Program-made: the position numbers and the translations under genes
Notes under the pieces: model-generated
Database searches by the model: none
The model's input: the letters and a program-made list of their open reading frames with translations, nothing else
Told to the model about the DNA's origin: nothing
Shown here: positions 1 to 64,000 of the stretch, piece after piece
How the letters are laid out: each line of letters opens with the position of its first letter
Numbering within the stretch: the stretch's first letter is position 1
NCBI GenBank assembly: GCA_021561035.1
Contig: CP067346.1
Coordinates: forward strand, 1,767,001 to 1,831,000
Reading direction: 5' to 3'
Length of the DNA: 64,000 nt
DNA from: Clostridioides sp. ES-S-0054-01
GTDB taxonomy: Bacteria; Bacillota; Clostridia; Peptostreptococcales; Peptostreptococcaceae

Positions 1-537
1 GAGACTGGTACATATACAAAATTCCTTAAAAGTATAGAGAATTTAGGTGAAAAAATAAATAAACAGAGTGAAGCAAAAAAACTTATAGATGAATTAGAGG
101 GAGTAGAACAATCTGTAGCAGAAAAGGCAAAGAAACAAGATAAAAAGCCAAAAGTGGCAATCTTATTTGGTGGTGGAAATAATTTTATGCTAGCTACAAA
201 AAGTTCATATCTTGGAGATTTAGTAAAAACAGTAGGTGCTGAAAATATAGCTGATAACCTAACAGATAATGTGGAATCAGATTATATACAATTTAGTTTA
301 GAACAAATTTTGAAAGAAAATCCAGATTATATACTTAGATTTGCACATGGAAATATTGAAGAGACTAAAAAAGCATTTGATGATTCTTTTGATAAAAACC
401 CTGTATGGGCTACATTAGATGCAGTAAAAAATGGGAAAGTTATAGATTTAGATTCAAGTATATTTAATGTATCTGCAAATATACATGTTAAAGATTCAAT
501 AAATAAATTGGGAGATATCTTGTATGGAGATAAATAA
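1..537 (+). CDS. ABC transporter substrate-binding protein, iron-chelate/corrinoid class (5' truncated)
   Basis: Reading frame 1 is open from the first base to the TAA at 535-537, so this is the C-terminal 178 residues of a longer protein cut by the window edge. The visible part starts with a lysine/glutamate-rich helix (the long backbone helix that joins the two lobes in class III binding proteins), then the second lobe with 'KVAILFGGGNN' and an 'ILKENPDYILRF' segment typical of FepB/BtuF-like proteins. It should capture a ferric siderophore, heme or corrinoid outside the membrane and feed the permease 16 bases downstream. The ligand cannot be read from the sequence. A GTG at 154 could be mistaken for a start, but the family and the open upstream frame argue against it. 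Confidence 0.88.
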   Translation, partial: ETGTYTKFLKSIENLGEKINKQSEAKKLIDELEGVEQSVAEKAKKQDKKPKVAILFGGGNNFMLATKSSYLGDLVKTVGAENIADNLTDNVESDYIQFSLEQILKENPDYILRFAHGNIEETKKAFDDSFDKNPVWATLDAVKNGKVIDLDSSIFNVSANIHVKDSINKLGDILYGDK

Positions 538-553
538 ACTTTAGGTGAATAAT

Positions 554-1534
554 ATGGATAACAAAAAAATTTTATTAATAGTTACAGGTATGATAACTGT
601 AATTGCTTTGCTAATTCTTTTTTCTACTATAGGTAGTGTAAACTTAAGCCTTAGAGAAATATTTGATGCATTGATAAATGAAAATAATCCAATGGTTACT
701 ACAATTGTATATAAGATGAGACTACCTAGAAATATATTATCAGCATTGGTTGGAGCAAATTTAGCTGTTTCTGGTCTATTATTACAAGCTGTTATGAAAA
801 ACCCATTAGCAGACCCTGGAATAACAGGGATATCAACTGGTGCAAGTGTAGCTGCTATTATAATATTGCTTCTATTTCCACAATACACAAGTATGCTACC
901 AATAGTTGCTTTTATAGGAGGTCTTATATCTTGTGTAGTAGTATATCTAATGGCGTATAAAAATGGTCTTAGACCAGAAAGAATTATACTAGCTGGAGTA
1001 GCTGTAAACACTATATTAGGTGGTGTGATATCGTATTTATCAACCATGTATAGTGAAAGAATTCAAAGTGCAATGTTGTGGTTAAATGGGAGTCTGGCAA
1101 CAAAGACATGGTCTGATGTAAATATGCTGATATGGTATTCCATAATAGGTCTGATAGGAGCAATTTTTCTTATTAGAAGTGCAAATGTGCTACAATTGGG
1201 AGATGATGCAGCTACAAATCTAGGTTTTAATGTAAACAAAAGCAGGTTCATAATATCATTAGTGGCAATATTTTTAGCTGGAGTTTCTACTTCTATAGTA
1301 GGTGTTATTAGTTTTGTAGGTCTAATCGTACCACATATAACACGTATGTTACTTGGTAGTGACCATAAATATACAATCCCATTTAGTATAATACTAGGAA
1401 GCATAGTTTTATTAATTGCAGATACGTTAGCTAGGACAATCGGTGGGTCAATAGAGATTCCAGTGGGCGTTATCATGTCCATAATAGGAGGTCCATTCTT
1501 CTTATATTTATTAAGAAAGAGAGGAAGTTATTAA
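554..1534 (+). CDS. FecCD-family ABC permease
   Basis: This is a very hydrophobic protein of 326 residues with about nine or ten membrane segments. It carries family signatures such as 'MRLPRNILSALVGANLAVSGLLLQ' split over the N-terminal third, 'NPLADPGITGISTGA' and 'GLIVPHITRMLLGSDHK' near the C-terminus, which contacts the ATPase. It forms the membrane channel of the iron/corrinoid importer. I take ATG 554 rather than the in-frame GTG at 545, because AGGTG at 543-547 then lies six bases upstream as ribosome site. The stop overlaps the ATG of the ATPase by one base (TAATG), a sign of translational coupling. Confidence 0.93.
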   Translation: MDNKKILLIVTGMITVIALLILFSTIGSVNLSLREIFDALINENNPMVTTIVYKMRLPRNILSALVGANLAVSGLLLQAVMKNPLADPGITGISTGASVAAIIILLLFPQYTSMLPIVAFIGGLISCVVVYLMAYKNGLRPERIILAGVAVNTILGGVISYLSTMYSERIQSAMLWLNGSLATKTWSDVNMLIWYSIIGLIGAIFLIRSANVLQLGDDAATNLGFNVNKSRFIISLVAIFLAGVSTSIVGVISFVGLIVPHITRMLLGSDHKYTIPFSIILGSIVLLIADTLARTIGGSIEIPVGVIMSIIGGPFFLYLLRKRGSY

Positions 1535-2328
1535 TGTTCAATGTAAAAAATATTAAGATAGGTTATGAAGATAAGATTATCATAGACAACTTAAGTGTAA
1601 GTATTAAAAAAAGTGAAGTAGTATCTATATTAGGACCAAATGGTTCAGGAAAGTCTACACTTCTTAAATCATTGTCTAGAATTCTAAAAATCAGACAAGG
1701 TGACATATACATTGGTAAAAAAAATATGAAAGTTATGAGTAATAAAGAGATTTCAAGGCAAGTGGCATTATTAGCTCAACACAATGTATCTTTAAGAGAT
1801 ATAAAGGTAAAAGACTTAATATATTATGGAAGAATACCACATAAAGGTTTTTTTGAAGGCAAAAATAAGAATGATGATGAGATAGTGACTTGGGCAATGA
1901 GAAATACAGGTCTTGAAACGTATAAAGATAAGTTGGTGAGTAATCTATCTGGAGGTGAAAGACAAAGAGTATGGTTGGCAATGGCTCTTTGCCAAAAACC
2001 AGATATACTTTTACTAGATGAACCAACAACATATCTAGATATATCACATCAATTGGAACTTATGGAGCTTATAAGAGATATAAATAAAAAATTTAAAATG
2101 ACTATAATTATGGTTTTACATGATATAAATCAAGCTAGTAAATACAGTGATAGACTTATTATTATGAATAATGGTTCTATAGTAGCAGATGGGCATCCAA
2201 ATAGGGTAATAAGTGAAAAAATAATAAAAGAAGTTTACAAAGTGAAATGTGATATAGATATAGACCCAATTAGTAAAAAGCCTAGGATTCACCCAATAAT
2301 GTTATGTAGAAGAACTAGTAGTATATGA
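1534..2328 (+). CDS. ABC transporter ATP-binding protein, FepC/BtuD type
   Basis: The 264-residue ATPase energises the importer encoded just upstream. The Walker A motif GPNGSGKST is near residue 35, the ABC signature LSGGERQR near residue 140, and Walker B with the D-loop 'LLLDEPTTYLD' near residue 160; the H-loop histidine is in 'MVLHDINQ'. These are all intact. Translation starts at the ATG that overlaps the permease stop. The gene ends 99 bases before the nitrogenase-like pair, with no clear terminator between, so the transporter and the reductase may be co-expressed. Confidence 0.94.
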   Translation: MFNVKNIKIGYEDKIIIDNLSVSIKKSEVVSILGPNGSGKSTLLKSLSRILKIRQGDIYIGKKNMKVMSNKEISRQVALLAQHNVSLRDIKVKDLIYYGRIPHKGFFEGKNKNDDEIVTWAMRNTGLETYKDKLVSNLSGGERQRVWLAMALCQKPDILLLDEPTTYLDISHQLELMELIRDINKKFKMTIIMVLHDINQASKYSDRLIIMNNGSIVADGHPNRVISEKIIKEVYKVKCDIDIDPISKKPRIHPIMLCRRTSSI

Positions 2329-2427
2329 AAATGTAATATTTATAAATAATTAGAAAGCAAAGGTTATTATCTATGCAAATTTATAAGTTTGAGTTTACAT
2401 GGATAATAAGAGTAGAAAGGAAAACAT

Positions 2428-3705
2428 ATGTATACTTTAGATGTATTAAATAGATTAAAAGATATAGATTGTGATAAAGATATAAAGTCTTTATCATATG
2501 CTGTATTTCCAGGAACACATTGTCCATTGTTTGGAGTTGTATTGACTGCATCATATATAAAAAATATGGCTCTTGTAATAGTAGGAACGAATGAATGTAC
2601 TTACTATAGTAAAAACTTTGCATATCATAGGCAATTTGGCAAGGATAGTGTTTATTCAGTAGTACTAAAAGATAAGGACATAGTTTTTGGTGCAGAAAAA
2701 AAAGTGGTAGAAGCTGTAAAGTATATTTCAGAAATTGATGAATTTGATGCAATAATGATAGTAACTACATGTGTACCAGAATTAATAGGCGAAGATTATA
2801 ATGCTTTGTCTAATGAATTGGAAGATATGATTGGAATACCTGTTTTGACAGTTAACACAGAGCATTATACTTGTAATTCTCATATACTTGGGATGACTAG
2901 AGCTTTAAAGAGTCTATCATCAGTTATGGAGAGTTATAAAAATAAAGATGGAGTCAATATATTAGGTCATAGACAAGAAAATGTAGAGGATACAGAACTT
3001 GTAAAATTGCTCGTAAAAAAAGATATAAAAATAAACTGTGTAATCCCATCTAAGTGTACTATAAAAGACATTAAAAATGCATCTAGTGCTAAATTAAACA
3101 TAGTGACAGATATGATAGCTTTGGATTTAGCAGAAGATATGAAAAATAAGTTTGGGATAGAGTATGTATATTTTGATAAAAATATGAAAGAATCAATTAT
3201 AATAGAAAATTATAATAAACTTTGTAAAATTTTAGACATAGATATACAAGATGAATTATCAAAGCAGAGACAGAGATACAATTCATTATTGAGTGAATGT
3301 AGATATCTGTTGGAGGGTAAAAAATTGATTTATGGGAATACACCAATGATGGCATTTGAAACAGTCGATTTTTTAACTGAATTAGGACTGGTTCCAGAAT
3401 TTATCCAAGTGAGAGAACTTTATGAACAAGATAGTTTATTTAAAGATAATATAATAAAAAAAGGATACAATCCATATGTAAGTAGAATTGCAAATATAGC
3501 TCCACTTAGAAGTTTGTATGAAAATATAAATGCAGATATTTATATAGGACATGAAAATCCAATGTTATTAAGAGAGAAAGGGCTTATGCAAATAACATTA
3601 GATGAACATGCACAAAAAATAGGTTTTGAGCTTCCAATAGGAATAATGAAAACCTTAATTAAATTATTTGATGTAGAGAAATCTGCAAGAAAGGAAGTAA
3701 TCTAA
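2428..3705 (+). CDS. Nitrogenase component 1-like protein, subunit A
   Basis: The 425-residue protein belongs to the oxidoreductase/nitrogenase component 1 family (NifD, NifK, BchN, BchB and relatives). Three cysteines sit where the P-cluster ligands of NifD lie: Cys32 in 'GTHCPLFG', Cys57 in 'GTNECTYY' and Cys115 in 'TTCVPELIGED', the last matching the CPxxLIGDD motif. There is no nitrogen-fixation context: no nifH, nifE/N or nifB nearby. The partner subunit starts one base after the stop. A reductive job on an iron-chelate, tetrapyrrole or corrinoid brought in by the upstream transporter is an inference from position only. The ATG follows a GAAAGGA ribosome site. Confidence 0.85.
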   Translation: MYTLDVLNRLKDIDCDKDIKSLSYAVFPGTHCPLFGVVLTASYIKNMALVIVGTNECTYYSKNFAYHRQFGKDSVYSVVLKDKDIVFGAEKKVVEAVKYISEIDEFDAIMIVTTCVPELIGEDYNALSNELEDMIGIPVLTVNTEHYTCNSHILGMTRALKSLSSVMESYKNKDGVNILGHRQENVEDTELVKLLVKKDIKINCVIPSKCTIKDIKNASSAKLNIVTDMIALDLAEDMKNKFGIEYVYFDKNMKESIIIENYNKLCKILDIDIQDELSKQRQRYNSLLSECRYLLEGKKLIYGNTPMMAFETVDFLTELGLVPEFIQVRELYEQDSLFKDNIIKKGYNPYVSRIANIAPLRSLYENINADIYIGHENPMLLREKGLMQITLDEHAQKIGFELPIGIMKTLIKLFDVEKSARKEVI

Positions 3706-3706
3706 G

Positions 3707-4918
3707 ATGGAAATATATAAATATTTTCCAAATCCTTCTGACAGAATGGGAATAATATTTACAGTATCATCAATAAATGAAGCCTGTGTTATAGAGTTTG
3801 GACCATCAGGCACAACTCATTATGCTATAGAAGCAATTGGAAGCTTAAATGGAGAAGATAAGGCTAAAATTTATTCAACACATATGAGTGAAAGTGATGT
3901 TACTTTTGGAAATTATGATAGACTGGAGAAAGCTATAATTGAAATAGATAATAATATTAAACCAAAGTATATTTTTGTAATGGCTTCATCTGTATCTTCA
4001 ATTATAGGGACAGATATAATTGGGATATGTAATATTTTAAGGGAATCTGTAAACTGTAGACTAATTCCAATTACAACAGGTGGGTTGAGAGATGACTATA
4101 ACCAAGGAGTGGAAGAGTTTCTTTATATATTGGCAAAGGAAGTAGTCAAAGAAAGTAGTGAAAAATTGGATAGTTTTAATATAGTTGGATGTACTATAGA
4201 CCAATTTAATTTTTTAGCAGATTGCGAAGAAATTAAAAGAATGATGAAAGTTTTTTTTAAAAAAGAAGTAAATGTAACCTTTACATCATATACATCAATA
4301 GATGAGATAGAAACTGCGTCTAAATCAAGTTTAAATATAGTACTTAGAAAAGAAGGTATAAAAGCAGCAACTTTTATGAAAGATAAATATAATATACCTT
4401 ATGTATACAAGAAACCTTATGGAATAAAAAATACTGAAGAATTTATAAGTGAAATACAAAAAGTAACTACATGGGATTTAGATAAAAATACCTATGAGGC
4501 TGAAATATCTAATATAAAAAGGTATATGTTTAATATAAAAAGAAAGTTTTATTTTTATAAAGGAAGTAAAAAATGTGCTGTGTTTGGAGATTATGATACC
4601 ACATTAGGGTTTAGAGACTTATTAGAGGAGTTAGGTCTTGAAATTGATAGGGTTAATGTATTACATAATATAGATTGTAATGACAAATCTGTGTATATTG
4701 GGAACGATGAACTGGATAGAAGCGAATATTTAAAAGAGAATGAATTATTAGCACTATTTGGAGATGGTGCTAGCATCGATATGAAACATAATTCAAAGTT
4801 AGATATGCAGATAAGTAATCCAAACCTAAAAAGTGTAAATATATATCCATATACTCCTTTTGTAGGATTAAGAGGAATTCTTTATGTAATTGAAAAAATA
4901 CTAAATATACAGTATTAA
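3707..4918 (+). CDS. Nitrogenase component 1-like protein, subunit B
   Basis: The 403-residue protein has the same fold family as its upstream neighbour, with matching blocks such as 'MGIIFTVSSINEACVIEFGP' and 'VMASSVSSIIGTDIIGI'. The cysteines of the canonical motifs are missing: the 'GPSGTTHY' block has Thr36 where Cys is expected, and 'MASSVSSIIGTD' has Ser where NifK-type proteins have Cys. Cys27 lies nearby. The pair would therefore be asymmetric, with three cluster ligands on subunit A and few or none on B, somewhat like the dark-operative protochlorophyllide reductase subunits. Only one base separates the genes, so they are co-translated. Confidence 0.82.
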   Translation: MEIYKYFPNPSDRMGIIFTVSSINEACVIEFGPSGTTHYAIEAIGSLNGEDKAKIYSTHMSESDVTFGNYDRLEKAIIEIDNNIKPKYIFVMASSVSSIIGTDIIGICNILRESVNCRLIPITTGGLRDDYNQGVEEFLYILAKEVVKESSEKLDSFNIVGCTIDQFNFLADCEEIKRMMKVFFKKEVNVTFTSYTSIDEIETASKSSLNIVLRKEGIKAATFMKDKYNIPYVYKKPYGIKNTEEFISEIQKVTTWDLDKNTYEAEISNIKRYMFNIKRKFYFYKGSKKCAVFGDYDTTLGFRDLLEELGLEIDRVNVLHNIDCNDKSVYIGNDELDRSEYLKENELLALFGDGASIDMKHNSKLDMQISNPNLKSVNIYPYTPFVGLRGILYVIEKILNIQY

Positions 4919-5148
4919 ATATATAAAAAATATTATTAAATACATATATAATACATAAAAAAGTGTTTATTAGGAGAATTTTTATAAAAAAGAAGCATAT
5001 TTATTAAAAAATCAATCTCTATTTGCTAAAATAATTTATGAGTTATGTTAGAAACTGTAAGATATTGGATATAATATAATAAACAGGTAAACTTTGTATT
5101 AAGAGGATATATAGTTTATCTTAATTATAGGGGAAGTGAGGATATATT

Positions 5149-5340
5149 ATGGAAAGATTAATGGAACTCATAGAAAGAAAATTTTTAAAGGATGTAGAAC
5201 TTTTAGAATTAGAAGACATAGAAAATGTAATAGAATGCAAAATGACTAAGCCATATAATGCTCATTATAATGAATACCTAGTAAAAGTAAAGCATGAAGA
5301 CAAGATAGAAGAATATTTTGTGTATTTAAAACATAGATAA
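5149..5340 (+). CDS. Small hypothetical protein (63 aa)
   Basis: I do not recognise this small, charged protein. It has no membrane segment and alternates an acidic helix 'LLELEDIENVIE' with a lysine/tyrosine-rich C-terminal half that reads as beta strands. A GGGGAAGTGAGG ribosome site precedes the ATG, and a strong terminator follows within ten bases, so it looks like a genuine single-gene transcript. The start is the first ATG; a second in-frame ATG at residue 5 is possible. Confidence 0.6.
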   Translation: MERLMELIERKFLKDVELLELEDIENVIECKMTKPYNAHYNEYLVKVKHEDKIEEYFVYLKHR

Positions 5341-5344
5341 ACAT

Positions 5345-5400
5345 AAAAGAGGTTTATATTTATTTGTATGATTATAAAATAAATACAAGCCTCTTTTTTT
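5345..5400 (+). terminator. Terminator of the 63-aa gene, possibly bidirectional
   Basis: AAAAGAGG pairs with CCTCTTTT, with an inner ATTTATTT/AAATAAAT stem, and a run of T follows. The A-rich left arm could also end transcription of the opposing Mrp gene. Confidence 0.75.
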
Positions 5401-5429
5401 GATAAATATAAAATTATAAAAATTTTTAT

Positions 5430-6242
5430 TTATTTAATTTTTTCAACTACATTAGTCAATATTGAATCTAAATCGTCGCTAATTTCTGTAACTCCATTAT
5501 GAGTAATATCTATAATTTCTTTAGTCATAGGAAGCTCTCCTAAAAGCTCTAAGTCTAAATCATCTAAAAACTTTTCAGTAGATTCTCCTTCAAATAACTT
5601 GATTTTTTTAGAACAATCAGGGCATTGGATATAACTCATATTTTCAATAACTCCAAGAACATTTATGTTCATTTTTTTAGCCATATTAACAGCTTTTGAT
5701 ACAATCATAGATACTAAATCTTGAGGTACTGAAACCATAACTATTCCACTTATAGGTATGGATTGCATAACTGTTAATGCAACATCACCAGTACCAGGAG
5801 GCATATCTATTAATAAATAGTCCAATTCTTCCCAAAGTACATCAGTATAAAATTGCTTTACAACTCCTCCAAGTAAAGGTCCTCTCCAAACAACAGGTTC
5901 ATTTTCATCATCTATCATAAGGTTTATAGACATTACTTTTATGTTGTTTGAGTTTTCTACAGGATAAATATAAGAGCCATCAGAATAAGCTTTTACATTT
6001 TTTACACCCATAAGTCTAGGAATACTTGGTCCAGTTATATCTGAATCTAATATACCAACCTTATATCCCATTTTGTTTAGTTTATTAGCAAGTAAAGCAG
6101 TTACAGTTGATTTTCCAACTCCACCTTTCCCACTCATAACACCAATTATTTTTCCAAATTTATTGTTAGGGTTATTTTCAATAGAACAATTTGATTGACT
6201 ATTACAATTTCCCTTTGATGGACATGAATTACAATCTGCCAT
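5430..6242 (-). CDS. Mrp/NBP35-type P-loop ATPase, iron-sulfur cluster carrier
   Basis: The 270-residue cytoplasmic protein has a cysteine-rich N-terminus (CNSCPSKGNCNSQSNC), the deviant Walker A motif SGKGGVGKST near residue 40, 'DSDITGPSIPRLMG', 'DMPPGTGDV' and a C-terminal CPDC pair. This is the architecture of Mrp/ApbC proteins, which bind and transfer [4Fe-4S] clusters. ATG 6242 is chosen because GGAGG sits eight bases upstream; the longer frame to 6257 would place the ribosome site inside the gene. It is the only P-loop protein near the nitrogenase-like pair, but it is transcribed in the opposite direction and lacks NifH motifs, so it is not its reductase. Confidence 0.93.
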   Translation of the reverse strand: MADCNSCPSKGNCNSQSNCSIENNPNNKFGKIIGVMSGKGGVGKSTVTALLANKLNKMGYKVGILDSDITGPSIPRLMGVKNVKAYSDGSYIYPVENSNNIKVMSINLMIDDENEPVVWRGPLLGGVVKQFYTDVLWEELDYLLIDMPPGTGDVALTVMQSIPISGIVMVSVPQDLVSMIVSKAVNMAKKMNINVLGVIENMSYIQCPDCSKKIKLFEGESTEKFLDDLDLELLGELPMTKEIIDITHNGVTEISDDLDSILTNVVEKIK

Positions 6243-6663
6243 ATCTATTACCTCCAAACTTTAGTATTTATTAGATTATTTTTAACCTACATATACTATT
6301 TTAGTACAATTGAATAATAAAGTCATTATTTAAAAGTAACTTAGAAAATTTTCTATTGATTTATTCATAGTATATAATAAAAAAAGAAGGCAATAAAAGA
6401 ATTATAACCTTCTTAAGAAATGATTATTTCAATTGACCTATAGACCTTAATAATATAAATATATAAAAAATATTTCAACATGTTATAAATAACTGGTCAT
6501 TTTATAAGTGAAATTGGAAATTAGATGCATGTTTTATAAAAATTTGATGAAAAAAACAATTAAAAATTGTAAAGAAAAAAGATATAATTAGAAATGTAGT
6601 AATAAATATTTTATTATAGGTAATAGAGTTTGGGTATCTTAAATAATATTTGGAGGAATATAG
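6243..6663. other. 421-base intergenic region between Mrp and GNAT genes
   Basis: Very AT-rich, holding the divergent promoters of both neighbours. A small hairpin pairs AAGAAGG at 6384-6390 with CCTTCTT at 6408-6414; read on the minus strand it is followed by T residues and could be a leader terminator ahead of Mrp. I see no gene. Confidence 0.5.
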
Positions 6664-7815
6664 ATGGAATCAATACCAAGAAGTGCAAAAGTAGAAGAAT
6701 TTGATAAAGTAATAGAATTAATAAACTATGTATTTAGGATATCGAGAAATCATAAACCAACTATGATGGAGGAATTTCCTATTTTACTAAATAAAAATAA
6801 TATAGAAAATATGATTATAATATCAGAAGATGATAAAGTGGTTTCTGATGTAAATTATCTAATTCAAGATGTATCTATTCAAGGAAGTAGGGTGAAGGTT
6901 GCAGCCATAGGTGGAGTATGTACTCATCCAGATTATGAAAAGAGAGGATATTCATCTAAGATATTGGATAAAGTAGAAGAAAAAATGTTTTATGATGGTG
7001 TAGATATTGTAATCATTTCAGGAACAAGAAGTTTATACAGTAGAAGAAATTGCAGTTTGATAAAAAGTTTCTACCAATATACAATAAAACCTGAAGATGT
7101 GAAAATACCATATGAAATAGTTGAATTTGATGAAACTAATTTTGAAAAAGATGATGATTTAGATAAAATGATTGAACTGTATAATCAAAATAGTACTAGA
7201 TTTATAAGAACAAGGGATGAGTTTCAAAAATTATTGCATGCAGCAACTATTGCTTGGGGACCGATTGATTACAAAAAGATATTTATAAAAGAAAATAATG
7301 ATGTAATAGGATACTTGATAATAAGAACAATAAAAAAAGAGGATTCTATTGTAGGAGAAGTGGCTGAGATAGGGTTAAATTCTGTAAATGTTGAAAATGT
7401 ATTGAAATATGTTACAAATAAATTTGGATTAGAATATTTAAATTATAAAGTACATGTGAGAAATCTTAAAGACCAGTTGAAATGTAATAGAACAAAATCT
7501 TTGGACTACCAACAAGGAACTATGAAAATAATAAACTTTACTAAGCTATGTGATAGTTTAAGAAGTTATTTTAATCAATATGTAGATTCTAAATTATTAA
7601 AATACATGGAATTTAAACAAGTTGAAAATAAATATATTATTAAGTACAAAGAGGAAGAACTCGTAATAGAAAGTTTGGATAAGCTTAATAAACTATTTTT
7701 TGAGAAAAATGAAGAGCAGTACAATGAATTTAAACATCTAAAAAATATACATGAATTTGCTACAAAGGCATTTCCTGTAGATTTTCCATGGACTGCAAAT
7801 TTAAATTATCAATAA
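6664..7815 (+). CDS. GNAT-family N-acetyltransferase with C-terminal extension
   Basis: The 383-residue protein has a GNAT domain in its first 150 residues, with the acetyl-CoA binding motif A recognisable as 'GGVCTHPDYEKRGYSS'. The rest resembles the second GNAT-like/sterol-carrier-like half of Eis-type acetyltransferases, which fits the length. The substrate is unknown. TTTGGAGGA lies just upstream of the ATG. It stands alone between Mrp and the corrinoid module. Specific assignment to Eis is weak. Confidence 0.8.
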   Translation: MESIPRSAKVEEFDKVIELINYVFRISRNHKPTMMEEFPILLNKNNIENMIIISEDDKVVSDVNYLIQDVSIQGSRVKVAAIGGVCTHPDYEKRGYSSKILDKVEEKMFYDGVDIVIISGTRSLYSRRNCSLIKSFYQYTIKPEDVKIPYEIVEFDETNFEKDDDLDKMIELYNQNSTRFIRTRDEFQKLLHAATIAWGPIDYKKIFIKENNDVIGYLIIRTIKKEDSIVGEVAEIGLNSVNVENVLKYVTNKFGLEYLNYKVHVRNLKDQLKCNRTKSLDYQQGTMKIINFTKLCDSLRSYFNQYVDSKLLKYMEFKQVENKYIIKYKEEELVIESLDKLNKLFFEKNEEQYNEFKHLKNIHEFATKAFPVDFPWTANLNYQ

Positions 7816-7942
7816 TTGTTATACTTTTAGACTGTATTAAATAAAAGAGAATTAATACCTAAAGTGAGCTCTTATTAAATAACAGAAATTATTGGATATT
7901 AAAAAAGAAATTTTGTAAGGAATTAGAAGGGATGAGTATTAT

Positions 7943-8581
7943 ATGGACATACTTGATGATATAGCAGAATGTATATTAAATATGGGTGTAGACAATATAG
8001 AAAATTTAGTAAAAATTGCTATAGATAAAAATATTGATGTGGAAGATATTTATGAATATGGTTTAAATAAAGGTATGATAGGAGCTTTAGATAAATTTGA
8101 GAATAAAGAATACTATCTTTCAGAAGTTATAGTATGTACAGACGCATTAAATAAAGGGATTAATCTTTTGAAAGGAACTGGAAAAGTAAAGAAAAAATCA
8201 AAGGGAGTAATTCTAATGTCTGTAGTAGAAGGAGATACTCATGAGATAGGAAAAAATATTGTAAAGGTAATGGTGGAAGCCACTGGATATAAGGTTATTG
8301 ACTTAGGTGTAAATAGAAAAAGTGAAGATATAATAGAAGAAGCTATAAAAAACAATGTGGATATAATAGGCTTATCTTCAATGATGACAACAACGATGGA
8401 AAATATGAAATCAGTTATAGACGAGCTTAATAGGATTAATATAGATAAAAGACCAAAAGTAATAATTGGTGGTGGTCCTGTAAGTATGGAGTTTGCAGAA
8501 GAAATAGGAGCAGATGGATATAGCTCAAATGCTCCAAAAGCAGTAAAATTAATAAACAAACTTATAGGAGGTGAAGTTTAA
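7943..8581 (+). CDS. Corrinoid (B12-binding) methyl-carrier protein, MtbC/MttC type
   Basis: The 212-residue protein has a helical cap domain (residues 1-85) and a Rossmann B12-binding domain with the signature 'EGDTHEIGKNIV', in which the histidine of D-x-H-x-x-G is the lower cobalt ligand, and 'GGGPVSMEFAEEIGADGYS' near the C-terminus. Such proteins carry a methyl group on cobalt between two methyltransferases. It is the first of three tightly packed genes; the next starts at the stop codon. No substrate-specific MtxB-type methyltransferase is next to it, so the methyl donor cannot be read here. Confidence 0.92.
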   Translation: MDILDDIAECILNMGVDNIENLVKIAIDKNIDVEDIYEYGLNKGMIGALDKFENKEYYLSEVIVCTDALNKGINLLKGTGKVKKKSKGVILMSVVEGDTHEIGKNIVKVMVEATGYKVIDLGVNRKSEDIIEEAIKNNVDIIGLSSMMTTTMENMKSVIDELNRINIDKRPKVIIGGGPVSMEFAEEIGADGYSSNAPKAVKLINKLIGGEV

Positions 8582-8582
8582 C

Positions 8583-9605
8583 GTGTTTTCAGATATGACT
8601 TTACTTCAATATATAAATAGTGAAGATAGAGGTTTTTTTCTTCCTGATATGGGTACAAATGGACTGTTTTTAATAAATAAAAAGGCATATGAAGTGTATG
8701 ATAGTGTAGATTTACAATTAGAATTAGCAAAAACTATGGACAAGTATTTTGAATCAGACTTTATATACTCATTCTGTGATGGTATTACATTTTGCGAAAC
8801 TCTGGGTTTAGAGACATTAAGGCCAGATTATGATTTTCCAAGTGTATTAACACATACTATAACTGACAGGGAAAAACTAAGAAAATTAGACGTTCCAGAC
8901 CCTTATACAAGTGGACGTATGCCACTCAATATAGAAAGCTTATCACTTATATCAAAAAATATTAAAAAACCACTATATGAGTCGATACAAGGTCCATTTA
9001 CACTTGCAGGTCAATTAGCTGGAGCTACACAACTTTTAAGATGCATAATAACTGATAAAAAATTTGTAGAAGAACTATTGGAATTTACAACTGAATTGGT
9101 AAGAAGATATGCCGTAGCTGCAAATAAAGCAGGAGCAAAATATATTTCAATAGCAGAACCAACATCAGTAACCTTAAGTAAAGATAGATTTGATGAATAT
9201 ATAGTAAAAAATTTAAATAAAATTTACGATGAACTTGATTGTTGGAAAGGTATGCATATATGTGGAGACACCAGAGAATTATTAGATAATATGTTAAGTT
9301 GTAATATAGATGCAGTAAGTTTAGACCAAATTTTAAACTATGAAGAAATTGCTCCAATGATTCCTAGAGATATAGTGTTGATTGGTAACTTGGACCCAAT
9401 AAAACTTCTTGGACGTTCTAACCCAGATAAAATCAGAAGAGAGACACTAAAGCTGTTAAAGAAGATGAGAGGATACGATAATTTCTTATGTGATTTTGGA
9501 TGTAACTGCTTAAATACCACTCCAGTAGAAAATTTACAAGCAGCTATAAAGGCAGGAAGAATTAGTTATAAAGAATTAGATAGGATTGATATTGATGAAT
9601 TATAA
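8583..9605 (+). CDS. UroD-fold corrinoid methyltransferase, MtaA/MtbA-like
   Basis: The 340-residue protein belongs to the uroporphyrinogen decarboxylase superfamily. It has the zinc-site pattern of cobamide methyltransferases: His-x-Cys in 'MHICGDT' near residue 223 and a later cysteine cluster 'CDFGCNCLNTTP'. It would move the methyl group between the upstream corrinoid protein and a thiol or tetrahydrofolate; coenzyme M is not expected in this organism. I prefer GTG 8583 because the AGGAGGTGA at 8566-8574 then has normal spacing; GTG 8571 would lie inside the ribosome site. It overlaps the next gene by 11 bases. Confidence 0.88.
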   Translation: MFSDMTLLQYINSEDRGFFLPDMGTNGLFLINKKAYEVYDSVDLQLELAKTMDKYFESDFIYSFCDGITFCETLGLETLRPDYDFPSVLTHTITDREKLRKLDVPDPYTSGRMPLNIESLSLISKNIKKPLYESIQGPFTLAGQLAGATQLLRCIITDKKFVEELLEFTTELVRRYAVAANKAGAKYISIAEPTSVTLSKDRFDEYIVKNLNKIYDELDCWKGMHICGDTRELLDNMLSCNIDAVSLDQILNYEEIAPMIPRDIVLIGNLDPIKLLGRSNPDKIRRETLKLLKKMRGYDNFLCDFGCNCLNTTPVENLQAAIKAGRISYKELDRIDIDEL

Positions 9606-10215
9606 TAGTAATGAAAATGAATATCTTTTAGAGAATATAAATTTAGAAGATATTTTTATAGATAAGAACATTGTGCTAAAGTTTTTGGGGTATGGAAATA
9701 GAAAAGCACCCGATACAATTATTGAAATCGTGGAAAGAGAAATAAAAAATATAAATAATATTTTGGATATTAAGGTATATATAAGTGAAGTTGATATTGA
9801 TAAAATGCCTAAAGAATGTAAAAAAGCATTTGCTATACTATATACAATAGGAGATAAAATTGACATCAAGATGAATGATTATATGAAAACTTGCAATATG
9901 ATGGCAGGATTAGCACTTGACAAAATAGGTATAGTATATTTAGACTGTATTAATGAGAAAATAAAAATGTGCTTAAAAGAAAAATATGCTAGCTTCAACA
10001 TATCACATGAGATATATCCGGGAGATAAAGATTTTGAAGTAGAGAGACAAAAGGATATTTATAACTATATAAAAAATAAATATAATAATATAGAAATAGA
10101 AATCAATGATTATCATCAACTATCTCCCATAAAAAGTGTCGCAATGCTTATTTTGATGGGTGATGAAGAAAATTTAGAATCAAGATGCAGTAAATGTCCT
10201 AGAAAATGTTTTTAG
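9595..10215 (+). CDS. Corrinoid reactivation-like protein (methionine synthase activation domain family)
   Basis: The 206-residue protein resembles the B12-dependent methionine synthase activation domain: a mixed fold with 'DYHQLSPIKSVAMLI' near residue 180, the place where MetH has its S-adenosylmethionine-binding loop. It ends with CSKCPRKC, a C-x2-C-x3-C motif that could hold an iron-sulfur cluster or metal. The likely role is to return oxidised cob(II)alamin on the upstream corrinoid protein to service. ATG 9595 follows AGGA by about nine bases and overlaps the preceding gene, so the three genes are translationally linked. Confidence 0.75.
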   Translation: MNYNSNENEYLLENINLEDIFIDKNIVLKFLGYGNRKAPDTIIEIVEREIKNINNILDIKVYISEVDIDKMPKECKKAFAILYTIGDKIDIKMNDYMKTCNMMAGLALDKIGIVYLDCINEKIKMCLKEKYASFNISHEIYPGDKDFEVERQKDIYNYIKNKYNNIEIEINDYHQLSPIKSVAMLILMGDEENLESRCSKCPRKCF

Positions 10216-10251
10216 CCAGCTTTTAAGATTAAGATTTGTTTTATGTGTAAA

Positions 10252-10305
10252 TTGCAATAATTTTTTTTGTTATTTTATATCTATAAACCAAAAAAATTAT
10301 TGCAA
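10252..10305. terminator. Bidirectional terminator after the corrinoid module
   Basis: A 16-bp nearly perfect inverted repeat, TTGCAATAATTTTTTT against AAAAAAATTATTGCAA, lies between the convergent corrinoid operon and the HAD remnant. Confidence 0.75.
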
Positions 10306-10333
10306 AATAATATTATATTTAATATGTATAGCT

Positions 10334-10549
10334 TTAAGAGTTACAGTAGTTTCTCCAATTCAAGAAGTGTATTTTTTCAAGGTCAAGCCAAAGTTTATCG
10401 CTTATATTTCTATATGATTTTATACACTTCTCGAAATTAAGTTCTAAATCAAATTCAGATAGAAGTATTTTAAAAGCATGTGATTCACTCTTATTAAAAT
10501 CAAACAAGATGTCATCTGAATCAAAACATATAAATTTATATGTTTTCAT
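10334..10549 (-). pseudogene. HAD-superfamily phosphatase remnant (YjjG-like N-terminus)
   Basis: About 70 residues match the start of YjjG-type nucleotide phosphatases: the DxD motif in 'FICFDSDDILFDF' and a cap-domain start 'FKILLSEFDLELNF'. The frame then runs into unrelated residues and stops, so roughly 150 C-terminal residues are missing. No ribosome site precedes the ATG at 10549. It lies just downstream of the cupin regulator gene on the same strand. I read it as a truncated, dead gene. Confidence 0.7.
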
Positions 10550-10562
10550 GGGTTTTATTCTT

Positions 10563-11108
10563 TTATAAGATGACTGCAAAAATTACTTTGCTTTCACTAT
10601 TTGAATCATTTTGCCATTTATGTTTTGTTCCTAAAGGAATCTTTACACTATCCCCTTTGAATAAAGTAAACTCATCATCATCCATAAAGAGTTTAACTTC
10701 TCCTTCCAGAACATATGCAATTTCATCTCCATTATGAGTAATTCTATCAACACAAGAAGAAGTATTTGGAGATAAATCCATAATTGCAAATTCTAAATTA
10801 CCACTGTAGTCTGGAATTAAAATCTCATATACAACTTCTTTGCTTCCAGGTAAAATAACTCTTTTTCTACTATCATGTCTTACTATCAAGCTTTTTTTAT
10901 CTACCTCAGATACAAAAAATGTAAATAAAGGAACGTTTAGGGAAGAGGCTATAGATTTTAATGAGTTTACAGATGGATTAGCAAGACCTCGTTCTATTTG
11001 GCTTAATAATGATGGTGTGACATCAGCTAGTTTTGCTAAATCTCGAATACTTAAGTTTTGTTTTTTTCGAACTTCAGCTATTTTTTGTCCTAAATTTAAA
11101 TCATTCAT
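10563..11108 (-). CDS. XRE-family regulator with C-terminal cupin domain
   Basis: The 181-residue protein has an N-terminal helix-turn-helix (residues 8-62, 'LSIRDLAKLADVTPSLLSQIERG') and a C-terminal cupin_2 barrel with 'THNGDEIAYVLEGEV' and 'IPLGTKHKWQN'. This PuuR/SinR-cupin architecture usually senses a small amine or amino-acid-related ligand. GAGAGGA lies seven bases upstream of the ATG. It is transcribed away from the broken GntP permease and probably controls that promoter region; this is inference. Confidence 0.9.
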   Translation of the reverse strand: MNDLNLGQKIAEVRKKQNLSIRDLAKLADVTPSLLSQIERGLANPSVNSLKSIASSLNVPLFTFFVSEVDKKSLIVRHDSRKRVILPGSKEVVYEILIPDYSGNLEFAIMDLSPNTSSCVDRITHNGDEIAYVLEGEVKLFMDDDEFTLFKGDSVKIPLGTKHKWQNDSNSESKVIFAVIL

Positions 11109-11250
11109 ATGAATATCCTCTCTTTTTAATTTAAAAATATTAACTTAAAATAATCAAGTAAAAAGATTATATAGTATGAAATTATTATAACATATATAAT
11201 GAAGTTTTGAAAAAACTATGTTCAATATAATTGAATAAATTAAAATATAA

Positions 11251-11279
11251 TTGACAAGTGAATACAGGATACTTAAAAT
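11251..11279 (+). promoter_or_regulatory. Vegetative promoter upstream of the GntP remnant
   Basis: TTGACA at 11251-11256 and TAAAAT at 11274-11279 are separated by 17 bases, 54 bases before the ATG of the permease pseudogene. Confidence 0.65.
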
Positions 11280-11333
11280 ATATTTAAATAAAATTAAGTA
11301 AAAAATAATTAACTTATGATAGGAGGTGATATT

Positions 11334-11856
11334 ATGCAAATAACAACTTTTGGAGCGATATTTGGATTATTAATAGCAATTATTTTAATTATAAAAAAAT
11401 TTCAAGCTGTATATAGTTTAATGTTAGGAGCATTTATTGGAGGATTAGTTGGAGGAGCAAACATAACACAAACTGTAGATTTTATGACAACTGGAGCTAT
11501 GAATATATCACCATCAATTCTTATAGCTTTAGCATCATGTATTAGCTGGAAGTTTAATAAAGACAGGGGCAGTAGATAAGATATCAGAACAGATTGTAAG
11601 AATATTTGGTGAAAAGAGAGTTTTGTTTTCGATTGCTGTTTCAATGATGGTATTATTAGCACCAATTTCAGGGGCTTCAATAGTAAATGCAGGCTCTAGT
11701 GTGTTCGAGCAATTACCACCTGGCTCATTATTTCATACTAGTGCAAGTAGTATAAATATGGATATAGGAGAAAGATTTAGATTAATTCCATATGAAGCAC
11801 TGATAGGAATAGTAATAACTACAATTTCAACATCTATTCAATTAATTTTACAATAA
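11334..11856 (+). pseudogene. GntP-family permease, frameshifted and internally deleted
   Basis: A strong AGGAGGTGAT site precedes ATG 11334, and the first 70 residues read as a GntP/gluconate-type permease N-terminus. Near 11545 the frame shifts by one base: the next frame continues the family sequence ('LIKTGAVDKISEQIVRIFGEKR'-like stretch). From about 11690 the sequence jumps to a normal GntP C-terminus ('RLIPYEALIGIV'). Some 250 residues are missing. The result cannot be a working 12-helix transporter. It probably once imported the substrate of the reductase downstream. Confidence 0.8.
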
Positions 11857-11939
11857 ATATAAATATTTAATGAAAAAAGTAGGATTTTGTTATTAAATAT
11901 TGAATTTATTATAGTAAAAAAGAAGATTGGAGTTTTAAA

Positions 11940-13934
11940 GTGAATAAAAAAAAGATAGTTATTATAGGAATTATTTACTCTTTTTTAGTGGTGTTTTCAC
12001 TTACAAATATGTATGTAAATATGGAGTATAATCTAAATGTATTTGAATATATTGAGAAATCACTTCCATTTACAGAAGAAGAAAAAAAGTGGCTAGAAAA
12101 ACACAAGAATTTGATTTATAGCTCTGACCAAAGTTCCCCTCCTTTGAGATATAAAGGTAAAGAAGATGGACAGTATAAGGGAATTATTGTTGATTTAATA
12201 AATTCTCTGTCAATTCAAATTGGTAGAGATTTTTATTTTAAACCAAATACTTGGTGGAAAGAATCTTTCATAAATTCAATAGATGATAGTATAAAGTTTT
12301 TTGACTTGATACCATCAAAAGAAAGGGCAAGTAAATTTATATTTACTGACCCAATATATACTTTGAGTGCAAATATATTAAAAGATAAAAAATCTCAAGA
12401 TATAAATAGTTACATGGATTTAAAGGGAAAAACAGTAGCAATTCCAGAAGGTGACTATTCTATAAAATTTTTGAAGCAAAAAGTTCAAGATGTAAATATT
12501 CTATTGACTCCAGATATAAAGACTGGAGTCAAGCATTTGATATCGGGAAGTGCAGATGCAGTTGTTGGTGATGAACCAGTATTAAGATATTATATAAATA
12601 ATTATGGACTTTCAAATAAATACAATGTTTTAAGTAATCCTATATATACTAAAAAGGCAGTTCTTGCTGTACCTAAACAATATGAAGCGTTGGTCAGTAT
12701 TTTGAATAAAGGGATTTTTAAACTTCAGAAAAATGGAGTGTATAAAGACTTAAAGAAAAAATGGTACTCTACATATAATGGAGTTGATGATATATTATAT
12801 GAGAGAGGAGTTACGCCTAGTATTTATCTTTTTATAGGTATAATTTTAATATCAATTTATTTTTTTTATAGCTATACATATTTGTTAAAGATAGAAATAA
12901 AAAGAAAAACAGAAGAGGTAATAGAAAATAAAAAAACTTTGGAGGCAACCTTTAATAGCATCACAGATATAATAATGCTTGTAGATGAAAATAATAATAT
13001 AGTAGAGTCGAACAAAGTACTATATGATTTTATAGGCGAAATAAGTTATAAAATAGAAGATTTGATTAACATGATAAAAGGTATTATTGAAAATACCTTT
13101 TCTGAAAATACGCATAAAACTAGAGAAATAGAAATACACAATAAGATTTTAAAGATAAACACTTTTCCTGTAGAATATAAAAAAAATAATACTGGGTATA
13201 TAGTAGTTCTTATTAAAGACATAACTAATGATAAAATAGTAGAGGCAAAATTACTTAGAGAAAACAAAATGATATCTATAGGGCAACTAGCTTCTGGAGT
13301 AGCACATGAGATAAGAAATCCTTTGGGCATAATAAGAAACAATTGCTATCTTTTAAAAGATAACGTTACAATAGAAGAAGTAAATGATTGTGTAAAATCA
13401 ATAGAAAGCAATGTAGACAGAGCAAGTAACATAATAACCAACTTGCTAAATTTTGCGAGAATATCAGATGATAATTTAGAACATATAAATATAAGAAATT
13501 TTATTGAAAATATAGTGAAACTTCAGTATAAAATCTTACAGCTAAAGAATGTTGAAATAAAAATCGACTGTGATAATAATTTAGTATGTTATATAAATGG
13601 AGAATCATTAAAACATGTATTTATAAATTTAATTTCTAATGCAGTAGATGCAATACATAAAGATGGAAAAATTATTATATACTGTTATGTAAAAAATCAT
13701 TGTTTGTTTATAGATTTTAAAGATAACGGTGAAGGAATAAAAGAAGATGCTCTGAAGGATATATTTAATCCTTTTTATACTACAAAGCCAATAGGCGAGG
13801 GAACTGGTTTAGGTTTATATATTACTTATAACGAGATTAAAAAGAATAATGGAGATATAAGTGTTGAAAGTAAATTGGGGATTGGAACTTGTTTTCATGT
13901 AAAAATTCCACTAAATAAAGAGGTGACTATATAA
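11940..13934 (+). CDS. Sensor histidine kinase with periplasmic solute-binding (SBP_bac_3) domain
   Basis: The 664-residue protein has an N-terminal membrane anchor (5-24), an extracytoplasmic amino-acid-binding-protein-like domain (about 50-275), a second membrane helix (about 288-312), a PAS region (335-430), a HisKA domain with phospho-acceptor His456 in 'VAHEIRNP', and an HATPase domain with 'DNGEGI' and 'GEGTGLGL'. It should bind a small extracellular nitrogen compound and phosphorylate the response regulator whose ATG overlaps its stop. GTG 11940 follows GGAG by eight bases. The position before a GrdE/GrdB-like pair suggests it senses that reductase's substrate. Confidence 0.92.
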   Translation: MNKKKIVIIGIIYSFLVVFSLTNMYVNMEYNLNVFEYIEKSLPFTEEEKKWLEKHKNLIYSSDQSSPPLRYKGKEDGQYKGIIVDLINSLSIQIGRDFYFKPNTWWKESFINSIDDSIKFFDLIPSKERASKFIFTDPIYTLSANILKDKKSQDINSYMDLKGKTVAIPEGDYSIKFLKQKVQDVNILLTPDIKTGVKHLISGSADAVVGDEPVLRYYINNYGLSNKYNVLSNPIYTKKAVLAVPKQYEALVSILNKGIFKLQKNGVYKDLKKKWYSTYNGVDDILYERGVTPSIYLFIGIILISIYFFYSYTYLLKIEIKRKTEEVIENKKTLEATFNSITDIIMLVDENNNIVESNKVLYDFIGEISYKIEDLINMIKGIIENTFSENTHKTREIEIHNKILKINTFPVEYKKNNTGYIVVLIKDITNDKIVEAKLLRENKMISIGQLASGVAHEIRNPLGIIRNNCYLLKDNVTIEEVNDCVKSIESNVDRASNIITNLLNFARISDDNLEHINIRNFIENIVKLQYKILQLKNVEIKIDCDNNLVCYINGESLKHVFINLISNAVDAIHKDGKIIIYCYVKNHCLFIDFKDNGEGIKEDALKDIFNPFYTTKPIGEGTGLGLYITYNEIKKNNGDISVESKLGIGTCFHVKIPLNKEVTI

Positions 13935-15256
13935 TGAAAATACTAGTAGTTGATGATGAGCTAGAGTATGGAGCGGTAATGAAAAAAATTCTACAAAAGA
14001 ATGGCTATCTTGTAGATATAGCACTAAGTGGTGAAGAAGCTATAAATATAATTAGAAAAGATAAGAATTATGATTTGGTTTTATCTGATGTTATGATGAA
14101 AAATATGGATGGAGTACAGCTATTAGATAGAATTAAATCTATTAATAGAAATATAGAAGTTATATTAGTTACAGGATATGGAAGTATTGAAAATGCAGTT
14201 GATGCTATGAAAAGAGGAGCTCTATCTTATTTTATAAAAAGTAACCCCATTGAAAATTTATTAGAAGAAATTGAAAAAGTAAAGGCGGAGAAAGCATCAG
14301 TTTCTATACAAAAAAATAATTTAGAATTTACTTTAGAATCTAAAAATAGAGATTTTAATGATATTATAAAAATAGCAGAAAAAGCTGCTTGTAAAGATGT
14401 TAATATATTAATTTTGGGGGAATCTGGTGTAGGGAAAGATATACTAGCTAGATATATACATAGTATAAGCCCAAGAAAGAATGAGATATTTGTGCCTGTA
14501 AATTGCTGCTCTTTTTCAGAAAATCTATTGGAATCTGAGCTGTTTGGACATGAAAAAGGCTCTTTTACAGGAGCAGTGGATAGTAGAAAAGGCAGATTTG
14601 AACTTTCGAATAAAGGAACTTTATTTTTGGATGAAATAGGAGATATACCTTTAAATGTTCAAGTAAAACTTTTGAGGACACTTGAGGACAAATCCATAGA
14701 GAAGATAGGAAGTAATAAATCCATTAAAGTTGACTTTAGGTTAATTTGTGCGATGAATAAAGAACCAAAAGTAGAAATATCAAGTGGAAATATAAGAGAA
14801 GATTTTTTTTATAGGATAAGTACAATAACAATAACTATACCACCACTAAGAAAGAGAAGGGAAGACTTAACTACTCTTGTAGAATTTTTCTTAAATAAGT
14901 ATCAAATTGAACATGATAAAAAGATATACTCAATTGATAAGGAAGTAAAGGATTTTTTATTAAATTACAATTATCCAGGAAATATAAGAGAATTAAAAAA
15001 TATAATAAATAGACTTGTAGTTTTAAGTGAAGAAGGTAGTTTATCAAAAGATAATTTAAATTTAATATCAAATAATGTGTATATAGACAATAAAATAAGT
15101 ATTAGACCTTTAAGAGAAATAAGAAAAGAGTTTGAATGTGAGTATATTGAAAAGGTTTTATCTTTATGTGGAAATAATATTTCAAACACAGCTAAAAAAT
15201 TGGAGATTAGTAGAAGACAATTAACTAACAAAATATCAGAATATAATATTAAGTGA
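13934..15256 (+). CDS. NtrC-family sigma-54-dependent response regulator
   Basis: The 440-residue activator has a receiver domain with phospho-acceptor Asp52, an AAA+ domain with Walker A GESGVGKD, a GSFTGA loop (GAFTGA variant, the sigma-54 contact), Walker B 'GTLFLDEIGD', and a C-terminal Fis-type helix-turn-helix 'NTAKKLEISRRQLTNKI'. It starts at the ATG overlapping the kinase stop. A sigma-54 promoter at 15452-15470 and two dyads at 15254-15294 lie directly downstream, so its target is almost surely the GrdE/GrdB-like pair. The first dyad overlaps its own stop codon. Confidence 0.94.
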   Translation: MKILVVDDELEYGAVMKKILQKNGYLVDIALSGEEAINIIRKDKNYDLVLSDVMMKNMDGVQLLDRIKSINRNIEVILVTGYGSIENAVDAMKRGALSYFIKSNPIENLLEEIEKVKAEKASVSIQKNNLEFTLESKNRDFNDIIKIAEKAACKDVNILILGESGVGKDILARYIHSISPRKNEIFVPVNCCSFSENLLESELFGHEKGSFTGAVDSRKGRFELSNKGTLFLDEIGDIPLNVQVKLLRTLEDKSIEKIGSNKSIKVDFRLICAMNKEPKVEISSGNIREDFFYRISTITITIPPLRKRREDLTTLVEFFLNKYQIEHDKKIYSIDKEVKDFLLNYNYPGNIRELKNIINRLVVLSEEGSLSKDNLNLISNNVYIDNKISIRPLREIRKEFECEYIEKVLSLCGNNISNTAKKLEISRRQLTNKISEYNIK

Positions 15257-15294
15257 GAAAAAAACTTCTCATTAAGTGAGAAGAAAATTTCTCA
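15254..15294 (+). promoter_or_regulatory. Two activator-binding dyads (upstream activating sequence)
   Basis: TGAGAA-N6-TTCTCA occurs at 15254-15271 and again at 15277-15294, centres 23 bases apart, about two helical turns. They lie some 170-210 bases upstream of the predicted sigma-54 start site, a normal enhancer distance. Neither dyad has a T run, so they are not terminators. Confidence 0.75.
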
Positions 15295-15303
15295 AACTAT
15301 ATT

Positions 15304-15340
15304 AAAAGATAAGCAGAAAACTTCTGTTTATCTTTTTTAT
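15304..15340 (+). terminator. Terminator of the kinase/regulator operon
   Basis: AAAAGATAAGCAGAA pairs with TTCTGTTTATCTTTT (one G-U), loop of three bases, followed by T residues. Confidence 0.8.
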
Positions 15341-15451
15341 TATAGCTTTAAAAATTAATATTTACAATAATTATTGGTAAATTCAATACTGATGTAATTT
15401 AAAAATTCAAATTTCTATGATATTAATACATAGAATATATATTTTAAATAA

Positions 15452-15470
15452 TTGGCATAGAAAATGCTTT
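15452..15470 (+). promoter_or_regulatory. Sigma-54 (-24/-12) promoter of the GrdE/GrdB-like pair
   Basis: TTGGCATAGAAAATGCTTT matches the TGGCAC-N5-TTGCW consensus, with GG (15454-15455) and GC (15466-15467) separated by exactly ten bases. The gene starts about 60 bases downstream of the inferred start site. Confidence 0.82.
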
Positions 15471-15536
15471 ATATATTAATAAACGTAATAATAAATACTT
15501 TTAATTGCGATTAAATATATTAAGGGGGATTTTCAT

Positions 15537-16823
15537 ATGAAGCTAGAGCTAGGGAATATATTTATAAAAAACATTGAATTTGGAGAAAAGACAGAAGTAA
15601 AAGATGGAGTACTATATGTAAATAGCAATGAAATAGAAAAGATAGCATTAGAAGATGAAAGGATTATAAGTGTAAATGTTGAACTTGCAAGACCTGGTGA
15701 ATCAATAAGAATAGCTCCAGTTAAAGACGTAATAGAGCCTAGGGTTAAAATTGGAGATGAAAGTAAAATATTTCCCGGAATTATAAATAAAGTGAAGACT
15801 GTAGGAAGCGGAAAAACTCATGTACTTTTAGGAGCTTGTGTTGTAACTTGTGGAAATATAGTTGGATTTCAAGAAGGTGTAATTGATATGAGTGGTCCTA
15901 CTGCTAAATATACACCTTTTTCAAAAACAAATAATATATGTGTTGTTTTAAAAGCAAAGGATGGTATAGATACTCATGATTATGAGGAAGCAGCTAGAAT
16001 TGCTGGATTAAAAATAGGTGCATATGTAGGTGAAGCAGGAAAAGATGTTGAGCCAGATGAAGTAGTTGTATATGAGACAAAATCATTATTAAAACAGGTA
16101 AAAGAATATCCAGACCTTCCAACAGTAGCATATATCCATATGTTACAATCACAAGGGCTTTTACATGATACCTATTATTATGGGGTTGATGCTAAACAAA
16201 TAGTTCCCACATTTATGTATCCAACTGAAATAATGGATGGAGCTATAATATCTGGAAACTGTGTAGCACCATGTGATAAGGTTACGACATTTCATCATTT
16301 AAATAATCCAGTTATACATGACTTATATAAAAGACATGGAAAAGATTTAAACTTTATAGGTGTTATTTTGACTAATGAAAATGTATTCTTAGTCGATAAA
16401 GAGAGAAGCTCTGATATGGTAGCCAAACTAATAGAATTTTTAGGAGTTGATGGAGTTTTAGTGACAGAAGAAGGTTATGGGAATCCAGATACTGACCTAA
16501 TGATGAACTGTAGAAAATGTAGCGAAGTTGGAGCAAGTGTAGTTTTGATAACAGATGAATTTCCTGGAAAAGATGGCAAGAGTCAGTCTATAGCAGATGC
16601 TACTAAAGAAGCAGATGCAGTTGTTTCTTGTGGTCAAGGAAACCTAGTGGTTCATTTCCCAGCAATGGAAAAAATTATAGGAACTTTAGATTATGTTGAG
16701 ATGATGATAGGTGGGTATAAAGGATGCTTAAATGACGATGGAAGCATGGACGTAGAGCTACAAATTATAATAGCGTCAACTATAGCAAATGGTTATAATC
16801 ATTTGACAGCAAGATATTATTAA
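15537..16823 (+). CDS. Glycine/sarcosine/betaine reductase component B, GrdE-like pyruvoyl subunit
   Basis: The 428-residue protein belongs to the GrdE/GrdG/GrdI family, the proprotein of component B. Such proteins are cut at an Asn-Cys bond to give a pyruvoyl-bearing chain; here 'GNCVAPCDKVTT' places it at Asn241-Cys242. The pyruvoyl group binds the amine or amino acid for reductive deamination by the selenoprotein partner. AGGGGGA precedes the ATG. The gene is driven by a sigma-54 promoter and is followed 76 bases later by the GrdB-like gene. No grdA, grdC, grdD or thioredoxin genes are here, so those must come from elsewhere. Substrate (glycine, sarcosine, betaine or other) is not decidable by eye. 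Confidence 0.9.
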   Translation: MKLELGNIFIKNIEFGEKTEVKDGVLYVNSNEIEKIALEDERIISVNVELARPGESIRIAPVKDVIEPRVKIGDESKIFPGIINKVKTVGSGKTHVLLGACVVTCGNIVGFQEGVIDMSGPTAKYTPFSKTNNICVVLKAKDGIDTHDYEEAARIAGLKIGAYVGEAGKDVEPDEVVVYETKSLLKQVKEYPDLPTVAYIHMLQSQGLLHDTYYYGVDAKQIVPTFMYPTEIMDGAIISGNCVAPCDKVTTFHHLNNPVIHDLYKRHGKDLNFIGVILTNENVFLVDKERSSDMVAKLIEFLGVDGVLVTEEGYGNPDTDLMMNCRKCSEVGASVVLITDEFPGKDGKSQSIADATKEADAVVSCGQGNLVVHFPAMEKIIGTLDYVEMMIGGYKGCLNDDGSMDVELQIIIASTIANGYNHLTARYY

Positions 16824-16899
16824 ATAAATATTTGAATATAGAGTTTTGTTAGTGTAATCATTGATGTAATAACTATAAAGTGATTTGGAGGATTAAGAG

Positions 16900-18207
16900 A
16901 TGAGTAAAATCAGAGTGGTTCATTATATAAACAATTTCTTTGCTGGTATAGGAGGAGAAGAAAAAGCAGATATTCCGCCAGAGAAAAGGGCTGGGGCAGT
17001 AGGACCTGGAATAGCATTTCAGAGTCAATTTAATGATGATGCAGAGATAATTTCAACTGTGATTTGTGGAGATACGTATTTTGGTGAAAATATTGAAAGT
17101 ACAACTCAAGAACTTTTAAAAATGATAAAAGAAGAAAGACCTGATTTATTTATTGCAGGACCAGCATTTAATGCAGGTAGATATGGAGTAGCTTGTGGGA
17201 TTATTTGTAAGGCAGTTGAAGAAGAACTAAATATTCCTGTAGTTACAGGAATGTATAAAGAAAATCCAGGTGTAGATATGTTCAAGTTAGATCTGCATAT
17301 AGTATCTACAGGAAATTCAGCAGCAAGTCTTAGAAAGGTAGTTCCAATAATGGCAAAACTAGGTCTTAAATTGGTTAGAGGTGAGGAAATAGGGTCTCCT
17401 GAAGAAGAAGGATATATAATGAGAGGAATAAGAAAAAATTTCTTCCATGAACTTAGAGGGTCTGAAAGAGCAATTGATATGTTGGTTAAGAAGATGAAAG
17501 GGGAAAACTTTGAAACTGAGTATCCAATGCCTGAATTTGATAGAGTTACACCTGCGAAGGCCATTAAAGATTTATCTAAGATAAAACTTGCACTAGTAAC
17601 TTCTGGAGGGATAATTCCAATTGATAATCCAGATAAAATTGAATCTTCAAGTGCTACTAAATATGGAGTTTACGATTTAACAAATATGGATTCTATGTCA
17701 AATAAAGAATTTACAACTATACATGGAGGTTATGATAGAGCATATGTCCTTGAAAATCCAAATTTGGTTGTGCCATTAGATGTAGTTAGAGAGTTTGAGA
17801 AAGAAGGTATAATTGGAGAATTAGCAAATTATTTTATAACTACTACAGGAACGGGAACAAGTGTTGGTAATTCTAAAAGATTTGGTGAGGAATTTTCTAA
17901 GAAATTGTTAGAAGATAATATTGATGCTGTAATTTTAACATCTACATGAGGTACTTGTACTCGTTGTGGAGCAACGATGGTAAAAGAGATTGAAAGAGTT
18001 GGTATAGCAGTTGTTCATATTTGTACTGTAGTACCAATATCACTTACAATAGGGGCTAATAGAATTGTTCCAGCAGTAGGAATACCATATCCACTTGGAA
18101 ATCCTAATTTAGGAGAAGAAGAAAGTAAAAAAATTAGAAGAAATATAGTTTTGAAAGCTTTAAATGCATTGACAGAAGATATAGAAGGTCAAACAGTTTT
18201 TGAATAA
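16900..18207 (+). CDS. Component B selenoprotein, GrdB/GrdF/GrdH-like (Sec at TGA 17947-17949)
   Basis: The frame is open from ATG 16900 to TGA 17947-17949 and continues in the same frame to TAA 18205-18207. Read through, it gives 435 residues, the normal length of GrdB-type proteins, with selenocysteine at residue 350 in the family motif S-T-U-G-T-C-T-R-C. Stopping at the TGA would remove the active site and 85 conserved residues. A hairpin follows the TGA (separate entry). This subunit attacks the substrate bound to the GrdE pyruvoyl group and passes a carboxymethyl-selenoether to protein A. GGAGG lies upstream of the ATG. Gene callers will split it into two false genes. Confidence 0.93.
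17961..17977 (+). promoter_or_regulatory. Candidate bacterial SECIS hairpin
   Basis: TCGTTG (17961-17966) pairs with CAACGA (17972-17977) around a TGGAG loop, starting 11 bases after the TGA at 17947-17949. Position and a G in the apical loop fit bacterial SECIS elements read by SelB. Confidence 0.65.
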
Positions 18208-18232
18208 TAAAAATATAACGTAACATTGAGAT

Positions 18233-18287
18233 AAAAAAAGATGTCATAAAATAGTTTTTGAAACTTATTTTACAACATCTTTTTTTA
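18233..18287. terminator. Bidirectional terminator between GrdB-like and FeoA
   Basis: AAAGATGT pairs with ACATCTTT, with an inner ATAAAATAG/CTTATTTTA stem, flanked by A and T runs on both sides of convergent genes. Confidence 0.75.
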
Positions 18288-18297
18288 TTATTATATA

Positions 18298-18522
18298 TTA
18301 ATTATTTTTTAAATTTATATTTTTTGCATCAGATTTTCTAATAGCCAAATCAAATCCTCTAAATCTAATCACTATAGGGTCATTAAGAGGAGCTATTTTT
18401 TTCACTTCAACCTCAGTGCCATCTATTAATCCTAAAGCTAGAAGTCTCTTCATAAGTTTTTCATTTCCAACTACATTGTCTATAATTCCCTTTTGTCCAA
18501 GTTTTAAATTGTAAACAGTCAT
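18298..18522 (-). CDS. feoA: FeoA-domain protein
   Basis: The 74-residue protein is a single SH3-like FeoA domain: 'LKLGQKGIIDNVVGNEKLMKRLLALGLIDGTEVEV' is the family hallmark (split in two here by eye), followed by 'APLNDPIVIRFRGFDLAIR'. FeoA assists the FeoB ferrous iron transporter in the membrane. No feoB is adjacent, so it is a stand-alone copy. ATG 18522 is chosen because AGGAGGTG lies six bases before it; the longer frame to 18531 begins at a TTG. A Fur-like box lies in its promoter. Confidence 0.9.
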   Translation of the reverse strand: MTVYNLKLGQKGIIDNVVGNEKLMKRLLALGLIDGTEVEVKKIAPLNDPIVIRFRGFDLAIRKSDAKNINLKNN

Positions 18523-18535
18523 TATTAACACCTCC

Positions 18536-18556
18536 TAATGAAAATCATTATCAAAC
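18536..18556 (-). promoter_or_regulatory. Fur-like box upstream of feoA
   Basis: On the minus strand the sequence reads GATAATGATTTTCATTA, matching most of the GATAATGATAATCATTATC Fur consensus. This implies repression of feoA when iron is plentiful. Confidence 0.7.
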
Positions 18557-18619
18557 TTTATATTTATAATATATAACAAAAAGAGTAAATTGTCAATATA
18601 TAACAAAAAAATAAACATA

Positions 18620-19873
18620 CTAACTTAGTATGTTTATGAAAAATAATATACAGGGAATACTGATAGCATCTAGCAAAAATCCACTTACTAGCGGGACTAC
18701 CAAAAATGCTTTTGGAGAATCACCATATTTTTGTGTCAAAGAGCTCATATTTGCTAAAGCGTTTGGAGTAGCTCCTATTCCATGTCCAATCAGACCACTT
18801 ATTATGATGGCAGAATCAAAGTCTTTTCCAAGTACCCCAAAACAGATAAATATAGAAAATAGAATTATAAAGATTACTTGGAAAGTTACTATTAGGAGAA
18901 TAGGAGGTAATAGTGTAGATAATTCAAATAAATCTATGTTCATAAGTGATAAAGTCAAAAAAATTCCTAATGAAATTTCTTTTAGAAAATTTATAAGTTT
19001 AAAATTTAATTTTAGTATATTTATCTTGTCATTCAAATTTCTAAAGATGACAGCTGAAAACATACAAGTTACAACAGAAGGTAAAAGAATGTTAAACATT
19101 ATATAGAAGGATCTACTTATAATTTCTCCTGTATTTATACAAATAAATATGAGAAGAACTTGTTCCAAAAACACGGTAGGTGTTATTGGTTTAGAGAAGT
19201 AATTGTTTTTTATTCTATTCTTATTTCTAAAAAACTTATTTCTTAATTTCTTTAGATTTCTATTATACTTAGGACTTGATAAGTCTATATTTGACGAGGG
19301 TTTTAATTTATATTTATTTATTAAAAATCTAGCTACAGGAGCTCCTAATATACCACCTATAATAAGTCCTATTGTTGCAGAAGATAAACCAACTCCAACT
19401 GCTCCATCTACACCAAGGTTTTCTATTGTAAGTCCAAATGCAGCTGAATAACCATGACCACCTTCCATAGACACATTCCCACACATGAGTCCTAAAAGAG
19501 GTTCAAGTTTTATAATTTTTGATATTGTAATAGCTAAGATATTTTGGCAAAATGCCAATACTCCACATAAAATCCAATATCTAAATAATACACTCCCACC
19601 CTTTTTTATAAGACTTATGCTTATTTCAAGTCCTATTGTTGTAAAAAAGAAGGTTATAAAATTTGGCATTAAACTTCCACTTACAGATATATCTACTATA
19701 TTAAAATATTTAAGAAATAAATTTAAAAAACAAAATGATAGACCTCCTATTACTGGTGCAGGTATGCAGAAGTTATTTAAAAAAGTAATTTTATTTTTTA
19801 ACAAATTACCAATTAAAAAAAATAATATGGATAGAGTTAGAGTTTGTATAGTATCAAAAGTTATGGTAAGCAA
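18620..19873 (-). CDS. gltS: Sodium/glutamate symporter, GltS family
   Basis: The 417-residue membrane protein has about ten hydrophobic segments in two inverted halves and GltS signatures: 'GNVSMEGGHGYSAAFG' and 'LIGHGIGATPNALANM', the re-entrant loops that bind glutamate and sodium. I start at TTG 19873 because AAGGAGG lies seven bases upstream, while the longer frame to 19918 runs through that site. It is a single gene; glutamate import would suit amino-acid fermentation and the nearby reductases. Confidence 0.88.
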   Translation of the reverse strand: MLTITFDTIQTLTLSILFFLIGNLLKNKITFLNNFCIPAPVIGGLSFCFLNLFLKYFNIVDISVSGSLMPNFITFFFTTIGLEISISLIKKGGSVLFRYWILCGVLAFCQNILAITISKIIKLEPLLGLMCGNVSMEGGHGYSAAFGLTIENLGVDGAVGVGLSSATIGLIIGGILGAPVARFLINKYKLKPSSNIDLSSPKYNRNLKKLRNKFFRNKNRIKNNYFSKPITPTVFLEQVLLIFICINTGEIISRSFYIMFNILLPSVVTCMFSAVIFRNLNDKINILKLNFKLINFLKEISLGIFLTLSLMNIDLFELSTLLPPILLIVTFQVIFIILFSIFICFGVLGKDFDSAIIISGLIGHGIGATPNALANMSSLTQKYGDSPKAFLVVPLVSGFLLDAISIPCILFFINILS

Positions 19874-20127
19874 AATAAATCCTCCTTTGTGATTCAAAGT
19901 TTTAATTGTATAACTCAAATTCTTGTGTATTAGAATTTTATTATCGAATGTATATTAATAAATGTATATTAAAAAAAATCAGTAGATATAATTAGATAAT
20001 CACAAATTAAAATATTTTAAAAAGATGTAATTTTTTTAGCATGAAAAACCTTAGTATATTGATATAATAGAAATAAGACTTAGAAACATATTGAGAATGT
20101 TATTTATAAGTATAGTAGGAGGATAAA

Positions 20128-21117
20128 ATGTTTAAAAATTTACCTAAGATAGACTTACATTGCCATTTAGATGGAAGTGTTAGAGTAGAAACTATGTTTG
20201 ATATAGCTATTAAGGAGAAAATAGATTTACCTTCAAATAATATTGATGAAATAAAAAAATTAGCAAAAGTTTCTTTTAATTGTACTTCACTTGATGAATA
20301 TCTAGAAAAATTTGATTTGCCTTTAAAAGTAATGCAATCTAAGGAAAATTTAAAAAGAATTGCTTTTGAACTTTTGGAAGATGCAAATAAAGAAAATGTA
20401 AAATATATTGAAATTAGATTTGCACCATTGCTTCACACCAAAAAAGGGATGAGTATTAAAAGTATAATTGAGAGTATAATTGAAGGAATTAGAGAAGCCG
20501 AAAGTATTTATGATATAAAAGGAAATTTAATATTAGGCTGTATGAGAACAATGACTTCAAAAGATGCATTGTTAGTAATTGAAGAAGGAAAATCGTTTGT
20601 AAATAAAGGCGTTGTCGCAGTAGACTTATGTGGACCAGAAAAAGAAGGGTTTTGCAAGGAATATGAGGATGTTTTTAAATTGGCAAGAGAATATGGATAT
20701 AAAATTACAGTACATGCAGGAGAAGCCGCAAGTGGCGAAAATGTTTTAGATGCTATAAATATTTTAAAGGCTGATAGAATTGGTCATGGCGTAAAAATTA
20801 ATGAGCATAAAAGGGCTTATAATTCAGTTAAAGATAAAAAAATATTACTTGAGTTATGCCCGACTAGTAATGTACAAACTAAGACAGTAGATTCTTATGA
20901 GACACATCCATTTTATAATTTTTATAAAGATAATTTACATGTAAGTATAAATACTGATAATAGAACTGTATCAGATATAAGCTTAAATTCAGAGTTAAAT
21001 GTTATATTTGATGCCTTTAAATTAGAATTAGAAGATTATAAAATAATTTATAGAAATACAGTGGAAGCTAGTTTTGCAGATAAGGAAACTAAAAAGTATT
21101 TAAATAGTTTAATTTAA
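20128..21117 (+). CDS. add: Adenosine deaminase
   Basis: The 329-residue enzyme converts adenosine to inosine in purine salvage. The zinc ligands and catalytic residues are visible: 'KIDLHCHLDGSV' at residues 7-17, 'TVHAGEA' near 196 with the catalytic Glu, 'DRIGHG', and 'NTDNRTVS' near 276 with the last Asp ligand. In many family members the final motif is SLNTDDP; here it is SINTDNR, so a minor substrate shift cannot be excluded. AGGAGG precedes the ATG. A hairpin overlaps the stop. Confidence 0.9.
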   Translation: MFKNLPKIDLHCHLDGSVRVETMFDIAIKEKIDLPSNNIDEIKKLAKVSFNCTSLDEYLEKFDLPLKVMQSKENLKRIAFELLEDANKENVKYIEIRFAPLLHTKKGMSIKSIIESIIEGIREAESIYDIKGNLILGCMRTMTSKDALLVIEEGKSFVNKGVVAVDLCGPEKEGFCKEYEDVFKLAREYGYKITVHAGEAASGENVLDAINILKADRIGHGVKINEHKRAYNSVKDKKILLELCPTSNVQTKTVDSYETHPFYNFYKDNLHVSINTDNRTVSDISLNSELNVIFDAFKLELEDYKIIYRNTVEASFADKETKKYLNSLI

Positions 21118-21132
21118 TAGATTAAACTATTT
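21102..21132 (+). terminator. Hairpin at the end of add
   Basis: AAATAGTTTAAT pairs with ATTAAACTATTT around the add stop codon. There is no clear T run, so it may be a weak terminator or an RNA-stability hairpin. Confidence 0.45.
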
Positions 21133-21188
21133 AAACTTTAAATCTACTTATTAAATTAACAAAGATATATTATAGTAGGAGAAAAAAT

Positions 21189-21248
21189 GTGAAAACTTAT
21201 GAAGACATTGCTTATATTAAATTAGCTAAAAAAGAAATTAAAGAATGA
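21189..21248 (+). CDS. Possible 19-codon leader ORF or N-terminus of a frameshifted gene
   Basis: GTG 21189 has a good AGGAGA site six bases upstream and encodes MKTYEDIAYIKLAKKEIKE before a TGA that overlaps the ATG of the following 81-codon frame (ATGA). The downstream frame has no ribosome site of its own. Either translation is coupled, or one gene of about 100 residues has suffered a one-base frameshift. Confidence 0.4.
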   Translation: MKTYEDIAYIKLAKKEIKE

Positions 21249-21490
21249 AAGAAAAATTAATGAATAACTGGGATGGATATGTAAAGAGTCTACCAGAAGA
21301 CATCAATTATTTTGATTGGAGAACATTTCAACAAGAATATAGAGATTATTTAGATTTAGCTAAGTTTTTGAAACTAATGTCTGGAATAGGAACATTTGTA
21401 GGATTTTATGTGAATGGAAAGTTAATTGACAAATTACATGAAACTGATGTGTCTGATTATAGATTGAAGATTAGAGAGCTTAAGTTATAA
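21245..21490 (+). CDS. Small hypothetical protein (81 aa)
   Basis: I do not recognise the family. The protein is soluble and helical, with 'NYFDWRTFQQEYRDYLDLAKFL' split over the middle and a short glycine-containing stretch 'GIGTFVGFYVNGKL'. The ATG overlaps the stop of the 19-codon frame at 21189-21248 and has no ribosome site, so it depends on coupling or belongs to that frame through a frameshift. Confidence 0.5.
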   Translation: MKEKLMNNWDGYVKSLPEDINYFDWRTFQQEYRDYLDLAKFLKLMSGIGTFVGFYVNGKLIDKLHETDVSDYRLKIRELKL

Positions 21491-21687
21491 AAATTATAAG
21501 AGGCAAAATTAGTTATACAATATATCTATATATATTTAAATTTGCATTGATAAAAACAATTATGGATAAAAGGTAAAGCATGATAGAATCTAATGTAGAG
21601 GTTTGTATTTTAATGGAAAAATTTAGTTTTTAGTGTTTTAAGATACGAATTTAATTATGAAGAAGAGTAATTGGGAGGAATATTTTC

Positions 21688-22839
21688 ATGTCAAATTTGC
21701 CAAAACAATTTGATAGCTTCAATGAGGCTAGACAAAAAGGATTTATAAATGCAAAAGAACTTAAGGAAAGTGGGAAAAAGATGGTTGGAGTTTTCTGTAC
21801 ATTTACTCCAGTTGAAATTCCAATGGCAGCTGGAGCAACTGTAGTAGGAGTATGTGGTGTTAGTGAAGAGCCAATACCTGATGCAGAAAGGGTACTTCCA
21901 AGAAATCTTTGCCCTTTGATAAAATCAAGCTATGGGCATGCGATAACAGATACCTGTCCATATTTCTATTTTTCTGATTTATTAATAGGAGAAACTACCT
22001 GTGATGGCAAGAAAAAAATGTATGAAGAGCTTGCAAAAGTTAAGCCAACATATGTAATGCATTTGCCAAATACTTCAAAAGGTGAATTTGCCTATAAACT
22101 TTGGAAGGATGAAATGGTAAGATTAAAGGATGAGGTTGAGAAATCTTTAGGTGTGACTATAACTGAAGAGGATATAAGAGTTGCTATAAAAGATAAAAAT
22201 GAAGAAAGAGAACTTTTAAAAGAGTTCTATGCACTTGGTAAATTACAACCATCTGCACTTACAGGTCTTGAGTTACATAATGTTTTATATCAAGCAGGTT
22301 TTAAATTTGACCGTGCAGAGCTTAAACATTCTTTAAGAAAAGTTATAGATGATATGAAAGAAAGATACAAAAAAGGCGAATGTCCAGTTAAAAAAGATAA
22401 ACCAAGGATACTAATAACAGGTTCCCCTATTGGTGGAATAAGCGAAAAAATAGTTAAAACTTTAGAAGATGCGGGGGCATCAGTTGTGGCATATGAACTT
22501 TGTGGGGCTATTAGGTCGAATGATTTATTGGTTGATGAAGAAACAGAAGATGTATATGATGCTCTTACACAAAAGTATATAAATATAGGTTGTTCTTGTA
22601 TGATGAATAATGATAATCGTATTGAATTATTAGATAGAATAATAGATGAATATAATGTAGATGCAGTAATAGATGTAGTTTTACAAGCCTGTCATACATT
22701 TAATATAGAAAGCTATAGAATAAGAGAGTTTGTCACAAAAGAAAAAAATAAACCATTTATGTCTCTTGAGACCGATTACTCAAAATCAGATACTGAACAA
22801 TTGAGAACTAGATTTGAAGCATTTGTGGAGATGTTGTAG
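21688..22839 (+). CDS. 2-hydroxyacyl-CoA dehydratase-like/double-cubane cluster protein (YjiM type)
   Basis: At 383 residues it has the same length and layout as E. coli YjiM and the double-cubane cluster protein (DCCP) family: a single-subunit relative of HgdB. Cysteines at 37, 56, 75, 90 and 105 lie in the first domain, and more occur in 'YELCGAIR', 'GCSCMMNN' and 'LQACHTFN' in the second, enough for the six ligands of an [8Fe-9S] double cubane. The next gene encodes its ATP-driven electron donor. True two-subunit dehydratases have separate alpha and beta genes, absent here. TGGGAGGAA precedes the ATG. The physiological substrate is unknown. Confidence 0.87.
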   Translation: MSNLPKQFDSFNEARQKGFINAKELKESGKKMVGVFCTFTPVEIPMAAGATVVGVCGVSEEPIPDAERVLPRNLCPLIKSSYGHAITDTCPYFYFSDLLIGETTCDGKKKMYEELAKVKPTYVMHLPNTSKGEFAYKLWKDEMVRLKDEVEKSLGVTITEEDIRVAIKDKNEERELLKEFYALGKLQPSALTGLELHNVLYQAGFKFDRAELKHSLRKVIDDMKERYKKGECPVKKDKPRILITGSPIGGISEKIVKTLEDAGASVVAYELCGAIRSNDLLVDEETEDVYDALTQKYINIGCSCMMNNDNRIELLDRIIDEYNVDAVIDVVLQACHTFNIESYRIREFVTKEKNKPFMSLETDYSKSDTEQLRTRFEAFVEML

Positions 22840-22863
22840 AGATAGATAAAAGTAGGAGGAACT

Positions 22864-23619
22864 ATGTTTAGTATAGGAGTGGATTCAGGGTCAGTTGCAA
22901 CAAAAGGTGTGCTATTTGATGGTGAAAAAATTGTTAAGAAAGTAATTATACCAACTGGATGGAGCTCTAAAAGTACATCTAAACAGGTCTATGAGTTGCT
23001 AAGTAGTGAAATTGATAAAAAAGATATAAAAAAAGTAGTAGGTACAGGTTATGGAAGAGGAGTAATGGATTTTGCTGATAAGAAAGTAACAGAAATAACT
23101 TGTCATACTAGAGGTGTTTACTTTTTAAATAAGAACATAAGGACTATTTTAGATGTAGGTGGTCAAGATAGTAAAGTTATAAATTTAGATAGAGATGGAA
23201 ATGTATTTAATTTTATAATGAATGATAAATGTGCTGCAGGAACTGGTCGATTTTTAGAGATTACTTCTAACCTTTTAGGAAGTGATATAGAAAGTATTGA
23301 TACATTAGCTAAAGGACATGAAGCAGTTAATATATCTAGTATGTGTACGGTTTTTGCTGAGTCTGAAATTGTAAGTCTTCTAGCTCAAAATATTTCTACT
23401 GGAGAGGTAGCAGCAGGGATACTTAAATCTATTGCAAATAAATCTACTTCGATGCTAGCAAGAGGTGAGGTAATAGATGAAGTTGCATTTACTGGAGGGC
23501 TTGCAAAAAGTAAAGAACTAGTAAAAATGATAGAAGAAATATTGGATAAAAAAATTTTTATTGCAGAAGATACCCAAATAATAGGAGCTTTAGGAGCTGC
23601 TGTAATAGGGTTTAGATAA
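22864..23619 (+). CDS. BadF/BadG/HgdC-type ATPase, reductase of the double-cubane protein (YjiL type)
   Basis: The 251-residue protein has the ASKHA fold: phosphate-1 loop 'GVDSGSVATKG' at the start and 'LDVGGQDSKV' near residue 97. Two conserved cysteines, Cys123 in 'NDKCAAGTGRF' and Cys161 in 'SSMCTVFAESE', are the ligands of the [4Fe-4S] cluster shared by the homodimer. It hydrolyses ATP to push an electron into the double-cubane protein 24 bases upstream. AGGAGG precedes the ATG. All motifs are intact. Confidence 0.93.
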   Translation: MFSIGVDSGSVATKGVLFDGEKIVKKVIIPTGWSSKSTSKQVYELLSSEIDKKDIKKVVGTGYGRGVMDFADKKVTEITCHTRGVYFLNKNIRTILDVGGQDSKVINLDRDGNVFNFIMNDKCAAGTGRFLEITSNLLGSDIESIDTLAKGHEAVNISSMCTVFAESEIVSLLAQNISTGEVAAGILKSIANKSTSMLARGEVIDEVAFTGGLAKSKELVKMIEEILDKKIFIAEDTQIIGALGAAVIGFR

Positions 23620-23643
23620 AAATATATAAAAAATAAAATAAGA

Positions 23644-23677
23644 AACTGAATTTATCTTAAATAAATTCAGTTTTTTA
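23644..23677 (+). terminator. Terminator of the double-cubane operon
   Basis: AACTGAATTTAT pairs with ATAAATTCAGTT with a five-base loop and a T run. Confidence 0.85.
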
Positions 23678-23811
23678 TTTTATTTTGTTTATTTTTAAAG
23701 GAAAACTTTGGTATAATTGATTTAAATGATTGTATATTTGTAAATACTTGATATTTAGCCATATATAACATTAAAATTTTAAAAATTAGCTCGTAGCAAG
23801 GGGGAGAAAAT

Positions 23812-26199
23812 GTGAAAAAATTTACTTCAAAAAAAGTAGTAAGGTTTGTTGCACTATTTTTAATATCTATTTTAGTAATGTTAACAATTCCTGTATCAGC
23901 TGACAATAGCAATACATTGAATCAGATAAAAAGGGCAGAATACAGTGAAACTTATAAACAATATTTAAAAGATGCTAAAAATGGACGTACAGAAAAGTAT
24001 AATGGGATTATACCAAATCCATATAAATTGGAAGGTACTCAAATTCAAAGTAAAGGAAGAACAGCTCCAACATCTTATGACCCTAGAAAATTAGGTCTTA
24101 TGACATCAGTAAAAAATCAAGAAAATTTAGGAATATGCTGGGATTTTGCTGCAATGGCAACTTTAGAAAGTTTCTTGAAGTTAAATAATTATGGAGACTA
24201 CGATTTATCAGAAGAACATTTAAGATGGTGGGCTTCAGATGGTGGATATGGATGGTCTGTAAATGACATGGATGGTGCTTTAAATTATGAAGCTATGGGA
24301 TATTTAACATCTTGGTCAGGTCCTAAATTAGAAAAAGACATTCCATATAATGGTGAAGTATCTAAAGCACAAGGAGCTACAAAACCAACTAATATGGATA
24401 CAGCACCAACTGTTTTTAATGTGACAGATGCTGTGTGTGTAAGTAATGATATGAATTCTACAAAAAATGCTATATTACAGTATGGAGCAGTAACATCTAG
24501 TTATTACGAAGATATTAAATATCAAAGTGAAGACCAAAATTCATATTATTGTCCAACAAAAAGTTTTAATACAAATCATGCTATTTCAATTGTAGGTTGG
24601 GATGATAACTATTCTAAAGACAATTTTAATACAAAGATTAAACCATCAAAAAATGGTGCTTGGCTAATAAAAAATAGCTGGGGAGATTATAATTCTGAAG
24701 ATGGATATTTCTGGATATCTTATGAAGATAAGACACTTATGTCTGATATAGATAACTTTTCAATCAAAGGTGGTCAAAAACCAAATGATGATAAAAAGAT
24801 GTATCAACATGACTATGCAAGTATTGTTCCTTTAGTCTCAAATAAGATAACAGCCGCAAATGTGTTTGATTTCAATAGAGGTGATGAGACTCTAAAATCT
24901 GTAATGTTTTTAACTGAAAGTATAGGTGCTAAATACGAAGTATATTATGCTCCAGTAGTAAATAGTATACCTCAAAAAAATAATATGAAAAAGTTAAAAG
25001 AAGGTACTACCCAATATTCAGGTTACATAACAGTTCCAATTGATTCTTTTGAGATACCAGAAGGAAAGGGAGCAGTTGTAGTCAGTATAGAAGCAAAAAA
25101 TGGAGAGTCAACTATAGGTTCTGAATCAAATGTACCAGGATATGATATATTTAAGGCTAAAGCTAATTTAGGTGAGAGTTATATTATAGATAGTACTGGA
25201 GAATTCTTTGATATAAACAGAGACAGCAACTTCTACCCATGTAACTTTACTATAAAAGCTGTTACAGAAAAGTCTTCTGGTGAGAGTATTCCAAATGAGT
25301 CTTTAATTGGTAGTGATAGATATGAAACTGCTATTAAGGTTAGTCAAAATGGTTTTAGTTCTTCAGAAAATGTAGTTTTAGTAAATGGTAATTCAATAGT
25401 AGATGCATTGGCATCAACTCCTTTTACATCTGCTATAAATTCACCAATATTATTGACACAAAAAGAAGCTTTAAATTCAAAAACTAAAGCTGAAATACAG
25501 AGATTAGGTGCTAAAAAAGTATACTTAATAGGTGGAGAAAATTCCATAAGTAAAGAAACTGAACAGCAACTAAAAAATTTAAACATATCAATAGAGAGAA
25601 TATCAGGAAGTGATAGATATAATACAAGTTTATTATTAGCTCAAAAACTAAGTCACATAAAGAATGTATCTCAAATAGCAGTTGTAAATGGAGTGAAGGG
25701 ATTAGCTGATGCAATTAGTGTAGGTGCAGCAGCAGCAGAAAATAATATACCAATTATACTTGCAAATGAAAAAAGTGAATTGCAAGGAGCTGATGAATTT
25801 TTAAATTCATTAAACATAGAGAAATCTTATATCATTGGAGGAACAGCATCCCTATCAAACAATCTAGAAAGTAAGTTGAAAAATCCAATTAGATTATCTG
25901 GTAGCAGTAGGGATGAAACTAACTCAAAGATAATAGATAATTTTTATAAAAAAGATACCTTAAAAAATGCATTTGTGGTTAAAAATGGAATTAAAAATCA
26001 AAATGATTTAATAGATGGATTGTCAGTTGGTCCTTTAGGAGCAAAAACTGGGTCACCAGTAATTTTAGTTGGTGATAAATTAGCCGATAGCCAAAAAGAA
26101 GTTCTTAAAAATAAGTCTTTAGAAAAAGTAACTCAAGTTGGTGGAGGAGCAAATCAAAATGCATTTAAAGAATTAGTAAAACTAAAAAGTGCTAAATAA
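23812..26199 (+). CDS. cwp13: Cwp13-like cell-wall cysteine protease with three CWB2 repeats
   Basis: The 795-residue protein has a signal peptide (about 1-30, cleavage after 'PVSA'), a papain-type C1A domain (about 85-320) with Cys109 in 'GICWDFAA', His256 in 'NHAISIVGW' and Asn288 in 'KNSWGDYN', a linker/lectin-like region, and three cell-wall-binding-2 repeats (about 495-790) starting 'LIGSDRYETA', 'ISGSDRYNTS' and 'LSGSSRDETN'. It is secreted and anchored non-covalently to the wall polymer. Length and sequence suit Cwp13, the paralogue of Cwp84, which processes the S-layer precursor. GTG 23812 follows GGGGGAG. It lies away from the main S-layer cluster. Confidence 0.92.
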   Translation: MKKFTSKKVVRFVALFLISILVMLTIPVSADNSNTLNQIKRAEYSETYKQYLKDAKNGRTEKYNGIIPNPYKLEGTQIQSKGRTAPTSYDPRKLGLMTSVKNQENLGICWDFAAMATLESFLKLNNYGDYDLSEEHLRWWASDGGYGWSVNDMDGALNYEAMGYLTSWSGPKLEKDIPYNGEVSKAQGATKPTNMDTAPTVFNVTDAVCVSNDMNSTKNAILQYGAVTSSYYEDIKYQSEDQNSYYCPTKSFNTNHAISIVGWDDNYSKDNFNTKIKPSKNGAWLIKNSWGDYNSEDGYFWISYEDKTLMSDIDNFSIKGGQKPNDDKKMYQHDYASIVPLVSNKITAANVFDFNRGDETLKSVMFLTESIGAKYEVYYAPVVNSIPQKNNMKKLKEGTTQYSGYITVPIDSFEIPEGKGAVVVSIEAKNGESTIGSESNVPGYDIFKAKANLGESYIIDSTGEFFDINRDSNFYPCNFTIKAVTEKSSGESIPNESLIGSDRYETAIKVSQNGFSSSENVVLVNGNSIVDALASTPFTSAINSPILLTQKEALNSKTKAEIQRLGAKKVYLIGGENSISKETEQQLKNLNISIERISGSDRYNTSLLLAQKLSHIKNVSQIAVVNGVKGLADAISVGAAAAENNIPIILANEKSELQGADEFLNSLNIEKSYIIGGTASLSNNLESKLKNPIRLSGSSRDETNSKIIDNFYKKDTLKNAFVVKNGIKNQNDLIDGLSVGPLGAKTGSPVILVGDKLADSQKEVLKNKSLEKVTQVGGGANQNAFKELVKLKSAK

Positions 26200-26255
26200 G
26201 ATGCTTAAATATTAGTGTATACTAGTATGTATTAGTAACTTAACTAATCTCAATA

Positions 26256-26335
26256 AAAGCTGAAAATAATTACTTTAAATTATTGTTAAATAAGATAATC
26301 AATGATTGTAAAGTTTTGTTTTCAGCTTTAAATTT
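26256..26335 (+). terminator. Candidate terminator of the Cwp13-like gene
   Basis: AAAGCTGAAAA at 26256 pairs with TTTTCAGCTTT at 26319-26329, but the loop is about 50 bases and the T run is short. Confidence 0.5.
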
Positions 26336-26354
26336 GTGTATATAAGTTTAAAAA

Positions 26355-26409
26355 CATAAAAAAGGGTTACTTTATATAGAAAATCTTACATTTTATATAT
26401 AAATAACCC
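26355..26409 (-). terminator. Terminator of the 77-aa gene
   Basis: On the minus strand GGGTTATTTATATA pairs with TATATAAAGTAACCC, followed by TTTTTT. Confidence 0.75.
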
Positions 26410-26425
26410 ATATTTAATTAACTTT

Positions 26426-26659
26426 TTATAGTGTTCTAATAGATATTATTGAGTTTAATGGTAAATATAATGTGTAAGTTTCATTTAAAGTTGGATTAGA
26501 TTCGTCTATATATCTTGAGCAAAGTGTAATTGATAAGCTGTCTGCTTCTATAATTTCACCATATAGAGGGCAACTGCTAAAATAAGAATGTACTTCAACG
26601 TATTTGTTTAAGTTTTCTTGAACATAATCGTAAAAACGGTTTTTTGTAGTAGTAGCCAT
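26426..26659 (-). CDS. Small hypothetical protein (77 aa)
   Basis: The family is not recognised. The protein reads as an SH3/Sm-like barrel by pattern: 'FYDYVQENLNKYVEVHSYF' then alternating strands 'GEIIEADSLSITLCSRYI' and 'YTLYLPLNSIISIRTL', reminiscent of Hfq/LSm-like or DUF-type small proteins, but this is only an impression. AGGAG lies upstream of the ATG and a terminator follows the stop, so the gene is probably real. Confidence 0.65.
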   Translation of the reverse strand: MATTTKNRFYDYVQENLNKYVEVHSYFSSCPLYGEIIEADSLSITLCSRYIDESNPTLNETYTLYLPLNSIISIRTL

Positions 26660-26881
26660 AAAATCAACTCCTTTATTTTTTATTAAAAACGAAATATTTA
26701 AAAAGATGAATATGATTACCTCTATTAGAAACTAAGTTAAAAAATAAGCAAATAGATATGAAAATTAGAATAATATATTATTTATATTTTAATTATAACA
26801 CTAGATAATAAAAAATGCTATAGAAAATTCAGAATTTTCGAAAGTTTTTTAAGTTTATTTTTAAATATACTAATAAAACTA

Positions 26882-26934
26882 TTGACATTAAACAAAAAAA
26901 GTAATATATTGACTATATAAAATGTTTTAGTCAA
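26882..26934 (+). promoter_or_regulatory. tetR promoter and operator
   Basis: TTGACA (26882-26887) and TATATT (26905-26910) are 17 bases apart. The dyad TTGACTA...TAGTCAA at 26909-26934 overlaps the -10 box and should be the TetR operator. The same half-sites recur at 27608-27632. Confidence 0.7.
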
Positions 26935-26950
26935 ACTGGGGGGAGAAAAG

Positions 26951-27541
26951 ATGCCTAAATCATATTCTGATAAAGAAAGAGAGTATATAATAAAAAGACT
27001 TAAAGAAGAAGCAAGATTGTGTATGGATAAATATGGTATTAGAAAGACTACTGTTGATGAGCTTGTAAAACGAGTAAAAATACCAAAAGGAACTTTTTAT
27101 TTATTTTTTCAATCAAAAGAATTGCTCTTTTTTGAGGTGTTGAGAGATATGCATGATTCTATACAGAAAGAACTTTTATATGAAATAGAGAGACTAGATG
27201 AAAGCATTACATGTGAACAATTGACAGATATACTTATGAAATTTTATAGGATGATTGATAGTACTTCAATTTTAAACCTCATAGTAAATGGAGAATTTGA
27301 GATATTAGTTCGAAAGTTACCAGATTATATGATTGAAGAGCATTTTAAACATGATGATTTTGAAATTGAAGAGATTATATCTCGGATACCAAATGCAAAA
27401 AATAAAGATATAGAAAGCTTTAGTGGAGCGTTTAGAGCAGTTTTTCTTACTACGTTATATAAGCGTGAAGTTGGAAGGAATTGTTTTGAAAGTGCTTTAA
27501 GATTAATGATAAATGGATTGGTTATACAACTTATGGAATAG
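26951..27541 (+). CDS. TetR/AcrR-family repressor
   Basis: The 196-residue protein has the TetR DNA-binding domain in residues 15-60 ('CMDKYGIRKTTVDELVKRVKIPKGTFYLFFQSKELLF', split by eye), and an all-helical ligand domain. It sits upstream of the remains of a two-component ABC exporter, a common arrangement for drug-efflux control. The promoter carries a dyad that recurs before the ABC gene, so it represses both. The start follows GGGGGGAG. The gene itself is intact although its target operon is destroyed. Confidence 0.92.
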   Translation: MPKSYSDKEREYIIKRLKEEARLCMDKYGIRKTTVDELVKRVKIPKGTFYLFFQSKELLFFEVLRDMHDSIQKELLYEIERLDESITCEQLTDILMKFYRMIDSTSILNLIVNGEFEILVRKLPDYMIEEHFKHDDFEIEEIISRIPNAKNKDIESFSGAFRAVFLTTLYKREVGRNCFESALRLMINGLVIQLME

Positions 27542-27607
27542 AGTTCAAATTTTGTTTGCTAATAACTTTTAATAAAAATTATTAACAAACAAAAAAATTA
27601 ACTTTTA

Positions 27608-27632
27608 TTGACTATATGATTAAAATAGTCAA
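27608..27632 (+). promoter_or_regulatory. Second TetR operator, before the ABC gene
   Basis: TTGACTAT...ATAGTCAA, with the same half-sites as the operator at 26909-26934, 23 bases upstream of the ABC ATPase ATG at 27655. Confidence 0.65.
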
Positions 27633-27654
27633 TAAAATAAAAAGATGATATGAA

Positions 27655-27762
27655 ATGGTTAAAATTGATAATTTATCATTTAGTTATACAGACAAAGGTT
27701 TTTTACAAAATATTAATTTTAAAGTAGGAAAAGGAGAAATAATAGGATTTTTAGGTATATAA
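27655..27762 (+). pseudogene. ABC exporter ATPase, N-terminal fragment
   Basis: The frame encodes 'MVKIDNLSFSYTDKGFLQNI' and continues to 'GEIIGFLG', the strand leading into Walker A, then hits TAA at 27760. The next residues of the motif (PSSAGKFT) are found 4.5 kb away at 32270 in a frame that continues to the normal ATPase C-terminus. The gene was therefore split by an insertion inside the P-loop. Confidence 0.85.
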
Positions 27763-27781
27763 GGTAATTATGTGTTAGTAC
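27763..27781 (+). repeat. Left inverted repeat of the element
   Basis: GGTAATTATGTGTTAGTAC; 16 of 19 positions match the reverse complement of 32253-32271. Confidence 0.7.
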
Positions 27782-27789
27782 AAAAAATA

Positions 27790-28637
27790 AAATGAATTAT
27801 TATAAAAAATTTATAGTAAGGTTTTTATTTTCATCAATAACTATAGTATCTATATTGCTAGTCCATAAGGTTCTTTTTTCTTGGTCACTTAAATCAAAGT
27901 ATATTTCTTCGAAGTTAATTTATAAAAAACTTCTGATATTTTTAAAATTTATTGTAGATTTTTTTCTTCACTATTATTTTCTAATTTAATTAACTGTGTA
28001 TTAAGTTTTTGATACTTAAGCTTGTAATTTTCTTTATCTATTAAGTCGTCAAAATATAAATCTTGAAGTTTATTTATTTGTTTTTTTATCTTATTTTTAA
28101 GTTGATTATTTTTATTGTTATTAGATTCATATCCAAAAGCAATTTCTTCTAATTATCTCCTTACATTTTTCAATAAAAAATCTTCAAGTTTTTTTCTGAT
28201 AATCTCCTTGTATTGTTACATTTTTTAGTAGTTTGAAATACATGACATCTATAATATTTATAGATTTTCTATCAGAGCTTAAACAATATGTACCGCTCAT
28301 TTTAAAAACCACATTTACATATCACGTTTACGTTTTTCTAACGTTTCCATTATTTTATAGTAATTTTTGACACCACGACTTAATCTGTCAATTTTAGTTA
28401 TCATAACTAAATCTATTTTGTTGTTTTTCACATCTTCAATCATGCGTTGTAAATTAGGTCTTTTTGAGTTTGTTGCAGAATAACCTTCATCTATGTATTT
28501 ATCTAGTATAATAAAATTATTATATTTTGCGTATTGTTCTAAAACTTCTGTCTGTGTTCTAATACTATTTCCATGCAATACTTGTTCTTCTTATTACTAA
28601 CACGTATATAAAGAGCCACACGTTTTATTTTATCCAT
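27790..28637 (-). pseudogene. Large serine recombinase, multiply frameshifted and internally deleted
   Basis: On the minus strand ATG 28637 starts 'MDKIKRVALYIRVS', containing the catalytic Ser of resolvases/invertases. One frameshift later the sequence resumes as 'HGNSIRTQTEVLEQYAKYNN', then 'DEGYSATNSKRPNLQRMIED' and 'DRLSRGVKNYY', classic large serine recombinase blocks. Beyond 28315 the zinc-ribbon region is missing or scrambled, but a coiled-coil 'LQDLYFDDLIDKENYKLKYQ' and a C-terminal 'KYTLI...' block can be read through several stops to about 27790. It once moved the surrounding element and is now dead. Confidence 0.82.
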
Positions 28638-28701
28638 TGAACCCCCCTTACAACGTATGCCTTGTGCCTAATCTAAATTCATTAAGCACAATTAAATAGA
28701 A

Positions 28702-29106
28702 TTAATTAATATTAAGTTTATTTTTCAAAGCTTCTTGCAATAACTGAGAAAAATTTATATTATTTTTTTCAGCTTCTTTATTTAGCCACGAAGGTATAGT
28801 TAAAGTTTTTTTAATTGACTTACTATCATATTCTTTTATTGTTTCTTTTAAATTAACTTTTACCAATATAGCAGTTTGATTTTCTTTAGTACTAATATTA
28901 TTTAGTTGTGTAGGCTCTGGAATCTCTAAACCATCTGAATATAAGTCAAACAATTCTAACTTTAAAGCATCTTCTGCCATAAGAAAAGCTTCTTCTAAAT
29001 TCTCACCACAAGTTATTATATTTGAAAAATCATAAAAATTAACTTCATAGTCACCTTTATCATGTTTTGCTATAACTGCTGGAAATATATATTCATTTTT
29101 ATACAT
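28702..29106 (-). CDS. HicB-like antitoxin without HicA
   Basis: The 134-residue protein has an N-terminal HicB fold ('FPAVIAKHDKGDYEVNFYDF', 'GENLEEAFLMAEDALKLEL', ending 'EIPEPT') and a C-terminal ribbon-helix-helix-like tail ('LTIPSWLNKEAEKNNINFSQLL'). HicB normally neutralises the small HicA mRNA interferase encoded next to it; no HicA-like frame of about 60 residues is visible on either side. It may control the AbiE-like genes upstream or be an orphan. GGCGGTG precedes the ATG. Confidence 0.78.
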   Translation of the reverse strand: MYKNEYIFPAVIAKHDKGDYEVNFYDFSNIITCGENLEEAFLMAEDALKLELFDLYSDGLEIPEPTQLNNISTKENQTAILVKVNLKETIKEYDSKSIKKTLTIPSWLNKEAEKNNINFSQLLQEALKNKLNIN

Positions 29107-29140
29107 ATTTTCACCGCCTTTATAAAATTAGTTACAAATA

Positions 29141-29572
29141 TTAATTTTCTTCATAATAATCATGAGATTTTGCAAAACTTATAACATCCAATACTTTTTG
29201 TTCTATATTGTAATATCTAGCTACGTTAAGTACCTCATTATAATGTTCTTTTTCATTCTCATTATAGAAAATGTAATAGTCTAGAGCTTCCTGAATAAAA
29301 CTATACTCGCTATCATATCTTATCATATCACAAATTGTTCTTGCAGGATTTGTTATCCAAACACCTTTTCTAACTTCTTCTACATAAGATAAGTCTAAAT
29401 TTTTAACAGGGTACACCGTAAAATAATCTGTATCAATTTCTTTATCTATAAAAGCAGATTGAGCTATTATATGAGTATCTGGAAAATTAGTTATTCCTAA
29501 TAAGCTTCCTGCATATTCTCCGCATAGTAAAACATTATCAAAAGAGTTTCTTATTACTCCTGTAAAATCCAC
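29141..29572 (-). CDS. AbiEi-like antitoxin, short form without N-terminal winged helix
   Basis: The 143-residue protein matches the C-terminal domain of type IV antitoxin AbiEi: 'GEYAGSLLGITNFPDTHII' and the hallmark 'KGVWITNPARTICDMIRY'. The usual N-terminal DNA-binding winged helix is missing. It starts at GTG 29572 inside the end of the toxin gene, overlapping it by 19 bases, so the toxin precedes the antitoxin. In standard abiE loci the order is antitoxin first. The identification rests on pattern, not on search. Confidence 0.65.
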   Translation of the reverse strand: MDFTGVIRNSFDNVLLCGEYAGSLLGITNFPDTHIIAQSAFIDKEIDTDYFTVYPVKNLDLSYVEEVRKGVWITNPARTICDMIRYDSEYSFIQEALDYYIFYNENEKEHYNEVLNVARYYNIEQKVLDVISFAKSHDYYEEN

Positions 29573-30384
29573 CTATCATCCCTCCAAACATAATTTTTAT
29601 TTGATTTTGATGTTATAAATGTGTGTATTGGAATTATAAAGTTGCTTACTCTTTTATAAACAATTGTAAAATCAGGTTTAGATTCAATACCTCTTAACCC
29701 ATTATACCCATATTCTAAAGTATTAAAGTTCTCTAATTGGAACATGGGCATTTTTTCTGATATATTTTTATATTTATCTATGTACAATCTTACTAAATCA
29801 TTGCTATTATATCCTTTTAAATAACTTAATGAGTATACATCAAACAAATCTTTCAACCTTATATTAATTTGTTTACTTTCACAAGCATGTATTTTATCAA
29901 CTAATATTAGTTCTGGTGTATATCCATTAATTGTAACTAACCCACCCAATGAATATTTCTCTGAGTCTAAAGTAGACCACTTAAAGTTTATATCTATACT
30001 AAATCTAGTAATTAATTCCGCAGCTCTATAAACACCTATAGTTACACTTTCATTTTTAGTAGTTTCATTTATTGTTATTTCTTTTATAACTTTATACATT
30101 ACTTTAAATCTACTATACTTAGAGCAAGCTATTATATCTTTTTTGAAATTAAGCCATTTATTATAATCAGTTCCATGTATATTTATATCTTTTGTTAATC
30201 TTCTATTACCATAATTATATTTTTTAAATGCACATAATAATGTTATTCCGCCTTTAAAAATCATATCATTAAAACTATTGCTATGACTCATACAATAGAT
30301 AAAGTCCTCTATATAATCTAGTGTGCTGTTATTATCATGAAAATTGTTACTATTACTCCACTTATTATTAATCAACAGTATCAT
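29554..30384 (-). CDS. AbiEii-like nucleotidyltransferase toxin
   Basis: The 276-residue protein resembles AbiEii/MenT nucleotidyltransferases: 'IFKGGITLLCAF' (residues 42-53, usually KGGTAL), a 'RRLTKDINIHG' block, and 'GYTPELILVDKIHACES...RLKDLFDVYSL', the family's C-terminal signature. The metal-binding DxD is here Asp66-Ile-Asn68, so one acidic ligand is changed to Asn. Family members transfer nucleotides to tRNA and block growth until infection or stress is over. AGAGG lies five bases upstream of the ATG. The gene overlaps the AbiEi-like gene. Confidence 0.75.
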   Translation of the reverse strand: MILLINNKWSNSNNFHDNNSTLDYIEDFIYCMSHSNSFNDMIFKGGITLLCAFKKYNYGNRRLTKDINIHGTDYNKWLNFKKDIIACSKYSRFKVMYKVIKEITINETTKNESVTIGVYRAAELITRFSIDINFKWSTLDSEKYSLGGLVTINGYTPELILVDKIHACESKQINIRLKDLFDVYSLSYLKGYNSNDLVRLYIDKYKNISEKMPMFQLENFNTLEYGYNGLRGIESKPDFTIVYKRVSNFIIPIHTFITSKSNKNYVWRDDRWILQE

Positions 30385-30445
30385 TCCCTCCTCTCTTTAA
30401 CTATATTTATATTATAATAAAAATATTAATACGTTTAAATACGTT

Positions 30446-31639
30446 TTAACAAGTAACTTTTTGAGAAAATCTTTTTCTTATTTCTTTTATTATAAACTCT
30501 AAAGTTTTATTTTCAATGGGTTTAAGAGTTTTGTTTGTTCTTAGATTTTCTATTTCTACGATATTTTTTCTTATGTCAATAAATGTAATTTTCATATTAT
30601 AATCTTCTCCAAAAATTTTGATTAAATTTTTTTGGCTATCCCAATTATAATCATTATTACTTAGAAATAGGAATACATTTTCAAATGAAGGAAAATATTT
30701 TCTGTTTTTTAATGCCCAATCCAAAGGGTAGTCTTTGCAATTTGCTTCAAAATCAAAATCAATAGAATTAAGTAAAGTGTCATTATTGGATTCTTTGATA
30801 AAGGTATCGGAGTTTTGTAACTTTTTGAATATTTTTAAACATGTTTTTGCATCCTCTAAGGAATTATGATGATTAAATTCTATATTATATTTTTTTGCAA
30901 GAGTAGATAGTTTATAGTTTTCTAAATCAGGTAATAAATCCTTTGCTAACTTTAAAGTATCATAAGACATTTTATTAAATTTTTCAGCGAATTTAGGCAT
31001 TTCCATATTATATCTTTCACATTCCTGTCTTATACAAGCTAATTCCATGCTTCTTAGATTGTGTGCTATTACTAATGTAGATGGAGTTATATATTCTTCA
31101 ACAATACTCCAAGCTTCATCCCATTTAGGAGAGTTAGAAACATCTTCTGGAGTAATACCGTGTATTTTAATATTGGTCTTTGAAAAGTCTGAATTAGGGT
31201 TAACTAAGATTTCTTTTTCTATCAAAATCTCATTATCTTCTTCAACTACAAAGCCGATACTACAAACAGAGCATCTTTTTGAATTTGCAGTTTCAAAATC
31301 TATAGATAAGATTCTAGTATGGTTTTTGCTATCTATTTCAGCGATAGAAAGGTTTTCTTCCAAAAAGATATAGTTTTCTGTTTTATGTTCTAAACTATAT
31401 TCGCTCATACTGTATTCTAAATTGAAAAAATTATTATTATTGTAAAATTTAATTCTGTCATAAATATTTACAAAATGTTTTGTCATTACTTCATTTTTAG
31501 TTAAATTTGTATCCATGGCTTTATTAAAACCTTTTGTTATTGCAGTATGTAATACGTTTTTTGGAATATTCATTTTAGCATTAGAAAGCGTTAGAATTAC
31601 TCCTTTTCTTGCTCCAGTAGATAAATGTACAATTAACAT
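30446..31639 (-). CDS. DnaQ-like DEDD exonuclease with unknown flanking domains
   Basis: The 397-residue protein has an exonuclease domain at about residues 108-270: ExoI 'SIDFETAN' (D-x-E), ExoIII 'HNSLEDAKTC' (H...D). ExoII is odd: the usual 'HNxxFD' reads 'AHNLRSMEL', with Met where the Asp belongs and Glu next to it, so activity is uncertain. The first 105 residues and the last 120 match nothing I know; the N-terminus has 'TGARKGVILTLSNAKMNIPK'. GAGGT lies upstream of the ATG. It is a cargo gene of the inserted element. Confidence 0.78.
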   Translation of the reverse strand: MLIVHLSTGARKGVILTLSNAKMNIPKNVLHTAITKGFNKAMDTNLTKNEVMTKHFVNIYDRIKFYNNNNFFNLEYSMSEYSLEHKTENYIFLEENLSIAEIDSKNHTRILSIDFETANSKRCSVCSIGFVVEEDNEILIEKEILVNPNSDFSKTNIKIHGITPEDVSNSPKWDEAWSIVEEYITPSTLVIAHNLRSMELACIRQECERYNMEMPKFAEKFNKMSYDTLKLAKDLLPDLENYKLSTLAKKYNIEFNHHNSLEDAKTCLKIFKKLQNSDTFIKESNNDTLLNSIDFDFEANCKDYPLDWALKNRKYFPSFENVFLFLSNNDYNWDSQKNLIKIFGEDYNMKITFIDIRKNIVEIENLRTNKTLKPIENKTLEFIIKEIRKRFSQKVTC

Positions 31640-31801
31640 ATTATTTTACCTCGACTTTATTATATATTTTGTTTACAAATAGTAACATATATATTTTACT
31701 TTTTTCATACTATACATGTCAAATGTAAACAAAGTATTATAGAAAAAGACGAATGATATATAAAAACTAATTGAAATTTTTCTTATACTTCAAGTAATTT
31801 T

Positions 31802-32200
31802 TTATAAACTTATGGAACTGTTTTTTTTTATTGAGTTTTCTAAGTTATCCATATAATATGGAAATTTAATTTTTTCTAGATAGTAATTTTGTATTAAAGC
31901 AATATTTTTATTAACTCCACATATATACATAATTTCATAAGGGTTTGCAATATCACAATATAATAGTATTATATCTGGGCATAACAAATACTCTGTAAAA
32001 ATTCCTGCTCCTAATTCAAGCAATTTATTTCTAGAGTTTAATTTTACAATACTTGTTTTTTTAGTATGACCTAGTGCTATATGAGCTATTTCATGTGTAA
32101 GTGCCCAACGTACCGAATGAAAAAGCGAAACCTTGGCAGTCGTATTTTTCTATTATGAAATTAATATCTTTTTTTATTATTTTCGAAAATTCTATATATG
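31802..32200 (-). pseudogene. ImmA/IrrE-family metallopeptidase fragment
   Basis: Read on the minus strand from about 32110, one frame gives 'RWALTHEIAHIALGHTKK' and continues in frame to the end at 31802. The HEIAH zinc motif and 'AL.H' spacing identify ImmA/IrrE proteases, which cleave phage-type repressors. The upstream part, with 'YDCQGF', is in a different frame, so the gene is frameshifted near 32130 and lacks its N-terminus. Confidence 0.7.
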
Positions 32201-32252
32201 TATAAACCTTGAAGTCACTACAATTATTGATGATTTCAAGAGGACAAATATA

Positions 32253-32271
32253 GTACTAATATATTATTACC
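32253..32271 (-). repeat. Right inverted repeat of the element
   Basis: GTACTAATATATTATTACC, the imperfect inverted copy of 27763-27781. The resumed ABC ATPase codons (Pro-Ser-Ser-Ala-Gly-Lys) begin at 32270. Confidence 0.7.
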
Positions 32272-32587
32272 ATCAAGTGCGGGAAAATTTACATTACAAA
32301 AGATTATAATTGTCATGATAACTAATTAGAAAGAAAGTGTACTTGTAAATGGTAAAATATCTGCATTAGACACACCACATAATTTTATTATGTCAAAAGG
32401 AGCTATTGAAGTCAGATATACTTATTTTGATAATGGAGAAAAAACTTCTGAGTGTTTTTTGAATAATACTAGTAATGATAAAAATTTGAATATGCTTATT
32501 AAGAAAAATAAACTTTTATCATTACACAGTAGTGAACCAACATTAAATGATATTTTTATTGAGATAACAGGGAGACATTTACAATGA
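32270..32587 (+). pseudogene. ABC exporter ATPase, C-terminal fragment
   Basis: Starting at 32270 the frame reads PSSAGKFTLQK, the rest of Walker A, then a TAG at 32327, then 'VNGKISALDTPHNFIM' and a typical drug-exporter ATPase C-terminus ending 'TLNDIFIEITGRHLQ'. About 130 residues including signature and Walker B are missing. The stop overlaps the permease ATG (ATGA). Confidence 0.82.
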
Positions 32588-33230
32588 GAATGAAAAATCT
32601 TATCTTAGGAGATATAAAGTTTCAATTTAAATATGGTTTTTATTTTTTATATCTTGTTTTAAGTATTACATATATTTGTATCATCAATCTGTTTTCAACT
32701 TTTATGAGAGAAAAAATAGCTTTTATTACACATTTCATGTTCTTTTTTGCCTCTACAATGGTCATATTAGGAGAAATTGATGACAGTATTTCAAGATATT
32801 TAATAGTAAGCCCACTTGGCAAAACTGGTTGTTTTTTTCACGACTTGGAATACCAGCTATTTTAGCATTTATTATTACAATAATTCTACTGATATTTTTT
32901 TCTCTAACTAAAATTCCTTTCTTGTTAAACTTATCAATTTCTTTATTAGTTTTCTTACAAGGAATTATTATATCAATATTAGTAATTTCTTTATCATCAA
33001 ATAAACTAGAAGGAATGATGATTACGAAATTATCAGGTGTTTTTATGATGGGTATTTTAGCACCATTTTTAATTTTAAATAAAGCGCAATATATTCTGTT
33101 TTTTTACCAACTTTTTGGCTATCAAAGGCAATTAAGGAAAATAATTATATATATGTTTATTTCAATTGTTATATCATTAATATGGATTTTACTATTATTT
33201 AAAAAGTTTAGTGAAAAAATAGTTAAATGA
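32584..33230 (+). pseudogene. ABC-2 type exporter permease, frameshifted
   Basis: The N-terminal frame from ATG 32584 gives membrane segments to 'VSPLGKTG', then at about 32828-32840 the sequence continues one frame over as 'FFSRLGIPAILAFIITI' to 33230. A second disturbance is likely near 33105, where another frame gives the family-like 'LPTFWLSKAIKENN'. Together it would be a six-helix permease of about 215 residues, partner of the broken ATPase. It is not translatable as one protein. Confidence 0.8.
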
Positions 33231-33245
33231 GATAATTTATTGAAT

Positions 33246-33306
33246 AAATGTAAGGTTAACTTGACAGTAATGTTGAAAAATGTTACATTTAAAATGTAAG
33301 GTTAAC
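33246..33306 (+). promoter_or_regulatory. XRE promoter flanked by a 15-bp direct repeat
   Basis: AAATGTAAGGTTAAC occurs at 33246-33260 and 33292-33306. Between them lie TTGACA (33261-33266) and TACATT 17 bases later. The repeats bracket the promoter like operators, probably for the XRE protein just downstream. Confidence 0.65.
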
Positions 33307-33326
33307 ATTACATGAATGGAGTATAT

Positions 33327-33581
33327 ATGAAAAATAAAATAAAGATATTAAGAGAAAAATTAGGATTGACACAAGAACAACTAGGAAGGTTAGTTGAGAC
33401 ATCTAGACAGGCTATAAATGCTATAGAAACTGGTAAAAATGAACCTTCAATATGGTTGGCATATGATATTTCAAGAGTTTTTAATGAACCAATTGAAAGC
33501 GTATTCTTATTTGAAGAAAGTGAAAGAAAATCAAGAGCACAGATAAGTAGGGGGGAATATTATGGCTCTAAGAGAGATTAG
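33327..33581 (+). CDS. Small XRE-family regulator
   Basis: The 84-residue protein is a single helix-turn-helix domain: 'LREKLGLTQEQLGRLVETSR' and 'AINAIETGKNEPSIWLAYDI', of the type often found with small membrane proteins and used as autoregulators. ATG 33327 is chosen because ATGGAG lies five bases before it; the ATG at 33312 has no site. It overlaps the deformylase gene by 20 bases, so the two are translated together. Confidence 0.88.
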   Translation: MKNKIKILREKLGLTQEQLGRLVETSRQAINAIETGKNEPSIWLAYDISRVFNEPIESVFLFEESERKSRAQISRGEYYGSKRD

Positions 33582-34017
33582 AAGATTTGATGATGAAATT
33601 TTAAGAAAAAAGAGTAAGCATGTAGAAAACGTAGATAATAAGATAAGAGAGATATTAAATGACATGGCAGATACTATGTATAATACTCCAAATGGAGGAG
33701 GATTAGCTGCATGCCAAGTAGGAGTATTAAAGCGACTAGTTGTTATAGATTTAGGAGACAGTCTTATTAAGCTTGTTAATCCGGAAATTATTAAAGAAGA
33801 AGGAGAACAAATTGTTGTTGAAGGATGTTTAAGTTTTCCTGAAACATGGGGAAAATTAAAAAGACCAAAAAAAGTTACAGTACAAGCTTTAAATGAGTAT
33901 GGTGAGAAAATAGAGATTAAAGGATCAGGTCTTATGGCAAAATGTCTTTGTCATGAGATAGACCATTTAAATGGTATAGTTTTTACAGATAAAATTATTG
34001 AATATGTAAAATTGTAA
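33562..34017 (+). CDS. def: Peptide deformylase
   Basis: The 151-residue enzyme removes the formyl group from nascent proteins. All three motifs are present: 'GGGLAACQVG' (46-54), 'EGCLSFPE' with metal ligand Cys89, and 'CHEIDHLNG' with His131, catalytic Glu132 and His135. Its start lies inside the XRE gene behind AGGGGGG. Because it is paired with a regulator in an accessory region rather than with fmt or pri genes, it is probably a second, conditionally expressed copy. Confidence 0.93.
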   Translation: MALREIRRFDDEILRKKSKHVENVDNKIREILNDMADTMYNTPNGGGLAACQVGVLKRLVVIDLGDSLIKLVNPEIIKEEGEQIVVEGCLSFPETWGKLKRPKKVTVQALNEYGEKIEIKGSGLMAKCLCHEIDHLNGIVFTDKIIEYVKL

Positions 34018-34066
34018 GATAGATTGGATATTGAATTTAAAATATTTTATAGTTAGGAGTTAAATT

Positions 34067-34528
34067 ATGAGATTATGGCATAAGGATTTAATTGATGTAT
34101 TACCTAAAAATCAATTAGTAAGTCAGTGGAGAGAACTACTTGCTATAAAAGGTTCTATAGATAAAAAAGGTACTCCAAACCATCTATTAGTAAATAAAGT
34201 GTTGAATTATAGTATAGATGAATTTAAATTTTATACAAAAACTATACATGATGAAATGTTAAAAAGAAATTATAAGCCTAATGAACTTAAATATACAAGT
34301 ATATTAAAATGGAAAAATAGCAGTTTTTCAAATGACATATCTAATGGGAATAGTTTAAATTTAGAAAATTTATATAATGGTTGGCATAATAGAACGTATT
34401 TAAAACAGTGCTTATATAATTTAGAAGAAAAAGCAACATGTGGAGGAATACCCATGAATGAATGGAATATATTACTTTGTAAATATGGTAAGGAGTATGA
34501 ATTGTGGTCTGGAAATATTTTGCTTTAA
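34067..34528 (+). CDS. Pyrimidine dimer DNA glycosylase family protein
   Basis: The 153-residue protein begins 'MRLWHKDLIDVLPKNQLVSQWRELLAI', the pattern of the endonuclease V-like family (T4 DenV relatives) that incises DNA at cyclobutane pyrimidine dimers. The 'QWRE' stretch corresponds to the catalytic Glu region. A central part is divergent ('NSSFSNDISNGNSL'), so activity may differ. TTAGGAG precedes the ATG. The next gene is a truncated photoproduct-lyase-like radical SAM protein, which fits a UV-repair pair. Confidence 0.72.
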   Translation: MRLWHKDLIDVLPKNQLVSQWRELLAIKGSIDKKGTPNHLLVNKVLNYSIDEFKFYTKTIHDEMLKRNYKPNELKYTSILKWKNSSFSNDISNGNSLNLENLYNGWHNRTYLKQCLYNLEEKATCGGIPMNEWNILLCKYGKEYELWSGNILL

Positions 34529-34577
34529 TTACTGTAGATTAACATCGTGATATTATTATATATAAAGAGGTGATTAT

Positions 34578-35072
34578 TTGTATAAGAAAGTAAAATATAT
34601 TCCAATAGATTGTGAAATAGCTTGTAATAAATTAAAAAGGAGTATGCCATATAAATGGGATTTAAATATTTATCGTGGATGTGAGCATGGATGTAAATAC
34701 TGCTATGCTATTTATTCTCATAAGTACATCAATTCCAATAATTATTTTGAAGAGATTTATGTAAAAACAAATATAGTGGAAAAACTTGAGAGACAACTTA
34801 ATAATGTACATTATGTTTTGCCTGGGACTTTATACTTAAGAGGTATAACTAGAGGTGTTTTTTTTGACTTTGTTAAAAAAGAGTTCCCTGAATTATTTGA
34901 CAGGCTATCAATACTATATAGTGCAGGTTCACCTAATAGGGAGTATAAAAATCAATTATATAAAATGGTTAATGAGCTTAGACATAAATATTCTCTATCA
35001 AGTAGTTACTCTAAGGTAATGAAGGAAAAGTTAAAAAATTCAGGAGATTTACAAATGTCTTTTTTTGATTAG
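34578..35072 (+). pseudogene. Radical SAM photolyase-like protein with in-frame internal deletion
   Basis: The 164-residue frame has the cluster motif CxxxCxxC in 'CEHGCKYCYA' (residues 35-44) and the N-terminal 'PYKWDLNIYRGCEHG' of spore photoproduct lyase-like/Rv2578c-like proteins. Around residue 80 it jumps to a C-terminal block ('GTLYLRGITRGVFF', 'RLSILYSAGSPNREYK'), although the family is about 300 residues long. Most of the TIM barrel is lost, so it should be inactive. TTG 34578 follows AGAGGTGA. Confidence 0.65.
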
Positions 35073-35403
35073 TTTTAGATAAAAAAATTTTCACTATAAG
35101 GTGAAGCATATTCTGATGATAGTATGACTATGGGATTAGTTTTACAAAAATAACAAATACTTTTAAAGGAATAAATAAAAACTTGAAACCTATAATAATA
35201 AAATAACATAAGAAAAGCTTACATATTGAAAAATACAAACTTTTATGTTAGTTTTAATATATTACAAATTTGATTATATAAAAATCAATGTTTGAATAGT
35301 TATTTCTATGTGAAATTTATCTAGAGTATATTTTTCTAAACAATCAATGTTATTAAAATTAATATGTAGTTAAAAATGTGTAGCTAAAAAGGATTTGATA
35401 TTA
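35073..35403. other. 331-base region with a possible gene remnant
   Basis: From about 35100 the plus strand can be read as 'GEAYSDDSMTMGLVLQK' and, one frameshift later, 'TNTFKGINKNLKPI'. This might be the end of a lost gene, but I cannot name a family. The rest is AT-rich with nothing clear. Confidence 0.3.
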
Positions 35404-36629
35404 ATGTTAGAGGTTCAAGGAAAATGTAATAAAGCAAAGATATTTACAGATAATGTAGATAGTACAACTATAAGTCAGATAATAAAATTATGTAATCAGG
35501 AGTTTACGACAAAGTCTAAGATAAGAATAATGCCAGATTGTCATGCAGGTGCTGGATGCGTAATAGGTACTGTCATGACAATACAAGATAAAATTGTTCC
35601 AAATCTTGTTGGAGTCGATATAGGATGTGGTGTTTTATGTGCAAACTTAGGCAAAATTGATTTAGATTTAAAAAAATAGATGATTTTATAAGAGAAAAAA
35701 TACCTCATGGATTTAATATAAATAAACACAGTAAGGCAAATTATAAAAAAGAAATAGAATCATTGTACTGCATAAAAGGTATAGGAAAAGCAACTGAAGA
35801 ATATAATCGAGCAATTGGAAGTCTTGGAGGAGGGAATCATTTCATTGAATTAGATGAAGATGATGAAAAAAATAAGTATTTAATAATACACTCAGGTAGT
35901 AGAAATCTTGGAAATAGAGTGGCTAAATACTATCAGAAGAAAGCTTATGACTATTATATTAGAACTAACAATGAATTTGAAGAAGATAGTAAAAAGCTCA
36001 TAGAAAAGTATAAAAAGGAAAATAGAGAAGATGAGATTCAAGATGCATTGATAAAGCTTAAAGAAGAACATAACTTTATTCCTAAAATAGCAAAAGACTT
36101 ATGTTATTTAGAAGGCAAACTAATGGAAGACTATCTTCATGATATGAATATTATACAAAAATATGCTGAATTAAATAGAGATATAATGGCTAAGAGGATA
36201 ATTGAAGATTGTATAGGTCTTAAATTTAATGATTTAGAACATTTTCAAACTATACATAATTATATAGAAGTTGAAAATCGGATATTAAGAAAAGGAGCTA
36301 TAGCAGCATATGAAGGTAGAAAGTTATTAATTCCTATAAATATGAGAGATGGTGTTATATTAGGAGTAGGTAAAGGCAATTTAGATTGGATTAACTCTGC
36401 ACCTCATGGTGCTGGACGTATACTTTCAAGAGGAGAAGCTAAAAGAAGTATAAATATGAAAGATTATGAAGATTCTATGAAAAATATTTTTACAACAAGT
36501 GTAAATATTAATACGATTGATGAAGCACCTCAAGCATACAAACCAATTGATGAGATTATTGAAAATATAAGAGATACAGTTGACATAATTAAAATATTGA
36601 AACCTATTTATAATTTTAAATCAAATTAA
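35404..36629 (+). pseudogene. rtcB: RtcB-type RNA ligase, frameshifted in a poly-A run
   Basis: Two abutting frames make up one RtcB protein of about 408 residues. The first (35404-35679) has 'MPDCHAGAGCVIG' and 'VGVDIGCGV', the metal site; the second resumes with 'DDFIREKIPHGF', then 'LGGGNHFIEL', 'HSGSRNLG' and 'SAPHGAGR', whose His accepts GMP. The break is at 35670-35676, where one extra A in AAAAAAA would restore the frame. All motifs survive, so the lesion is recent or is bypassed by slippage. RtcB joins 3'-phosphate or cyclic-phosphate RNA ends to 5'-OH ends. Confidence 0.85.
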
Positions 36630-36673
36630 TAATAATTAATATTAAAATATCAATGTTATCAAGGGTACAACAT

Positions 36674-36701
36674 AAGAAGTACTATAAAAACAGTACTTCT
36701 T
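36674..36701 (+). terminator. Hairpin after rtcB
   Basis: AAGAAGTACT pairs with AGTACTTCTT; the following T content is modest. Confidence 0.55.
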
Positions 36702-36949
36702 ACTTATAGATATTAGGCAATAAGAAGCTTTTTATTATATTAGGCATATAGGTAAATTTTAAACATTTTTTTAGGGAACTTGACAATTGAGAAACAAGGG
36801 TATAATATGTGATGAATTTACTAAATTTGTAATTAGGATATATGATGGAATTGCCATTAATAGTCTTACTTTAAAAAAATATATGTTTAAGGAAATATAG
36901 TTTACTAATATTATTAGAGTCTATTTTAAAATAGTAAAGAAAAGAATTA

Positions 36950-37113
36950 GACAAGCAACCGGTGAATTGAATTGATTAGGTAAGTTGTTGAATTAAGTAT
37001 AATTAAAAAATATAATATTATAATCTATAAAGATAAAAACACAGTCTGGTTGGTAGCCCAGACGCAGCAAGAGCTGTCAGTAACCTGCCTCCTTGGTTGT
37101 CCGTTTTTTAGAA
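36950..37113 (+). promoter_or_regulatory. yjdF-motif (azaaromatic-sensing) riboswitch
   Basis: A GC-rich, structured stretch at 37030-37110 (GTCTGGTTGGTAGCCCAGAC hairpin at 37045-37064, then GCAGCAAGAGCTGTC and CCTCCTTGGTTGTCC, ending in TTTTTT) stands out from the AT-rich surroundings and lies 25 bases before a yjdF homologue. GACAAGCAACC near 36952 can pair with its 3' end. Position and structure fit the yjdF RNA, known to bind azaaromatic compounds. A promoter-like TTGACA lies near 36780. Exact 5' end is uncertain. Confidence 0.7.
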
Positions 37114-37138
37114 AGTAATTAAATAGGAGGAACTAGCA

Positions 37139-37558
37139 ATGGAAAAAATCAGTAGAAAATTGACAGTCTTATTTGAAAATCCATTTTGAATAGGCGTATT
37201 TGAAAGACAAGATGGTAAAAAATATGAAGCATGTAGGGTAGTTTTTGGGTCAGAACCTAGAGAGGTAGAAGTATATGAATTTATACTTAAAAGATTTTTC
37301 TCATTAGATTTTAGTAGTGTTAAGTTGGAAAAAAATGTGACCAAAGACAACATTGGATACAAAAGAATGTAGAGAAAAGTAAAAAAAGAACAAGAAAAAG
37401 AAACTATAGGTACTAAGGCTCAAAATGTTCTTAAGCTTCAATATGAAGAAAGAAATCAGGATAAAAAAAATCTATCTAAAGATAGGAAAGAAGAAGAAAA
37501 AGAAAGACTATTTAATTTGAAATAAGAAAAGAGAAAAGCTAAACATAAAGGTCATTAA
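37139..37558 (+). pseudogene. yjdF: YjdF (DUF2992) gene with three in-frame nonsense codons
   Basis: AGGAGG lies eight bases before ATG 37139. The frame reads 'MEKISRKLTVLFENPF', then TGA (37187-37189), then 'IGVFERQDGKKYEACRVVFG' and on to TAG (37370-37372), TAA (37523-37525) and the natural TAA at 37556-37558: 139 codons with no frameshift. The TGA stands where the family has Trp, and the two others fall in Lys/Arg/Gln-rich helices, consistent with Gln. Each is one transition from the expected codon. The gene should yield only a 16-residue peptide unless the stops are read. Confidence 0.85.
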
Positions 37559-37660
37559 TTATAATTATGTATCTTTTTAATAATTGCTAGAAAAAAGGTG
37601 TATAAAATTAAAAATTTTATATACCTCAATTTATTGAAGAAATAAATTTTTATATTTCAA

Positions 37661-37927
37661 TTACTTTAAAATATAAAAATTTACTAATAATAATTGTAGA
37701 AATATTATAAATGGTATACCAAATATAAATTTAATATGTTTAGTTTTATGTCTGAAAGAATACATTCCAATTATAGAACCTAAACTGCCTCCAATTACTG
37801 CTACAGATATAAGGGTGGCTTCTTTTACTCTCCATTTATTTTTAATTGCTCTTTTCTTATCTATATACATTGAAAAGAAAGCAATAAAATTAATCACTAT
37901 AAAATATATTAAAATAAAGTTTTTCAC
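37661..37927 (-). CDS. DUF1294 membrane protein
   Basis: The 88-residue protein has three or four membrane helices, the signature 'DKKRAIKNKWRVKEATLI' and 'GGSLGSIIGMYSFRHKTKH' of DUF1294, a family of unknown function found with or without a cold-shock domain (none here). GTG 37927 is preferred: GGAGG lies seven bases upstream, and the ATG at 37945 would lie upstream of it. It is a single gene, convergent with nothing nearby. Confidence 0.85.
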   Translation of the reverse strand: MKNFILIYFIVINFIAFFSMYIDKKRAIKNKWRVKEATLISVAVIGGSLGSIIGMYSFRHKTKHIKFIFGIPFIIFLQLLLVNFYILK

Positions 37928-38153
37928 AATCTTGCCTCCATACAAATATATTATACATTATAAAACAAGATATTTATTTTTAAAAGTTAAATTTGTAAGT
38001 AGTACATATAAAATATTTTATAAGATTTAGTATAATATAAATTGGAAAATTTAAAAAAATTAAACAATTACTAAATAGGGGGTATATTTATAAGACACAA
38101 AGTGATAAAATTTATTTAGAAAATAATGTAAAATAACAGGAGGATAAGACAAA

Positions 38154-38855
38154 ATGAAATTTATAGTAGAAAAAGAAGTCTTTGATAAATTAGAAAATGT
38201 ATGCTTTGGTGTAGTAGTAGCAAAAGGAATAGATAACACTAAAGAAATCGAAAGAATAAGCAATCTTTTAGATATAAGTATAGATAGAGTAGAAGATTAC
38301 TTCAAAGATAAAAAAGTAAAGGAATCAGAAGAAATTATACCATATAGAGAGGCATTTAGAAGTTTAGGTATGAATCCTAATAAATTTATGAGTTCAATAG
38401 AAGCAATGGCAACAAGGGTTGCTAAAAATAAGAAACTCCCTCATATAAATCCTATCGTGGATTTAGGAAACTCTATTTCTTTAAAATATTTACTTCCAAT
38501 GGGTGCTCATGATATGGATTTTAGAAATGATGATGTATATGTTAGATTTTCTAAAAAAGGGGATAAATTTGTGCCATTTGGAGAAACTGATGTTGAGTTA
38601 ATGGAAGAAGGAGAATTAATTTATTCAGTTGGAGATATGGTAAAAACTAGAAGATGGATATGGAGACAAGGAGAGGAAGGAAAAATTACTAATAGCTCAA
38701 AAAATATATTTTTCCCTATAGATGGTTTTACTGATGCTAACTTAGATAAGGTAATGAGTGCAAGAGAAGAACTAGCAAAACTGTTAAAGGAAATCTTTAA
38801 TTGCGAAATTAAATTAGGTTTTGTAGATAAAGATAACCCAGAAATGGAAATATAA
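38154..38855 (+). CDS. B3/4-domain protein
   Basis: The 233-residue protein is a stand-alone B3/B4 domain (COG3382), the fold used as editing module in the phenylalanyl-tRNA synthetase beta chain. Recognisable blocks are 'YREAFRSLGMNPNKF' (residues 62-76) and 'INPIVDLGNSISLKYLLPMGAHD'. Stand-alone members are thought to deacylate mischarged tRNA, but this is not established for all. AGGAGG precedes the ATG. Confidence 0.88.
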   Translation: MKFIVEKEVFDKLENVCFGVVVAKGIDNTKEIERISNLLDISIDRVEDYFKDKKVKESEEIIPYREAFRSLGMNPNKFMSSIEAMATRVAKNKKLPHINPIVDLGNSISLKYLLPMGAHDMDFRNDDVYVRFSKKGDKFVPFGETDVELMEEGELIYSVGDMVKTRRWIWRQGEEGKITNSSKNIFFPIDGFTDANLDKVMSAREELAKLLKEIFNCEIKLGFVDKDNPEMEI

Positions 38856-38928
38856 TAAGGCATGTTGAATATTTGTTAAGATATTATATTTACTTAATGG
38901 TATTAAAAAAAGAAAGGTCGTAGCAAAT

Positions 38929-39537
38929 TTGAAAAAAACTATAATAAAGAATGTAAATCCAATGGTTGAAAATAAGTTTATAGGACTTTTTGAAATTGAG
39001 TATAAAAACAAATTAGATGAAGATAAAGTCTGGATGGTAGCATCAAGAAAAAATAGTGAGCAATTAAAAAGTATTTACTTGAAGAATGAAGAAGATAGTG
39101 TAGATGCAGTTGTGATAGTTGGACTTCATAAAAGTAGTAAAAAATTGATTTTAATAAGACAATTTAGAGTACCTATTAATGGTTATATATATGAATTACC
39201 AGCAGGTCTTGTTGATGAAGGAGAATCTATAGATATTTCTGTTGAAAGAGAACTTAGAGAAGAAACAGGACTTACTCTTTTAGAAATTAAAAAAAATAAA
39301 AGTAGCGATAAGGTATATTTGTCTCCTGGAATGAGTGATGAATCTGTTGCTTTTGTTTATTGTATATGTGATGGTGATATAACAGATGAATTTTTAGAAC
39401 CAGATGAAGAGATTGAAGCTATCTTGGTTTCACAAGAAGAAGCAAAAGAGATTTTACAGAGTAATCATAAGATAGATATAAAAACATTTTTAATTTTACA
39501 GATGTTTGTGAACTTAGGAATTAAATTATTTGAATAG
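38929..39537 (+). CDS. Nudix hydrolase, ADP-ribose pyrophosphatase type
   Basis: The 202-residue protein has an N-terminal strand domain and a full Nudix box: 'GLVDEGES' followed by 'RELREETGL' (residues 96-118), plus 'ILIRQFRVPINGYIYELPAG' upstream, as in NudF/YqkG enzymes that split ADP-ribose to AMP and ribose 5-phosphate. The start is TTG 38929 with AAAGG about 12 bases before, a weak site. A terminator follows the stop. Confidence 0.9.
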   Translation: MKKTIIKNVNPMVENKFIGLFEIEYKNKLDEDKVWMVASRKNSEQLKSIYLKNEEDSVDAVVIVGLHKSSKKLILIRQFRVPINGYIYELPAGLVDEGESIDISVERELREETGLTLLEIKKNKSSDKVYLSPGMSDESVAFVYCICDGDITDEFLEPDEEIEAILVSQEEAKEILQSNHKIDIKTFLILQMFVNLGIKLFE

Positions 39538-39545
39538 ATATATAT

Positions 39546-39616
39546 AAAAGAGATTATATAGAGGAGTAAAATGATAAGGTTTATTTTACTTGTATAAATT
39601 ATAATCTCTTTTTTTA
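39546..39616 (+). terminator. Terminator of the Nudix gene
   Basis: AAAAGAGATTATA pairs with TATAATCTCTTTT across a long internal loop; a T run follows. Confidence 0.75.
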
Positions 39617-40276
39617 TACAGTAAAGTATAATTTTCTGTATTTTTAAATAAGTGACCTTACTCTTAGTTTTTGCACCTCAAAGATTTTCCCCTAAAATAA
39701 ATCAATCAAACTATTATTGGTAAAATAGGAGAAGAGCTTGTCACAATACATGCCCATAAATCCAAAGTTAAGTATAAATGCTAATAGCCAATGCAATTTT
39801 TTTATAATTTATAAAATATATTTTTAAGTTTTCAATTAGTAACAGTTCTAGGAGTCAATTAACAACAAGGTAATAAAAATTTATATATTGATATATAAAT
39901 AATAATTATAGTAAATTTTAAAAATCTATGTATTTTTTGAACTAAGTAATAATTTATTTTATTTTTATTATTTTAAATTAGAGGAGATTCTTGAAGGTAT
40001 CATATTTTTAAGAATGGGTCTAGTTTAAAAATTCAAAAAAAGATGGCAAAATATGTCCCAAGGGACATTGAGCAAAATAAATGACTTCAGCTTCTTTATA
40101 TTAAAAAGTGTACACTAAATGGGGGTTGAAATAGATAAAAATGATATACTAATTATCTTTTGATAATAAAAAAACATAGAATTTAAGTATTTAATCAAGA
40201 AAAAGTATTGAACAAATGATTTATTTAGTGTACAATAATCATGTAAAAACATAGTAATGGAGGGAGACATTTCATA
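39617..40276. other. 660-base upstream region of gap
   Basis: No gene seen. A perfect 12-bp inverted repeat, TGTACACTAAAT at 40109-40120 and ATTTAGTGTACA at 40223-40234, brackets about 100 bases just before gap and could be an operator pair or a leader hairpin. GGAGGGAG at 40260-40267 is the gap ribosome site. Confidence 0.5.
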
Positions 40277-41293
40277 ATGAAAATTAAGGTAGGAATGAAC
40301 GGATTTGGAAGAATAGGAAGAGCTGTATTAAGAATAGCTCAAGAAGAATTAGGAGATAATATAGAAATTGTAGCCATAAATGCAAGAGCAACAACAGAAT
40401 CTTTGGCACATTTATTTACATATGATTCATGCTATGGAACTTTTAGAGGTGAAGTAGAAGCAAAAGATGAAGACACACTAGTAGTAAACTCTAAAGAAAT
40501 AAAAATATTAAGATATAATGACCCAGAAGAATTACCATGGAAGGAACTTGGAGTTGATATAGTAATAGAATCGACAGGATTATTTACACAAAGAGAAAAG
40601 GCAGAAAAACATATTAAAGCAGGGGCAAAAAAAGTAATTATAACAGCTCCAGGAAAAAACGAAGATATAACTATAGTTATCGGAGTTAATGAGGAAAAAT
40701 ATGATAATGAAAAGCACAATATAATTTCAAATGCATCTTGTACTACAAATTGTATAGCTCCTTTTGCTAAAGTATTGGACGAAAAATTTGGTATAGTAAA
40801 GGGACTAATGACTACAGTACATTCATATACTAACGATCAAAGAATATTAGATAAGAGCCATAAAGACTTAAGAAGAGCAAGAGCGGCGGCTGAATCTATA
40901 ATACCTACCACTACAGGAGCAGCAAAAGCTGTGTCAAGAGTATTACCACAATTAGAAGGAAAATTAAATGGTTTTTCGCTTAGAGTGCCAACACCAACAG
41001 TTTCACTTGTTGATTTAGTGTGTGAACTTAAAGAAAACGTTACATCTGAGCAAGTGAACTCTGTGTTAAAAGATGCTGCTGAAGGAGAATTAAAAGGCGT
41101 TTTGGGATATTGTGACAAGCCACTTGTTTCTATAGACTATAAAGGAGATTCAAGGTCATCTATTATAGATGCTCTATCCACAATGGTTATAGAAGACAAT
41201 ATGGTTAAAGTAGTTTCATGGTATGATAATGAATGGGGATATTCTTCAAGAACTATTGATTTAGTAAAATATATAGCTGGAAAATTAAAATAA
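40277..41293 (+). CDS. gapB: Glyceraldehyde-3-phosphate dehydrogenase, GapB-like (probably NADP-preferring)
   Basis: The 338-residue enzyme has the Rossmann start '[14 protein letters not shown]', catalytic Cys155 in 'SNASCTTNC', and '[11 protein letters not shown]' with the catalytic His. NAD-specific enzymes have Asp in 'VNDLTD' after the second strand; here the stretch is '[14 protein letters not shown]', without that Asp and very like the NADP-linked GapB of bacilli ('INAS...ETLAHL'). So it may work in the biosynthetic direction. It is not next to pgk, tpi or eno. ATG follows GGAGGGAG. Confidence 0.9.
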
Positions 41294-41339
41294 TGCATAA
41301 CTCTTAAAAAAGTTTTGAAAAAAATTCTATAAAACTAAA

Positions 41340-41390
41340 AAAAGATTATGAAAAATATTGAAGGAAAAATTTTTTCATAATCTTTTTTCT
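41340..41390 (+). terminator. Terminator of gap
   Basis: AAAAGATTATGAAAAA pairs with TTTTTTCATAATCTTTT, followed by T residues. Confidence 0.85.
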
Positions 41391-41670
41391 TTTATGTGAA
41401 AGATACAAGTTACAACTTATATTTGTATATTAGGTCGTTAGAGGAGTTTGTATGGATTTAGTAAGGAATCATACTTTTCATAAAATGAAAGATAAGATGT
41501 CGAAAACTTGCATAAATCTGAAAAATTTTTATTATTAAAATACTGATTTTTATTTTAAATATGATAAAAAAATGACAAATAAAGTTGCAAATAGTAATAT
41601 TTATAAGTATAATTAAAAAAGAGAAAAGGTTTTGTTAAACTTTATAACAAAAAAGAAGGGATGATTCAAA
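41391..41670. other. Upstream region of the Gate-domain transporter gene
   Basis: AT-rich, no gene seen. It holds the promoter region and the AAGAAGGGATGATT ribosome site of the next gene. Confidence 0.4.
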
Positions 41671-42840
41671 ATGGAGAAGTTAACAGACAGGAGACAGGTT
41701 AAGGCAGTAAGCATGGAAACCTTCATTTTCCTAATATTACTAGTAGTTGGCTTTGGGTATGTTGGTAGTATTATGGGTGCAGGAATGATGTTCAAAGTAA
41801 TAATGAGTACAGCACATGCTTTACTATTAGAGACAGTTTTCTTAATTATGGCTATGGCAGTTCTTGCAGGCGCATTAAGTGCACTACTTTCAGAGTTTGG
41901 AGTAATAGCATTAATTAATAAAATTTTCGCTGTATTTATGAAGCCTTTATATGGACTACCTGGTGCTAGTATAGCAGGAGCTATAACAACTTATTTATCA
42001 GATAATCCAGCTATTATACCTTTTGCTAAAGATAAAACATTCACACAGTATTTTAAAAAATATCAAGTTCCAGCATTATGTAACTTAGGAACAGCTTTTG
42101 GTATGGGACTTATCTTAACAACATTTATGATTTCTCAAGGAACAGAATATGTACTTCCAGCATTAATTGGTAATTTAGGTGCAGTTATAGGTAGTGTCGT
42201 AAGTGTTAGAATAATGTTGACATTTACTAAAAAGTTTTATAAATACAATCCAGAGGAAGATAAAAAAACAGGAATATTAGAGAAAAAGGATGAGTTTAGA
42301 GAAATCAGAGAAGGAAATGTATTCCAGAGAGCTTTAGATGCAATTCTTGAAGGTGGTAAAATGGGAGTAGACATGGGAATGGCTATAATCCCTGGAGTCC
42401 TAGTAGTATGCACATTGGTGATGTTATTAACTTTTGGACCATCTACAGACCCTGTTACAGGTCAAGATGTTTATACAGGAGCCGCATATGAAGGAATAAA
42501 ATTGCTTCCAGTAATTGGAGATAAACTTGGATTTATATTAGAACCATTATTCGGGTTTACATCACCAGAGGCAATAGCATTTCCTATAACTTCATTAGGA
42601 GCTGTTGGTGCAGCAATGTCTCTAGTTCCAGAGTTTATAAAGTCAGGAGCTGTAACTCCTAATGATATAGCAGTATTTACAGCTATGGGGATGTGTTGGA
42701 GTGGATATTTAAGTACACACATTGGTATGATGGATGCATTAAATGCTAGGCAATTGGCAGGTAAAGCTATTCTTTCTCATACAATAGGTGGTTTATGTGC
42801 AGGAGCAGCAGCTCACTTTATATTTATGCTTGTAGGATAA
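41671..42840 (+). CDS. Nucleoside-recognition (Gate) domain membrane transporter
   Basis: The 389-residue protein has about eight to ten membrane helices and two Gate domains ('LLLETVFLIMAMAVLAGALSALL' split by eye; 'GGKMGVDMGMAIIPGVLVVCTLVML' in the second half), with 'LPGASIAGAITTYLSDNPAIIPFAKD' between. The family resembles CNT nucleoside transporters and spore SpmA/B, but the substrate is unknown. It is monocistronic, with a strong terminator after the stop. Confidence 0.82.
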   Translation: MEKLTDRRQVKAVSMETFIFLILLVVGFGYVGSIMGAGMMFKVIMSTAHALLLETVFLIMAMAVLAGALSALLSEFGVIALINKIFAVFMKPLYGLPGASIAGAITTYLSDNPAIIPFAKDKTFTQYFKKYQVPALCNLGTAFGMGLILTTFMISQGTEYVLPALIGNLGAVIGSVVSVRIMLTFTKKFYKYNPEEDKKTGILEKKDEFREIREGNVFQRALDAILEGGKMGVDMGMAIIPGVLVVCTLVMLLTFGPSTDPVTGQDVYTGAAYEGIKLLPVIGDKLGFILEPLFGFTSPEAIAFPITSLGAVGAAMSLVPEFIKSGAVTPNDIAVFTAMGMCWSGYLSTHIGMMDALNARQLAGKAILSHTIGGLCAGAAAHFIFMLVG

Positions 42841-42880
42841 ATGTAATAAGTATAACTAACTAAAATAAAAAATAACATAA

Positions 42881-42933
42881 AAAAATGGTTGTTGGTGTAC
42901 AATAAAAAGTTGTACACTAACAACCATTTTTTT
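42881..42933 (+). terminator. Strong terminator after the Gate-domain gene
   Basis: AAAAATGGTTGTTGGTGTAC pairs with GTACACTAACAACCATTTTT, then T7. Confidence 0.9.
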
Positions 42934-43227
42934 CTGATTAAAGATAATTTATAATACATAAACATTAAGTGGATATTAGAATTAAGTTATATTTATGTAA
43001 AAAGTAACAAAAATCTGTAGAAATTTATGACAAAATTTAGTACACTAACTATATGTTCTTATTTAAAATTTGAGGTTAGAATTAGAAATTACCTAGTAGA
43101 GTAAGATTTGATTAATAAAATAATCATAAAATAAAAATATTAGTCATAAAGATTATAAATAACTTACTTAAAATAAAGCCATAGAACTTACAAAAATTAA
43201 AAAAGCATATAAATATGGAGGGATACA
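42934..43227. other. Upstream region of the activase fusion gene
   Basis: No gene seen. 'TTTAGTACACTAAC' at about 43027 resembles the TAGTGTACA-type motif before gap. ATGGAGGGA at 43214-43222 is the ribosome site of the next gene. Confidence 0.35.
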
Positions 43228-46200
43228 ATGGATGAATTATTTCATATAGGAATTGATGTAGGTTCTACAACGGTGAAGGTTGTGGTACTTAATAATAGTA
43301 ATAATATAATTCATAAAGAATATAGAAGACATTATTCTGATGTGAAAAAATCAGTTAAAGAAGTACTAAATGGTATATATGAAAAGTTGGGAAACATAAA
43401 TACTACTATTATAATAACTGGTTCAGGTGGAATTGGAATATCAAAAAAATTAGGAATAAAATTTGTTCAGGAAGTTATATCTAGTACAAAAGCAATAGAG
43501 TATTTCTATCCTGAAACTGATGTTGTCATAGAACTTGGAGGTGAAGATGCAAAAATAACATATCTAAGTGGAGGAATAGATCAAAGAATGAATGGTATAT
43601 GTGCAGGTGGCACTGGAGCATTCATAGACCAAATGGCATCACTTTTAAAGACAGATGCCAGTGGGTTAAATGAGCTTGCTAAAGGGTATAATGTTATATA
43701 TCCAATAGCTTCAAGATGTGGTGTTTTTGCTAAAACAGATATTCAACCTCTTATAAATGATGGTGCTAAACAGACTGATATAGCAATGAGTATTTTCAAT
43801 GCAGTTGTCGTACAAACTGTAAGTGTTCTTTCTTGTGGAAGAAAAATAGAAGGAAATGTTGCATTTTTAGGTGGTCCATTGCACTTTCTATCTGAACTTA
43901 GAGAAGCATTCAAAAAAGTCTTGGATTTAAAAGATGAAAACATAATTTTCCCAGAAAATGCACAACTTTATATTGCTATTGGGGCAGGATTATTATCAGT
44001 AGATGAAGATAGTACAGAACTAAAATCTCTGATAGAAAAATTGGATAGTATAAAGAATATTGAAGATGGCGAAGTAAATTTATTAGAACCTTTATTTAAA
44101 GATAAAAATGAGTATGAAGAATTTTCAAGAAGACATGAAAAAGAAAAAATAAATTATGTGGATATAAATTCAATTAAAAGTAATTGTTATTTAGGAATTG
44201 ATGCAGGTTCAACTACAACTAAAGCAGCACTCATTGATGAAGATGGAAGACTTGTATATTCTTATTATAATAGCAATGAAGGAAACCCATTAAAAACAAC
44301 TATCAAAGTTATAAATGAAATATATGATATATTGCCAAAAGACATTAAAATATTGAGTTCAACCGTAACTGGATATGGAGAAGGTCTTATCAAGAAAGCT
44401 CTTAAAATTGATAATGGAGAGATAGAAACTATAGCACATTACAAGGCTGCTAAATTTTTCAATAAAGATGTAGATTTTATACTTGATATTGGTGGTCAAG
44501 ATATGAAGTGCCTAAAAATAAAGGATGGAGTAATTGACAATATAATATTAAATGAGGCTTGTTCATCAGGTTGTGGTTCATTTTTAGAGACATTTGCGAG
44601 TTCTCTGTCTATGACAATAGAAGAGTTTGCACATGAAGGGATTTATTCTCAAAATCCTGTAGATTTAGGTTCAAGATGTACTGTATTTATGAATTCTAGA
44701 GTAAAACAATCTCAAAAAGAAGGCGCAAGTGTTGGAGATATATCAGCAGGGCTATCTTATTCAGTAATAAAAAATGCTTTATTTAAAGTAATAAAGATTA
44801 GAGATTTAAATGAGATTGGTAATAATATTGTTGTACAGGGTGGAACCTTTTATAATGATTTAGTGCTTAGAAGCTTTGAAAAATTAATTGGAAAAAATGT
44901 AATTAGACCTAATATTTCAGGAATTATGGGGGCTTTTGGTTCAGCACTTATAGCAAAAGAAAAGTATGAAAGCGGATATCAAACATCTCTATTATCTAAG
45001 GAAGAATTGAATAATATCAAACTAGAAGCAAGTGTAACTAGATGTAAAGGATGCTCAAATCATTGCCTTCTTACCATAAATAAGTTTTCTGATAATGAAA
45101 TTTTTATTTCAGGGAATAGATGTGAAAAGGGTGAAGCTATTTACGGCGATAAAAAAATAGAACTAGAAAAGAAAAAAAACATAAATTTATTTAAGTATAA
45201 GTACGATAGAATTTTTAGATACAAACCGTTGGAAAAAGAAGAAGCAAAAAACGGGGAAATAGGGATACCAAGAGTATTAAATATGTATGAGGATTATCCA
45301 TTTTGGTTTACTTTTTTCAATGATATGGGTTTTAGAGTTGTACTTTCAGATAGGTCATCAAAACGATTATATGAAACTGGTATAACTAGTATTGCATCTG
45401 AAACAGTTTGTTATCCAGGAAAATTAGTTCATGGACATATAGAAAATTTAATTGAAAAAGGGATAAAAACTATATTTTACCCAAGTGTAACAAATGAAAA
45501 TAAAGAGGATTCAAATGCAGATAATTATTATAATTGTCCTGTCGTAATATCGTATTCTGAAGTAATAAAAAACAATGTAGAGAATATAAGAAATAAGAAC
45601 ATAAACTACATAAATCCATTTATAAGTCTAAATGATAAGGAAAAATTGAAAAAGAGACTCTATGATGAGTTATCAAGACATTTTTCTAGTATAAAAATAA
45701 CTAAAGAAGAAATTAATCATGCAGTTGATAAAGCTACTGATGAGCAAAATTCATTTAAAATGGAGATACAGGCAGCAGGTGAAAGAGCACTTAAAGAAAT
45801 AAAAGAAAGAAATATGAAGGGGATTGTGTTATGTGGGAGACCCTATCATATAGATCCAGAAATAAATCATGGAATGCCAGAGCTTATAAATTCTTTAGAT
45901 ATGGCAGTGCTTACTGAAGATTCTATATGCCATTTAGCTAATATACAAAGACCACTTAGAGTTGTAGACCAATGGGTATATCATTCAAGATTGTATAAAG
46001 CAGCTAGCTTTGTAAGAGATAAAAATTATTTGGAATTGGTTCAACTTAATTCATTTGGCTGTGGCTTAGATGCAGTAACTACAGATCAGGTTCAAGAAAT
46101 ACTTAATGAAAAATCGAAGATATATACTATTATAAAGATTGATGAAGGTAATAATTTAGGTGCAGCTAAGATAAGGATGAGGTCTTTAAAAGCAGCTATG

Positions 46201-47481
46201 TTTGAAAGAGAAAATAAAAATATAGATGTAAAAAATATAAATGTAAATAGGATACAGTATGCTAAAAATAATCGAATAACGAACAAACATACTATATTAG
46301 CACCACAAATGTCTCCAATACATTTTCAATTCCTTGAAAAAGCTGTGAACTTAAGTGGTTATAATATAGAGGTTCTAAAAGATACAGATAGTAGTGTAAT
46401 TGAAGAAGGATTAAGATATGTAAATAATGATGCCTGCTATCCAGCTATAATAGTTGTAGGTCAGCTAATAACAGCATTAAAATCTGGTAAATATGATTTA
46501 AATAATACTTCTGTTGCTATAACTCAGACTGGTGGAGGTTGTAGAGCTACAAATTATATTGGATTCCTAAGAAAGGCTATGTATGATGCTGGATTTAAAG
46601 ATATTCCTGTCATTGCACTTAGTGTAAATGGAATAGAAGATAGTGGTATAATGGATAATATATCACTAAAATTAATCAATAGACTTTTTATGTCTGTTGT
46701 ATATGGTGATTTGTTGATGAAAGTACTCTATAGGGTAAGACCATATGAAAAAGTTACTGGAAGTGCAAATGCTCTATATGAAAAATGGGTTGATATATGT
46801 AAAACTTCTCTTGTTAAGGCAAAGATTTCTGTATTTACTAAAAATGTAAAAGATATAGTAAAGGAATTTGATAATTTAGATATATTAGATGTGAAAAAAC
46901 CAAAAGTAGGCTTGGTTGGAGAAATATTGGTGAAATTCCATCCAATTGCAAATAATAATCTAGTAGATATATTAGAGCGAGAAGGTGCTGAAGCAGTCGT
47001 ACCAGACCTTGCAAATTTCTTCTTAAGCTGTGCTTTCAATACTATATATAAACACACTCATTTAGAAGGAAGTAGAAAGAGTAGAATGATAGGAGAAGCA
47101 TTTATATACATAACTGGAATATATCAAAAAGTGTACAAAAAAGCGCTTGATAAGAGTGAGAGATTTTATGCTCCAGGTAACATAAAAAATGTTGCAAAAA
47201 GTACAGAATCAGTAGTATCATTAGGTAACCAAACTGGAGAAGGTTGGCTTTTAACAGGTGAGATGGTTGAATTATTAAATGAAGGTGTAGAAAATATTAT
47301 TTGTATGCAACCTTTTGGATGTTTACCTAATCATATAATTGGTAAGGGTTCTATAAAAGAATTAAAGAGATTATATAAAAATGCAAATATAATACCTATT
47401 GATTATGACCCTTCTGCAAGTGAGGTAAATCAGCTTAACAGGATAAAACTTATGCTCTCTAAGGCTTTTAAAAATATTTAA
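43228..47481 (+). CDS. Giant 2-hydroxyacyl-CoA dehydratase activase/reductase fusion (1417 aa)
   Basis: The protein fuses two BadF/BadG/HgdC ATPase units (about 5-255 and 320-585) to DUF2229 (about 650-870) and COG3581-like C-terminal regions. ASKHA loops are 'GIDVGSTTVKV' and 'GIDAGSTTTKA'; cluster cysteines are in 'NGICAGGTGAF', 'SRCGVFAKTD', 'NEACSSGCGSF' and 'SRCTVFMNSR', two per unit, so one chain could form an internal pseudo-dimer around one [4Fe-4S] cluster. 'CKGCSNHCLL' and 'CGRPYHIDPEINHG' follow. The C-terminal half resembles a dehydratase/double-cubane fold, so ATPase and acceptor may be in one polypeptide. Substrate unknown. GGAGGGA precedes the ATG. Confidence 0.9.
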   Translation: MDELFHIGIDVGSTTVKVVVLNNSNNIIHKEYRRHYSDVKKSVKEVLNGIYEKLGNINTTIIITGSGGIGISKKLGIKFVQEVISSTKAIEYFYPETDVVIELGGEDAKITYLSGGIDQRMNGICAGGTGAFIDQMASLLKTDASGLNELAKGYNVIYPIASRCGVFAKTDIQPLINDGAKQTDIAMSIFNAVVVQTVSVLSCGRKIEGNVAFLGGPLHFLSELREAFKKVLDLKDENIIFPENAQLYIAIGAGLLSVDEDSTELKSLIEKLDSIKNIEDGEVNLLEPLFKDKNEYEEFSRRHEKEKINYVDINSIKSNCYLGIDAGSTTTKAALIDEDGRLVYSYYNSNEGNPLKTTIKVINEIYDILPKDIKILSSTVTGYGEGLIKKALKIDNGEIETIAHYKAAKFFNKDVDFILDIGGQDMKCLKIKDGVIDNIILNEACSSGCGSFLETFASSLSMTIEEFAHEGIYSQNPVDLGSRCTVFMNSRVKQSQKEGASVGDISAGLSYSVIKNALFKVIKIRDLNEIGNNIVVQGGTFYNDLVLRSFEKLIGKNVIRPNISGIMGAFGSALIAKEKYESGYQTSLLSKEELNNIKLEASVTRCKGCSNHCLLTINKFSDNEIFISGNRCEKGEAIYGDKKIELEKKKNINLFKYKYDRIFRYKPLEKEEAKNGEIGIPRVLNMYEDYPFWFTFFNDMGFRVVLSDRSSKRLYETGITSIASETVCYPGKLVHGHIENLIEKGIKTIFYPSVTNENKEDSNADNYYNCPVVISYSEVIKNNVENIRNKNINYINPFISLNDKEKLKKRLYDELSRHFSSIKITKEEINHAVDKATDEQNSFKMEIQAAGERALKEIKERNMKGIVLCGRPYHIDPEINHGMPELINSLDMAVLTEDSICHLANIQRPLRVVDQWVYHSRLYKAASFVRDKNYLELVQLNSFGCGLDAVTTDQVQEILNEKSKIYTIIKIDEGNNLGAAKIRMRSLKAAMFERENKNIDVKNINVNRIQYAKNNRITNKHTILAPQMSPIHFQFLEKAVNLSGYNIEVLKDTDSSVIEEGLRYVNNDACYPAIIVVGQLITALKSGKYDLNNTSVAITQTGGGCRATNYIGFLRKAMYDAGFKDIPVIALSVNGIEDSGIMDNISLKLINRLFMSVVYGDLLMKVLYRVRPYEKVTGSANALYEKWVDICKTSLVKAKISVFTKNVKDIVKEFDNLDILDVKKPKVGLVGEILVKFHPIANNNLVDILEREGAEAVVPDLANFFLSCAFNTIYKHTHLEGSRKSRMIGEAFIYITGIYQKVYKKALDKSERFYAPGNIKNVAKSTESVVSLGNQTGEGWLLTGEMVELLNEGVENIICMQPFGCLPNHIIGKGSIKELKRLYKNANIIPIDYDPSASEVNQLNRIKLMLSKAFKNI

Positions 47482-47549
47482 GATTGATATTTTGATATGT
47501 TAAAAGTTAGTGAATTTAAAAATATATTCTATATTAAATATTTATAAAA

Positions 47550-47586
47550 AAAGAGTTATCCTACCTTTTAGGGTAACTCTTTATTA
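47550..47586 (+). terminator. Terminator of the activase fusion gene
   Basis: AGAGTTATCC pairs with GGGTAACTCT (one bulge) and T residues follow. Confidence 0.8.
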
Positions 47587-47630
47587 ATTAAAAAATTATA
47601 TGTATACTGGTATTAAAGGAGGGAAGTAAT

Positions 47631-48125
47631 ATGAATTTAGTATATGATGTTTACCAATCAAAAATAGGAAATTTGTACATATTGAGTGAAGATGGTTTTA
47701 TAGTTAGTGTAGATATAGGAGATGAAAAATTTAATAAGTTAAAAAACGAATATATTGAAAAAGGAATTGATATAAAGAAAAGCACGGAAGATTTAAAAGA
47801 AGCAATAAGTCAGATAGATGATTACTTCAATGGGAAAAGAAAGGTTTTTGATTTAAATATTCGTATTGAAGGGACTGAATTCCAAAAGTCAGTTTACAGG
47901 GAAATGTTAAAAATACCATATGGAAAAACATTGTATTATTCAGATATAGCAAAAAATATAAACAATCCAAAATCTGTAAGAGCAATAGGACAAGCAAGTA
48001 AATGTAATAAAATTCCAATAATAATACCTTGTCATAGAGTAGTTGGCAAAAACAATATTGGTGGATATATGGGGAATCATTCTGATTTGAAAGAGATATT
48101 ATTAAATTTAGAAAAACAGAGTTAA
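47631..48125 (+). CDS. ogt: Methylated-DNA--protein-cysteine methyltransferase
   Basis: The 164-residue suicide repair protein removes methyl groups from O6-methylguanine. It has the active-site motif 'IIPCHRVVG' with acceptor Cys134, the DNA-binding 'IPYGKTLYYSDIA' and 'SVRAIGQASKCNKIPI' helix-turn-helix, and the N-terminal Ogt domain. AAGGAGGG precedes the ATG. It is a single gene. Confidence 0.94.
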   Translation: MNLVYDVYQSKIGNLYILSEDGFIVSVDIGDEKFNKLKNEYIEKGIDIKKSTEDLKEAISQIDDYFNGKRKVFDLNIRIEGTEFQKSVYREMLKIPYGKTLYYSDIAKNINNPKSVRAIGQASKCNKIPIIIPCHRVVGKNNIGGYMGNHSDLKEILLNLEKQS

Positions 48126-48238
48126 TTTAGAAAGAGATGTTTTTATTGTTAATATTTGATATAATGATAAAAAGAAGTATTTTTTTACAAAAATAGTAAA
48201 AATTTTATTTTAATTTACAAAACTGAGGGGGACTTTTA

Positions 48239-48616
48239 ATGTGCAATAAGGTTATAGCATCAAAATATCATGAGAAGGGATTCAATTGTGCAGAATCAGT
48301 TATAAAAGCATATAATGAAGAATTTAATACAGATATACCAGTTTGTTTAGGAAGTGGATTAGGTTCAGGGTGTGGGGTTGCTAGTTTATGTGGTGCAGTA
48401 AATGCATCAAATATAATAATTGGATATGTAAAAGGAAGAAACCATGAAGATGAAAGTACTAAAGCTAAAGTATATGCTAAAGATTTAACTACAACAGTAA
48501 GAAAAGAGTATGGTTCAGAGCTATGTATAGACCTAAAAAAAGATTTAGTTGCATGTAGAGAAATAATGGATTTCGCATATGATAGTCTAAAGGAAACTTT
48601 AAAAAAAGAATTATAA
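48239..48616 (+). CDS. C_GCAxxG_C_C family redox protein
   Basis: The 125-residue protein has the cysteine pattern that names the family: 'GFNCAESVI', 'GSGCGVASLCGAV' (GCGxxxxCGA), 'SELCIDL' and 'VACREIMDFA'. Members occur in anaerobes and are thought to have a redox or metal-binding role. GAGGGGGA precedes the ATG. It lies downstream of ogt but has its own spacing of 113 bases. Confidence 0.9.
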   Translation: MCNKVIASKYHEKGFNCAESVIKAYNEEFNTDIPVCLGSGLGSGCGVASLCGAVNASNIIIGYVKGRNHEDESTKAKVYAKDLTTTVRKEYGSELCIDLKKDLVACREIMDFAYDSLKETLKKEL

Positions 48617-49412
48617 GAAAAATAAACTATTAAGTATAAATTATTTGATAGCTTATTTTTATAGGCTATACTCAATAAATCAATAATATTTCAGAATTAT
48701 TTCTTGGAAATAGAAAATGATAAAATACATTATCTAATATTAGTCAAATATTTACTATAAAAATTGAAGATTTTCTGGTTACAATTATTTATAACTAAGG
48801 TAATAAAACAACAATAGTACTAATTTTTATAGATAAATTGATTATGAAAAATTTATGTAGGTAAAATACATTGACATAAAGGTAAAATTTTATATATCAA
48901 AAGGGAATATTTACAGTAAAATGGCAGTTTTGAAATAATAAATCAAAACTGTCATTTTTATTTAAAAATCCTTTAGAAAAAGTATAATAGTGTTAATGTG
49001 TTAACTAGATAAGGTGTATATAAGAATTTGAGTAATATGATATAAAATATGTTGTAAATTAAATGTTTTCTTTGACAATATATATACAAGGATGATAATA
49101 TCTATATGAATAAAAGCTAAGGTATTAAATTGGCAATATTAAATTATAAAATTATGTTATAATTACAATAAAGAATGTAATAATCTGTAGAAATTGAAAG
49201 TTAGCTATCTAAGTTTTCAAATAATTAAATCTAAACAAAATACATAATGTATGAAATAAACGATGATACTAAAATGATACTATTTTTATAGAAATTTATT
49301 AAGGTATATAATTAATGAAAATAATATATTAAATCATATAATAGATTGAGTTTTACATAAAAAAGAACTACAATCCCTATGTTATCATACAAAAGCAAAG
49401 GTGGGAATAAAA
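48617..49412. other. 800-base intergenic region with a short candidate transcript
   Basis: No protein gene seen. TTGACA at 48871 and TATATC 16 bases later form a promoter; a strong hairpin AATGGCAGTTTTGA/TCAAAACTGTCATT with T residues lies at 48920-48959. If used, they would define an RNA of about 55 bases. Otherwise the hairpin may end read-through from upstream. The rest is AT-rich. Confidence 0.35.
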
Positions 49413-50720
49413 ATGAAAGAAATTGATGATGCTATAACATCAGAGTATTTAAGCTATGGTATCAATGAAGATATTAGTATCTATGAAGGTAGGTTTTGCA
49501 TATATTTAGATAAAAAATATAGATGTAATGGAAAAATTTATTATAAAATGACACCTCCAATATCGATAAATTTTAAAGCAGATATAGGTTGCATTGAAGA
49601 AATAGACAATGAAGATGACAATTTAGCTTTGGATTATGATAATGCTATTCTTGAAGTTCATGGATATAAAATTATTTCTATAACAATAAACATTTTAAGT
49701 GAATTTAGTATAGAAGGCTATATCAATGATGACTGTATAAAATCTAAAAACTCCTATGTTGAACATGTAGATTTTAATATAATAAACCTAGATAAAATAC
49801 CTGGAAAACTCATTAAATACAATGATAAAGTATATGCAGGTAGAATTGAATTTGATATAAATGATTATATTGTAACTATAGATAAACGGTATGATTATAA
49901 AAAAGAATTCAAATCAGAGTTAAAGTCTAAATCTGGAGCAGTAATAACTCATATAGGTAGGATTAGAAGAAAAGATGGTAGAATTTTTAGAACAAATAAT
50001 ACAATAAATCTTTTAGATAGAATATCAACAGCTTTGAGCTTTATGTGTGGAAGATATGTAGGATTTTGTTTGGGCAAAGGGTATAGAAGTGGTAATGAAG
50101 TTTATAGAATATGGAATGAAAATCAAATATCTCCTTTTAGGTATGTGCCAACATGGTCAGATACACTTTCAAATTATCATAATATGGAAAAATATATAAG
50201 TCTTATGTGTAAAAAGTTAGAAGATTTTTATTATGGTTCTGCTATAAAGAGTGTTGTTGATTGGTATATAGAATCTCTTGGAAGTGTGACTATGGAAAAC
50301 AACATAATATCTGTACAAATTGCACTTGAAACTTTATCATATGTGATTCTAGTAGAACAAAATAGGGTGCTTACAGATGAAGCTTTTGACTGTAATTTAG
50401 CATCTAGAAATATAAGACTGTTACTTGATATATGTAAGATACCATATGGCAAACATGAATTAAATATATTTGATAATATAATAAAAAATAAATTTGATGA
50501 TGGAGTGGATTTAGTTATTTATTTAAGAAATAGCATAGTTCATCCAAGCAGAAAAACTCATAGAGCTGTGTTAGAAGTTGAAGATATTTGGAATACAATT
50601 TCAATAGGAACGAGATATATTGAGCTTGTTTTACTTTTTACTTTAGGTTATAGAGGAGAATATTCCAATAGATTGGTAGAAAGATGTTATGGTGAAGTGG
50701 AAGTTGTACCTTGGAACTAG
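49413..50720 (+). CDS. HEPN-domain protein, possible RNase of unknown role (435 aa)
   Basis: I do not recognise the first 230 residues, a mostly beta region. The C-terminal part is helical and contains 'YLRNSIVHPSRK', with Arg372, Asn373 and His377 forming the RN-x3-H signature of HEPN nucleases. A similar layout occurs in ApeA/YopA-central-like proteins of phage defence, so an abortive role is possible but unproven. ATG 49413 has AAAGGTGG eight bases upstream; the longer GTG start would lie inside it. The gene is single, with a long empty upstream region. Confidence 0.7.
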   Translation: MKEIDDAITSEYLSYGINEDISIYEGRFCIYLDKKYRCNGKIYYKMTPPISINFKADIGCIEEIDNEDDNLALDYDNAILEVHGYKIISITINILSEFSIEGYINDDCIKSKNSYVEHVDFNIINLDKIPGKLIKYNDKVYAGRIEFDINDYIVTIDKRYDYKKEFKSELKSKSGAVITHIGRIRRKDGRIFRTNNTINLLDRISTALSFMCGRYVGFCLGKGYRSGNEVYRIWNENQISPFRYVPTWSDTLSNYHNMEKYISLMCKKLEDFYYGSAIKSVVDWYIESLGSVTMENNIISVQIALETLSYVILVEQNRVLTDEAFDCNLASRNIRLLLDICKIPYGKHELNIFDNIIKNKFDDGVDLVIYLRNSIVHPSRKTHRAVLEVEDIWNTISIGTRYIELVLLFTLGYRGEYSNRLVERCYGEVEVVPWN

Positions 50721-50747
50721 ATTTTTATATTTATTTTAAAATATATA

Positions 50748-50776
50748 TTGACAAATATTGCCTTATGCTATAAAAT
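50748..50776 (+). promoter_or_regulatory. Promoter of the T-box leader/ABC operon
   Basis: TTGACA (50748-50753), 17 bases, TAAAAT (50771-50776): a near-consensus vegetative promoter. Confidence 0.8.
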
Positions 50777-50782
50777 CAATAT

Positions 50783-51087
50783 CATAATAATTCAAAATAA
50801 CATTAAATGCTGAGAAAAGAAATAGTAAAAGTAGTTAATCTTAAACAGAGAGTTTCCGATTGGTGAGAGGAGCAATAGATTTTACTTTGAACACATCTTT
50901 GAGCAGGACTCTGAAAGAGTAGAAATACTTTATTAGGAGCTTTCCGGAATCCTTGCACCCGTTATAGTGCTAGAGTATAATTATTGTACTTAAAGAGGTT
51001 AGTGTCGTGAGGCATTAATAAACAGAGGTGGAACCACGAGAGTTAACTCCCGTCCTCTAGCAGAAGCTAGAGGCGGGAGTTTTTTAA
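50783..51087 (+). promoter_or_regulatory. T-box leader of the amino-acid ABC importer
   Basis: The T-box sequence AGAGGTGGAACCACG lies at 51024-51038, followed by a perfect terminator, AACTCCCGTCCTCTAGC/GCTAGAGGCGGGAGTT (51045-51081) plus T residues. In Stem I, 'TTTGAACACATCTTTGAG' places CAC (His, 50892-50894) as specifier, followed by the expected purine. However UGGA in the antiterminator pairs with a U73 discriminator, unusual for tRNA-His; ACA (Thr) one base over is the alternative. Uncharged tRNA would allow read-through into the transporter genes. Confidence 0.92.
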
Positions 51088-51184
51088 TATAATTTTTTAA
51101 GCGCGCAGAGAATTATATTGCAACATATACATTTTTTGAAAATAATCAAAATATTTAAAAATTTAAAATGAGAGGGAGAATATT

Positions 51185-51988
51185 ATGAAAAATATATTAA
51201 AAAAATTAGGAATATTTACAATTATGTTAGGTTTATTAGGTGGAATAGTAGGTTGTTCAAAACCAGATACTGAAAAGGATAAGGATGTTTCAAAAGAATC
51301 TAAGAAAGAAGTAATTGTAGGATTTGATAATACATTTGTACCAATGGGATTTTTGGATGAAAAGGGAGATACAGTAGGATTTGATGTAGATTTAGCTAAA
51401 GAAACATTTAAAAGACTTGGAATGGAAGTTAAGTTCCAGCCTATAGATTGGTCAATGAAGGAAACTGAACTAAATGATTCAAAAACTGTAGATGTATTAT
51501 GGAATGGATATTCTATAACTGATGAAAGAAAGAAAATAGTATCATATACAGAGCCATATTTACAAAATAAGCAGATAATAGTTACTCTAAGTGATTCAAA
51601 AGTAAATTCAAAAGCTGATTTAAAAGATAAAGAAGTTGGGACTCAACAGGGTTCAACAGCACTTGATGCAGTGGAAAAGGATAAAGATTTTATGAATAAC
51701 TTAAAAGGTGGAGCACCAGTTCTTTATGATACTTATGATAAAGCACTTAGAGATTTAGAGATAGGTAGAACTAGTGCAGTTGTTGGTGATGAAGTTTTAA
51801 TTAGATACTATATGGGACAAAAGGGTGAAGATAAATATAAAGTATTAAAAGATGATTTTGGATTAGAAGATTATGTTGTAGCAACTTCTAAAGAAAATCC
51901 AGAACTTTGTGAGAAAATAAATGAAACATTAAAAGAAATGAAAAAAGATGGAACTTTTGAAAAAATTTATGATAAGTGGTTTAAATAA
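51185..51988 (+). CDS. Amino-acid ABC transporter, substrate-binding lipoprotein
   Basis: The 267-residue lipoprotein has a signal with lipobox 'GGIVGC' (Cys24 lipidated) and an SBP_bac_3 domain: 'GFDNTFVPMGFLDEKGDTVG', 'GFDVDLAKE', 'WNGYSITDERKKIV', 'GTQQGST'. It captures a polar amino acid outside the membrane for the permease and ATPase that follow. The T-box ahead suggests histidine or threonine limitation triggers expression. GAGAGGGAG precedes the ATG. Confidence 0.92.
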   Translation: MKNILKKLGIFTIMLGLLGGIVGCSKPDTEKDKDVSKESKKEVIVGFDNTFVPMGFLDEKGDTVGFDVDLAKETFKRLGMEVKFQPIDWSMKETELNDSKTVDVLWNGYSITDERKKIVSYTEPYLQNKQIIVTLSDSKVNSKADLKDKEVGTQQGSTALDAVEKDKDFMNNLKGGAPVLYDTYDKALRDLEIGRTSAVVGDEVLIRYYMGQKGEDKYKVLKDDFGLEDYVVATSKENPELCEKINETLKEMKKDGTFEKIYDKWFK

Positions 51989-52025
51989 AAGATGAGTTAG
52001 CTGTTAAGAAGGGGGCACTAAAGGC

Positions 52026-52637
52026 ATGTTACAAGGTTTAGAGATAGTTATAGCAATGTTTTGTATAACATTGATAGTATCAATTCCATTGGGGATTGGA
52101 GTTGCATTTTTAAGGTTATCAAAAAACAAATTAATAAGCGGTATTACACAATGTTATATATTGATAATGAGAGGTACACCTTTACTTTTACAAATGATAG
52201 TCATATTTTATGGATTACCTCTTTTAGGAATTGTATTTGACAGATTTACAGCTGGAATAGTAGCTTTCTTCTTAAATTATGCAGCATATTTTGCAGAAAT
52301 ATTTAGAGGTGGAATACAGTCAATAGATAGAGGACAATATGAAGCTTCAAAAGTACTAGGATTTGATAAATTTACTATGTATAAGAGAATAATCTTTCCA
52401 CAAGTTTTTAAAAGAATATTAGCACCTATTTCAAATGAAGTAATCACATTAGTGAAAGACACATCTTTAGTATATATATTAGGATTAAATGATATTTTAA
52501 GAATATCTCAAATAGCAATGAACAGAGAAGCAAGTCTGTTACCATTATTTGAGGCAGGAGCAATATATCTTGTATTTGTAGCTATACTTACTAAGGGATT
52601 TGAATTACTTGAAAAAAAATATTCTTATTACAGATAA
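52026..52637 (+). CDS. Amino-acid ABC transporter permease (HisM/GlnP family)
   Basis: The 203-residue protein has four or five membrane helices and the EAA loop 'GQYEASKVLGFDKFTMYKRII' (split) that docks the ATPase, plus 'MRGTPLLLQMIVIFYGLP' typical of polar amino-acid permeases. It probably works as a homodimer, since no second permease is encoded. ATG 52026 follows AAGGGGG; a shorter start is unlikely because the first helix begins at residue 5. Confidence 0.93.
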   Translation: MLQGLEIVIAMFCITLIVSIPLGIGVAFLRLSKNKLISGITQCYILIMRGTPLLLQMIVIFYGLPLLGIVFDRFTAGIVAFFLNYAAYFAEIFRGGIQSIDRGQYEASKVLGFDKFTMYKRIIFPQVFKRILAPISNEVITLVKDTSLVYILGLNDILRISQIAMNREASLLPLFEAGAIYLVFVAILTKGFELLEKKYSYYR

Positions 52638-52668
52638 AGTTACAATATTATAGGAGGAGGTTTTTTAT

Positions 52669-53340
52669 ATGTTGAAAATCAAAAACTTAAATAAATCATT
52701 TAAAAAAAATAAAGTACTTAAAGATATTTCTTTTGAATTAGAAAAAGGTCAGATTGGAGTTTTACTTGGCAAGTCTGGTGCAGGAAAGACCACAATATTG
52801 AGATGCATAAATGGTCTTGAAGAATTTGATAGTGGAGAGATTATAATAGATAATGAGGTAATAAAAAATAAGAAAGATATGACAAAAATACGAGGGAAAA
52901 TAGGTATGGTTTTTCAAAACTTTAATTTGTTTCCTCATATGACGGTACTTGAAAATATAATTGAATCTCCAGTTAATGTTTTTAAAGTTCCTAGAAAAGA
53001 GGCTGAAGAGAGGGCTAGAGAACTTTTAAGATTAGTTGATTTAGAAGATAAACTAAATTCCTATCCATTTGAATTGTCAGGAGGACAGCAACAGAGAGTT
53101 GCAATAGCTAGGTCATGTGCATTAATGCCAAAAGTTCTTTGTTTTGATGAACCTACGTCTGCACTTGATATTGATACTATTCAAAGAGTAGTCAATATAA
53201 TGAATAGACTTAAAGATAAAGGTATGACTATACTAATAATTACACATGATGTTGTCTTCTCAAATAATGTTGCAGATAAAATTATAAGTATAAAAGATGG
53301 TATAGTAGAAAATGTTCAAATAAAAGAAAAAATTGTTTAG
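52669..53340 (+). CDS. Amino-acid ABC transporter ATP-binding protein (GlnQ/HisP family)
   Basis: The 223-residue ATPase has Walker A 'GKSGAGKTT', Q-loop 'MVFQNFNLFPHMTVLEN', signature 'LSGGQQQRVAIARS', Walker B 'VLCFDEPTSALD' and H-loop 'ITHDV'. All are intact. It is slightly shorter than the usual 240 residues at the C-terminus. AGGAGGAGG precedes the ATG. It is the last gene of the T-box operon; a terminator follows. Confidence 0.95.
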   Translation: MLKIKNLNKSFKKNKVLKDISFELEKGQIGVLLGKSGAGKTTILRCINGLEEFDSGEIIIDNEVIKNKKDMTKIRGKIGMVFQNFNLFPHMTVLENIIESPVNVFKVPRKEAEERARELLRLVDLEDKLNSYPFELSGGQQQRVAIARSCALMPKVLCFDEPTSALDIDTIQRVVNIMNRLKDKGMTILIITHDVVFSNNVADKIISIKDGIVENVQIKEKIV

Positions 53341-53386
53341 GGTTTTATAAATATAAATTACGGCATAATTTTATAATATAAATAAC

Positions 53387-53421
53387 GGGCAAGTAAAATC
53401 AAATATACTATGCCCTTTTAT
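53387..53421 (+). terminator. Terminator of the amino-acid ABC operon
   Basis: GGGCAAGTA pairs with TACTATGCCC (one bulge), then TTTTATT. Confidence 0.75.
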
Positions 53422-53628
53422 TATTCTAAAATTTAATTTTATACTGAATGTTTAAGTTAGATTCAATCCATAATAAAAATATTATTTAAATATACAATGC
53501 AAAGAAATGCTTACTTTGAAATATGATAATTTTTTATGTTGAAAGCTTATAATGATTGTGATATAAATTGGTTATAGTATACAAATTATGGGTATAAAAA
53601 TAAAAAATTAGAGAGGAAGTTTTATACA

Positions 53629-53991
53629 ATGGTTAAATTATATGGATATACAAAATGCTCTACTGTTAAAAAAGCAAAAAATTGGCTTAAGGAAAATGAC
53701 TTAGAATTTGAAGATATAGATATGGTTCAAAATCCTCCTAGTAAAGAGGAATTGGAATCAATTTATAAGATTAGTGGATACGACATAAAGAAATTTTTTA
53801 ATACAAGTGGTATGAAATATAGAGAATTAGGTCTTAAAGATGTTGTAAAAACTGAATCTGATGATAAACTTTTAGAAATATTGGTAAGTGATGGTATGCT
53901 TATTAAAAGACCATTACTTTTTGATGGTAAAAATGTGTTGCTAGGTTTTAAAGAAGATGTATGGAAAAGTACTTTGCTAAAAAAAGATTAG
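53629..53991 (+). CDS. ArsC/Spx-family thioredoxin-fold protein
   Basis: The 120-residue protein has the ArsC-like fold: 'LYGYTKCSTVKKAKNWL' with a single Cys10 in the active-site loop (no CxxC as in Spx), 'FFNTSGMKYRELGLKD' and 'LIKRPLLFDGKNVLLGF'. It resembles YusI/YffB-type proteins more than Spx. The function may be a reductase or regulator; arsenic genes are absent nearby. AGAGAGGAAG precedes the ATG. Confidence 0.88.
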   Translation: MVKLYGYTKCSTVKKAKNWLKENDLEFEDIDMVQNPPSKEELESIYKISGYDIKKFFNTSGMKYRELGLKDVVKTESDDKLLEILVSDGMLIKRPLLFDGKNVLLGFKEDVWKSTLLKKD

Positions 53992-54632
53992 AAGTATGTA
54001 GGTGTATTGATTAAAATTATTAATTAATACACCTATAAATTTATATATCAAATCTAATTTTTATAGGTATAAATTAGCAAATTCAAATCAAAGAAATTCA
54101 TATCAATAAATATATTACTTCTTATTAAAAATAGTGTTGCGTATTTTATTTGAAATAGTATAATATTACAACGAATTATTACAAAATCACTTATTATTAA
54201 CCATGAACATTTGTTTTGTGCTATTATATTTATATATAAGGGAATTGTCATAAAAAATATCTTACTCATACAAATTAATACAAAAAATAGAATAAATTTT
54301 TATTTTATATAAGTATATTTTGTAAATTGCATCTCTATTTATAGTTTTACAAATGATAATGGTATTAAAGAATTTGATGATTTATGTAGGCAAATAGTGA
54401 ATTATTGATGACTTTTAAACATATTACTATGTTACACTATTTTTTATATATAGTGTAGTACAGTAATATGTTTAAATTATAAAGATTAAAAAATGCTTTG
54501 GTATTATAATTAATACACTTAAAGGTAATTCTAATTTATAAAATAAATGCTTTATATGTTATAATCATTAAGAATGTAAAAAATAATATATAGTTTTATG
54601 TTTCATATTTTCCAGATGTGGAGGTAGATTTT
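53992..54632. other. 640-base intergenic region
   Basis: AGGTGTATT at 54000 pairs with AATACACCT at 54027, a probable weak terminator of the ArsC-like gene. A 27-bp imperfect inverted repeat with a nine-base loop lies at 54414-54476. No credible gene is seen; a minus-strand open frame at 54054-54269 has no ribosome site. Confidence 0.5.
54414..54476. repeat. 27-bp inverted repeat (long hairpin)
   Basis: TTTAAACATATTACTATGTT-type left arm (54414-54440) and its near-complement (54450-54476) differ at three or four positions. The loop is T/A-rich. It may be a terminator, a cruciform or a short mobile remnant. Confidence 0.6.
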
Positions 54633-55436
54633 GTGAAGGAAAAAGAAAAATTAGATAAATTAAAAGAAAAATTACTTGAGTTAGGTAGTGTTGTAGTCGC
54701 TTATTCTGGAGGAGTAGATAGTAATTTTTTACTTAAGGTGGCAAAAGATACATTAGGTGAAAATGTTATAGCTGTAACTATTCATGCAATGATGCATTCG
54801 AGTAGAGAAATTGAAGAAGCTAAACAATATACTCAAAATTTTGGTGTTAAACATATCATATTAAACATAGAAAACTTTGACTTAAAAGAATTTAAAGAAA
54901 ATGGTGTTGATAGATGTTACCATTGTAAAAAATATATATTCTCTAAAATAAAAGAGGTAGCAAAAGAACATAATATAAAGTACATAGTAGATGGGACAAA
55001 TATAGATGATTTAGGAGACTATAGACCTGGGCTTAAAGCACTGAGTGAACTAGGAGTAATTAGTCCATTAAAAGAAAGTAGTTTGACAAAAGATGAAATT
55101 AGGTCACTTTCAAAAATCTTGGGATTAAAGACTTTTAATAAACCATCATTTGCATGCCTTGCAAGTAGAATTCCTTATGGAGTTGAAATAACAGATGAAA
55201 ATCTAAGAATAGTAGAAAAGAGTGAAGAATATTTATCCGATTTAGGTTTTTCTCAATTTAGAGTGAGAATGCATGGAGATATAGCCAGAATAGAAGTTGG
55301 ACAAGAAGAATTAGGTAAGTTTTTTGAAAATAACAATTTTAATAAAGTTGACACTAAATTAAAAATATTTGGCTTTAAATATGTTACACTAGATATGTCA
55401 GGATATAAAATGGGAAGTATGAATCTAAATGTGTAG
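54633..55436 (+). CDS. larE: LarE-like ATP-dependent sulfur transferase
   Basis: The 267-residue protein has the PP-loop 'AYSGGVDSNFLL' near residue 25 and the LarE blocks 'DGTNIDDLGDYRPGLKA' and 'KPSFACLASRIPYG'. It has three cysteines, Cys95 and Cys98 in 'RCYHCKK' and Cys175 in 'FACLASR'. The L. plantarum enzyme has only the last and sacrifices its sulfur; three-Cys versions are thought to carry a [4Fe-4S] cluster and act catalytically. larB and larC are not next to it. GTG 54633 is chosen because GGAGGT is eight bases upstream. Confidence 0.88.
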   Translation: MKEKEKLDKLKEKLLELGSVVVAYSGGVDSNFLLKVAKDTLGENVIAVTIHAMMHSSREIEEAKQYTQNFGVKHIILNIENFDLKEFKENGVDRCYHCKKYIFSKIKEVAKEHNIKYIVDGTNIDDLGDYRPGLKALSELGVISPLKESSLTKDEIRSLSKILGLKTFNKPSFACLASRIPYGVEITDENLRIVEKSEEYLSDLGFSQFRVRMHGDIARIEVGQEELGKFFENNNFNKVDTKLKIFGFKYVTLDMSGYKMGSMNLNV

Positions 55437-55489
55437 ATTATTTGAAAAATAAATAAGTTTTGTAGTTAACATAGGAAACAGGAGGTTTT

Positions 55490-56638
55490 ATGAAAAATTA
55501 TACATTAATATCGCCATGTTTTTTTGGGATGGAAAAAATGCTGGCTAGAGAGATTACTAATTTAGGATATGAAATAATAAAAACAGAAGATGGAAGAATA
55601 ACATATAAAACTGATGAGTTTGGAATAGCAAAATCAAATATGTGGTTAAGATGTGCTGAAAGAGTACATCTTAAAATTGCTGAATTTGAGGCAAAAAGCT
55701 TTGATGAGTTATTTGAAAATACAAAAAGAATAAACTGGTCTAGATATATACCTTATGGAGCTCAATTTCCTATATCTAAAGCTTCTTCTATTAAATCAAA
55801 ATTATACAGTACGCCAGATGTACAAGCTATAGTAAAAAAGGCTATAGTAGAAAGCTTAAAGAAAAGCTATTTGGAAGATGGTTTGCTTAAGGAAGATAAG
55901 GAGAAGTACCCTGTCTTTGTATTTATACACAAAGATAAAGTAACTATTTCTATAGACACAACAGGAGATGCTTTGCATAAGAGAGGATATAGAGAAAAAG
56001 CAAATAAAGCCCCAATAAGAGAGACTTTAGCTGCTGGACTTATTTATTTAACTCCGTGGAAAGCAGGTAGAGTTTTAGTGGACCCAATGTGTGGTTCTGG
56101 AACTATATTGATTGAAGCAGCTATGATTGGTATAAATATGGCACCTGGTTTAAATAGAGAATTTATATCAGAAAAATGGAGAACTCTCGATAAAAAAATC
56201 TGGTGGGATGTAAGAAAAGATGCCTTTAATAAGATAGATAATGAATCTAAATTTAAGATTTATGGATATGATATAGATTCAGAATGTATAGATATAGCTC
56301 GAGAAAATGCTGAAATAGCAGGTGTAGATGAATATATAGAATTTAATGTAGGAGATGCAACTCAATTTAAAAGTGAAGATGAGTTTGGATTTATAATCAC
56401 TAATCCTCCTTATGGAGAAAGGTTAGAAGATAAAGATAGCGTTAAACAATTGTATAAGGAGCTTGGTTATGCATTTAGAAAATTAAAAAATTGGTCATAT
56501 TATTTGATAACATCTTATGAAGATTTTGAATATGAGTTTGGGCAAAAGGCAGATAAAAAAAGAAAATTGTATAATGGTATGTTAAAAACTAACTTTTTCC
56601 AATATCCAGGTCCTAAGCCTCCTAGAAATAATAAATAA
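55490..56638 (+). CDS. THUMP-domain class I RNA methyltransferase (RlmL/YpsC type)
   Basis: The 382-residue protein has an N-terminal ferredoxin-like/THUMP region (1-160) and a C-terminal methyltransferase domain with SAM motif 'DPMCGSGTILIEAA' and catalytic 'ITNPPYGERL' (NPPY, base N-methylation). It lacks the second methyltransferase half of E. coli RlmKL, so it should make only N2-methylguanosine in 23S rRNA. GGAGG precedes the ATG. Confidence 0.93.
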   Translation: MKNYTLISPCFFGMEKMLAREITNLGYEIIKTEDGRITYKTDEFGIAKSNMWLRCAERVHLKIAEFEAKSFDELFENTKRINWSRYIPYGAQFPISKASSIKSKLYSTPDVQAIVKKAIVESLKKSYLEDGLLKEDKEKYPVFVFIHKDKVTISIDTTGDALHKRGYREKANKAPIRETLAAGLIYLTPWKAGRVLVDPMCGSGTILIEAAMIGINMAPGLNREFISEKWRTLDKKIWWDVRKDAFNKIDNESKFKIYGYDIDSECIDIARENAEIAGVDEYIEFNVGDATQFKSEDEFGFIITNPPYGERLEDKDSVKQLYKELGYAFRKLKNWSYYLITSYEDFEYEFGQKADKKRKLYNGMLKTNFFQYPGPKPPRNNK

Positions 56639-56774
56639 GTTTTACAGTATTCATTTATAAAAATATAAAGTTTTATTAAAATAAGTAAAACATTATAACG
56701 ACTTGAAACGTCTAATTATTGTGAGGAGATTTTTATGACCAAATTTAAAGATTTATAGGATTAGGAGGAGTTAA

Positions 56775-58163
56775 ATGAAAGTATTAAAGCTTGTTACTGT
56801 AGTAGCCTTAATGATGTTATTTGTTACTGGGTGTAATGTAAAGACTGAATCTCCAGAACAATTAGCAAAGATACCTGACTATGACGATACAAAAAAAGTA
56901 TTGTATGATGGTATTGACCAGTTACTAAAACCGGATTCATCTATGATATTGCCTTCTAATACAAAAGAAGTAGGAAAAATAAATAAGGTAGATTTAAACA
57001 GCGATGGAGTTGATGAATTAGTAGTATTTGAACAAAAAGAAGATTTGAGCAATAATATTAGTCAGGTAGGGTTTGTAACCTTGAGTTACAATGGAGAAAA
57101 ATACGTACTTGGAGACCATTTTTTAGAAAATGGTGAATCAATAGAATATGCTAATTTTTATGATTTGGACTCAGATGGATATAAGGAAGTTATCTTATTG
57201 ATTAAATCCAAAGACAAAACGAATATGCATATATATAAAGTAATAGATAATGAAATAACAAAAATATATGACTTGGATGCATCATGGCTTCAAAATAAAG
57301 AAGATTTTAATGACATGAAAGTAAAAATTGGATATATAGATGGAGATGACAAATTAGATATATTGATGCTTCATTTGAATAATAAGACTAATGAAATGTT
57401 TGCAAGTGTTGCAAATTTTGATGAGAGTATGAAAATCAAAGACTATGTTAAGTTTGAAAATGTAAAAAATTTAAGCGAACTATATATAACATTAGGTAAT
57501 GTCGCTTCATCTATTGGAAATTCCTCGGCAGCTATAAAAGGCGTTGTACTTGATATACCTATATTGAAAGATAATAACTATATTACACAGATACTTTATA
57601 TGAAAGATGGAAAAATTAACAAAGCTTTTAGTGATTATGATAAAACTATTACTAAATCTTATTATATACCTGTAGATGATGTTGATAAAGATAAGATTAT
57701 AGAAATACCTATAGTAGCAGGAAATACAGGGAATAATAGAAATACTTATAGCTCTAAGGCATCTGCAAATATAAGTTGGTATAGATGGAATGGAAATGAA
57801 GGTGCTAACTCGAGTTTAATATTTACAAGTCAGATATATTATAATTATAAATATAATTTTAAATTATTTATTCCAAATAATTTATTTGATAAAATACTTG
57901 TTGAACAGGAATTTGTTGGAGAAAAAGCAGTATTTAAATTTTACTATTTTGACTATTCAGACCGTAAGAATTTATTTAATATAGTAGTAGAGAGTAAAAA
58001 CAAACTTGAAGATAGAAAAAATACAAGTACTCAAAATTCTATTGTACTTCAAGAGAGCGATGAATATACTTTTTTACTAGTTATAAACAATGCAAATGGA
58101 ATGGATAAGCTAGATATTACTATAGACGCATTAAAAGAATATTTCTCATTAATATATGGTTAA
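56775..58163 (+). CDS. Lipoprotein with calcium-loop-like repeats, partner of two-component system
   Basis: The 462-residue protein has a lipobox 'LFVTGC' (Cys20) and then a beta-rich region with FG-GAP-like loops: 'DLNSDGVDELVVF', 'DLDSDGYKEVILL' and 'YIDGDDKLDILML' (residues 77-200), and a C-terminal domain 'ILVEQEFVGEKAVFKFYYFD'. I do not know a function. It is followed 28 bases later by a response regulator and a kinase, so it may be a surface sensor or accessory for them. AGGAGGAG precedes the ATG. A seven-codon frame, MTKFKDL, lies just upstream. Confidence 0.75.
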   Translation: MKVLKLVTVVALMMLFVTGCNVKTESPEQLAKIPDYDDTKKVLYDGIDQLLKPDSSMILPSNTKEVGKINKVDLNSDGVDELVVFEQKEDLSNNISQVGFVTLSYNGEKYVLGDHFLENGESIEYANFYDLDSDGYKEVILLIKSKDKTNMHIYKVIDNEITKIYDLDASWLQNKEDFNDMKVKIGYIDGDDKLDILMLHLNNKTNEMFASVANFDESMKIKDYVKFENVKNLSELYITLGNVASSIGNSSAAIKGVVLDIPILKDNNYITQILYMKDGKINKAFSDYDKTITKSYYIPVDDVDKDKIIEIPIVAGNTGNNRNTYSSKASANISWYRWNGNEGANSSLIFTSQIYYNYKYNFKLFIPNNLFDKILVEQEFVGEKAVFKFYYFDYSDRKNLFNIVVESKNKLEDRKNTSTQNSIVLQESDEYTFLLVINNANGMDKLDITIDALKEYFSLIYG

Positions 58164-58191
58164 TATTATACTCAATTGGAGGTTTTATTTT

Positions 58192-58890
58192 ATGAAGGAA
58201 AAGATACTTATACTAGAAGATGAAATTGGGATTAGAAGTTTTGTCAGTATAAACTTAAAAAGAGAAGGTTACGAGATAGTTGAGGCAGGTACTGGGAGAG
58301 AAGCTATAGAAAAAATGACAACAGAAAGTGATATTACAATAGCTCTTTTAGATGTGATGCTTCCAGATATAAGTGGAATAGAAGTATGTAAATTTATAAG
58401 GGAGAATTTTGACCAAGTAGGTATAATAATGCTTACTGCTAAAGCTCAAGAGGATGATAAAATAGAAGGATTTATTTCAGGCGCAGACGATTATATTATA
58501 AAACCATTTAGTATAAAGGAACTTTTAGTTAGAGTTTCTGCTCTTATTAGAAGAGTAGCAAAGGATGATTCAAGTGTTAAGTCAAGTGAAATAGTATCTC
58601 CACCATTTATACTTGATATAGACAAAAGAAAATTATTTAAAAATGGAAAGGAAATTGAACTTACACCAACCGAATTTTCAATAGTGAAATATCTGATATC
58701 AAATGCTAAGCAGTCGTTAAGTAGAGACCAGATATTAGACGAAGTGTGGGGAACTAACTATTTATATGATTTTAAAATAGTCGATGTAAATATAAGAAGG
58801 ATAAGAAATAAAATAGAAGATGACCCATCAAAACCAAAATATATACAAACTATTTGGGGTTATGGATACTGTTTTAGAAAGGAAGAGTAA
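58192..58890 (+). CDS. OmpR-family response regulator
   Basis: The 232-residue regulator has a receiver domain with Asp54 in 'LLDVMLPD' and the switch Lys in 'DYIIKPFS', and a winged-helix domain ending 'RIRNKIEDDPSKPKYIQTIWGYGYCF'. ATG 58192 is preferred over the longer frame from 58156 because TTGGAGG lies directly upstream. The kinase starts two bases after its stop. Confidence 0.95.
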   Translation: MKEKILILEDEIGIRSFVSINLKREGYEIVEAGTGREAIEKMTTESDITIALLDVMLPDISGIEVCKFIRENFDQVGIIMLTAKAQEDDKIEGFISGADDYIIKPFSIKELLVRVSALIRRVAKDDSSVKSSEIVSPPFILDIDKRKLFKNGKEIELTPTEFSIVKYLISNAKQSLSRDQILDEVWGTNYLYDFKIVDVNIRRIRNKIEDDPSKPKYIQTIWGYGYCFRKEE

Positions 58891-58892
58891 TA

Positions 58893-60326
58893 GTGTTACA
58901 TTTTGAAGGTCTGCGAAAAAAAGTAATAAAAAACTATTTTATAATAATTATTATAATGGTTACTCTGTTTGAAGGAGTGTTTATGTTTTATATACAAAAC
59001 TATTATTATGATTCTGTCAAACAACTACTTGAATCTGAAATAAAATATACTGATGAATATAATGCTATTACAATGGAAACTACAAGTTTTGAGAAAAAAG
59101 TAAAAAATATATTTGATAAACAACCCTTAACTAAGAATTCAGAATTTGGAATTTCAATAATAGATAAGGATAAAAATATTATATTAGACCAATATGGTTT
59201 TAAAAGTAAAGAAAAAGCAAATTATGAAGACGTTAACAATGCACTAAAAGATATAAAAACCAAAAATTTAACACCATATACCTATAGAATACAAGATACA
59301 GGAGAGCATGTTATGAGTATCTCCTTACCACTTAAGGTAAATAATATAATAGAAGGTGTTGTTAGATATACAGTTTCATTAGATGCTATTGATAATGCAA
59401 TATTAAAGCAAGCTACATGGCTTATATTAGTGGGAATATTTATACTTATTATAGCAATACTAATAAGTCTTAAATTTGCTGAGACTCTTATAAAACCATT
59501 ACGAGAGTTAAAGAAATTTGCAAATGAGTTGGCTGTAGGAAATTACAATATAAAATTAGAAAAAATGAAAATTGTAGATGATGAAATTGGTGATTTAGCA
59601 CAGACATTTGAACATATGGCACATGAGATTGATAAGAGTGAAAAATTAAAAGAAGAATTTATATCCTCTGTATCTCATGAACTAAGGACTCCTCTTACAT
59701 CCATAAAGGGGTGGAGTGAAACTTTAGGTTATGAAAGTATAACAAGAGAAGAGTTAGACTTAGGTCTAGGTATCATACAAGATGAAACGGAAAGACTTAT
59801 AAAACTAGTTGAAGAGTTGTTGGACTTTTCAAGACTTTCTTCAGATAGGATAAAGCTTCATGTTGATATAGTTGATGTTGAAGGCTTGGTTGTAGGTGTT
59901 GTAAATCAACTTAAAGTTAAAGCAGCCGAAAAGGATATATCACTGTTATTTGAATTTGAAAATGAGTTTATAGAAAATATTCAAGGAGATAAGAACCGAT
60001 TAAGACAAGTTCTTATAAATTTAATACAAAATTCATTTAAATTTACCAGTCAAGGTGGTTACATAAAAGTTGTAGCTTCTCAGGATGAAGAGATAACGAC
60101 CATATCAGTTGAGGATAATGGTTCAGGTATAGAAAAGCAAAATCTAAATAAAGTGTTAGATAAATTTTTCCAAGAAGATTATAATAAGGCTGGTAGTGGA
60201 TTAGGATTAGCAATCAGTAATGAAATTGTAAAACTTCATGGTGGAAGAATGAAAATAGAAAGTGAAAAAAATGTAGGAACAAAAATAACTTTTAATATAA
60301 AAAATAAGTTTGCTAAACAAGCATAA
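58893..60326 (+). CDS. Sensor histidine kinase
   Basis: The 477-residue kinase has membrane helices at about 10-32 and 170-192 around a 135-residue extracytoplasmic sensor, a HAMP domain (about 193-245), HisKA with His262 in 'SVSHELRTPL', and HATPase with 'IQNSFKF', 'DNGSGI' and 'GSGLGLAIS'. It pairs with the OmpR-type regulator; GTG 58893 lies five bases after GGAAGAG. The closeness of the lipoprotein gene suggests that this kinase senses a surface or envelope signal. Confidence 0.94.
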   Translation: MLHFEGLRKKVIKNYFIIIIIMVTLFEGVFMFYIQNYYYDSVKQLLESEIKYTDEYNAITMETTSFEKKVKNIFDKQPLTKNSEFGISIIDKDKNIILDQYGFKSKEKANYEDVNNALKDIKTKNLTPYTYRIQDTGEHVMSISLPLKVNNIIEGVVRYTVSLDAIDNAILKQATWLILVGIFILIIAILISLKFAETLIKPLRELKKFANELAVGNYNIKLEKMKIVDDEIGDLAQTFEHMAHEIDKSEKLKEEFISSVSHELRTPLTSIKGWSETLGYESITREELDLGLGIIQDETERLIKLVEELLDFSRLSSDRIKLHVDIVDVEGLVVGVVNQLKVKAAEKDISLLFEFENEFIENIQGDKNRLRQVLINLIQNSFKFTSQGGYIKVVASQDEEITTISVEDNGSGIEKQNLNKVLDKFFQEDYNKAGSGLGLAISNEIVKLHGGRMKIESEKNVGTKITFNIKNKFAKQA

Positions 60327-60347
60327 ATTCTTAGAAAGAGGATTAAA

Positions 60348-61085
60348 ATGAGAAACATAAAAATGATAGTAGCATATGATGGCTCAAGATATAAAGGATA
60401 TCAAAAACTAGGTGATAATAATATGACGATACAAGAAAAACTTGAAACAGTCTTAAGTAAAATGACTAATGAAACAGTTGAGATAATTGGTTCTGGTAGA
60501 ACTGATATGGGAGCTCATGCGAGAGGACAAGTGATAAATTTTAGAACTAATTGTATGGATTCAGTGGACAAAATTCAAAAATACTTATATGAATATTTAC
60601 CAGAAGATATAGTTGTAAAAGCTGTTGAAGAAGTTGATGAAAGATTTCACTCAAGATACAATGTAAAATCAAAGACTTATATGTATAGAATTGACAATAA
60701 TAAATATCACAATCCTTTTATAAGAAGATATGCTACTCATGTAAGTAAAAAATTAGATTTAGATAGGATGAGAAAAGCAAGTGAATATTTAATAGGAGAA
60801 CATGATTTTACTAGTTTTGCTTCTTCTAAATCTAAGAAAAAATCAAATGTAAGAGAAATTTATTCAATAAATATAAAAGAAGACGATAATATTGTAGAAA
60901 TATATATAGAAGGAAATGGATTTTTGTATAACATGGTAAGAATAATAGTAGGTGCTTTGATGGATGTTGGACTAAAAAGAATAGCTCCACAAGATATTAA
61001 GTATATGCTTGAATCTAAGGATAGAAGTCAGTCATCAGATACTGCACCAGCTAAAGGGCTATGTCTTTGGAAAGTAAGATATTAG
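60348..61085 (+). CDS. truA: tRNA pseudouridine synthase A
   Basis: The 245-residue enzyme makes pseudouridine at positions 38-40 of tRNA anticodon arms. 'GSGRTDMGAHARGQV' holds catalytic Asp53, and 'YMYRIDNNKYHNPF', 'HDFTSFAS' and 'GNGFLYNMVRIIVG' are family blocks. AGAAAGAGG precedes the ATG. It follows the kinase by 21 bases and is probably co-transcribed, though functionally unrelated. Confidence 0.96.
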   Translation: MRNIKMIVAYDGSRYKGYQKLGDNNMTIQEKLETVLSKMTNETVEIIGSGRTDMGAHARGQVINFRTNCMDSVDKIQKYLYEYLPEDIVVKAVEEVDERFHSRYNVKSKTYMYRIDNNKYHNPFIRRYATHVSKKLDLDRMRKASEYLIGEHDFTSFASSKSKKKSNVREIYSINIKEDDNIVEIYIEGNGFLYNMVRIIVGALMDVGLKRIAPQDIKYMLESKDRSQSSDTAPAKGLCLWKVRY

Positions 61086-61135
61086 TCAATTATATAAAAC
61101 TCTTTTTAAAATAAAAAATAAAATAAATTATATAG

Positions 61136-61164
61136 TTGACATAAATGGAAAAATAAACTATTAT
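61136..61164 (+). promoter_or_regulatory. Promoter of the argG leader
   Basis: TTGACA (61136-61141), 17 bases, TATTAT (61159-61164). Confidence 0.75.
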
Positions 61165-61194
61165 ATATTTTATAAGAGAGATATAAAACTTTAT

Positions 61195-61427
61195 ATTTAA
61201 ATCCTGTGAGAAAGAGAGTAACTTCTATGTGTTTTATAGAGAGCTGAGGATGGTGGAAGCTTAGCAAATGAATATTAGTGAAAAGAACTTTGGAGGATAC
61301 TAATTGAATTTAGTATGTTAGTAGGTAATCTCGCCTTAAGAGAAAGAGTGGATAAGTTTATCTTATCAATTAGAGTGGTAACGCGGATATATTTCGTCTC
61401 TTGGTTTTTCCAAGAGGCGTTTTTTAA
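61195..61427 (+). promoter_or_regulatory. T-box leader upstream of argG (first, complete copy)
   Basis: Stem I runs from about 61200 to 61310. 'GTGAAAAGAACTTTGGAG' gives AGA (61284-61286, Arg) as specifier, fitting argG. The T-box AGAGTGGTAACGCGG (61372-61386) is followed by the terminator CGTCTCTTGG/CCAAGAGGCG (61395-61419) and T6. The loop reads GGTAAC where consensus is GGNACC. Confidence 0.9.
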
Positions 61428-61449
61428 TATATTTAATTACTAATGTTTA

Positions 61450-61556
61450 TTTAGTATGTTGAACATTTACTAATTGATTAGCTAAGGTTTATCAATAAGA
61501 GTGGTACCGCGGATATTTCGCCTCTTAGTATTTAAAAATACTGAGAGGTTTTTTTA
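61450..61556 (+). promoter_or_regulatory. Second antiterminator/terminator module of the argG leader
   Basis: A second T-box, AGAGTGGTACCGCGG (61498-61512), and a second terminator, CCTCTTAGTATTT/AAATACTGAGAGG (61521-61547) with T7, follow without their own Stem I: only about 75 bases separate it from the first terminator. 'ATTTAGTATGTT' occurs in both modules, pointing to duplication. Confidence 0.85.
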
Positions 61557-61656
61557 GTATTAAAATGATTTTATGTAAATCTAAATTCTAAAAGTCATTC
61601 AATATTAAGAATTTCTATTAAATAAAAATCATAATTTGAGATTGGGAGGAATTAAA

Positions 61657-62856
61657 ATGAAGGAAAAAGTAGTATTAGCATATTCAGGAGGACTTGATAC
61701 ATCAATCATAATACCTTGGTTAAAGGAAAATTATGAAGATATAGATGTTATAGCTGTTTGTGGAAATGTAGGTCAAGAGGATAAAATGGAAGATGTTTAT
61801 GAAAAAGCTTTACAAAGTGGAGCTTCAAAGGCATATGTGGATGATATAAGTGAAGAATTTGTAACTGAAACTATATTTAAAGCTGTAAAAGCAGAAGCTA
61901 AATATGAAGGAAAATATTTATTAGGAACTTCTTTAGCAAGACCTATAATAGCTAAAAAATTAGTTGAAGTTGCTCATAAAGAAGGTGCAAAATATATATG
62001 TCATGGATGTACAGGAAAAGGTAATGACCAAGTTAGATTTGAAGCTACAATTGCAGCTCTTGACCCAACTATAAAAGTTATTGCACCTTGGAGAATGTGG
62101 GATATAAAATCAAGAGAAGATGCTATAGACTATGCTGAAAAACACAATATAAAGGTAACAGCAACTAAAACTAAAATATATTCAGTAGATGCTAACCTTT
62201 GGCATGTATCAACAGAAGGTGGGGATATAGAACACCTAGAAAATGAACATAAAAAAGATGTTTACAAACAATGTGTAGACCCAGAAGATGCATGTGATGT
62301 AGCTGAATATGTAGAGGTTTACTTTGAAAAAGGTGTTCCTAAAAAGATAAATGGTGAAGAATTATCTCCAGTTGCATTGATTCATAAATTAAATGAGTTG
62401 GGTTGTAAACATGGGATTGGTGTTATAGATATAGTTGAGAATAGACTTGTTGGTATGAAATCAAGAGGTATATATGAAACTCCAGGAGGAACAATTCTTT
62501 ATGAAGCACATAATATTTTAGAAAGTGCTACTTTGGACAAAGATACATTACATTTCAAACAAATGGTGTCTTATAAATATGGAGAACTTATTTACAATGG
62601 ATTATGGTACTGTAAATTAAGAGAGTCTATAGATGCATTTATGGAGCAAACTCAAGATAATGTTACAGGAACAGTAAAAGTTAAACTTTACAAAGGAAAT
62701 ATAAAACCTGCTGGAATATTTACTGAAAATGCTCTTTATGATGAGGGAATATCTTCTTTTGGAAATAGTGAACTTTATGACCACAAAGATGCAGAAGGAT
62801 TTATTAATTTATTTACTTTACCATTAAAAATCAGAGCTATGAAAGCAGGAAAATAA
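61657..62856 (+). CDS. argG: Argininosuccinate synthase
   Basis: The 399-residue enzyme joins citrulline and aspartate with ATP in arginine synthesis. '[13 protein letters not shown]' is the ATP pyrophosphatase loop, '[15 protein letters not shown]', '[14 protein letters not shown]' and '[11 protein letters not shown]' are family blocks. ATG 61657 follows GGGAGGA by six bases; the ATG 21 bases upstream has no site. Control is by the Arg-type T-box leader. argH does not follow: the next gene is unrelated. Confidence 0.96.
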
Positions 62857-62971
62857 TAAAATAAATTATAGTCTCAAATAGCCTAGTAATATTAAAATAT
62901 AATAGATATTGACTCTCTTATTGTAAGAGGGTTATACTGAATCTAACAATTATAGTGAGGAGATAGGTTAT

Positions 62972-64000
62972 ATGAGAAAAATAATTGAAATTAAACATCA
63001 TTCACATGATTATGAATGTATGTGGAATGGTATAGAAGATTTATATATAAATAAAACAGATGAATGTCTTCCAAACGATTTTTTCTTTTTACTATCAAGT
63101 TTTGGTTCGTTTTGTTATATGAAAACAAATAAAGCAGAGTTAAAAAGAATGGTAGCTTTGGGAGATGGAAGGACAAAAAAGATGTATGAATTTTTAGCTC
63201 CAATTGTGGGTTTTGAATACAAACATTATGAGTTTAAAAAATATGAGCAAGCATTAAAGAAAGCAAAAATTGAAATTGATAATGGGTGTCCAGTTATTTT
63301 AGGAGCTTTAGATATGTATTACCTACCATATTATAAAAAGTTATATCATAAAGAACACATTCCTTTTCATTATGTGTTAATGGTGGGATATGATGATGAA
63401 AGAATATATTTGTATGACTGTGGAAGAACAGAACTATTAGATATTTCTTATGATGAATTACGTGAAAGTATGAATTGTAGTTATCCTGGATTGAGCAAAG
63501 AAAATACTATTTGTACAGTAAGAATGAATACTTCAAAGAATAAATATAGGATTGCTCAAGAAGCTATTTCCATAAAGCGTGATATGTTTTTAAACCCATC
63601 TAAAGGATTTTTGGGATATAAAGGTTTTGAAAAGTTTATTAAAGAGTTGCCACAGTGGAAAACTGAATTGCAGAAAGATGATTATGATAAAATTTTAGCT
63701 AATATGGTTATGTTTTTTGGGACAGTACCAACAATTCCAAATGCAATCAAAGGAATTAAAGAACCAGATACTGTTCAATTTAAAGGTGGATTTGATAAAA
63801 TGAGTAGAATGCTTAACAGTATTGGTGAGGAATATAAAAACGACTCTTTTATACAAGTAGCTCAGATTTTTGATAAAGGTGCTGTTATAATTGAGAAAAT
63901 ATCCAATATTATAATAGATTATTTAACTCAAAAATGTGATGATACAGAGCAACTTCCGTTATTATTCTCTGAGGTTTTAAAGCATATGAAAACAGGATAC
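62972..64000 (+). CDS. BtrH-like/DUF4872 protein (3' end cut by window)
   Basis: The frame is open from ATG 62972 (GTGAGGAGA upstream) to the last base, 343 codons without a stop. Residues 1-150 match the BtrH N-terminal domain, a papain-like fold: 'FFFLLSSFGSFCYM', 'GCPVILGALDMYYLPY', 'HFHYVLMVGYDDERIYLYD'-like blocks ('IPFHYVLMVGYDDE'), where Cys, His and Asp could form a triad. The rest resembles DUF4872. BtrH transfers an acyl group in butirosin synthesis; relatives lie in peptide or lipid modification clusters. The role here is unknown. Confidence 0.75.
   Translation, partial: MRKIIEIKHHSHDYECMWNGIEDLYINKTDECLPNDFFFLLSSFGSFCYMKTNKAELKRMVALGDGRTKKMYEFLAPIVGFEYKHYEFKKYEQALKKAKIEIDNGCPVILGALDMYYLPYYKKLYHKEHIPFHYVLMVGYDDERIYLYDCGRTELLDISYDELRESMNCSYPGLSKENTICTVRMNTSKNKYRIAQEAISIKRDMFLNPSKGFLGYKGFEKFIKELPQWKTELQKDDYDKILANMVMFFGTVPTIPNAIKGIKEPDTVQFKGGFDKMSRMLNSIGEEYKNDSFIQVAQIFDKGAVIIEKISNIIIDYLTQKCDDTEQLPLLFSEVLKHMKTGY

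What the first reader, a model, noticed from the sequence alone, without database searches (positions are those of the whole stretch)
1534..4918. Nitrogenase-like pair with lopsided cluster ligands beside an iron/corrinoid importer
Subunit A keeps all three P-cluster-type cysteines (Cys32, Cys57, Cys115), while subunit B has Thr36 and Ser at the matching motifs and only Cys27 nearby. There is no nifH, E, N or B. The ABC importer immediately upstream suggests the substrate is an imported metal chelate, tetrapyrrole or corrinoid. This would be a nitrogenase-type reductase outside nitrogen fixation and without a described job.
Basis: partly seen in the sequence, partly recalled or inferred. Interest (0 to 1): 0.72.

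Follow-up and report, generated by a model that had tools for sequence, protein, structure and literature searches.

The report
Nitrogenase-like heme-iron reductase operon
A clostridial genome carries an operon, probably controlled by iron, that couples a heme-type importer to a three-part relative of nitrogenase, which suggests an unrecognised oxygen-free way for bacteria to take iron out of heme.

Summary
The pair is real: subunits A (2428-3705) and B (3707-4918) are nitrogenase component-1 relatives. The "missing" nifH is a window-edge artefact; a NifH-like gene lies 395 bp before the window. The cassette is an AraC regulator, NifH-like protein, binding lipoprotein, FecCD permease, ATPase, A and B. 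A FecCD permease lies in 35 of 39 family loci and 0 of 28 control loci. A keeps three cysteines in 35 of 35 relatives; B's Cys27 varies (18 of 35) while Glu30 is invariant. FeMo-cofactor ligands, nifB and NifEN are missing. B's model resembles DPOR's BchB best. The binding protein almost reaches the IsdE heme-receptor cut-off (288 of 298.65 bits) and keeps both heme-ligand columns. Twelve of 34 relatives have strong Fur-type boxes; the window's own is weak. Most likely the operon imports heme and reduces it with ATP-driven electrons to release iron. Substrate and product are inferred, not shown. Some distant relatives sit in siderophore-type operons, so a ferric-chelate reductase is the main rival.

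The parts
1..537 (+). C-terminal 178 residues of the IsdE-like heme-type substrate-binding lipoprotein; the 296-aa gene starts 354 bp before the window (G000:C1:1766647-1767537)
   Evidence: Peripla_BP_2; TIGR03659 IsdE 288.1 bits against cut-off 298.65; best solved relatives IsdE 2q8p and Lmo2184 5joq; Met79/His234 at the IsdE heme-ligand columns
554..1534 (+). FecCD-family permease (ATG at 554; an in-frame GTG at 545)
   Evidence: PF01032 323.1 bits
1534..2328 (+). ABC transporter ATPase of the iron-chelate/heme type; its start overlaps the permease stop
   Evidence: PF00005; FecE 295 bits and heme-ATPase 235 bits, both below cut-off
2428..3705 (+). D: nitrogenase-like alpha-type subunit with Cys32, Cys57, Cys115
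   Evidence: PF00148 187 bits; the three Cys in 35 of 35 relatives; AlphaFold model pLDDT 88.1; fold nearest DPOR, nitrogenases close behind
3707..4918 (+). K: nitrogenase-like beta-type subunit without the NifK cysteines; invariant Glu30, Thr or His at 36

Best explanation
The cassette is an iron-starvation operon for using heme iron without oxygen. The lipoprotein binds heme outside the membrane, and the FecCD permease and ATPase bring it in. The NifH-like protein, reduced by a flavodoxin or ferredoxin, uses ATP to pass low-potential electrons to a D2K2 complex. Each DK half probably holds one [4Fe-4S] cluster bound by three D cysteines and a non-cysteine K residue (Glu30, or Thr/His36), as in dark protochlorophyllide reductase (DPOR), with no P-cluster and no FeMo-type cofactor. 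The complex reduces the bound heme (porphyrin ring and/or iron), which weakens its hold on the metal and frees Fe2+. Shown here: gene content, conservation, ligand columns, fold class, heme-type binding protein, Fur-type boxes in relatives. Inferred: cluster type, oligomer, electron donor, heme as substrate, ring reduction, iron release.
Confidence: 0.5

Rival explanations
1. ATP-driven ferric-chelate reductase: the enzyme family reduces the Fe(III) of very stable imported chelates (catecholate siderophores, whose potentials are too low for NAD(P)H - recalled); in Clostridioides the ligand is a chelate that binds an IsdE-like protein, heme or other.
For: Sporomusa termitida plasmid: TonB-dependent siderophore receptor, AraC regulator, binding protein, two iron permeases, ATPase, H, D, K and a PF00756 esterase lie together. 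L048 has an enterobactin-receptor-like binding protein (NF008200 85.8 bits, cut-off 205). One chemistry would explain the whole family.
Against: The close clade has IsdE-type binding proteins with heme-ligand columns; the K model is closest to a tetrapyrrole reductase.
Confidence: 0.25
2. Tetrapyrrole-modifying enzyme: imported heme or another tetrapyrrole is reduced to a cofactor or to a harmless product, and iron release is not the point.
For: DPOR and CfbCD reduce tetrapyrrole double bonds (PMC12552129 passages); DPOR-like K model and CfbC-like H.
Against: Fur-type boxes upstream of H in 12 of 34 relatives point to iron supply. Most neighbouring genes were left unannotated, so a missed pathway gene is possible.
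Confidence: 0.12
3. Methylthio-alkane-reductase-like C-S cleaving enzyme (sulfur salvage); the importer is coincidental.
For: Same superfamily; a corrinoid methyltransferase cluster of a kind reported near Mar genes lies downstream at 7943-10215.
Against: Mar holds a P-cluster and an [Fe8S9C] cluster (PMC12552129); K here lacks the NifK cysteines, D lacks the cofactor Cys and the genome lacks nifB. Importer link 35 of 39.
Confidence: 0.04
4. Corrinoid importer plus corrinoid reductase.
For: The permease also matches a BtuC model (247.6 bits, cut-off 461).
Against: The BtuF model scores 36.8 bits against IsdE 288.1 on the binding protein.
Confidence: 0.04

Closest known systems
Dark-operative protochlorophyllide reductase (BchL-BchN-BchB, DPOR)
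   Same: Three components; three Cys from the alpha-type subunit and a non-Cys residue from the beta-type subunit at the cluster site (DPOR ligands recalled); K model superposes best on BchB
   Different: About 16-17% identity over the best superposed K matches; Thr or His instead of BchB Asp36, plus an invariant Glu30 absent from the Nif, Vnf and Bch sequences printed; separate clades; tied to an importer
CfbCD (Ni-sirohydrochlorin a,c-diamide reductase)
   Same: H scores highest with the CfbC model
   Different: CfbD is homomeric (PMC12552129), here two paralogous subunits; D scores 35.1 bits against a 268.4 cut-off for the CfbD model
Methylthio-alkane reductase MarHDK
   Same: Superfamily; HDK without nitrogen fixation
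   Different: NifK-type cysteines and cofactor Cys missing, no nifB
Mo-nitrogenase NifHDK
   Same: Fold, NifH relative, NifD P-cluster Cys columns
   Different: NifK cysteines and FeMoco ligands missing; no NifEN or NifB
Isd-type heme importer (IsdE of S. aureus; Lmo2184 of Listeria)
   Same: Binding protein nearly reaches the IsdE cut-off and keeps both heme-ligand columns
   Different: In the S. aureus operon the enzyme is the heme oxygenase IsdG (PMC12670364); here it is a nitrogenase-like enzyme
Anaerobic heme degradation by ChuW/HutW (radical SAM)
   Same: Same proposed job; ChuW uses flavodoxin (PMC12670364)
   Different: Unrelated enzyme; best HutW match in this genome 192.6 bits, cut-off 400

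Membership tests
DPOR | Three Cys in the BchN-type subunit at the cluster (recalled) | tested here: met
   35 of 35
DPOR | BchB Asp36 as fourth ligand (recalled) | tested here: not met
   Thr 28, His 7 of 35
DPOR | Sequence over the BchN/BchB/BchL model cut-offs | tested here: not met
   BchN 49.6 of 420 on D, BchB 101.8 of 490 on K, BchL 219.8 of 345 on H
DPOR | Reduces protochlorophyllide | not testable with these tools
   no assay
Nitrogenase NifDK | Six P-cluster cysteines over D and K (recalled) | tested here: not met
   three in D; in K no Cys at two of the NifK columns in 35 of 35, and a gap at the third in the three K rows printed
Nitrogenase NifDK | FeMo-cofactor Cys and His (recalled) | tested here: not met
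   Asp228 at the Cys column and Ile389 at the His column of this D; also missing in the three other family D rows printed
Nitrogenase NifDK | NifB and NifEN in the genome | tested here: not met
CfbCD | CfbD model cut-off; homomeric D | tested here: not met
   35.1 of 268.4 bits; two paralogous subunits. CfbD itself is not in the tree
MarHDK | P-cluster and cofactor ligands | tested here: not met
   Mar clusters from PMC12552129 passages
MarHDK | Phylogenetic placement with MarDK | not tested
   no named MarDK sequence was fetched
IsdE heme-binding protein | TIGR03659 cut-off 298.65 bits | tested here: not met
   288.1 bits, just below
IsdE heme-binding protein | Axial Met and His of heme (recalled: Met78, His229) | tested here: met
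   Met79 and His234 in this protein
IsdE heme-binding protein | Binds heme | not testable with these tools
   no assay
Fur regulon | Fur box at the promoter (consensus recalled) | tested here: inconclusive
   at least 12/14 in 12 of 34 loci, 11/14 and not significant alone in the window's genome

The most novel reading that the evidence does not exclude
A third kind of anaerobic heme-iron acquisition, beside radical-SAM (ChuW/HutW) and HemS/ChuS-type breakdown: a nitrogenase-like, ATP-driven reductase that removes iron from heme, encoded in one iron-controlled operon with its own heme importer, and part of a wider family of nitrogenase-like iron-chelate reductases that includes siderophore-linked versions.
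Probability: 0.45. Interest if true: 0.9.

Novelty: new variant of a known kind. Interest (0 to 1): 0.76.

Why it matters
The known jobs of nitrogenase-like enzymes (recalled, and PMC12552129) are N2 fixation, chlorophyll and F430 synthesis, cofactor assembly and C-S cleavage; iron acquisition would be a new one. Heme is a large iron source in animal hosts, heme oxygenases need oxygen (recalled), and a 2025 review describes only radical-SAM and HemS/ChuS-type anaerobic routes in the passages I saw, with no occurrence of "nitrogenase" in its text (PMC12670364). The prediction can be tested with a few purified proteins and a spectrophotometer.

Tried and rejected
Cys27 of K as fourth cluster ligand: rejected, 18 of 35. 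Seven of 35 K proteins have a Cys at residue 33 instead, so a Cys ligand in that distant subgroup is not excluded. Corrinoid importer: rejected on binding-protein scores. A NifH elsewhere in the genome: not needed. Treponema saccharophilum plasmid (L063), at first taken for a family member: its D and K fall outside both clades although its H nests inside the family's H, so it was dropped from the D and K counts but remains among the 35 H. Because of it the family's H do not form a clade of their own. The Fur-like box of the window's genome alone is not significant. Promoter scan: 47 sites found, 50.7 expected, not used. NEAT-domain search uninformative, since it rang in no control genome. IsdG was not searched. 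CfbD and MarDK could not be placed in the tree because no named sequence was at hand. The order of splits among Nif, Bch and this family was not relied on. AlphaFold of the DK complex could not be run. Ten paper searches listed no paper on this system as far as titles, abstract starts and the passages opened show; preprints outside PMC and most subscription papers are not in the library.

Full report
WHAT IS THERE. The window is G000:C1:1767001-1831000 of a 3.93 Mb single-contig genome. Three named Clostridioides difficile records give 93-97% identity to subunit A, so I take the genome for a Clostridioides. Window base 1 cuts the operon. Read over the edge (L005; ORFs) the order is: an AraC-type regulator (L005 8707-7967, minus strand), then on the plus strand H (NifH-like, 8856-9605), substrate-binding lipoprotein (9647-10537), FecCD permease (10554-11534), ATPase (11534-12328), D (12428-13705), K (13707-14918). 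L005 position minus 10000 is window position. The gaps from H to K are 41, 16, -1, 99 and 1 bp. The one terminator-like site found is on the minus strand inside the permease gene. One transcript is therefore plausible but not shown.

THE OBSERVATION. The A and B cysteine description is correct. The statement that nifH is missing arises from the window edge. PF00148 finds only D and K in the whole genome, and nifB finds nothing (that model rang in 7 of 14 control genomes, over its cut-off in 2).

SPREAD. A search with D as a single protein matched 73 of 391 class-level genomes at E 0.001, but only 11 of them (own genome included) score above 80 bits. With a profile of 26 D proteins (A1), 85 of 398 phylum-level genomes match at E 1e-20; 12 of them (own included) reach 195 bits or more and the next is at 162. 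Within the genus 6 of 8 genomes carry D. The two that lack it are syntenic at the site: G774 keeps a piece of the AraC gene and G775 keeps pieces of K, so I read these as losses.

LINK TO THE IMPORTER. Read with the same profiles and fixed score thresholds, 35 of 39 family loci hold a FecCD permease, 34 a binding protein, 34 an importer-type ATPase and 9 a flavodoxin; in 28 control loci with other nitrogenase-type genes the counts are 0, 0, 0 and 0. The profiles were built from family members, so they favour family-like importers. L018 and L043 appear to be the same record (both 185,253-base contigs), which leaves 38 distinct family loci. The four without permease are L021 (broken copy), L104 (contig begins inside D), and L050 and L051 (none in the 11.8 and 16 kb fetched). 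The order H-SBP-permease-ATPase-D-K is that of the close relatives; it varies in others, such as L018, L044, L047, L048, L049 and L058. Pfam confirms the flavodoxin as PF12641 in the seven loci examined: L015, L045, L046, L019, L044, L095, L104.

WHAT THE IMPORTER CARRIES. The full-length binding protein scores 288.1 bits with the IsdE model (cut-off 298.65), 81.0 with the next model and 36.8 with BtuF. Its best solved relatives are IsdE (195 bits) and Listeria Lmo2184 (183), then 57 bits. The IsdE residues that hold heme (recalled as Met78 and His229) align with Met79 and His234. In 36 binding proteins aligned, 26 have His in the [IV][LF]R..H motif; of the 24 of these with the Met column readable, 19 have Met, 3 Phe, 1 Ala and 1 Arg. 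Nine distant rows (L045-L049, L058, two of L100, L101) lack the His, and L102 has a His in a different motif. The distant Sporomusa termitida plasmid version lies with a TonB-dependent siderophore receptor and a PF00756 esterase. So the close clade looks heme-type and part of the distant clade siderophore-type.

IRON CONTROL. The best match to TGATAATNATTATCA (recalled consensus) in up to 250 bp upstream of H reaches 14/14 in L014, 13/14 in L009, L011, L013, L094, and 12/14 in L008, L018, L044, L096, L097, L098, L103: 12 of 34 loci read, all with the heme-type His. In the window 5 of 63,986 positions reach 12. Six more heme-type loci, the window's genome among them, reach 11 (L005, L006, L007, L012, L042, L095); the window's own site is not significant alone (27 of 200 shuffles). 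Five heme-type loci (L015, L016, L017, L019, L020) reach 10 or less, and none of the 11 distant loci reaches 10.

TREE. In a maximum-likelihood tree of 107 D- and K-type proteins, 35 family D (81.6/81, SH-aLRT/bootstrap) and 35 family K (97.5/99) each form a clade without any of the Bradyrhizobium NifDKEN, Nostoc Vnf, Tateyamaria BchNB and BchYZ, Chlorohelix or other clostridial sequences. Treponema L063 D and K fall outside. CfbD and MarDK were not included. The support for the D clade is modest, and the H proteins do not form a clade of their own because Treponema H nests among them.

MECHANISM AND ALTERNATIVES. I commit to ATP-driven reduction of imported heme with release of iron (0.5). 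DPOR and CfbCD reduce tetrapyrrole double bonds with [4Fe-4S] clusters only (PMC12552129, passages), and a porphyrin reduced to a non-planar state no longer holds iron well (recalled). The main rival, a ferric-chelate reductase, has the advantage of also covering the siderophore-linked relatives. The own genome shows no PF01126 heme oxygenase or HemS match and no HutW match over its cut-off, which leaves room for another heme-opening enzyme; IsdG was not searched.

LITERATURE. All papers were seen as passages only. PMC6311696 (12 of 22 places shown) on the iron response of C. difficile does not contain the word nitrogenase in its main text. It reports that hemin did not significantly improve growth of the iron-limited wild type and slightly helped the fur mutant, and it cites earlier work in which heme sustained growth under iron limitation. 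I did not test whether that strain carries the cassette. PMC8241443 lists an iron-complex transporter cluster unique to clade C-III and does not mention nitrogenase. PMC12670364 (12 of 22 places) describes ChuW/HutW and ChuS/HemS-type anaerobic heme breakdown and has no occurrence of nitrogenase. PMC10418091 links corrinoid methyltransferase clusters with Mar-like genes. The passages of PMC10913485, PMC7438776, PMC7242693 and PMC9431491 held nothing on this system. Ten searches listed no description of it.

VERDICT. A real, conserved operon and a distinct nitrogenase-like clade, with a well-suggested but unproven role in heme-iron acquisition.

Noticed in passing
window 7943-10215: Corrinoid protein (MtgC/MtbC-like), MtaA/UroD-type methyltransferase and a 209-aa protein with no Pfam or NCBIfam match: resembles part of an mlp-type methyltransferase cluster.
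   Followed up: partly
L142 about 12526-12542 (G774) and L143 5364-5600 (G775): Two congeners lack the cassette at the syntenic site and keep remnants of the AraC gene or of K.
   Followed up: yes
L008 4838-6054; L021 8001-9151: Paraclostridium benzoelyticum K is split between two frames; Clostridium sp. CCUG 7971 keeps only the end of D and pieces of K in the stretch held. Described only.
   Followed up: partly
L063 6484-14140: Treponema saccharophilum plasmid: a different nitrogenase-like D/K pair, with an H that nests in this family, beside annotated ABC binding proteins, an iron ABC permease and an ATPase: a second, separate link between nitrogenase-like genes and iron-type importers.
   Followed up: partly
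L058 2852-15301: Sporomusa termitida plasmid version lying with a TonB-dependent siderophore receptor and a PF00756 esterase.
   Followed up: partly
L056, L057, L106: Another clostridial nitrogenase-like group with its own H and component-1 genes, clustering with Treponema L063; function unknown to me.
   Followed up: no
L049 10838-11761: A sulfite/nitrite-reductase-domain protein with ferredoxin motifs directly before the binding-protein gene.
   Followed up: no
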